From a virus: a stretch of DNA of 27,122 nucleotides. The position numbers were made by a program, and so were the translations under genes. The stretch covers positions 1-27,122 of IMG/VR virus record IMGVR_UViG_3300031566_000306, one strand, 5' to 3'. The notes under the pieces are model-generated. The model did no database searches, was not told the DNA's origin, and worked only from the letters and a program-made list of their open reading frames with translations. Positions 1-27,122 of this stretch are shown here, one piece after another. The stretch's first letter is position 1. The number at the start of each line of letters is the position of its first letter.

Positions 1-2
1 GG

Positions 3-368
3 ACATGGGGCGATTGTCTGCCAGAACTGACCGATAAAGTAGCTGAGGTAATTGTGGGGTTACATCGCAAGGGAATCCCTCAATACGGGTTTACCCGCAA
101 TAAAAAATTGTGGATGAAAGTACCGCATCACGACACATTGCATATTGGGCTGACTATTGACGATATGGATGAAGCATTAAAACTATCAATAGAATCGGGA
201 AAAATGACGGCCTGTCCTGATTTTGATGCCGGGTATGCTCAAATGATTTTTACAGGTAGGGTGCGCTCTCGATGCTCGGGATGGTGGTGCATTACAGAAA
301 GGGGAGAGACACGGAACAGCGATTGCACGCAATGCCTGGCTGCCGGCGAAGGTTGTTATTATCGATAG
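3..368 (+). CDS. 3' part of a Cys-rich phage protein (gp88-like?), cut by the window start
   Basis: The frame is open from the first bases of the window, so the true start lies upstream; a GTG at 54 is only an internal candidate. About 121 residues are visible. A segment with the motif GFTRN and the phrase HIGLTIDDMDEAL is followed by a cysteine cluster in the last 35 residues (C-x4-C-x11-C-x2-C-x6-C), which looks like a zinc or iron-sulfur site. The layout weakly recalls the phage 'gene product 88' type of Cys-rich protein, but I do not recognise it firmly. It ends just before a CTTTAGGCATTTTAG-type repeat and lies upstream of the packaging genes. Function unknown. Confidence 0.55.
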   Translation, partial: TWGDCLPELTDKVAEVIVGLHRKGIPQYGFTRNKKLWMKVPHHDTLHIGLTIDDMDEALKLSIESGKMTACPDFDAGYAQMIFTGRVRSRCSGWWCITERGETRNSDCTQCLAAGEGCYYR

Positions 369-450
369 GCACTTTAGATAACTTTAGGCATTTTAGATCA
401 CTTTAGGCATTTTAGGCATTTTTTATAAACCCATAACCAATAACAAAGGA
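369..450 (+). repeat. CTTTAGGCATTTTAG-type spacer repeat, copy 1
   Basis: AT-rich spacer built from iterations of CTTTAGGCATTTTAG(ATCA). Bases 381-418 match 727-764 with one mismatch, so the small gene at 456-704 is flanked by direct copies. The end of the spacer changes into a CCATAACCAATAAC stretch that leads into the AAGGAG ribosome binding site of the next gene. Confidence 0.75.
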
Positions 451-455
451 GAATT

Positions 456-704
456 ATGATGAAATTTGAACTTGGTGAAATTTTAAAAGACAAGGTGACA
501 GGGTTTCAGGGTGTGGCAATGGGCCGGACTGAATATTTTACAAATTGCTCTCATTATGGACTTTGCTCTCAATCTCTAAAAGATGGAAAAACACTCGATT
601 GGGAATGGTTTGCCGAGACGCGGCTTATTAAAGTTGATGGAGCCGAAAAAATAGAAAGAGAATCGAGATCGCCAACGTCCGGTCCGGAGCCAAACGCACC
701 ATAA
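456..704 (+). CDS. Small conserved phage hypothetical protein
   Basis: 82 residues with a good AAAGGAG site 6-7 bases before the first of two adjacent ATG codons (456 and 459). The N-terminal half (LGEILKDKVTGFQGVAMGRTEYF) followed by a cysteine region and a DWEWFAETRL motif matches a layout I recall from small phage proteins beginning 'LGD-KDKVTGFEG', which look like compact beta-barrel folds. No catalytic motif is visible. The last 15 residues are low in complexity and may be spurious extension. It sits alone between two copies of a 38-nt repeat, just upstream of the large terminase. Function unknown. Confidence 0.7.
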   Translation: MMKFELGEILKDKVTGFQGVAMGRTEYFTNCSHYGLCSQSLKDGKTLDWEWFAETRLIKVDGAEKIERESRSPTSGPEPNAP

Positions 705-720
705 ATGTAAATGATGAATG

Positions 721-773
721 AAAAAAACTTTAGGCATTTTAGATCATTTTAGGCATTTTAGGCACTTATTTCC
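721..773 (+). repeat. CTTTAGGCATTTTAG-type spacer repeat, copy 2
   Basis: Second copy of the repeat, with 727-764 matching 381-418 at 37 of 38 positions. It fills the gap before the terminase gene. The following CCATTACCCATTACCCATCACC tract resembles the tract at the end of copy 1, but here it is translated as the first terminase codons. Confidence 0.75.
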
Positions 774-2819
774 ATGAACCCATTACCCATTACCCATCAC
801 CTGGAGATGCCCATCTCCATCGATCCGGCCTGGCTGCCGGCCTGGTCCGTGGAGGAGCTGCAGGCGCGGCACCACATCACCGTGTCGTTTTCGCCGGGGG
901 AGAAAAAGACCTTGCGGCGGAAAAAGAAGATCCGGGCGTCGGTGTGGGCGGAGCGGCACATTGTTTTGCCGGACGATTCGCCCCGGCCGGGGCCCTGGAA
1001 GAACATCACGGCCCGGTATCTGGCCGGGATCATGGATGCGTCGTTTTACCCGTCGGTGGAGGAGATCATCGTATGTGCGGCGCCCCAGGTCGGGAAATCC
1101 CAGTGCGTGGCCAACTGCATCGGGTATGTTGCGGACCGGGTCCCGGGGAATGTCCTGTTCGTGTTTCCGGATGAAAAAGAGGCCGGGACATATTCCAAGG
1201 ACCGGATTCAGCCTATGCTGGTCGATTCGCCCCGGCTCCGGTCGTATCTCACCGGCGAAGCCGACGATCTGGCCACTATGCGGATCAAACTCCAGCATCT
1301 TAAAATTTATTTTGCCTGGGCCACGTCCGCGGCCCGATTGTCCCAGCGGCCCCTGCCCTACGGGGTGATCGATGAAGAAGATAAAAACCCGGCTACGGTG
1401 GGGAAAAAAGAGTCCGGCCCGACGGAGTTGGTGAGAAAGCGGATGCGGAACTTTCCGGGAAAAAGAAAACTCTGGCGTTTGTCGTCGCCTACCATCGAGG
1501 GCGTGGGGATTTCCAAAGGGCTGAACGAAGATGCGGAAGTTATTTTTGATTACTGGGTGAAATGCCCGGACTGCAAAGATCTCCATAAAATGGATTTCAA
1601 GCAGATTAAATGGCCCGGCGGCTCGGATGCGGATCCCAAAACGGTCTTGCGGGAGGGGACCGCCTATTATGAGTGCCCGGATTGCGGCGCGGTGTGGGAC
1701 GATCTCACCCGGGATATGGCGGTGCGAAAGGGGGAGTATCGGGCAAGAGAAGAAAATAGGCCCGCCAAAGAACCGGCGGGTAAAAAAGAGGAAATAGGAA
1801 AGAGAAAAGAGGACAGCCGACCTTCTGACATTCCAACCCTCTCACCTTCTTTATCCCTGGAAAACTACCTGGCGGCGCACAATCCGCGGGTGATCGGCTT
1901 TCACGTGCCGGCCTGGCTGTCGCCGTTTGTGACCCTGAGCGAGTGCGCAGCGGCATTTCTCAAAGGCATCCAGGACAAATCCCCGGCCAAGACCGCGCTC
2001 AAGGACTTCCAGAACGGATACGCGGCCAAGCCCTGGAAGGTGTATCAGAAAGAACGGAGCGAAGACCGGATCCTGCTGCTGCGGGACGACCGTCCCCGGG
2101 GCCGGGTGCCGTCCGGGAACGTGGTGGCCGGGCTGGTGGCCGGGGTAGATACCCAGGATTATGGATTTTGGTACCGGATCCGGGCCTTTGGATACGGCGG
2201 CGAGGCCCTGGTTAAAGAGAGCTGGGGCATCCGGGAAGGATACGTCACCACGTTCGAGGCGTTGGAGCAGGTGCTTTGGACGGATACTTACATGGACGCG
2301 GAGGGCAACCGGTACGTGGTTAACCTGGTGATCCAGGACGCCCTGGGGCATCGCACGTCCGAGGTCTATAAATTCTGCATCAAAAACCGGGGCCGGGTGT
2401 TCCCGTCATTCGGACGGGACAAAATGGCCCAGCAATACACCTGGACCAATCTGGAATATTTTCCGGGAACCAAAAAGCCGATCCCCGGAGGGCTCAAAGG
2501 GATTAACGTTAATACCAAATATTTTAAAGACGAGTTGGCCGGTCTGCTGGAGGTCGCCCCGTCCGACCCCGGGGCCTGGCACGAAAACAGCGAGTTTTCA
2601 TTTGACTGGGCCCGGCACATGACCGCCGAGTTCGTCAATGAAAAAGGGATCTGGGAGTGCCCGGACGGAAAGGACAATCATATATGGGACTGCGCGGTGT
2701 TATGCCTTGCGGCCCATGAGATTTTGGGGATGATGTTCTGGCCGGCTCCGGGAAGCAGGAAAGAGGATATAGGAAAGAGAAAAGAGAAAAGAGAAAAGGG
2801 CGCGAAAACCCGATGGTAG
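774..2819 (+). CDS. Phage terminase large subunit, GpA family
   Basis: Packaging ATPase/nuclease, 681 residues (lambda gpA is about 640). Visible: the WAERHIVLP entry motif of GpA proteins, Walker A-like APQVGKS (103-109), Walker B VIDEED (198-203), and two CPDC pairs (264/267 and 301/304) that look like a zinc ribbon. The nuclease half has acidic residues at VDTQD (D459), IQDALG (D522) and NHIWDC (D639). Residues about 323-362, rich in K, E, R and S/P, come from a purine/pyrimidine low-complexity tract between the zinc ribbon and the nuclease domain; a related KRKEK tail ends the protein. ATG 774 has no Shine-Dalgarno and its first codons are a repeat, so ATG 807 is a possible true start, though its own upstream signal is also poor. 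Confidence 0.93.
   Translation: MNPLPITHHLEMPISIDPAWLPAWSVEELQARHHITVSFSPGEKKTLRRKKKIRASVWAERHIVLPDDSPRPGPWKNITARYLAGIMDASFYPSVEEIIVCAAPQVGKSQCVANCIGYVADRVPGNVLFVFPDEKEAGTYSKDRIQPMLVDSPRLRSYLTGEADDLATMRIKLQHLKIYFAWATSAARLSQRPLPYGVIDEEDKNPATVGKKESGPTELVRKRMRNFPGKRKLWRLSSPTIEGVGISKGLNEDAEVIFDYWVKCPDCKDLHKMDFKQIKWPGGSDADPKTVLREGTAYYECPDCGAVWDDLTRDMAVRKGEYRAREENRPAKEPAGKKEEIGKRKEDSRPSDIPTLSPSLSLENYLAAHNPRVIGFHVPAWLSPFVTLSECAAAFLKGIQDKSPAKTALKDFQNGYAAKPWKVYQKERSEDRILLLRDDRPRGRVPSGNVVAGLVAGVDTQDYGFWYRIRAFGYGGEALVKESWGIREGYVTTFEALEQVLWTDTYMDAEGNRYVVNLVIQDALGHRTSEVYKFCIKNRGRVFPSFGRDKMAQQYTWTNLEYFPGTKKPIPGGLKGINVNTKYFKDELAGLLEVAPSDPGAWHENSEFSFDWARHMTAEFVNEKGIWECPDGKDNHIWDCAVLCLAAHEILGMMFWPAPGSRKEDIGKRKEKREKGAKTRW
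1741..1860 (+). repeat. In-frame low-complexity insertion in the terminase gene
   Basis: A purine-rich stretch (GAGGAAATAGGAAAGAGAAAAG) is followed by a pyrimidine-rich stretch (about 1812-1858) and adds roughly 40 residues without breaking the frame. The same GAAAGAGAAAAGAG vocabulary recurs at the terminase C-terminus (2757-2803), in the spacer 7222-7290 and inside the tail chaperone extension (10208-10242). Confidence 0.6.
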
Positions 2820-2835
2820 TAAAAAAGGAGATTTG

Positions 2836-3141
2836 ATGAAAAACAACAATATTTTATACGGCATGGATAAGATCCGGCCCGTGGTCGGCAACGCCACCGA
2901 GGTGACGATTATGAAATGGCACCGGGAATATGATTCGTTCCCATTGCGGAAGCTGGGGGGGCAATGGGTATCTCACCGGGAGGAGCTCAATTCCTGGTGG
3001 CGTGCGTTTGTTTTGGGTGAAATTCTTCCCGCGGCTAAAGACGAAAAACCTAAAGCTCCGGAACCGACGCAGCCCGCCGGGACAAAAGGAAAAAACCCGC
3101 GGAAAAAACGGGCTAAAAAAACCGTGTCAAGCAAAAGTTAG
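2836..3141 (+). CDS. Small HTH DNA-binding protein, Nu1/AlpA-like; possible terminase small subunit
   Basis: ATG 2836 lies 5-6 bases after AAAAAGGAG; an in-frame TTG at 2833 is less likely. 101 residues. The N-terminal half (GMDKIRPVVGNATEVTIMKWH followed by KLGGQWVSHREELNSWW) reads like a winged HTH of the MerR/AlpA/Nu1 type, in which a recognition helix is followed by a wing and a WxxHxxEL stretch. The C-terminal third is a basic Pro/Lys-rich tail (KNPRKKRAKK). Position next to GpA suggests DNA recognition for packaging, although lambda's small subunit precedes the large one; a transcriptional regulator is the alternative. Confidence 0.7.
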   Translation: MKNNNILYGMDKIRPVVGNATEVTIMKWHREYDSFPLRKLGGQWVSHREELNSWWRAFVLGEILPAAKDEKPKAPEPTQPAGTKGKNPRKKRAKKTVSSKS

Positions 3142-3145
3142 GCCT

Positions 3146-3191
3146 AAATTTCCATAAATACCCAAAAAACAGCATCAAATTTCCATAAATA
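3146..3191 (+). repeat. Two 15-nt direct repeats in the gpW leader
   Basis: AAATTTCCATAAATA occurs perfectly at 3146-3160 and 3177-3191, a period of 31 bases (about three DNA turns), so a protein could bind both on one face. Candidate ligands are the HTH protein encoded just upstream or the terminase. Confidence 0.6.
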
Positions 3192-3216
3192 GCAAATCGC
3201 CCAAAATCCCATGATA

Positions 3217-3261
3217 TGGTTGCTGCACAATTTGCAACCACTATGCATAGGGGTTTTTTTT
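3217..3261 (+). promoter_or_regulatory. Attenuator-like pair of alternative hairpins before gpW
   Basis: Hairpin A pairs TGGTTGC (3217-3223) with GCAACCA (3234-3240). Hairpin B uses AACC (3236-3239) plus the palindrome CTATGCATAG (3241-3250) and pairs with GGTT (3252-3255), followed by a run of T that starts at 3254. The two hairpins share the bases 3236-3240, so they exclude each other. Hairpin B with its T run resembles an intrinsic terminator and also hides the GGGG that serves as the ribosome site for ATG 3262. Confidence 0.45.
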
Positions 3262-3489
3262 ATGGCATTCACTCAAGCTGAAATCGATTCTCTCAAAGCC
3301 GCCTATCTCGAACTGGCCGCCGGGTCCCGGGTGGCCTCCGTCACCGTTGCCGGCAAAACCATACAGTACCATCCCGTGGACATGAAGAGCCTCAAAGATC
3401 TGATCGACGGCATGCAGACTCAGACCGACGCCGTCGCCGGCACGGTGCCGCTGAGAACCTACGCCAAACAGGGCGGGCGGACATCATGA
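3262..3489 (+). CDS. Head-tail connector protein gpW
   Basis: 75 residues from ATG 3262; upstream codons in the same frame belong to the leader hairpins. The protein follows the gpW pattern: a first helix (QAEIDSLKAAYLELAAG), a beta-hairpin (RVASVTVAGKTIQYHPV), then a second helix (MKSLKDLIDGMQTQT) and a short flexible tail. In lambda, gpW joins the filled head below the portal and helps retain DNA before the connector and tail attach. Its stop overlaps the portal start (ATGA at 3486-3489), implying coupled translation, and gpW next to portal is the lambda order. Confidence 0.88.
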   Translation: MAFTQAEIDSLKAAYLELAAGSRVASVTVAGKTIQYHPVDMKSLKDLIDGMQTQTDAVAGTVPLRTYAKQGGRTS

Positions 3490-5054
3490 GCCGATTCGAC
3501 GGAATAGAATCTTTTCTGGACCGGCTGATCGGCGTTTTTTCTCCGGGCCGCGAAATCCGGCGACGGTTTTTCCGCAAAAAACTGGAAACCGTTCGCAGCG
3601 CCCAGTATGCCGCCGCCAAAACCACACGCCTTACCGGCCCCTGGTCGCCGGTGGATTCCAATGTCAACGACATTATCGGCGCGTCATCACCCGCAATCCG
3701 TTCCAGGGTGCGCCAACTCGTTCGGGATTTTCCCTATTTTACGCGGGCGGTCAATATTCTTGCCGACTATACGGTGGGGGCCGGGATCGTTTTCCAGAGC
3801 CGGATCCGCGGAACGGACGATACGCTGGACAAAAAACGGATTCAACAGACCGAGGATGTGTTCAATTTCTGGGCCGACGAGGCCGACATCGCCGGCAAGC
3901 TCCATTATTATGAAATGATGCACCTGGGCAAGCGCCAGGACATGGAGACCGGCGAATTTCTTATTGTAAAAACCCTTTCCAAAGACCGGAGCCGATATCT
4001 GCCCTTTGCGCTCCAGATGTACGAGGCCGACTGGCTCGCCGGTTCCGCCAGTCAGAAAATAGATCCGGGCAACGAATTTTCTCAGGGTATTGAATATCGG
4101 AAGGCCACCGGCCAGGTGGCGGCACTTCATCTCATCGATCCGGATTCATGGGGAAAGTCCGTCCGGATTTCGGCAGACCGGGTGATCCACGGATTTCAAA
4201 CATTGCGGCCGGGCCAGCTCCGGGGGATATCCCCGTTCACGCCGGCCATATTGGTGGCCAAGGATCTGTCCGAATATATGGACGCCGAAATCGACGCCGC
4301 GAAGATGGCCGCCAAATATCTGTCATTTGTGAAGACCCCGGATCCGTTCAGCCGCCAGTTGGGGACTATGGAGACCGATCCCGATACCGGCCAGAAAATC
4401 GAAGAGATGCAGAACGCCATCATCGAGTATCTCCGGCCCGGCGAAGATGTCACCATCGCCAGCAACCCCCGCCCCGGCACCAACTTTCCGCCGTTCGTCA
4501 AACTGATCCTGCGCATGGTGGCGATCACCGCCGGCGCTCCCTATGAACTGCTGTCCGGCGATTACGAGGGATTTTCCTATTCCACGGGCCGCACGTCCCG
4601 CAATGATTTTGCGCATCAGCTCCGGCCCATCGCCGTCCGGCACATCCGGCATTTCGGGCAGAAAACTTTTGTCCCGTTCATGGACAGCGCGGTCCTGGCG
4701 GGCCGGCTCCAATTCCCGGGCTATTTTATCAATCCGGTCCCGTACCTCCGGTGCGAGTGGCAGCCGCCGGGCATGGAGAGCATCGATCCGTTGCGGGAGA
4801 CCAAGGCCCGGATCGACGAGGTCAATGCGCTGCTGAGATCTCCGTATGAGATCGTCAAAAGCAGGGGCCGGGATCTGGAGGACGTTTACAAGGAAATCAA
4901 GATGGCCAAAGACCTGGCCGGGGAATACGAGCTCACCGGCCAGGAAGTATCCACCGCCCTGGCCAACAATCCGGCCGCCCTGAACGGCAACGATGACGAC
5001 ACCAAGGCCATGATCATTGATCTGATCGATAAATTGGATGAGGTCGTGGGTTGA
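3486..5054 (+). CDS. Phage portal protein, lambda gpB family
   Basis: 522 residues, close to lambda gpB (533). Forms the dodecameric ring at the packaging vertex. Family hallmarks are an early SRVRQLVRDFPYFTRAVN segment, the wing motif RQDMETGEFL, QMYEADWL in the middle, the helix-rich clip/stem region about residues 255-350, and GAPYELLSGDYEGFSYSTGR near residue 345, equivalent to the conserved 'YE..S.DY....YSS.R' of lambda portals. The C-terminus ends with a helical crown-like segment (MAKDLAGEYELTGQEV). It starts by a 4-base overlap with gpW and is followed by the first heptanucleotide array. Confidence 0.93.
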   Translation: MSRFDGIESFLDRLIGVFSPGREIRRRFFRKKLETVRSAQYAAAKTTRLTGPWSPVDSNVNDIIGASSPAIRSRVRQLVRDFPYFTRAVNILADYTVGAGIVFQSRIRGTDDTLDKKRIQQTEDVFNFWADEADIAGKLHYYEMMHLGKRQDMETGEFLIVKTLSKDRSRYLPFALQMYEADWLAGSASQKIDPGNEFSQGIEYRKATGQVAALHLIDPDSWGKSVRISADRVIHGFQTLRPGQLRGISPFTPAILVAKDLSEYMDAEIDAAKMAAKYLSFVKTPDPFSRQLGTMETDPDTGQKIEEMQNAIIEYLRPGEDVTIASNPRPGTNFPPFVKLILRMVAITAGAPYELLSGDYEGFSYSTGRTSRNDFAHQLRPIAVRHIRHFGQKTFVPFMDSAVLAGRLQFPGYFINPVPYLRCEWQPPGMESIDPLRETKARIDEVNALLRSPYEIVKSRGRDLEDVYKEIKMAKDLAGEYELTGQEVSTALANNPAALNGNDDDTKAMIIDLIDKLDEVVG

Positions 5055-5124
5055 AACAGTGAAAGGTGGAAGGCTGAAGGTGGAAGGTTAAAACCTTTTA
5101 CCTTTTACCTTTAACCTTTTACCG
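5055..5124 (+). repeat. Heptanucleotide inverted array 1
   Basis: A purine-rich half made of 7-base units (GAAAGGT, GGAAGGC, TGAAGGT and similar) is followed by the complementary pyrimidine half (CCTTTTA, CCTTTAA and similar). The halves can pair as one long imperfect hairpin. It occupies the space between portal and protease/capsid genes and ends 1-2 bases before the ribosome-site hairpin. Confidence 0.8.
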
Positions 5125-5125
5125 A

Positions 5126-5140
5126 AAAACCGGAGGTTTT
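5126..5140 (+). promoter_or_regulatory. Hairpin enclosing the ribosome site of the protease/capsid gene
   Basis: AAAACC, loop GGA, GGTTTT: six paired bases around the Shine-Dalgarno GGAGG, with ATG three bases later at 5144. Confidence 0.6.
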
Positions 5141-5143
5141 ACC

Positions 5144-7219
5144 ATGAAAAAAAAGAAAATCATCCATCGCAACCAGGCGAACACCGACGATTTGAGCTAC
5201 CGCACCATATGCCTGCGGATGCAGGACGGCGCACCGGCCACCCTAAATATAGAGGACCGCAGCGTCGAAGTCGTGGGCGCCACCGAGGCGCCGGTTGAAA
5301 TATTTGACTGGGAGCGGGGTATTATCAGTGAAATTTTAATGATGGACGGGTTGGAGACACCGAAATCAAGACAGGTGCCGCTGTTGGACACGCACCAACG
5401 ATGGGCCGGAACATCCAGCGTATTGGGATCCTATCGGGACATGAAAGCCGAAAAAGATCAGCTTACGGGACGGGTCTATTTTTCCAGTGTGCCAGAGGCG
5501 GAAGGGCCTTTCACCAAACTCAGGGAGGGCCACCTCACCGATTTCTCCGTGGGATATCGTCAGATCAGCTCTGAATGGGTGCCCAAAGATGAACGCAGAA
5601 CCATCAAGGGGCGCAGCTTTGAGGGGCCGGTTCTGGTAACCACCCGGTGGCGGGCCAAGGAGCTTTCGATCCTTCCTATCGGAGCGGACGAACAGGCCAA
5701 GGCCAGAAGCGAAACCAAAAAAAAGAAACGATCAACTTCAACAGAGGAGAAGAATATCATGAATGAGAAAACGAGAAAATTCCTGGAGGCAAGGGGGCTT
5801 TCCAAGGAGGCCACGGAAGAAGAAGCCTGGGCGTTCCTGGAGAGGCTGGATTTGCCGAAGGAGGCGCAAAAAAGAATTGAAAAAGAGTCCGAGGTCGATA
5901 TCGACAAAATCCGGAAAGAGGCCACCGGCGAAGAGCGGGACCGGATCCGGGGCATCGATGCCATGTGCACGAAATTTGATTACCCCTCTGAAAAAGCCGA
6001 TGATCTGGTTCGTGAAGGGACGCCCCTGGACGCGGCTCGTGAAAAGGTAATGACATGGCTGATCGAAAAGCAGGATGAAAACGGCACCCAGTACCGGACG
6101 CCCATTGAAACCATCGCGGACGAGCGGGACAAATTCCGTGCGGCCGCCGTCGATGCGCTGCTGATCCGGTCCGGCCCGGCCTTCCATCCGGAAAAACCGG
6201 CCCTGGGCGCCCAAGATCTCACCGGGTATTCTTTAAGAGAACTGGCTCGCCACGCGTTGTACATGGCCGGAAAATCACAGGCCGGGGATCCCAGAAAGAT
6301 GGTGGGACGTGCGCTTCAAACCACCGACCTGCCCTATATCCTGGGAAACGTGGCCAACAAGGCCCTGTTTGTCGGCTTTGAGACCAGCGAGGAAACCTGG
6401 CCGGTCTGGTGCGCCACCGGGTCCGTGTCGGATTTCAAAATACACTCTTCACCGAGAATATCGGAAAGCGACGACCTGGAGGAAGTGCCGGAGCACGGCG
6501 AATACCAGTATGGGTCCAGATCCGAGGAACAGGAGCAGTATTCCATCGCCACCTATGGAAAGATTTTTGCCATCACCCGTCAGGCCATTATCAATGACGA
6601 TCTGGGGGCATTGACTCGGATCCCTATGAGCCACGGGGAAGCTGCGAACCGGAAAATCGGGGACGTGGTCTACGCGGTGCTGTCCGCCAACGCGGCCATG
6701 GGTGACGGGCTGGCATTGTTTGTCGCCGGCCACAGCAATCTTGTGGATTCCGGCTCCGGCGCTGCGCCGGGAGTTGACACCATCACCGCCGGCGTGCTGG
6801 CCATGGGAACCCAGAAGGATATCAAGGGGCTCCGCCGGCTCAATATCCGGCCGGAATTCTTTATCGCGCCCAAAGCCCTGGAAGGTGCTTCCGAGGTGTT
6901 TTTCCAGACCCTGCAGTACGCGGATTCCAACACTATTGCAACGGACAGTTCTTTGGCGGCCACCCGGAAAAATATCTATGGCGGGACTTATTTTACCCGG
7001 GTCTATGAACCCAGGATCGATGACGACGTGGCCACGAAGTGGTATCTGGCCGCCCGTAAAGGGAAAACCATAATCATTTTTTTCTTGAACGGTCAAGAAG
7101 CACCGTACATGGAGACCAAAGAAGGCTGGACCGTGGACGGTGTGGAATACAAAGTCAGAATCGATGCCGGCGCAAAGGCCATGGACTGGCGCGGCATGTA
7201 TCAGAATTATGGGGTATAA
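5144..7219 (+). CDS. Prohead protease/major capsid protein fusion
   Basis: 691 residues. Residues about 30-190 read as a HK97-type prohead protease with a likely catalytic His in LLDTHQRW (H84) and Ser in DFSVGYR (S135). Residues 200-330 are charged and helical (scaffold/delta-domain-like), and about 345-691 form a HK97-fold capsid protein with LFVGFETSEETWPVWC, the E-loop-like EHGEYQYGSRSEEQEQYSIATYGKIFAITR, and a C-terminal GTYFTRVYEPRID. Fused protease-capsid proteins are a known phage family. An in-frame ATG at 5759 with GAGGAG before it could give a separate scaffold-capsid product of 486 residues. Capsid maturation would require cleavage after assembly. Confidence 0.88.
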   Translation: MKKKKIIHRNQANTDDLSYRTICLRMQDGAPATLNIEDRSVEVVGATEAPVEIFDWERGIISEILMMDGLETPKSRQVPLLDTHQRWAGTSSVLGSYRDMKAEKDQLTGRVYFSSVPEAEGPFTKLREGHLTDFSVGYRQISSEWVPKDERRTIKGRSFEGPVLVTTRWRAKELSILPIGADEQAKARSETKKKKRSTSTEEKNIMNEKTRKFLEARGLSKEATEEEAWAFLERLDLPKEAQKRIEKESEVDIDKIRKEATGEERDRIRGIDAMCTKFDYPSEKADDLVREGTPLDAAREKVMTWLIEKQDENGTQYRTPIETIADERDKFRAAAVDALLIRSGPAFHPEKPALGAQDLTGYSLRELARHALYMAGKSQAGDPRKMVGRALQTTDLPYILGNVANKALFVGFETSEETWPVWCATGSVSDFKIHSSPRISESDDLEEVPEHGEYQYGSRSEEQEQYSIATYGKIFAITRQAIINDDLGALTRIPMSHGEAANRKIGDVVYAVLSANAAMGDGLALFVAGHSNLVDSGSGAAPGVDTITAGVLAMGTQKDIKGLRRLNIRPEFFIAPKALEGASEVFFQTLQYADSNTIATDSSLAATRKNIYGGTYFTRVYEPRIDDDVATKWYLAARKGKTIIIFFLNGQEAPYMETKEGWTVDGVEYKVRIDAGAKAMDWRGMYQNYGV
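5719..5725 (+). other. A AAA AAG slippery heptamer at the protease/scaffold junction
   Basis: The run of eight A followed by G reads A AAA AAG in the zero frame. A -1 slip would end at TGA 5764-5766, a few bases past the internal ATG 5759; the +1 frame closes at TGA 5760-5762. No upstream stimulator is obvious, so this is a candidate only. Confidence 0.35.
5743..5761 (+). promoter_or_regulatory. Internal ribosome binding site and ATG within the capsid fusion
   Basis: AGAGGAG at 5743-5749 lies nine bases before the in-frame ATG 5759, better placed than the signals of several real genes here. It would yield scaffold-capsid without the protease, like lambda Nu3 starting inside gene C. Confidence 0.55.
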
Positions 7220-7221
7220 AA

Positions 7222-7290
7222 AAAAAGAAGGAAAGAGAAAAGAGGAAAGAGAAAAACTAATTCTTATTTCCTATTTCCTATTAGGCGTTT
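7222..7290 (+). repeat. Purine/pyrimidine low-complexity spacer
   Basis: AAGGAAAGAGAAAAGAGGAAAG is followed by TTCTTATTTCCTATTTCCTATT. It has the same purine-then-pyrimidine plan as the heptamer arrays, but with the GAAAGAGAAAAGAG vocabulary found in frame in the terminase gene. It separates the capsid gene from the next one. Confidence 0.6.
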
Positions 7291-7313
7291 TTTTAAAAAA
7301 GGAGAAAAATATC

Positions 7314-7706
7314 ATGCAAACATCAGGACTTGAAAAAGCAAAAGTCAACCTGGCCTCGTTTGAATACGACTTTGCGGTTCACGGCGGGGACATCGGGGAC
7401 ATCACCCTGGTCAACGACGTGCTGCCCGATGACGCCATTGTCATGGACGGCGTTATCGAGGTCAAGACCGCACTGGCCGGAACCGGGGCCACCGTTGCGC
7501 TCAAGGTGCTGGGTACGGACGACATCCTGGCGGCCACGGCCATCACGTCGTTTACCCTGGCGGCGGTTTTGGACGTGGTGCCGGTCGGCACTGCGGCCAC
7601 CATGATCAAAATGACGGCCAAAGGGAACATGACCATGTCCGTGGCCGTGGCGGCATTGACGGCGGGCCGGTTCGTGGTTCACCTGAAATATGTGCTCGGG
7701 GTTTAA
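7314..7706 (+). CDS. Small head protein, possible capsid decoration protein
   Basis: 130 residues from ATG 7314, preceded by AAAAAAGGAG; the frame stays open upstream but that part is repeat-derived. The protein is almost free of charged clusters and rich in Ala, Val, Thr and Gly in alternating strands (IVMDGVIEVKTALAGTGATVALKVL), as in compact beta-sandwich decoration or fibre-head proteins. Its place between the major capsid and the connector gene is where lambda-like phages put decoration or FI-type genes. No sequence motif secures the call; a structural head protein is likely, decoration specifically is inference. Confidence 0.7.
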   Translation: MQTSGLEKAKVNLASFEYDFAVHGGDIGDITLVNDVLPDDAIVMDGVIEVKTALAGTGATVALKVLGTDDILAATAITSFTLAAVLDVVPVGTAATMIKMTAKGNMTMSVAVAALTAGRFVVHLKYVLGV

Positions 7707-7708
7707 TC

Positions 7709-8029
7709 GTGGGTGATTTTGATGATGCCGTAACCGCCGCCATGGCCGTATGGTTCGGGCCCGGTATGGATCCGGAGACCGTCACCTACAAAGGGACGGG
7801 TATTCCGGGCCATATATCCTATGGCGGAAGATCCGACGGTGAAAACGCCCGGACCGCAATTCTGGAGGTCCGGGTTTCCGACGTTCCGAACCCGACCTAC
7901 CGGGACACGGCGGTGATCAACGGCGTCACCTGGCGGGTGTATCGGGATCAGAGCCAGGAGGTGGTCATCCAGGGGGACGGCTACACCTGGAAACTTCCCA
8001 TCACCCGGGACGAACGGCCGAGGTGGTGA
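7709..8029 (+). CDS. Head-tail joining protein, gpFII-like
   Basis: 106 residues starting at GTG 7709, two bases after the preceding stop, with GGGG about eight bases upstream. It resembles lambda FII-type stoppers: an N-terminal helix (FDDAVTAAMAVWFGPGMDPETV), then a beta-barrel with the phrase ILEVRVSDVPNPTYRDTAVINGVTWRV, in which the 'P.. GD.. ..G..Y.V' element is typical of these connectors, and a WKLPITRDERPRW end. It would close the head and present the tail-docking surface. Order (capsid, small head protein, this, tail terminator candidate, tube) supports the role. Confidence 0.65.
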   Translation: MGDFDDAVTAAMAVWFGPGMDPETVTYKGTGIPGHISYGGRSDGENARTAILEVRVSDVPNPTYRDTAVINGVTWRVYRDQSQEVVIQGDGYTWKLPITRDERPRW

Positions 8030-8147
8030 AAAGTGAAAGTGAAAGGCTGAAGGTGGAAGGCTGAAGGCTGAAGGTTAAAACCTTTTACCTTTAACCCTTC
8101 AGCCTTCCACCTTCAGCCTTCTACCTTCAGCCTTTTACCTTTAACCT
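8030..8147 (+). repeat. Heptanucleotide inverted array 2
   Basis: Units of the type GAAGGCT, GAAGGTG and AAAGTGA are followed by ACCTTTA, ACCCTTC, AGCCTTC and so on. The purine half (to about 8079) is shorter than the pyrimidine half. The array leads directly into the ribosome-site hairpin of the next gene. Confidence 0.8.
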
Positions 8148-8164
8148 GAAAACCGAAGGTTTTC
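8148..8164 (+). promoter_or_regulatory. Hairpin enclosing the ribosome site of the tail terminator candidate
   Basis: GAAAACC, loop GAA, GGTTTTC, seven paired bases. Here the Shine-Dalgarno is GAAGG rather than GGAGG, yet the stem is kept and even extended. ATG follows at 8169. Confidence 0.6.
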
Positions 8165-8168
8165 GACC

Positions 8169-8645
8169 ATGAACATCAACACTCTGATCGTTAATTTTTC
8201 CGAGGCCCTGGCCCAGTCCGCGACCATTAAGGCCTGGACCCAGACCAACTACACCAAAGATCACTGGGTATTCGTGGGCCTGGACACCCGGGACCCGCCC
8301 GGTGAGGACGATTGTCCGTATTTTGTCATCTATCCGGGCCGGAAATATGGAGGCCAGCACCGCCGGGAACGGCACCAGGAGGTCGAGCTGATCGCCTGCC
8401 TGCATGACACCACCATCCGGTCCCACGGCGCCATTACCAACATCACCGAATACACCGGGATCCAGAACATCGAGACGTTTCGCAAGCTGGGGGAGACGGT
8501 CATCGCCGGGGTGGACATCGGGAACGCGGCCCTGGCCGTGGTGGACATCGATTATGAATTGACCGAGAGTTTTCCGTTTTTCATGTGTGGGACTCTGTTC
8601 GATGTCTGGGAGTCGGTGATCATCGGGAGTGATCCGCTTTTGTAG
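8169..8645 (+). CDS. Tail completion/terminator candidate
   Basis: 158 residues. Sits between the head-tail joining gene and the tail tube gene, the usual position of tail completion (Z) or terminator (U) proteins. The sequence shows an N-terminal helix (LIVNFSEALAQSATIKAWTQTNY), a strand (HWVFVGLDTRDPP), the phrase CPYFVIYPGRKYGGQHRRERHQEVELIACL, and a C-terminal DYELTESFPFFMCGTLFDVW; the mixed alpha/beta plan with a long basic hairpin and final strand matches tail terminators in general. No diagnostic residue is present, so the role rests mainly on position. Confidence 0.6.
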   Translation: MNINTLIVNFSEALAQSATIKAWTQTNYTKDHWVFVGLDTRDPPGEDDCPYFVIYPGRKYGGQHRRERHQEVELIACLHDTTIRSHGAITNITEYTGIQNIETFRKLGETVIAGVDIGNAALAVVDIDYELTESFPFFMCGTLFDVWESVIIGSDPLL

Positions 8646-8804
8646 AAAGTGAAAGGTGAAAGGTAAAAGGCTGAAGGTAAAAGATGAAAAGTGAAAGGTA
8701 AAAGGTAAAAGGCTGAAGGCTGAAGGTTAAAACCTTTCACCTTTCACCTTTACCCTTCAGCCTTCGGCCTTTGACCTTCGACCTTCAGCCTTTAACCTTT
8801 AACC
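8646..8804 (+). repeat. Heptanucleotide inverted array 3, the longest
   Basis: About eleven purine units (AAAGGTG, AAAGGTA, AAAGGCT, GAAGGCT and similar) followed by about ten pyrimidine units. The turn lies near GGTTAAAACC (8726-8735), itself a palindrome. The whole array could fold into a hairpin of about 70 base pairs with mismatches. Confidence 0.85.
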
Positions 8805-8806
8805 TA

Positions 8807-8823
8807 AAAATCCGGAGGATTTT
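8807..8823 (+). promoter_or_regulatory. Hairpin enclosing the ribosome site of the tail tube gene
   Basis: AAAATCC, loop GGA, GGATTTT: seven paired bases, Shine-Dalgarno GGAGG across loop and 3' arm, ATG at 8827. Confidence 0.65.
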
Positions 8824-8826
8824 ACT

Positions 8827-9783
8827 ATGCAACAACGAGGCGTAAATGCCCAGATTTTATTTGGGATTGAAAATGTGGCGTTCGGCACGGTGGCCACGGT
8901 CGGGTTTGTGCTGCCGATGAACACCTGCGGCGTGACCGGGGTCAAGACGAGAAACTCGCCGGCCACTCTGACCGGGACCCGGAACACGGTGGCGCCGTTT
9001 GCCGGAAATCAGGACGTGAACGGGCCGATCGTTATACCGCTCGATTCCGGGGCCATGCCCTACTGGCTGATTGCCATGTTCGGGGATCCCACGACCACCG
9101 GGGCGGATCCTTATGTCCACGAATTCAAAGTGCCCTCATTAATGCCCAGCTTTTCTCTGGAAAAGGCCTTCACCGACCTGGCCGTGGATGTGTTTGAGCG
9201 GTACGTGGGGTGCAAGGTGCAGTCCCTGGGGATGACCTTCGGCGGCGACGGCGAGCTGGTGGGGAACATCGCCATATTGGGGGCCCAGATGAGCCACGAG
9301 GCCGCCGCATTCGATGCGGCCCCGACCACGGTGACCCTGGCCCGGGTGGAAAACTTCGACGCGGCCATCCTGGAAGGCGGCGCCGCCCTGACCAATGCCA
9401 CGGAACTGTCCCTTAATGTCGATTTCGGGCTGGACCCGAGTTCGTTTGTCATCGGCGGCGGCGGGATCCGGGGGGACATCCCCGAGGGCCTGGTCATGGT
9501 CACCGGAAAAACGACCACCCTGTTCGAGGACAAATCCCTCTTGGATAAGGCCACCGGCGACACGGAAACATCCCTCAAGATCACCGTCACCGCATCGGCC
9601 AGCTCGATTTTGGAGTTCGAGATCCAGGAGCTGCTCTATTCGGTCAACGGCGTGCCCATCGAAGGCCCCCAGGGACTGCTGGTGAATCTCGATTTCGTCG
9701 GATACTACGCGGACGGAGCAGAGGCCAGCAACATCATGGCGCGGGTGACGAACTCCGTGGTGAGTTATGATTTGATTACCTAA
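8827..9783 (+). CDS. Phage tail tube protein
   Basis: 318 residues. Early motif GVNAQILFGIENVAFGTVAT, then NTCGVTGVKTRNSPATLTGTRN, a segment GMPYWLIAMFGDPTTTG-like at residues 77-95 and the ISLEKAFTDL-type stretch (FSLEKAFTDLAVDVFERYVGCKVQSLGMTFGGDGELVGNI in the middle) are typical of the long tail-tube family of siphophages, in which subunits form stacked hexameric rings. The C-terminal part LLVNLDFVGYYADGAEAS also fits. Only one tube-like gene and no sheath gene is present, which supports a non-contractile tail. It should be among the most abundant tail products. Confidence 0.8.
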   Translation: MQQRGVNAQILFGIENVAFGTVATVGFVLPMNTCGVTGVKTRNSPATLTGTRNTVAPFAGNQDVNGPIVIPLDSGAMPYWLIAMFGDPTTTGADPYVHEFKVPSLMPSFSLEKAFTDLAVDVFERYVGCKVQSLGMTFGGDGELVGNIAILGAQMSHEAAAFDAAPTTVTLARVENFDAAILEGGAALTNATELSLNVDFGLDPSSFVIGGGGIRGDIPEGLVMVTGKTTTLFEDKSLLDKATGDTETSLKITVTASASSILEFEIQELLYSVNGVPIEGPQGLLVNLDFVGYYADGAEASNIMARVTNSVVSYDLIT

Positions 9784-9853
9784 GAAGGTGGGAAGGTTAA
9801 AGGCTGAAGGGAAAAGCAAAAACCTTCAATCTTCAGCCTTTTACCTTTAACCT
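9784..9853 (+). repeat. Heptanucleotide inverted array 4
   Basis: Short version: AAGGTTAAAGGCTGAAGG on the purine side, then TTCAATCTTCAGCCTTTTACC on the pyrimidine side, ending TTTAACCTG like arrays 2, 5 and 6. Confidence 0.75.
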
Positions 9854-9854
9854 G

Positions 9855-9871
9855 AAAATCCGGAGGATTTT
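9855..9871 (+). promoter_or_regulatory. Hairpin enclosing the ribosome site of the G-type chaperone gene
   Basis: AAAATCC, loop GGA, GGATTTT, with ATG three bases later at 9875. Confidence 0.65.
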
Positions 9872-9874
9872 TAC

Positions 9875-10183
9875 ATGCGGAAAATTCACGACATCGAGGT
9901 CCGGGGTCTGACCCGGAAGGAAGTCAAAGAACTCAAGCCCTGCGGGTTTTTTTTGAGTTTTTACAACCCGCCCGTGGACGATTTGGAAAAAATGGATGAA
10001 GGCATCGAGCGGGTCCTGGACCTGTGCGTTCTGGATAAGGAAAAATTCGAGGACCTGGAAAACGAAAACTATTTCAAGACCCTCCAGGTGTTTCGGGCCA
10101 TCTGCGCCGAGACCTACGGGGCCCAGGATGAGGAAAAAAACTTGCCGACGTCTGGGGATGGTACTCAGACGGAAAAAGAATAG
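9875..10183 (+). CDS. Tail assembly chaperone, G-type (zero-frame product)
   Basis: 102 residues. Helical, acidic protein (LTRKEVKELKPCGFFLSFYNPP, then DLEKMDEGIERVLDLCVLDKEKFEDLENENYFKTL in the middle) typical of the small chaperone encoded between tail tube and tape measure in siphophages; the opening 'EVRGLTRKEVKEL' occurs in many of these. It ends in a weakly conserved tail (TSGDGTQTEKE) that begins right after a slippery A AAA AAC at 10135-10141, as expected when a fraction of ribosomes shifts to the -1 frame and makes the GT fusion. Confidence 0.75.
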   Translation: MRKIHDIEVRGLTRKEVKELKPCGFFLSFYNPPVDDLEKMDEGIERVLDLCVLDKEKFEDLENENYFKTLQVFRAICAETYGAQDEEKNLPTSGDGTQTEKE

Positions 10184-10479
10184 ACTACTGCAAGGTGTGC
10201 AAGGGGTCCCAGGGAAAAGAGAAAACAGGAAAGAGGAAAGACCCGCCCTGCGGCACCTGCGATTATGGGGTGCAGAATGCGCCGCCCTTGATGCCGGAAA
10301 ACTTCGAGGCCTGGGAACTGTGGCAGGATGTCGGGACCCAGTGGCGGGCCGGGCCGGCGGGGCTCATCGGCCTGGATTATTCCGAAGTAAGGGCGGCGGC
10401 CGAGATGCTGGACATCGATCTGTCGCCGGGGATGTGGCGGAAAATTAAGAAGCTGGAGGGGAAAGTTTTGGAATCCTAA
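10132..10479 (+). CDS. Tail assembly chaperone T-type extension (expressed by -1 frameshift)
   Basis: Open in the -1 frame relative to the G-type gene; a GTG at 10195 is unlikely as a real start. After the shift the product continues LADVWGWYSDGKRIDYCKVC, and joined to the G part gives about 201 residues. The C-terminal block (ENFEAWELWQDVGTQWR, then AGLIGLDYSEVRAAAEMLDI) matches the DUF1799-type T proteins of lambda-like phages, which have 'QWR....G..GLDY'. Two CxxC pairs (CKVC and CGTC), separated by a basic, purine-repeat-derived linker (GSQGKEKTGKRKD), could form a zinc ribbon. GT fusions recruit tail tube subunits to the tape measure. Confidence 0.7.
   Translation, partial: GKKLADVWGWYSDGKRIDYCKVCKGSQGKEKTGKRKDPPCGTCDYGVQNAPPLMPENFEAWELWQDVGTQWRAGPAGLIGLDYSEVRAAAEMLDIDLSPGMWRKIKKLEGKVLES
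10135..10141 (+). other. A AAA AAC programmed -1 frameshift site
   Basis: The heptamer is in zero-frame register X XXY YYZ. The -1 frame has a stop at 10129-10131, just upstream, and is then open to 10479, so the shift must happen within the window that holds the heptamer. Confidence 0.65.
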
Positions 10480-10620
10480 ATTCCAAATAACAAATTCCAA
10501 ATAACAAATAAATTCCAATGACCAAAAATACAAATAACAAACAAGAAACTTTAAAGCGGTTTGGGATTTTGAATTTGTTATTTGTTTGTAATTTGGTGTT
10601 TGTGATTTGTGATTTAAGGA
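10480..10620 (+). repeat. AT-rich inverted spacer repeat (CAAATAACAAATTC type)
   Basis: CAAATAACAAATTC-type units (10486-10545) are followed by the complementary type (GAATTTGTTATTTGTTTG, from about 10570). Like the heptamer arrays it places one strand pattern, then its complement, between two genes, but uses unrelated sequence. Confidence 0.7.
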
Positions 10621-10627
10621 AAAAACC

Positions 10628-11215
10628 ATGCTGGAATCTAAACTGATCGGGCTGAAACAGCTTGAAAAGACCCTCAAGACAACGGGGGTAAAAGACGAAA
10701 AGGCCCTGTCCACCGCGATCAAGGTCGAGGGGTTCCGTCTGATGCGGCTGTTGAAAAAGCAGATCGTCGCCGGTGCCCCGGGCGGGCAGAAGTTTGCGCC
10801 GCTCACCTTTTTGTCCCGGGCGTTCGGCGGGGCCGGGCGCATGCGGCCCAACAAGCCCCTGCGGCGTCTGGCCGTTGCCGTGCGGTATCATGTTCCGAAA
10901 CAATCCCCGATCGAGATGCACGTGGGCTGGACCGGTCCCAGGACGAGCAAATCCTGGAAGCGGATCGCCGAAATGCAGCAGGAAGGATTTGAAAGCGGCA
11001 TCACCGACAAACGGCGCCGGTATTTTCTGTTCAAGGCCGCGGCCATGCCCAAACGATCGGCGGCCCGGAAATATCTCTTTCTAAAGCCCGGGACCACCCG
11101 GTTCAAAACCCCGGGCCGACCCATCATGGAGCCCTTCTGGCGGTCGGAGAAGGACCGGGCCTGGCGGAACATCCGGAACAACTACCGGCTGAAACTCAAA
11201 GGCGAGAGAATTTAA
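10628..11215 (+). CDS. Tail morphogenesis protein, HK97 gp10/Mu gpG-like
   Basis: 195 residues, strongly basic, from ATG 10628 with AAGGA about eight bases upstream. The opening LIGLKQLEKTLKTTG resembles the 'GL.EL...L' helix of HK97 gp10-type proteins; the middle has GAPGGQKFAPLTFLSRAFGG and a block KPLRRLAVAVRYHVP, like the 'W.PL ... L..SI' layout of Mu gpG virion-morphogenesis proteins. Such proteins usually act at the head-tail interface or tail end and are encoded before the tube gene, so the place directly before the tape measure is slightly unusual. Assignment is by weak pattern and neighbourhood. Confidence 0.6.
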   Translation: MLESKLIGLKQLEKTLKTTGVKDEKALSTAIKVEGFRLMRLLKKQIVAGAPGGQKFAPLTFLSRAFGGAGRMRPNKPLRRLAVAVRYHVPKQSPIEMHVGWTGPRTSKSWKRIAEMQQEGFESGITDKRRRYFLFKAAAMPKRSAARKYLFLKPGTTRFKTPGRPIMEPFWRSEKDRAWRNIRNNYRLKLKGERI

Positions 11216-11217
11216 AG

Positions 11218-13194
11218 ATGGACCAAAAACTCCAAATAATCCTATCCGCCAAAGACCTCACCCAGCGGGCCTTCACATCGGCCTCGGCCCGGGTGCGGAA
11301 GTTCACCTCGAATGTGTTTTCCATGCGCGGCGCCCTGGTGGCCACCGCCGGGGTGGCGGCCATGGGCGCGTTCGTGAAAAAGTCCATGGAGACCGCCGAC
11401 GCCATCGGCAAGGCCGCCGACGCCATCGGCATTTCCACCGGCACCCTGCAGGAATACCGGCACGCGGCCCGGATCTCGGGTGTTCAGACCGAGGCCCTGG
11501 ACAAAAGCATCGGCCAGTTTACCAAGCGGGTGGGCGAGGCCCGGGCCGGCACCGGCGCCATGATCACCTTTCTCAAGCAGTTCGATGAAAATCTTTTAAA
11601 AAACATTCAGAGCTCAAAATCCACCGACGAGGCCCTGAACCTGGTGTTCAAACGCATGGGGCAGACCGCATCGGCCACGGACAAAGCCGCCCTGGCCAAC
11701 GCCGCGTTCGGGCGTTCGGGCCTGACCATGGTCAATATGGTCAAAGACGGGGCCGCCGGTCTGGCCAAACTCCGGCAAGAGGCCCGGGACCTGGGCATCG
11801 TCATGGACGACCACCTCATCCGCAGCAGCGAAAGAGCCAATGACGAAATCGAAAAGCTCACCCGGGTCTTGAAGGTTCAGTTCATGAGCGCGGCCATCGG
11901 CCTGGCGCCCGAGATCGCCCGGATCGCCCAGTCCACAACAGACTGGTGGAAGGCCAACCAAAATATAGTCAAACAGGATGTTGCGGGGTGGGTAAGAGGT
12001 ATAACGGAAGTCATTAAGATCGGGATTAAACCATTACAAATATGGGCTGATTTATGGAAACGGATTGGCTATAAAGCCGGAGGTGGTGAGAGTGTAAGAG
12101 GGATGGATTATAAAAGTATGGATATTTCAAAACCACCTTCTCTTGATAGCAAACCTTCACCCATACCGGCGCCATTTATCGTTTCGCCGCCGGCCCAGGA
12201 TAAAGCCGCCCTGGCCGAATACAAATCCCTCATGAAGGAAGTGGAAAAGGCCCAGCAGGAATTCCAGGACGCCCTGGTAATGCCGGCGGGCACCGGTGCG
12301 ACGGTAGACGAACAGCTCCGCCGGGACGTTGGAAAATATACGGCCGGGTTCGACCAAACCCAAGAGGATATCGAAAAATCCAAAGAAGCCTATGCGGCCA
12401 TGTTCGAGGATCTGAAATTTCAGTCCGCCGATTACTATGCCTGGAAAAAAGAGCAGCTCACGGCCCAGGCCGACGCCTATGCGGAATCCACGGGTCAACG
12501 CCTGTTGTCCGAGCAGTGGCTCAATGAGCAGTTAAAGGAGCTGGACGCAGAGCGGCTGGTCGCGCAAGAAGAAACCAGCCAATTCCTGATCGATCTATCC
12601 GAGCGAACATCCGACGCCATCGAGGATACGTTTTCGGACCTGGTCTACGATCTCAAGGACGGGTGGAAGGACTGGCAGAGTTATTTCAGCAAATTGTCCG
12701 ACAGCCTGTGGCGGATCACCAGCGACATCGTCGGCCAGATGATCAAGGAATGGCTGTTCGGCACCGCGAAGACCACGGCGGCACTGGCAACGGAAGGGGT
12801 GCAGGTGGGGATCCTCACCCAGCTATATTTGGCACTGGCCGCTGCCAAGGCGGCGGCGGGAGCTGGTTCATGGGGAGGAGGGGGTGCCTCGGGTGCCGGC
12901 ACAAGTATGCCGAGAGGCGGCGGCGGCGGCGGGTATGGTTTTGACGATGGCGGGTATCTCGGCGAGGACGTGGCAGGGATCGGAAAGTCCAGCGGGAAAT
13001 CCTACGAATTCCACCGGGACGAAATATTCATGCCCATAAGCAAGGTTCACCGAGCATCCTCGAAATCCGAGGTTAAAAACCTTACCATGTACAATTCCAT
13101 CACCATCGGCCAGGCCGACGAGCGGACGGCATCCCTGCTGCTGCTGGAGATCGAGGACCGGGTCCGGAGCGTTTTGAGGGAGGAAATGCGGTGA
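11218..13194 (+). CDS. Tail tape measure protein
   Basis: 658 residues, starting three bases after the previous stop with only a weak GAGAG signal. The N-terminal region has an Ala/Gly-rich hydrophobic stretch (ALVATAGVAAMGAFV, about residues 40-54), then a helical repeat-like region with GISTGTLQEYRHAARISGV and FGRSGLTMVNMVKDGAAGL, diagnostic for tape measure proteins. A coiled-coil middle follows (about 340-460). The C-terminus is glycine-rich (about 560-590), then GYLGEDVAGIGKSSG and EFHRDEIFMP, resembling the 'GE.GPE..MP' end of lambda gpH. It sets tail length; by the usual 1.5 angstrom per residue rule the tail would be about 100 nm. Confidence 0.9.
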   Translation: MDQKLQIILSAKDLTQRAFTSASARVRKFTSNVFSMRGALVATAGVAAMGAFVKKSMETADAIGKAADAIGISTGTLQEYRHAARISGVQTEALDKSIGQFTKRVGEARAGTGAMITFLKQFDENLLKNIQSSKSTDEALNLVFKRMGQTASATDKAALANAAFGRSGLTMVNMVKDGAAGLAKLRQEARDLGIVMDDHLIRSSERANDEIEKLTRVLKVQFMSAAIGLAPEIARIAQSTTDWWKANQNIVKQDVAGWVRGITEVIKIGIKPLQIWADLWKRIGYKAGGGESVRGMDYKSMDISKPPSLDSKPSPIPAPFIVSPPAQDKAALAEYKSLMKEVEKAQQEFQDALVMPAGTGATVDEQLRRDVGKYTAGFDQTQEDIEKSKEAYAAMFEDLKFQSADYYAWKKEQLTAQADAYAESTGQRLLSEQWLNEQLKELDAERLVAQEETSQFLIDLSERTSDAIEDTFSDLVYDLKDGWKDWQSYFSKLSDSLWRITSDIVGQMIKEWLFGTAKTTAALATEGVQVGILTQLYLALAAAKAAAGAGSWGGGGASGAGTSMPRGGGGGGYGFDDGGYLGEDVAGIGKSSGKSYEFHRDEIFMPISKVHRASSKSEVKNLTMYNSITIGQADERTASLLLLEIEDRVRSVLREEMR

Positions 13195-13273
13195 AGAAGG
13201 TTAAAGGTGAAAGGTTAAAGGTTAAAGGTCTTTGCTTTTCACCCTTCAGCCTTCAGCCTTTTACCTTTAACCT
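13195..13273 (+). repeat. Heptanucleotide inverted array 5
   Basis: AAGGTTAAAGGTGAAAGG on the purine side, CACCCTTCAGCCTTCAGCC on the pyrimidine side, ending TTTACCTTTAACCTG. It fills the gap after the tape measure gene. Confidence 0.8.
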
Positions 13274-13274
13274 G

Positions 13275-13291
13275 AAAATCCGGAGGATTTT
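13275..13291 (+). promoter_or_regulatory. Hairpin enclosing the ribosome site of the minor tail gene
   Basis: AAAATCC, loop GGA, GGATTTT, then ATG at 13295; identical to the hairpins before the tail tube and G-type genes. Confidence 0.65.
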
Positions 13292-13294
13292 AAC

Positions 13295-13654
13295 ATGATG
13301 GTCCTGGGCTCATATACGTTTGTGCTGAACCCGCTGGACAGCGTGCCGGTGATCACCAAAAAAAAGCGGGCCGCGGTCATCGATACCCTGGGAGGCGGCG
13401 CCTATTTTTCATGGGGCACGTTTTTGGCCGGGCAGATCATCCCGCTGAAATGGAAAAACTGTCCCACGGCCCAGTTCAGCCAGTTCCAAACCCTCCTGGA
13501 GGCCGATGCCCAGGTGGTCTGGACCCCGGAAAACGGGAGCACCTATAACGTGGAGATCATGAGCCTGACAGGCGACTATCATTTTTCCGCCGCCGGCGGC
13601 GCCGCGTACCGGCAAAACGTGGTGATGAAACTGGTCATTATTTCGAAGGTCTAA
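13295..13654 (+). CDS. Minor tail protein
   Basis: 119 residues; ATG ATG at 13295/13298. Its place after the tape measure corresponds to the small tail-tip protein (M) of lambda. The sequence shows alternating beta strands (GSYTFVLNPLDSVPVITKKK), the phrase SWGTFLAGQIIPLKWKNCPT, a helix QFSQFQTLLEADAQ and the strand NVEIMSLTGDYHFS, consistent with the beta-sandwich fold of tail-tip proteins such as gpM or distal tail domains. Not recognised as a specific family. It is followed by array 6 and then by the tail hub gene. Confidence 0.6.
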   Translation: MMVLGSYTFVLNPLDSVPVITKKKRAAVIDTLGGGAYFSWGTFLAGQIIPLKWKNCPTAQFSQFQTLLEADAQVVWTPENGSTYNVEIMSLTGDYHFSAAGGAAYRQNVVMKLVIISKV

Positions 13655-13722
13655 GGTAAAAGGTTAAAGGTAAAAGGTTTTAACCTTCAGCCTTCAGCCT
13701 TCTCACCTTTTACCTTTAACCT
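13655..13722 (+). repeat. Heptanucleotide inverted array 6
   Basis: AAGGTAAAAGGTTAAAGG on the purine side, ACCTTCAGCCTTCAGCC and CACCTTTTACC on the pyrimidine side, ending TTTAACCTG. It is the last array before the AT-rich adsorption module; only a decayed trace occurs later (21179-21212). Confidence 0.8.
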
Positions 13723-13724
13723 GA

Positions 13725-13739
13725 AAATGCGGAGCATTT
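13725..13739 (+). promoter_or_regulatory. Hairpin enclosing the ribosome site of the tail hub gene
   Basis: AAATGC, loop GGA, GCATTT: relative to the TCC/GGA stems, both sides changed together (C to G and G to C), keeping the pairing while weakening the Shine-Dalgarno to GGAG. ATG at 13743. Confidence 0.65.
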
Positions 13740-13742
13740 CAT

Positions 13743-16700
13743 ATGTCGATCACTCTCGATCCAACCCTAAAAACCGCCCAGGACGGAGTCAACCATCGCC
13801 CTATCGTTGAAATTGTCAGTTCACCGGCGGCTTCTGTAATTCCATTGCGGGGAAATTATTTCAATACATTATCAGATCCGGAATCCGATCCCAATATTAT
13901 TGAGACATCGGACGGGCGATTGATACTGGTTGCCATAAGAAATGACAATCTGCAATATTACTACACGGACACGGATCGAATATCCTGGAATTTAGTTTCA
14001 AATCTTTACAGCGGAGAATTTGTTAGTGACGTTTCCGTATGTGAATTAATCGATGGAAATATTGGGATTATTTTAACCATCGGAGATACAACACCAAATT
14101 ACGGCATCAAATACATGATCGTTTCTCCGGTCGGAGAAATCATAACTTCCGCAACAAATATCATTGCAGCTCAATCTAATTGGATTTCCTCTGTATACGT
14201 CATTACATTGGCCAACGATACCTATCTCTTGGTTTATGCTGAAGGCACCGGATCTCCACCCAGTGAAAGCAACAATTACTATCTATACAAACGGACATCA
14301 TCCAATTTTACGTCATGGAATGCCGCATCAGCAATCACATTGACCGGACTGCTTACAACCCGGTACAAAAACAACCCGCATTTCTTGCAACTTTCCGGTG
14401 GGCGGATATATCTGCATTTCGATTATCTGGATGAACTTACAAATGATATCGAAATCAACAATCCACATTATTGCTACTCGGATGATAACGGATCTGTTTG
14501 GAGCACACCTGTTAAAATTACGGATTATGACGAATTGGGAACTACTGGACTGCATCCGGTTGTCTCTGAAAAGGCAAGCGGGGATTTAATTTTTGCGTAC
14601 AATGAAGAGGTCAATGTAAAAACATTAGATTACGATATGGCAGGGTTTCCGGAAACGCAATTTATGCCTGCATCGTTGGATTTCAATCAAACGGATAAAA
14701 AACTATATGCCTGGAATTTTCTTCAAACCGGAATAAATCAATTTGTAGATATTGATGCCAATCTCTGGGAATACGAACGAGTTTATGACAGTTCAACATC
14801 TCCGGCGATACTCAATCAGCAAAAAACGTATTATGGTTCTGGTAAATATAGTGTCAGTCAGAGAGGCGGAGCCGTATATGTAATCAATCATGATGACGAA
14901 ACGGTAACGGTATATCGTGCCAATACGGATTATGTGGGAATCCCGTGGAATTTTACTGCTACAACTGGAGATTTTGATTCTCCATTCACGGCATTTATTC
15001 GTACCACCGAGACAGTCGCTCAACTATGGCTAATGTATTATTACAATTGGGGTGGTGTAGGCGTGACTATCGGGTATATTGATTTGACTGAAATTAAAGA
15101 TCCAATCACACAAATGTATACCTGGAATGAGGTATATCAAAATGATGCAACGACTTGGAACGGCTATTTTTATATTAACCGGATGCAATATGTTGAAGAA
15201 GAAAACTGGATTATGCTAAACGGCCACCATGATACATATACCAATTTTGCAGGTATTGTGATCTTGGGGCTTAATAATGATTTAATTAAGCATTATTGCT
15301 ATGCCGAAGATTCTACATTTCCAAGATATGGTGCATTCACTGCTGCTTATTATAATAATTATATATATTTTACATTTAAATATCACACGGGTCAGCCCGA
15401 CAAAAGAGGGTTGGGACGTATTAATCTGAATGATGATTCTGTTGTGTTTTTTGTACCGACATGGGCAACCGCCAATGATTATAAATTGTTTGGTCTCATG
15501 TATATGGAAGGAACTACAAAATTATTAATGACCTGTGGAGTTTCAAGGTCCGGCGGCGTGGCCATGTTTGATACTGGAGACGCCACATGGACAATTTATG
15601 ATAACGATACATTGCCTGGATTGATTCGATCCGGATGTGATGATTCCAGCTGGGGTAATGTAGGATATGTATCAACCGCTAATACCGGAAGAATAATCGA
15701 CTATGATCCGGCAACAAAAATTATTTATGTTGCCCATTGGAATACGGGCCTTTGTGGTTATATTGCGTCATTTTCTGAATATGGAAGTTTTTCTATTCTA
15801 AAATATGCGACCGTTTCTACCCCGGCCATTTCACCAACATATGGTGAAATCGCAAATCTTAGCCTGGATGACTTTGAAGATGAGGCGGTCATCGTTGTTG
15901 ATAGCGACGATATACTCTGGGCAGTCTGGCGGCATATGGATGATGCTGAATATTCCCTGCAATGGGCTAATGCCGTGGCCAACAAGGATCTGTCAGACTA
16001 TCTGGCCGTTGAAACCAGCATTAAAATTGATTGGGATATTGACCGACCTGCAAAATTAACATTCGGCCTATCTCACGGGCATATATTTGATCCGCAGAAT
16101 TTATTATCCACCTGGTCGGTCTATCTGAAAAAAGGTCGTCAGCTTACAATTCGTGAAGGTGAAACCATAAGTGATGTTGATTATTGGCAGAATCAGGGCA
16201 CATTCATCGTGACGGAGCAAAAACTTTCTTACGATGTGGGCAAATATCCGATCATGGAAATCATTGCTGAAGACATGCGATGTTTATGGGAAGACACCCA
16301 CGTGGTGGCCAGTGAATATTTTAATGGGGAAACTCCAAAATATATTCTTGAAACCGTACTCCCGGCCCATGCGGATCTGGAATCTGGAGACATGAACATC
16401 TCTGCGTTCACCGGCACCCACGATATTTATAATCAATTTATCGATATGAGTGTAGAAGATATCGTCAAGTCCTTGCTGGATCACTTCATGTATTTTCCAT
16501 TTATCAATGTAGACAGAAAATTCGAACCCAGATATTTAGACATTGATAAGGCCGTGGATCATGCATATTCGGATACTGCCCAGATCACTGGGTATACACC
16601 GGATGGCAAGTATTCAACATTTATTAATCGGGTAGTTGTGAAGGGCCTAAGCAATTATTATCAGGAAGTGCTGTATGAAGAAGAGGTTATCGCCAGAGTA

Positions 16701-17456
16701 TCAGGAACAACCGGATGGTGGGGCAAAAAAGAAGATGATACGGCCTGGTATTCAGACAACCACACTAAAACCTGTCGATATCCAAGATTAGAGGTCATTC
16801 AATCTGCCAGTGAATTTGGGATGTTTTCGGCGTTTGGAGGGGGCAAAGAATTCATAGACCCTGCAAGGGTTGATCCTGATGAAAGGTATTGCATCATAAC
16901 TACTATAGCGCCCAATATGGTGCCAGTCGTGATGGCATTAATTGGAGCATGTGTTGGCACCTATACTGCATGTGTAGGAACTTGTGACGGCGGGCCACAT
17001 AAGGTGGGATGGTGCTCTTTCTGTAATCTTGCTGTGATTATAGAACTAAATGCGTTGATTATGATTGTCGCCGGAGTTGCATCTTATAATTATAATGTCT
17101 GGGCCAGACCCATCGGGCATGAAAAACAATCACATCAGGCCGAAGCCAATGATTATGATCTTCAAAACGAACTTAATGGAAAAATAGTTACTGAATCCAT
17201 CGATGATCCGTATTGTTATACAATTGCTTTGTGCCAAAAAGTAGCGGATCAGGAAATGGCCGTGATCAAGGCCCAGCGCAACCGTCATAAATTTACAAAA
17301 ACCGCTCATCTCCAGGATGAGATTGGGGATATTATCAGTATTTTACATCCGTATTCCGGCGAAACATTGTCAACAATGATTGTAAGACTAACCCGTGAAA
17401 TGAAAATCGGGAAGTATTGTCTGGATCATGTCGAAGGCTGGAGGTTGACTTCGTGA
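13743..17456 (+). CDS. Tail hub/tip protein with inserted beta-propeller
   Basis: 1237 residues. A short N-terminal piece (LDPTLKTAQDGVNHRPIVEI) starts a tail-hub-like protein, then residues about 35-740 look like a sialidase/BNR-type propeller with Asp-box-like TDTDRISW (75-82) and SDDNGSVW (246-253) and many Gly/Trp/Tyr-rich strands. From about 745 (VANKDLSDYLAVETSIKIDWDID) the hub resumes, with NRVVVKGLSNYY and an end TREMKIGKYCLDHVEGW like gp27-type hubs. Residues 1057-1120 hold two hydrophobic stretches around a Cys cluster (C1070, C1077, C1081, C1091, C1094). The propeller may bind or cut host surface glycans; that is inference. Codons here are more AT-rich than in the upstream tail genes. 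The stop overlaps the next start (GTGA). Confidence 0.75.
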   Translation: MSITLDPTLKTAQDGVNHRPIVEIVSSPAASVIPLRGNYFNTLSDPESDPNIIETSDGRLILVAIRNDNLQYYYTDTDRISWNLVSNLYSGEFVSDVSVCELIDGNIGIILTIGDTTPNYGIKYMIVSPVGEIITSATNIIAAQSNWISSVYVITLANDTYLLVYAEGTGSPPSESNNYYLYKRTSSNFTSWNAASAITLTGLLTTRYKNNPHFLQLSGGRIYLHFDYLDELTNDIEINNPHYCYSDDNGSVWSTPVKITDYDELGTTGLHPVVSEKASGDLIFAYNEEVNVKTLDYDMAGFPETQFMPASLDFNQTDKKLYAWNFLQTGINQFVDIDANLWEYERVYDSSTSPAILNQQKTYYGSGKYSVSQRGGAVYVINHDDETVTVYRANTDYVGIPWNFTATTGDFDSPFTAFIRTTETVAQLWLMYYYNWGGVGVTIGYIDLTEIKDPITQMYTWNEVYQNDATTWNGYFYINRMQYVEEENWIMLNGHHDTYTNFAGIVILGLNNDLIKHYCYAEDSTFPRYGAFTAAYYNNYIYFTFKYHTGQPDKRGLGRINLNDDSVVFFVPTWATANDYKLFGLMYMEGTTKLLMTCGVSRSGGVAMFDTGDATWTIYDNDTLPGLIRSGCDDSSWGNVGYVSTANTGRIIDYDPATKIIYVAHWNTGLCGYIASFSEYGSFSILKYATVSTPAISPTYGEIANLSLDDFEDEAVIVVDSDDILWAVWRHMDDAEYSLQWANAVANKDLSDYLAVETSIKIDWDIDRPAKLTFGLSHGHIFDPQNLLSTWSVYLKKGRQLTIREGETISDVDYWQNQGTFIVTEQKLSYDVGKYPIMEIIAEDMRCLWEDTHVVASEYFNGETPKYILETVLPAHADLESGDMNISAFTGTHDIYNQFIDMSVEDIVKSLLDHFMYFPFINVDRKFEPRYLDIDKAVDHAYSDTAQITGYTPDGKYSTFINRVVVKGLSNYYQEVLYEEEVIARVSGTTGWWGKKEDDTAWYSDNHTKTCRYPRLEVIQSASEFGMFSAFGGGKEFIDPARVDPDERYCIITTIAPNMVPVVMALIGACVGTYTACVGTCDGGPHKVGWCSFCNLAVIIELNALIMIVAGVASYNYNVWARPIGHEKQSHQAEANDYDLQNELNGKIVTESIDDPYCYTIALCQKVADQEMAVIKAQRNRHKFTKTAHLQDEIGDIISILHPYSGETLSTMIVRLTREMKIGKYCLDHVEGWRLTS

Positions 17457-18985
17457 GAACTCATGGGCGCAGATTTGTAGATCGAAAAATACAGCGGCAA
17501 ACAGCTATTACTGCGGAAACCCGTGACGGAGTGCTGTGGGATCTGGACTGGGACAATCTCATTGCTCGGGTTAAAATCCAAGGGTCAAACGAATATGTCA
17601 ATGTTCATTTTCCACGAAATGAGGCCACGGTTTGGGGGTGGATGCGTCCGGGCAATGCAGTCCGGGTGATTCATCGAGGCGGTGTCCGTGGATATGCAGA
17701 AATCGTGGGTCACGGATGCGCAATTCCAACGCCACTGCCTGGAACTTTAGCTCACCCGGCAACGTCCGAGCTGGCCGACGGCGTGCTGTCCGGTTGCAAT
17801 GTTACGGCTGCCGGAAGTGGTAGGTATGTGGATATTTCGGACGGCACGTATCGGATTGATGGTGTTACCTATAATTTATCCGGCGGCACCGTTGGATATT
17901 ATGCAACTTCTGAAACAGATCCACCGATAACAACGGATGAAAATTATCCGCAGGCTGAAACGGATCAAACTGATAGATATATTGAAACATCAGAAACAGA
18001 TCCTCCGATGACTACGAGTGAGATTTTCCCGTTTGCGGCAACGGACGACATAGTCACAACACTGGAACTTGATCCGGCACCGTCAGCAGGGTTGTTCAGA
18101 TATGATGCGTTTGTGGTGGGTGCAGATGGAATCATTGATTATCTCAAAGGCACGGCTGCAATCACACCGGTCAAGCCAACCATTCCAGCGGATCATATTT
18201 TACTGGGTGATTATATTCTGGTAATCGGAGGCACTACGGAAATCACCGATTCACACATAGGAATGCAATGGGCAGCGCCGGTGGCATCAAAATTGAGCAT
18301 CCCCGCTTTATCCGATTTTGATTGGGACGAGGAAGATGACTACCCCGAAAAAACAATAACGGTCTATGTATATGATCAGTATGGCTGGCTGATATCCGGG
18401 AGTTATTCAATAACGCTGTATTTGGTCGGTGGCACCGGGAACGTATATTCCGGCGATGATGGTTATAATTCAGCATCCGTCAATCAGGAGTTTACCGGGT
18501 CGTCTTACGGGTTTAAATATCAACGGGATCAAACTCAAGATCCGGAAACATCGCCCAATTTTATGACCCTGTCATCCACCGGGCTTGTGAGCGATCTGGA
18601 GCATAAAGCATTATTGGACATTGACGGCAATGAAGTTACCGGCATTGCCCAAGGAGATGTAGCGCCTACCGACAAACAGACATTAATCAGTTCAGCAAAT
18701 GTGGCAATCGATTGGACTCTGGGGCATCGGGCAAAAATAACGGCAGCTCACGATATAATATTTACCATGTCCGGGGCAGAGGATTTTGATAAATTGATTT
18801 TGGCAATAACCATGAACGGCACAGGGGGATGGACAATAACCTTCCCGGCTAACGTCAGATATGGTGCTGAGATAGCTGTAATTGAAATCAGCGATAATGC
18901 CAACGCACGATCCTATGTCGGATTTATCTATGATGGAACTGCTTCAAAGTATGATGCGGTGGCCAATGTTAGCGAGTATGGATAA
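17453..18985 (+). CDS. Tail spike/baseplate-like protein with OB-fold-like N-terminus
   Basis: 510 residues from GTG 17453, which overlaps the hub stop by four bases and has GGAGG eight to nine bases upstream. The first 95 residues (GVLWDLDWDNLIARVKIQG, then ATVWGWMRPGNAVRVIHRGG) read like the OB-fold of phage spike or gpV-type hub proteins. Residues about 150-185 contain a repeated TSETDPP(I/M)TT unit, suggesting a metal- or linker-type segment. The rest is beta-rich with Gly, Thr and Asp, and the last 90 residues (GHRAKITAAHDIIFTMSG, then NGTGGWTITFPANVRYG) resemble repeated fibre-tip folds. Ends by a TAATG overlap with the next gene. Probably a structural tail component contacting the host. 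Confidence 0.6.
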   Translation: MRTHGRRFVDRKIQRQTAITAETRDGVLWDLDWDNLIARVKIQGSNEYVNVHFPRNEATVWGWMRPGNAVRVIHRGGVRGYAEIVGHGCAIPTPLPGTLAHPATSELADGVLSGCNVTAAGSGRYVDISDGTYRIDGVTYNLSGGTVGYYATSETDPPITTDENYPQAETDQTDRYIETSETDPPMTTSEIFPFAATDDIVTTLELDPAPSAGLFRYDAFVVGADGIIDYLKGTAAITPVKPTIPADHILLGDYILVIGGTTEITDSHIGMQWAAPVASKLSIPALSDFDWDEEDDYPEKTITVYVYDQYGWLISGSYSITLYLVGGTGNVYSGDDGYNSASVNQEFTGSSYGFKYQRDQTQDPETSPNFMTLSSTGLVSDLEHKALLDIDGNEVTGIAQGDVAPTDKQTLISSANVAIDWTLGHRAKITAAHDIIFTMSGAEDFDKLILAITMNGTGGWTITFPANVRYGAEIAVIEISDNANARSYVGFIYDGTASKYDAVANVSEYG

Positions 18986-20286
18986 TGACTGATTATTCCA
19001 CAGATTTTAGCGAATACACTACCGGCGTTCAACCTTCCGATTGGACCGAGCGATGGCACACTGGGGTTGCTACAGGTTTAGTTATAGCAGATGCAGGGGC
19101 AGAAGGCGGCAAACTTCTCAGAATAGACCATTCATCGGCTGAACGATATGCGATTTCTTGGGATGATGTTGGCGATGTCGCAGATGTTGAAATATTGGCA
19201 AAAGTTCGATGGTCAGACAATTTAGATTCAATCATTCAGCTTGTTTTAAGGGGTTCCGGTACCACTGGCGAAACTGGGTATATTATTGCATGTCATCAAA
19301 CTTTGCAAGAAGTAAGGCTGACTAAATTTGATGGCGGTGCTGCAACTACATTAGCAACCATAAGCAAACAATTTTATGAAGATGTTTGGTATATGATCAG
19401 ATTCCGGGCTAATGGTACAACATTGCAAGCAAAAGTATGGGTGGCCGGTGGAGCAGAACCTACTATATGGATGATTGATGAAACCAATTCAGCCTTATCA
19501 ACAGGCTGGGTTGCACATGGCTCTTACCGTGGGGATTATGGTGATTGCGATTGGTTTGGAGTATCAACCGGAGGTGATTCGGTCACTAATCCGTTTGGGG
19601 ATGGATCAGTAGCATATCATTCCACAGATTTTAGTGAGTACGCTACAGGTCCTCAGCCGTCCGACTGGACAGAACGATGGCATGTAGCAGGTGCCGCAAG
19701 CAAGGTATTAGAAGATGCGGGGGCTTCTGAAGGTGGAAAATTATTAAGAGTTACCCATGGCGTTTATCCTGCGGATCTGGACAGATACCTTTTGTCTTGG
19801 GATGATCTTGACGGTCCTGATAGTATCGAAATTTTGGCAAAAATTAGATGGAGTGAAGATTTAAGTGCGGTTGTCTATCTTGTTGTCAGGGCATCTGGGA
19901 CATCAAATGAAAACGGATATGTTATATCTATTGATCAAAATTTGGACCAAATAAGATTAATCAGATATTTAAATGGAGCTGCATTAATACTCGGATCAAA
20001 TTTATCCGTAACACTTTATGAAGATACTTGGTATGTAGCTCGATTTCGAGCAGAAGGTGCTGCATTAAAATTTAAAATATGGGAACTTTCTGATTCTGAA
20101 CCGGAATCGTGGGACAAAGAAGAAACAGACTATACAATTGATTTCGGCTGGGCGGGTTTCGGTTCATTTCGTGGAGAAAATAGTGATTGCGACTGGTTTG
20201 GGGTGGCGACCAACGGTGGTTCAGTATCAAAAACATTTGTCGCCGGTTTAAAGGGACAAAAAGCAGGATTTTTTTTGGTTCTATAG
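18985..20286 (+). CDS. Virion-associated protein of two tandem jelly-roll-like domains
   Basis: 433 residues. Domain 1 (about 5-205) and domain 2 (about 213-415) are copies 208 residues apart: each starts STDFSEY(T/A)TG.QPSDWTERWH, contains EILAK(V/I)RWS and ends GDCDWFGVSTGG or SDCDWFGVATNG. The pattern of strands with WERWH, LLR, W(Y)..RFRA and DWFGV resembles LamG/concanavalin-like or related sugar-binding jelly rolls, so glycan binding by the tail is likely but not shown. A 24-residue tail follows. It starts one base inside the previous stop (TAATG), hence is coupled to the spike-like protein. I do not recognise a named family. Confidence 0.75.
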   Translation: MTDYSTDFSEYTTGVQPSDWTERWHTGVATGLVIADAGAEGGKLLRIDHSSAERYAISWDDVGDVADVEILAKVRWSDNLDSIIQLVLRGSGTTGETGYIIACHQTLQEVRLTKFDGGAATTLATISKQFYEDVWYMIRFRANGTTLQAKVWVAGGAEPTIWMIDETNSALSTGWVAHGSYRGDYGDCDWFGVSTGGDSVTNPFGDGSVAYHSTDFSEYATGPQPSDWTERWHVAGAASKVLEDAGASEGGKLLRVTHGVYPADLDRYLLSWDDLDGPDSIEILAKIRWSEDLSAVVYLVVRASGTSNENGYVISIDQNLDQIRLIRYLNGAALILGSNLSVTLYEDTWYVARFRAEGAALKFKIWELSDSEPESWDKEETDYTIDFGWAGFGSFRGENSDCDWFGVATNGGSVSKTFVAGLKGQKAGFFLVL

Positions 20287-20296
20287 GGGTAATAAA

Positions 20297-20518
20297 ATGG
20301 AAGAAATACTAAAAGAAATATTAAAAGAATTGCGGTATCATACCCAGCTCATGGAAAACATCTATGAAAAAAAAGATGAGCATCAGGCCGGTGCCGCAAT
20401 AGTCAAAAAGCAAATGGAATCATTTAAAAAAATAATTTTGGACATTCCGGGAATAAATCCGGAAATGGTTAAAACGATGAATTCAATCTTTAACACTATG
20501 CCGGGAGGTGACGAATGA
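20297..20518 (+). CDS. Small helical hypothetical protein
   Basis: 73 residues with AGGGG upstream of ATG 20297. Mostly helix-forming (EEILKEILKELRYHTQLMENIYEKKDE, then a second helix AAIVKKQMESFKKIILDI) with a Pro/Gly turn between, suggesting a helical hairpin or a small coiled coil. Lies just after the tandem jelly-roll gene and its stop overlaps the next start (ATGA), so it may be an assembly partner of the adsorption proteins. No family recognised. Confidence 0.65.
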   Translation: MEEILKEILKELRYHTQLMENIYEKKDEHQAGAAIVKKQMESFKKIILDIPGINPEMVKTMNSIFNTMPGGDE

Positions 20519-20757
20519 GTACAAATTATCATACTCCGTATCCAGCCGCGATGGATTATAAAACATCGCTTCTGAATGTGCCGCCAGGAGAACTGGATGC
20601 ACAGATTACGATAAATGTTGCGGCGATCAATAAAGCAGGATTCGTCGCTGGAAAATTCGCAATGGTCAACGAGGCCGGGACGGCCCTTATGTTCAAAGAA
20701 ATCGTGTGCAGCGGCGGATCTGTTGTGATATCCGGCGGAGAAGTGGTTATAAATTAA
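20515..20757 (+). CDS. Small hypothetical protein, probable virion component
   Basis: 80 residues. N-terminus AMDYKTSLLNVPPGELDAQITINVAAI then repeated Val/Gly strands (GGSVVISGGEVVIN at the end), which suggests a small beta-rich structural piece or fibre tip. Translation is coupled to the preceding gene (ATGA overlap) and the next gene follows after a strong GAGGAGGA site. No family recognised. Confidence 0.6.
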   Translation: MSTNYHTPYPAAMDYKTSLLNVPPGELDAQITINVAAINKAGFVAGKFAMVNEAGTALMFKEIVCSGGSVVISGGEVVIN

Positions 20758-20772
20758 AAAGAGGAGGATGAA

Positions 20773-21153
20773 ATGTCAGAACTCAATGAATTAACGGAAG
20801 CATTATTGTCAAGCACCACGGTAGCTCTAAATGCTGTAGCTCAAACAACTCTCTATACTGTCCCTGTAGGCAAGAGATTGATAATCACAAAAGCGATTTT
20901 TATTGCAGGGGCGGGTGCCGGTGATGGGGTGCTTACCATTGGCGAGCAGGGATCGGCTACGGATTTTCTTGGCGCTCAGACGCTGAGCAATCTTGCTGCT
21001 CAGTATGATGTGGCTATTTTACAACCGGTTCCAAATGCCACGCCGGTACTTAATAAATCATATGCTGCCGGATCAATCATCGAGGCCGATGTAACTGCCG
21101 GTTCAACAGGCGGCGCCGCAAATACAATGTTGTTATTTGGGATTCTTTATTAA
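20773..21153 (+). CDS. Beta-rich hypothetical virion protein
   Basis: 126 residues; ATG 20773 after GAGGAGGA. Sequence is beta-strand-like (TTLYTVPVGKRLIITKAIFIAGAGAG, then GSIIEADVTAGSTGGA) with few charges, resembling small decoration/fibre-head folds found in phages and in collections of 'structural protein' genes next to tail fibres. The C-terminus NTMLLFGILY is typical of such folds, where the last strand closes the barrel. Possible receptor-binding or head-fibre-type protein; only the class of fold is suggested, not the function. Confidence 0.6.
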   Translation: MSELNELTEALLSSTTVALNAVAQTTLYTVPVGKRLIITKAIFIAGAGAGDGVLTIGEQGSATDFLGAQTLSNLAAQYDVAILQPVPNATPVLNKSYAAGSIIEADVTAGSTGGAANTMLLFGILY

Positions 21154-21317
21154 GAGTGGCTGAAAGATGCGTAAATGATGGAAGGTGAGAGATTAAGAAG
21201 GTAAGAAGTTAAGAAAACAGGCGGGCCGACGGAAAGCCGCCAGCAATCCGCCGACCCTGAATGATAACCGTATCACACACGGCCATCGTCTGAATGCTCC
21301 TATCAGAGGAAGGCCAA
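21154..21317 (+). other. Gene-free spacer between adsorption and lysis modules
   Basis: It contains a decayed array remnant (AAGGTGAGAGATTAAGAAGG and similar, 21183-21212) and a GC hairpin GGCGG/CCGCC (21222-21242). No convincing promoter or coding frame was seen. Confidence 0.5.
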
Positions 21318-21333
21318 GTTTTCAAGGGAAAAC
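21318..21333 (+). promoter_or_regulatory. Hairpin with the ribosome site in its loop, lysis-module start
   Basis: GTTTTC, loop AAGG, GAAAAC: six paired bases with AAGGG across loop and arm, three bases before ATG 21337. Sequence unrelated to the array-linked hairpins but with the same design. Confidence 0.5.
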
Positions 21334-21336
21334 AAA

Positions 21337-21729
21337 ATGGCCGAACCGACAGGTTTATTGGTGTTGCTGGGAGGGGGCGTTCTGGCCGGTGGCGTTTCCA
21401 TTGGATCGAAAATCATATTCGACTGGTTGAAAAACCGCACCCCGGACCCCATCCCCGCGCCGGCGCCCAAGGCCCCGGATCCTGCCCCGGACATCCATAT
21501 TCTGAACCCGGACTGCATCAAATGGAAATCCGGTGTCGACCGGACCCTGGTGGAGCATGGCGGCAAAATCGTCGAGCATGAAAAACGCCTGGACAAAGGA
21601 TCCGGCGATTTCGGCACCATCAAAAAGGACATCTCCGGCATCAACAAGGATATCGCCGGCATCAACACCAGTCTGGCCGTTTTTGCGGAAAGACTGAAAA
21701 AAGAGAAAACCCGAGAGGAGGGTGATTGA
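21337..21729 (+). CDS. Membrane-anchored coiled-coil protein of the lysis region
   Basis: 130 residues. Residues 6-30 form one hydrophobic Gly-rich segment (LLVLLGGGVLAGGVSIGSK), followed by a Pro-rich linker (PDPIPAPAPKAPDPAPD) and a charged coiled coil with repeated KKDISGINKDIAGINTSL. A membrane anchor plus periplasmic-type coiled coil next to an endolysin is the usual design of holins' partners or i-spanins, but also of unrelated phage membrane proteins; no diagnostic feature separates these. Its stop overlaps the TTG before the endolysin start, with coupling likely. Confidence 0.65.
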   Translation: MAEPTGLLVLLGGGVLAGGVSIGSKIIFDWLKNRTPDPIPAPAPKAPDPAPDIHILNPDCIKWKSGVDRTLVEHGGKIVEHEKRLDKGSGDFGTIKKDISGINKDIAGINTSLAVFAERLKKEKTREEGD

Positions 21730-21731
21730 TC

Positions 21732-22241
21732 ATGGATAAATTCGACATCGCCATCCTCACGGTCCTCAAACACGAAGGCGGATACACAGTCGACCATGCC
21801 GGTCCCACCAATTACGGCGTGACGTTAAGATCCCTGGACATCGATATCGACCTGGACGGTGACATCGACGGCGACGACATTCGGGCCATGACCCGGGAGG
21901 ATGCCATCTCGTTTTATCGGCGCCGGTGGTGGGACCGTTATAGATATTACGAAATCCGCCATATTCTGCTGGCCACAAAGATTTTTGATCTGGCCGTGAA
22001 CATGGGCGCCCGCCAGGCCGGGAAACTGGCCCAGCGGGCCATACGGGCTTTTGGAGTGCGTCTGGTCGAAGACGGAATCTTGGGACCGGCATCATTCAAT
22101 GCAATAAATAATATTCATTACAGGGACGGCCTGATCATCGGGGTCCGGTGCGAGGCCGCCGGGTTTTACCGAAGCCTGGTGATTCAGAAACCTGAATATG
22201 AAAAATATCTCAAAGGATGGCTCAACAGGGCCTATGCCTGA
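21732..22241 (+). CDS. Endolysin, GH108-type N-acetylmuramidase
   Basis: 169 residues from ATG 21732, with GAGGAGGG upstream; a TTG at 21726 is less likely. GH108 hallmark near the N-terminus: AILTVLKHEGGY with the catalytic Glu E15, then PTNYGVT. Residues 38-49 form D-x-D-x-D-G-x-I-x-G-D-D, a perfect EF-hand-type calcium loop where typical members have a plain helix. The C-terminal half (residues 80-130) has the DLAVNMGARQAGKLAQRAI and DGILGPASFNAIN motifs of the associated peptidoglycan-binding domain. It cleaves the glycan backbone of the cell wall at lysis. No signal peptide, so a holin is needed. Confidence 0.88.
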   Translation: MDKFDIAILTVLKHEGGYTVDHAGPTNYGVTLRSLDIDIDLDGDIDGDDIRAMTREDAISFYRRRWWDRYRYYEIRHILLATKIFDLAVNMGARQAGKLAQRAIRAFGVRLVEDGILGPASFNAINNIHYRDGLIIGVRCEAAGFYRSLVIQKPEYEKYLKGWLNRAYA

Positions 22242-22379
22242 AATCGGCACAAATGGCGTTCCGGCTTGCACAGATGATGCGTCCCGGGACCGTATAAAAC
22301 TATTTCGAACATGCTGCAAAACCCGGCGCCGCCACACGGAGCTGTGCTGCTGGAAGCCTGCAGGCGAAGGGAGGATAGA
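22242..22379 (+). other. Gene-free stretch after the endolysin
   Basis: No start or frame with a ribosome site before 22368. It ends in AAGGGAGGA, the ribosome site used by the next gene. Confidence 0.5.
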
Positions 22380-22727
22380 ATAAAACGACTATTTTTAATG
22401 TCCATGGCGGTTTTACTGCTGATGGCCAGTCCGGCCCGGGCCGATCGCTATTACAAATTAACAGCTCTGGACACCGAAGGATACGAATCCGGATTCAGCA
22501 ATTTTGTTTCAATCACCGAGTTTCGGGAAACAATTACGTTTGCATGGACTCCCAATTCAGAGCCGGATATTTTTGGTTATAAACTCTGGGTGAACTGTGC
22601 AGATGAATTTGGATACATGCCGGTTCCCGTTGATATTTTCCACTTCGATTACTGCTTGGAAACAGAATGTCAAATAACATTGGATATGAGTGATCCAAAA
22701 AATATAACGATAGGAGGTGCACCATGA
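22380..22727 (+). CDS. Exported FnIII-like small protein with an apparent AUA start
   Basis: If ATA 22380 is the start, the product is 115 residues and opens with a textbook signal peptide (KRLFLMSMAVLLLMASPARA then D, AxA cleavage). The site GGAGG at 22370-22374 is five bases away, optimal, while the first ATG (22398) is 23 bases away and would cut off the basic n-region. The mature part (YYKLTALDTEGYESGFSN, then WTPNSEPDIFGYKLWV) is like a fibronectin-III-like beta-sandwich with two possible Cys pairs. Probably secreted to the envelope. Its stop overlaps the next start (ATGA). Function unknown. Confidence 0.6.
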   Translation: MKRLFLMSMAVLLLMASPARADRYYKLTALDTEGYESGFSNFVSITEFRETITFAWTPNSEPDIFGYKLWVNCADEFGYMPVPVDIFHFDYCLETECQITLDMSDPKNITIGGAP

Positions 22728-23071
22728 AGAATTTAATTTTTGTTGTATGTATCATTTTTATTATGACAGGGGTGGCATTTTCAGAACCGTATTTGAGAAC
22801 GGTGCCTGTGATCGAAGCCGTTACAAGTTACAAGCTGATTCTGGACGGTACGGAATACACCGAAATGCCATTTACAAGCCAATCCGGAACGGTTCAGATG
22901 GTTAAAGATATGGCGCCATTGAATTTAGCGAATGGAGTTCACACCGGAACCATTCAAGCGTTCAATACGCTATGGGGGATTAAAACAGATGCCGTCCCTT
23001 TCGAGTTCACAAAACCGGGCGATTTGACAGACCCAGTTATCGGATTAGCTTCAACTGATCCAAGGCTATGA
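22724..23071 (+). CDS. Exported small protein
   Basis: 115 residues; ATG 22724 overlaps the preceding stop and follows GGAGGTG. N-terminus KNLIFVVCIIFIMTGVAFS then E is a signal peptide (about residues 1-20). The mature part carries short strands such as YKLILDGTEYTEMPF and TIQAFNTLWGIK, again beta-rich and similar in outline to the preceding FnIII-like protein (compare 'YKLILDG' with 'YYKLTALD'), so the pair may be diverged duplicates or partners. Overlaps the next small gene by ATGA. Function unknown. Confidence 0.65.
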   Translation: MKNLIFVVCIIFIMTGVAFSEPYLRTVPVIEAVTSYKLILDGTEYTEMPFTSQSGTVQMVKDMAPLNLANGVHTGTIQAFNTLWGIKTDAVPFEFTKPGDLTDPVIGLASTDPRL

Positions 23072-23223
23072 GTTCTATAATTTTTAAAAACTGGCCCAAG
23101 GATTATAGTTACATAAGAACAGCTAATATAAAAACCTATATCCGGCAGATGAGACTCATCAATTCCAGAATTAACAAAGCGGTTGAAAAGATCAAGGAGG
23201 TGAAACCAAATGCCAACCGATAA
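23068..23223 (+). CDS. Short basic protein in the overlapping lysis chain
   Basis: 51 residues; starts inside the previous stop (ATGA) with a weak AAGG upstream and ends 14 bases into the next gene. Sequence is basic and helical (YIRQMRLINSRINKAVEKIKE). Because its 3' end carries the AAGGAGGTGAAA ribosome site of the next gene, it may partly serve translational coupling. Not recognised; real coding status is supported by the tight overlaps at both ends. Confidence 0.45.
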   Translation: MSSIIFKNWPKDYSYIRTANIKTYIRQMRLINSRINKAVEKIKEVKPNANR

Positions 23224-23566
23224 TACAGAATTGCCCGTCGCTCATCATGGCCCCGAAAATGGCCAGGTTCCCCTCCAGATGAAGACCGGTAAAATTAAAC
23301 GAGATGTTGAGCCCGGACATACACCTTTTCTTAATTTTTTCGCCGTGTATGTCATTACAATGGCATTTATTTATATTGTCTCGATAACCTTCTTCGATAT
23401 TCCCAAAGGCAATATACGTTTTGCAGATACTTCTCTCGGGTTTATACTCGGCACAGTCATGTCGTGGATAATAAACTGGGCTTTTAGATCTTCGAAGGCT
23501 CAGATCGACAAAGAATCCACAGAACGACAAATAAAACTTAATGGAGGAGGTGAAGAAACAGATTGA
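23210..23566 (+). CDS. Two-helix membrane protein, holin candidate
   Basis: 118 residues; ATG 23210 behind AAGGAGGTGAAA. Two hydrophobic segments: about 40-62 (FLNFFAVYVITMAFIYIVSI) and 75-92 (LGFILGTVMSWIINW), joined by a short loop, then a charged C-terminal tail (KAQIDKESTERQ), which is the typical plan of a class-II-type holin with both ends cytoplasmic. No family signature, so other small membrane proteins are possible. Its last codons belong to the first copy of a 58-nt tandem repeat. Confidence 0.6.
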   Translation: MPTDNTELPVAHHGPENGQVPLQMKTGKIKRDVEPGHTPFLNFFAVYVITMAFIYIVSITFFDIPKGNIRFADTSLGFILGTVMSWIINWAFRSSKAQIDKESTERQIKLNGGGEETD

Positions 23567-23619
23567 CAAAGAATCCACAGAACGAAAAATAAAATTTAAC
23601 AAAGAAAGAGGTGAAGAAA
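23501..23619 (+). repeat. Tandem duplication of about 58 bases across a gene junction
   Basis: Copy 1 is 23501-23558 and copy 2 is 23559-23619, starting CAGAT(C/T)GACAAAGAATCC and ending GAGGTGAAGAAA. They differ by a few substitutions and a 3-base indel. Copy 1 encodes the end of the holin candidate; copy 2 carries the ribosome site of the lipoprotein gene. Confidence 0.85.
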
Positions 23620-24000
23620 ATGAAAAAGTTTAACGCATTAACCCTAATGGCCGTACTGCTTTGTGCGTTCATACTGACACTTTCGATTTATGGTTGCCCG
23701 CCATCGAACCGGATTGTCCCGACAGAGATTCAGGCAGAATACACATTTGCTCAGGCTCAGGAGTGGTTCACGCCGATGTTGGAGACGTATAACAAGTGGT
23801 TTGCAGCGGCAGATCTCGAAACAAAGCGGAAGTGGGCGAGGGGTATCAGCCCATTGTGGGACAAGGCCGGAGATATTATGGTCGACTGGGGAAAGGCGGT
23901 TGACTCTGACCTGCCTTTTGCCCAGTCAAAGATCGAATTGTTCATGATGTATAAATCACAGATCCTTTTGGCATTACCGGGTCTAATTGGAGGTGAATAA
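23620..24000 (+). CDS. Predicted small lipoprotein of the lysis region
   Basis: 126 residues from ATG 23620 (GTG 23611 is part of the duplicated ribosome site). Hydrophobic N-terminus with a lipobox-like SIYG-C at Cys26, implying acylation and an outer-membrane or periplasmic location. Mature part is helical (YTFAQAQEWFTPMLETYNKWF, then WDKAGDIMVDWGKAV). Position after a holin candidate suggests an o-spanin-like or other envelope role, but it is longer and not proline-rich like Rz1. Function unproven. Ends with an overlap into the ribosome site of the next gene. Confidence 0.6.
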   Translation: MKKFNALTLMAVLLCAFILTLSIYGCPPSNRIVPTEIQAEYTFAQAQEWFTPMLETYNKWFAAADLETKRKWARGISPLWDKAGDIMVDWGKAVDSDLPFAQSKIELFMMYKSQILLALPGLIGGE

Positions 24001-24001
24001 G

Positions 24002-24217
24002 GTGGATAAAATGGAATTAATGTTAGCATTCGGATTTCTTGACATCATATCAACTGCTGTTGGTAAGTATATGGCAAGCCGCCCTGAAGATGCGGGGCCA
24101 GTTACATATGCTGAAGTTGTTGCGCTAAGGGAGATGTATGGGCCTCGTTTTACGATCGCTCATACCGAGGTCAAGGGCCATGCAAAATTTCTTGATCCGA
24201 ACTATACGGGTGAGTAA
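24002..24217 (+). CDS. Small protein at the end of the lysis chain
   Basis: 71 residues if started at GTG 24002, eight bases after GGAGGTGA; ATG 24011 is possible but has poorer spacing. N-terminal helix (ELMLAFGFLDIISTAVGKYM) is amphipathic to hydrophobic and might be a membrane-associated helix; the rest (PVTYAEVVALREMYGP, then TIAHTEVKGHAKF) looks globular. Begins directly after the lipoprotein stop. No family recognised. Confidence 0.6.
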   Translation: MDKMELMLAFGFLDIISTAVGKYMASRPEDAGPVTYAEVVALREMYGPRFTIAHTEVKGHAKFLDPNYTGE

Positions 24218-24285
24218 CTATTTGGAGGGGGGGGGTGTTTATATGGCGACATTAGGGAACCGGACAACTGGACGAGCTTAAAAAT

Positions 24286-24387
24286 ATGTCATATATAGCA
24301 GGTATCCATAACGGTAAGAATGACGCGCAAGAAATGGCCGTTGTGCTGCTATTTCTTATCGCTGTCCATGCTCTTGTTCGGTGCTGA
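24286..24387 (+). CDS. Tiny possible membrane peptide, overlapping the methyltransferase end
   Basis: 33 codons from ATG 24286 to TGA 24385-24387, encoding a hydrophobic stretch (VVLLFLIAVHALV) at its end. Preceded by a poor ribosome site. Its last 39 bases overlap the methyltransferase gene on the other strand, so it is weakly supported; it may be residue of a decayed gene. Confidence 0.2.
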   Translation: MSYIAGIHNGKNDAQEMAVVLLFLIAVHALVRC

Positions 24388-25239
24388 TTGTTCGTTTCTC
24401 CCAGGTGGGATGGCAATAATGTCTATTCCTCCGCCAGAAGGTATAAGCTTTTCCAAATTGTCTCCGCGCACTTCGCAAGATGATTTTGTGTCCAACAGGC
24501 GGTAACCCATTGGATGCAGGAGTTCTTCGTAATCAGAAAATGATTGCTGTCGTTCTCTCATCAGGTAAGTGGTCAGCTCAAAGATCACTGTTGGCTTGAA
24601 TCGACCTATACAGCCCATTGCCCCCCTTAAGACATCCAACTCATAACCGTCTGTGTCGATCTTTATTAGGTCGAGTCTGCCGATCTCACGATTCTGAGTA
24701 AATGTGTCCAGGGTTATTTGCTTGCCCGTTGCATCTTTTGAAACGCCCAGGTGAACAGGATGTCGATTGCCGCCAAGATCATCAATCGGCCAGCTCGAGT
24801 AAGCTGTCAAGTGGCTTGATTCTGTATTCGACGCGGACACAAAGGTCTGAACCGGTATAACTCTTTTACCTATTATATCCTCATTAATCTCTATATTACG
24901 TTTCAGTTTGCCAAAAGCACTGTGTGTTGGTTCAAAGGAATATACAACGGCTTGAGTATATGTGGCTGCAAAAATCAAGGAAATCGAACCGACATTAGCT
25001 CCGACATCGAAGATAACAGCATCTTTTGGGATTTGAATGAATCTATTGCTGGTCACATGCTTCTGGAAATTACCAAACAAAAAGATCGACAGATCTATAC
25101 CTTCGGCAAGATCGACGTCAAATCTCACGCCCCTGCGACGAATTACTCTCTTCTGTTTCAAGTTTAAAAATCGCACGATTGCGAAAATCGTGCGAGCAAC
25201 CCTCATTTTGAACCGTGTTGAGTTGAAATATGGTAGCAT
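24349..25239 (-). CDS. FkbM-type SAM-dependent methyltransferase (candidate lysogenic cargo)
   Basis: 296 residues, ATG 25239 with AAGGAGAG upstream. The SAM-binding motif I FDVGANVGS is at about 77-85 and is typical of the Methyltransf_21/FkbM family, as are LIKIDTDGYE (191-200) and VIFEL (218-222). FkbM-type enzymes commonly O-methylate sugars or secondary-metabolite carbons, and phage copies can alter surface polysaccharide. It lies on the opposite strand to the structural genes, downstream of the repressor with 51 bases between, so it is likely transcribed in the lysogen. A strong terminator-like hairpin lies in its codons 15-23. Base composition is lower in GC than the head genes. Confidence 0.85.
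   Translation of the reverse strand: MLPYFNSTRFKMRVARTIFAIVRFLNLKQKRVIRRRGVRFDVDLAEGIDLSIFLFGNFQKHVTSNRFIQIPKDAVIFDVGANVGSISLIFAATYTQAVVYSFEPTHSAFGKLKRNIEINEDIIGKRVIPVQTFVSASNTESSHLTAYSSWPIDDLGGNRHPVHLGVSKDATGKQITLDTFTQNREIGRLDLIKIDTDGYELDVLRGAMGCIGRFKPTVIFELTTYLMRERQQSFSDYEELLHPMGYRLLDTKSSCEVRGDNLEKLIPSGGGIDIIAIPPGRNEQSAPNKSMDSDKK
25171..25195 (-). terminator. Terminator-like hairpin inside the methyltransferase 5' end
   Basis: Perfect 10-base arms TCGCACGATT and AATCGTGCGA with a 5-base loop. Read on the minus strand the stem is followed by TTTTT, exactly an intrinsic terminator layout, in the direction of repressor-methyltransferase transcription. Confidence 0.55.
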
Positions 25240-25290
25240 ATCTCTCCTTCCCGCACTATTACAACGCCCAGGGAGCTCGGCCGTCTTTTC

Positions 25291-26109
25291 TTAAATGGAT
25301 TGACATTTATTAAATATCTCACCGATCTGTGCGGCGCAAGCGCGCCTTTCCTCGATACCTTCCGGAGGCTTGGTATTAATCATTATATTTTTGATCAATT
25401 CAGATATATTGTTATTTTTAAGATCTTCATTTTCATTTTTTAGTTCCGCTTTTCTTTGTTTGAGCTTTACGTTTTGCTCTTCCGCTCTGACCAGCTGATC
25501 CTCCACAACGGCCCGCCGGGCCCGTTCTTCCAGGAGCATTCTCAATAATTCCTTTTGGTTCAATTCCGTTTCCTCTTTTTTTGTGGGTTTTTCATCGAGG
25601 ACTTTGCTTTCAGTGTATTTCGGCCCGATGCCGGTCAAAATCCATGATTTGTCATACCCGGTGGCAGCCTCGATCTTTTCAAGAGCCAGGCCATATGGCG
25701 GAAATCCCAAAAAATGGGCATCGTCTTCGGTGGCGTGGATATTGATTCCGGCGGCTTCCAGAAGCTGGGCCGAATTGAAATTTCTGGATTCCTTGATTTC
25801 TTTGAGCCTTGAATAGATCAGACCGATTTCCCGCCGGGACATATTACCTAATTTTTCATCGGCCTCAAATGCCCACCGGCCTTTTTCCAAGATCGGTCCC
25901 TGATAGCCGTCATTTTTCAGCCATTCGATATTGTAAACTGTATTTTGAGACACCTTGATTAATTTCTGGCCCCGAGGCGCTTTTTCAAGTTTCATCCACC
26001 GATGAATGGTTTTGATATGAACACCGGTGTTTTTGGCCAAGTCCACCTGGGTCCAGCCTTCACGGTCTAAAATATATTGAATTTTGTCTTTAAAAAGGAG
26101 TCTATCCAT
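25291..26109 (-). CDS. CI-type phage repressor with two HTH domains and a coiled coil
   Basis: 272 residues, ATG at 26109 with AAGGA upstream. The first HTH is about residues 6-66 (ILDREGWTQVDLAKNTGVHI then TIHRWM), the second about 95-163 (SRLKEIKESRNFNSAQLLEAAG then IEAATGYDKSWILTGIGP); the latter ends in the 'GY...WLLTG.GP' element found in bacteriophage CI N-terminal domains. The first ends in IEWLKNDGYQGP, so both look like related units. A coiled coil follows (about 178-232, rich in E/K/R). There is no S24 peptidase domain with Ser-Lys, so LexA-like self-cleavage is not expected. Acts as the lysogeny regulator. Confidence 0.8.
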   Translation of the reverse strand: MDRLLFKDKIQYILDREGWTQVDLAKNTGVHIKTIHRWMKLEKAPRGQKLIKVSQNTVYNIEWLKNDGYQGPILEKGRWAFEADEKLGNMSRREIGLIYSRLKEIKESRNFNSAQLLEAAGINIHATEDDAHFLGFPPYGLALEKIEAATGYDKSWILTGIGPKYTESKVLDEKPTKKEETELNQKELLRMLLEERARRAVVEDQLVRAEEQNVKLKQRKAELKNENEDLKNNNISELIKNIMINTKPPEGIEERRACAAQIGEIFNKCQSI

Positions 26110-26126
26110 TTTTTTCCTTAAAAAAG

Positions 26127-26203
26127 TTAAAAATATCTTGACATACAGGATATAAAAAGATAATTAACCCTTAATTACCTTTAGTTGTCTTTAAAAATAT
26201 CCT
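26127..26203 (+). promoter_or_regulatory. Operator/promoter region between repressor and Ner-like gene
   Basis: A rightward -35-like TTGACA (26138-26143) is followed after about 17 bases by AT-rich sequence that coincides with a perfect palindrome, TAATTAA-CCC-TTAATTA (26161-26177). A 13-base repeat TTAAAAATATC(T/C)T occurs at 26127-26139 and 26191-26203, and ATATC/GATAT flank the -35 box. These are operator candidates for the repressor and the Ner-like protein. Confidence 0.55.
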
Positions 26204-26238
26204 TTATGATCTTTTAAGGTTGCTGGGAAATATTTAAA

Positions 26239-26514
26239 ATGATTAATAATATCATTAAAAGCAAATTTTTTCAACCCAGAAACAACAACCGGGCGACATT
26301 AAAATATTTAAAAAAACTCGGGTACCCAATCCCCCATATCCGAAAGGCCTTGATCGTTCTCAACGGGGTCAAACTGGATGACATTGCACAGGGCCAATCC
26401 ACCCCATCGAGTATATCCAAAACCCTCCGCCTTAAAACAGGCCGGAACCACCGGAAAAAAGATAAAAGCCTGATCGCATCCAAACTTAATCTTGAAATTG
26501 AGGAGCTATTTTAA
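26239..26514 (+). CDS. Ner/Cro-like HTH regulator
   Basis: 91 residues with a weak ribosome site. The C-terminal two-thirds (HIRKALIVLNGVKLDDIAQG then STPSSISKTLRLKTG then IASKLNLEIEELF) is the pattern of Mu Ner and related Cro/C1-type HTH proteins, in which the recognition segment S-S-I-S-K is followed by an 'A..L......' helix. It is divergent from the repressor and its stop directly precedes the next ATG. Likely the early regulator opposing the repressor. The short basic N-terminus is not conserved. Confidence 0.7.
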   Translation: MINNIIKSKFFQPRNNNRATLKYLKKLGYPIPHIRKALIVLNGVKLDDIAQGQSTPSSISKTLRLKTGRNHRKKDKSLIASKLNLEIEELF

Positions 26515-26838
26515 ATGCAGAAAACGCTTTTTCAAACCGTAAACGGGTCGGTAACGGTCAACAATTTCAGGGGCCGGCCCACAAAGCCCCCACTGGAATC
26601 CAAAGGAAACCCCAAACAGGCCCGATTTTACCCGGACATGGAGGACGCAATCGACAGGGCCATCCGGGCCGAGCGGGTCGATTATACGGCGTTTGCAACC
26701 AAATGCAGCGAGGTCGGGATTACCTTTAATTTTGATCAAATCGACACCCTTTTGAAAAACAAAGACGTTCTGTCAATAATTTTAAGCGATAAAAACATCA
26801 TTAAACTTTTAAGGCTAACACTACAAAAAAATTTTTAG
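26515..26838 (+). CDS. Early hypothetical protein
   Basis: 107 residues; GAGGAG about 11 bases upstream of ATG 26515, which follows the preceding stop directly. Basic start (FRGRPTKPPLESKGNPKQARFY), then DMEDAIDRAIRAERVDYTAFATKCSEVG and a helical C-terminus. May be a small DNA-binding or regulatory protein of the immunity/early region. No family recognised. Confidence 0.6.
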   Translation: MQKTLFQTVNGSVTVNNFRGRPTKPPLESKGNPKQARFYPDMEDAIDRAIRAERVDYTAFATKCSEVGITFNFDQIDTLLKNKDVLSIILSDKNIIKLLRLTLQKNF

Positions 26839-26845
26839 CTTGTCT

Positions 26846-26884
26846 GTATTACATCGGTAATCGATTGGTAATTTTTTGTAATAC
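26846..26884 (+). repeat. Inverted repeat upstream of the last gene
   Basis: GTATTACA (26846-26853) and TGTAATAC (26877-26884) are perfect inverted copies 23 bases apart, with two GGTAAT direct repeats between them. Possible operator. Confidence 0.55.
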
Positions 26885-26904
26885 GAAAAAATCGGGAGGT
26901 TGCC

Positions 26905-27122
26905 ATGAACACGATGAAAGACCTGGAAGATTTCGAAACCGCGGAATCCTGCCGGTCCCCGATCACCGAGGAGCTGGTCATTGCCGCCGGCTCTCCCGTC
27001 CACGGCAATCTGGCCGATACCTTTATCGCCCTGAATAAATTCGGGGACCTGGTCCGGCACCTGCATCAGAATCCGGATCTCACCGACGCCGATCGCCGCC
27101 GGATCCGGTCCTCGATAATTGT
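26905..27122 (+). CDS. Early gene, 5' part (cut by the window end)
   Basis: ATG 26905 with GGGAGG about seven bases upstream; open to the end of the window, so at least 72 residues. Acidic start (NTMKDLEDFETAESC), then VIAAGSPVHGNLADTFIALNKFG and a basic end (DADRRRIRSS). It is GC-rich like the head genes and unlike its neighbours. Not recognised. Confidence 0.6.
   Translation, partial: MNTMKDLEDFETAESCRSPITEELVIAAGSPVHGNLADTFIALNKFGDLVRHLHQNPDLTDADRRRIRSSII

Follow-up and report, generated by a model that had tools for sequence, protein, structure and literature searches.

Ribosome-site hairpins as the 3' ends of intercistronic heptamer-array cassettes in a viral genome

Six genes in the analysed stretch of viral DNA (the window; 27,122 nucleotides, IMG/VR record IMGVR_UViG_3300031566_000306) are preceded by a short hairpin at the ribosome-binding site (RBS). 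Each of these hairpins makes up the 3' end of a larger, intercistronic unit, here called a cassette, a point absent from the original prediction: all six lie directly 3' of an inverted array of 7-bp repeats. As judged from sequence and comparison, the cassette has a recurrent anatomy, in which array and RBS hairpin are linked and the pairing is conserved while the letters change.

Ribosome-site hairpins of the window

The hairpins are all on the plus strand and were identified by sequence and by a count of stems at gene starts. The hairpin AAAACC-GGA-GGTTTT (5126-5140) precedes the ATG of the capsid/protease gene at 5144, and GAAAACC-GAA-GGTTTTC (8148-8164) the ATG at 8169. Three copies of AAAATCC-GGA-GGATTTT are found at 8807-8823, before the ATG of the tail tube gene at 8827, at 9855-9871, before the ATG at 9875, and at 13275-13291, before the ATG at 13295. 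The last hairpin, AAATGC-GGA-GCATTT (13725-13739), precedes the ATG at 13743. The window sequence agrees in all coordinates, arms and 3-nt loops with the original prediction; the distance from the stem end to the ATG, given there as 3 to 4 bases, is 3, 4, 3, 3, 3 and 3 nt. The loop is GGA in five hairpins and GAA at 8148.

Stems of at least 6 bp with a 3-nt loop are present at 6 of the 29 curated gene starts. The expectation from dinucleotide shuffles of those upstream regions is 0.14, and none of 5000 shuffles had six or more such starts; among other ATGs, which served as a control, 1 of 499 has such a stem. The whole window contains 12 triloop stems, versus 8.9 +- 2.1 in shuffles, and six of them are outside the six ribosome sites. 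Triloop stems are thus no rarity as such, and the non-random feature is their placement. The occurrence of a local stem-loop containing the Shine-Dalgarno sequence near the start codon is beyond chance, and this stem-loop forms in the predicted MFE structure of all six gaps.

Heptamer arrays and anatomy of the cassette

The array is an imperfect inverted repeat of 7-bp units, AAGGNNR...YNNCCTT, which spans the gap from the stop codon to the ribosome site. The pattern CCTTYNNCCTTY has 48 matches in the window against 0.34 expected. The array at 5055-5125, identified by sequence and pattern, extends from the stop codon of the portal gene to the RBS hairpin of the capsid gene (fold z -5.7 for 5055-5143). 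The other five, identified by pattern and likewise on the plus strand, occupy positions 8030-8147 (z -12.5 for 8030-8168), 8646-8806 (z -6.0 for 8700-8826), 9784-9854 (z -5.5 for 9784-9874), 13195-13274 (z -6.4 for 13195-13294) and 13655-13724 (z -4.4 for 13655-13742). The predicted fold of all six gaps consists of a long array hairpin and the RBS hairpin (z -4.4 to -12.5). Two further repeat-filled gaps of the window, 7220-7313 and 10480-10627, have no such RBS hairpin.

Conservation of the pairing

A covariation analysis and a search of relatives, proposed with the original prediction, found the arms paired. In 18 clade sites, which were gathered as hairpin candidates and whose cells are non-independent events, the covariation score is 0.435, versus 0.10 +- 0.03 in shuffled sets (none of 500 shuffles reaches it) and at most 0.06 when the pairing is slid out of register. 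Among relatives retrieved by homology, stems of at least 6 bp are present at 14 of 41 array-preceded starts (1.45 expected) and at 5 of 191 other starts (2.75 expected); the remaining 27 of the 41 array-preceded starts have no hairpin.

Viral contigs were scanned with an arm-neutral pattern, in which the free stem positions are tested for pairing. These positions are paired at 16 of the 19 sites that follow a repeat array, versus 8 of 86 sites without one (p 1.7e-10). The arms are wholly different between phages (CAGCCC, CGCGCCC, TTTTCCC, ATTAC) at constant geometry, and the heptamers, too, vary from phage to phage. By these sequence comparisons, the conserved fold is tied to repeat arrays. 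A few hairpins have no array (L060, gene 9875; L087), and most array sites of the CCTT type have no hairpin. A scan for CTAATT arrays yielded five sites, two of them with hairpins that are very alike. Twelve matches to a combined heptamer-plus-hairpin pattern in genome contigs were all discarded on inspection as chance matches without the cassette.

The joint change of both arms, including where the Shine-Dalgarno sequence suffers by it, had been noted in the window; it is borne out and extends to relatives and to unrelated phages. Because the arms change together in both, it seems from these sequences that the fold, rather than the letters, is kept in the small hairpin. Selection on the fold, as originally argued, is the best reading of the joint change, but not the only route to it. 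Correcting a short palindrome by template switching would keep the arms matched as well, and, since the cassettes are dispersed, recombining repeats, some of the joint arm changes could be due to exchange between them. The mirror-class prediction held, but modestly, and cases of G-U versus A-C wobble asymmetry in imperfect stems were too few to separate RNA from DNA pairing.

Distribution of the cassette

At the tape-measure junction the whole cassette is present in the related phage L054, while the window has none at that junction, and the best matches of cassettes sit at other loci. The array and RBS hairpin are found elsewhere upstream of terminase and excisionase/transposase-like genes and, in a bacterial genome, of ParA-like genes. 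Because these genes carry the arrangement too, the first suggestion, of a translation control common to head and tail genes, is too narrow.

A prophage search of 395 Desulfobacterota genomes gave one distant tail-tube match and identified no host. The arrangement does not look like a general RBS style of hosts: the neutral pattern has 7 matches in the 395 genomes, and in G125 and G240, of which about 245 kb each were covered, RBS hairpins are few and starts are almost never preceded by arrays. One cassette was used in a nucleotide search of cultured phages and plasmids, which returned no match, although the low-complexity filter of BLAST may mask matches. A search of open-access literature found no paper joining inverted heptamer arrays with Shine-Dalgarno hairpins. 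We suggest, with somewhat less than even confidence, that the cassettes may represent a portable, previously undescribed intercistronic class, comprised of a fast-changing inverted 7-bp array and an RBS in a GGA-triloop hairpin, which spreads within and between phage genomes (rarely in bacteria) and by which a gene would acquire or shed an entire translation-initiation module in one step.

Proposed function and alternative explanations

The reading we prefer, and consider about evenly poised between right and wrong, is that of a dispersed cassette whose long array hairpin is followed by a weak RBS-hairpin gate, giving each gene autonomous, moderated initiation. The cassette would extend from just past the stop codon of one gene to just short of the next ATG. 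In the mRNA, the array would fold into a long hairpin. A second hairpin, of 6-8 bp, would adjoin it on the 3' side, with the Shine-Dalgarno core (GGA) as its 3-nt loop. If these RNA hairpins form in cells, as the folding models suggest, the small one would be a weak gate: its predicted stability at 37 C is about -2 to -5 kcal/mol, and at 15 C -5 to -9. Against this reading, initiation at 37 C is, as a usual rule, hardly slowed by a stem weaker than about -6 kcal/mol. The GGA left in the loop would be the landing point of the ribosome, and the stem would have to melt before the start. The long hairpin may set the gene apart from its neighbour, and each gene would initiate translation alone, at a set and moderated rate. 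The upstream stop codon is 70-161 nt from the RBS stem with the array hairpin between them, which speaks for independent initiation and against translational coupling at the stop codon. Downstream of the array hairpins come A-rich sequence and the RBS hairpin, not the U run that follows the G+C-rich hairpin of a Rho-independent terminator. The idea of an insulator, in which the hairpin holds the Shine-Dalgarno sequence off the array, was dropped after barring the 5' arm gave inconsistent effects.

The most serious competitor, in itself unlikely, is a palindrome maintained at the DNA level. The arms would be matched by template switching (quasipalindrome correction) or cassette exchange, or the end of a mobile repeat would happen to supply the ribosome site, and translation would be unregulated. 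This would suit cassettes that are dispersed and recombining, with their best matches at other loci, and that are present or absent as a whole at one junction. It would also suit the array loops, which occur in both orientations, and the triloop palindromes of L048, which exceed shuffles (13 versus 5.7 +- 1.9). Within the window, however, there is no excess outside the ribosome sites (6 others; 8.9 expected in all). In 12 compared cassettes the small-hairpin arms are always perfect, against a complementarity of only about 67-90% between the array arms, and the hairpin version is independent of array kinship, never being that of the nearest array. The stems are, moreover, centred on GGA, for which the correction process gives no reason.

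Processing or stabilization of the mRNA is improbable as the explanation. By analogy with T7, RNase III would cut the long array hairpin and the small hairpin would cap the new 5' end by the ribosome site. Such processing would be compatible with a weak gate and autonomous initiation, and the arrays, with their long and strongly predicted stems, are located in the intercistronic gaps of a co-directed operon; by itself, however, it does not account for the Shine-Dalgarno core in the loop, and RBS hairpins without an array exist.

We also give little credence to a translational operator recognized by a protein of the phage or its host, such as one of the CsrA/RsmA type, whose sites present GGA in the loop of a hairpin at the Shine-Dalgarno sequence. 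GGA is found in the loop of most other stems as well as of five of the six, and several sites per phage would suit a single repressor, but the arms vary completely, none of the six sites has an A two bases before GGA, and a Pfam scan of a subset of the window's ORFs found no CsrA. Least probable is an RNA thermometer, a stem that melts on warming and then admits the ribosome: the AU-rich stems over the Shine-Dalgarno sequence resemble one, and the AAAATCC stem has a predicted stability of -8.6 kcal/mol at 4 C and of only -3.6 at 37 C, but any weak stem acts alike in silico, GC-rich versions (CGCGCCC, CAGCCC) would melt far higher, the UUUU run pairs with AAAA and not, as in the fourU kind, with the Shine-Dalgarno sequence, whose GGA is in the loop, and no Rfam thermometer matches at the gathering score. 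With the threshold relaxed, the sole Rfam matches were those of the long array hairpins to models such as microRNAs, and these are due to chance.

Short-period intergenic repeat arrays are found in many environmental bacterial and viral genomes, where no role has been assigned to them. Through the link to a structurally conserved hairpin at the ribosome site, they acquire a translational role that can be tested. A whole array-plus-RBS cassette that one phage has at a gene junction and its relative lacks would be a route by which genes acquire a complete initiation module. The joint change of both arms is to be read with caution, as it can partly be a signature of recombination or mutation.

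Comparison with known systems

Hairpins that sequester the Shine-Dalgarno sequence are known at phage ribosome sites, e.g. those of the T4 lysozyme gene e and of MS2. The hairpins described here are likewise short local stems that involve the Shine-Dalgarno sequence just ahead of the start codon, with a possible moderating effect on initiation. They differ in that several genes of one phage share the geometry (GGA triloop, 3-4 nt to the ATG) while the letters change, and in being attached to an inverted 7-bp array. The intercistronic RNase III sites of T7 are long hairpins between cistrons, and in this the array hairpin upstream of the start codon resembles them; its stem, unlike theirs, consists of 7-bp units in tandem, and a second hairpin, which holds the Shine-Dalgarno sequence, comes after it.

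The consensus of CsrA sites is an ANGGAN hexaloop in which the A is conserved, and the stems of selected CsrA ligands are typically of four or fewer pairs (PMC7652899). Five of the six hairpins share with CsrA/RsmA sites a GGA in the loop over the Shine-Dalgarno sequence (GAA at 8148). Their stems, unlike those of the ligands, exceed four pairs, their loops are of 3 nt with no ANGGAN hexaloop, and the position two bases ahead of GGA reads C, C, C, C and G.

In marine Beggiatoaceae, TAACTGA heptamer repeats are located upstream of start codons, and a post-transcriptional role has been proposed for them (MacGregor 2015, PMC4679880). They are exact direct repeats of one word, with no particular RNA structure predicted, and are predicted to replace the Shine-Dalgarno sequence (PMC4679880). 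Both systems have 7-nt intergenic units directly before start codons. In contrast to TAACTGA, the units described here vary (AAGGNNR/YNNCCTT), are inverted and strongly folded, and leave the Shine-Dalgarno sequence in a hairpin of its own.

Anatomy of the ribosome-site hairpins

The window phage is a siphovirus-like fragment encoding a GpA terminase, a lambda-type portal, a capsid protein with protease, a Phage_tube_2 tail tube and a tape measure. The right end carries, on the opposite strand, an FkbM-type methyltransferase gene (24349-25239) and a helix-turn-helix regulator gene (25291-26109). Close to the 3' end of gene 9875-10183 the run AAAAAAAC (10134-10141) is kept in most relatives, and the next reading frame, 10195-10479, is missing its own start in relatives; together these look like a programmed frameshift that would produce a longer tail-assembly protein.

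The original prediction placed six hairpins on ribosome sites at 5126, 8148, 8807, 9855, 13275 and 13725. Their positions and arms were confirmed, with 3 or 4 nt between the stem end and ATG, and the weakened Shine-Dalgarno sequences GGAGC and GAAGG are as described. At least six Watson-Crick pairs closing a 3-nt loop are found at 6 of the 29 curated starts and at 1 of the 499 other ATGs of the window. Shuffled 32-nt upstream stretches yield a mean of 0.14 such stems, and six were reached in none of 5000 trials. Short triloop stems are common window-wide (12 versus 8.9 +- 2.1 shuffled), so the notable point is that half of them lie on ribosome sites. The predicted stability of the small hairpins is -2.3 to -5.2 kcal/mol at 37 C and -5.0 to -8.8 kcal/mol at 15 C, and opening the region from the Shine-Dalgarno to the AUG in context is predicted to cost 4-11 kcal/mol.

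All six hairpins are the terminal part of a larger unit, a cassette, which had been overlooked. An array of 7-bp units occupies each of the six gaps (70-161 nt), beginning just past the stop codon of the preceding gene and reaching to the hairpin. Its left-hand units are of the AAGGNNR type and its right-hand ones of the complementary YNNCCTT type, a pattern with 48 matches in the window versus 0.34 expected. In the predicted fold of every one of the six gaps (z -4.4 to -12.5), the array forms a single long hairpin and the small ribosome-site hairpin comes after it. The small hairpin is absent from two more gaps of the window filled with other repeat units (7220-7313 and 10480-10627). Further gaps, at about 369-440 and 728-772, are also repeat-filled and have no ribosome-site hairpin; the repeat families in these hairpin-free gaps are AAAGAGA/TTTCCTA, AAATTCC/AAATAAC and TTTAGGCAT.

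Paired changes and cassette turnover in relatives

Protein searches of IMG/VR found a graded series of relatives, with tail tubes 100 to 53% identical. Orthologous starts often carry the hairpin too, its sequence changed yet paired again; some of these starts have none. AAAACC/GGTTTT of the capsid gene (5144) becomes AAAATC/GATTTT, and GAAAACC-GAA-GGTTTTC of gene 8169 becomes GAAAATC-GGA-GATTTTC. AAAATCC of gene 9875 is replaced by AAAATGC/GCATTTT and TAAAATC/GATTTTA, and gene 13295 acquires AAAACC-AAA-GGTTTT and AAAATGC/GCATTTT. The tape measure gene of relatives has AAATGU-GGA-GCAUUU, with one G-U pair. The proposal that both arms change together held at 18 sites picked as candidates, where the covariation score was 0.435 versus 0.10 +- 0.03 shuffled (0 of 500) and at most 0.06 with the partners slid. 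Pairing cells at these sites, which were chosen for their candidate look, amounted to 95% versus 76% shuffled, the cells counting sequences and not independent events. A census free of this selection used automated start calls on ten contigs: the window plus nine relatives obtained through homology. Stems of at least six pairs occur there at 14 of 41 array-preceded genes (1.45 expected) versus 5 of 191 genes without an array (2.75 expected).

In the relative L054 a full cassette, with an array and the hairpin AAAATGC-GGA-GCATTTT (about 12415-12501), lies between the tape-measure gene and the counterpart of 10628-11215. The same junction of the window (11203-11219) has no cassette; the start is 2 nt after the stop, and the flanks are 85-87% identical to L054. 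The best L054 matches of window cassettes are often at other loci. Array loops are GGTTAAAACC, TTTGCTTTTC or the reverse complement of the latter, GAAAAGCAAA, the last two occurring among the cassettes at 9784-9854 and 13195-13274 and those of L054. The two orientations suggest that the arm-loop-arm segment may invert by recombination between the arms. The contigs L055 and L057 hold before the tail-tube gene another inverted repeat, apparently 8-bp (CACGAAGGCACAAAGA...CTTAGTGCCTTGGTGG), and no ribosome-site hairpin; gap contents thus turn over completely between relatives.

In 12 cassettes from three phages, no hairpin version is shared with the nearest neighbour by array. Every one of the 12 has perfectly matched hairpin arms, while the array arms are only about 67-90% complementary. 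Exchange of whole cassettes therefore explains the paired changes poorly, and pairing is kept more strictly in the small stem than in the large one.

Occurrence in unrelated phages and bacteria

Viral contigs were searched with AAAA..CGGAG..TTTT fixed before ATG and two stem pairs left free, which matched at least 120 stretches. Both free pairs are Watson-Crick in 24 of the 88 sites listed, versus 6.9 +- 2.4 by shuffling. Among fetched, dereplicated sites they pair in 16 of 19 with an upstream repeat array versus 8 of 86 without (Fisher p 1.7e-10). The arrays have period 7 in nearly all of these viral sites, and the heptamers vary by phage (TTACGAA, CCTCGAA, CTAATTC, AAATAAC, AACTAAG, GTGAACC, ATCAGCT). 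The geometry is kept with very different arms in the same and other contigs (CAGCCC-GGA-GGGCTG, CGCGCCC-GGA-GGGCGCG, TTTTCCC-GGA-GGGAAAA, GTTTTTC-GGA-GAAAAAC, ATTAC-GGA-GTAAT) and in a bacterial genome (TGCGAC-GGA-GTCGCA). For the mirror class, TTTT..CGGAG..AAAA, pairing above chance and with arrays was predicted in advance; 13 of 90 were paired versus 6.7 +- 2.4 (p 0.012), as were both array-preceded matches (2/2), and the prediction was borne out only modestly. Downstream genes elsewhere encode tail sheath, tape measure, tail tube, terminase, excisionase-like and transposase-like proteins, and a ParA-like gene follows such a site in a bacterial genome.

Behind CCTT-type arrays of other viruses, a stem of at least six pairs occurs at 9 of 89 sites, six being the window's own group; the arrays are thus far more widespread than the hairpin. 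CCTT-type heptamer arrays are also present in 28 of 395 Desulfobacterota genomes and in G001, a Desulfococcaceae MAG containing contig L010; some of those in Desulfobacterota stand directly before start codons, mostly without the hairpin. Three contigs (L337, L339, L346) have closely similar sites with TTTTTTC-GGA-GAAAAAA at a start and no repeat array, so GGA-triloop hairpins also occur apart from arrays.

Possible function and alternatives

Sequence comparison establishes the anatomy of the cassette, the conserved pairing and the association with arrays. Most likely, each cassette would let its gene initiate translation as an autonomous unit. A ribosome terminating on the upstream gene would have the array hairpin ahead of it, before the ribosome site, and the small hairpin would act as a weak gate presenting GGA in its loop. 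We infer that the RNA folds in cells and moderates initiation, selection acting through translation.

The main rival is a palindrome process at the DNA level. Triloop palindromes are not in excess away from starts in the window, which speaks against it, whereas contig L048 has some. Processing by RNase III would fit with the initiation-unit reading. Other candidates were rejected: a CsrA site because the hairpins lack the ANGGAN hexaloop, a fourU thermometer for its pairing partner, stop-codon coupling for the distance, and a terminator for want of a U run.

Comparison with known elements

Shine-Dalgarno hairpins are already known in phages. Heptamer repeats ahead of start codons have likewise been described (MacGregor 2015, PMC4679880). 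The open-access papers searched describe no union of these two elements into a cassette that is gained and lost and whose GGA-triloop fold is conserved.
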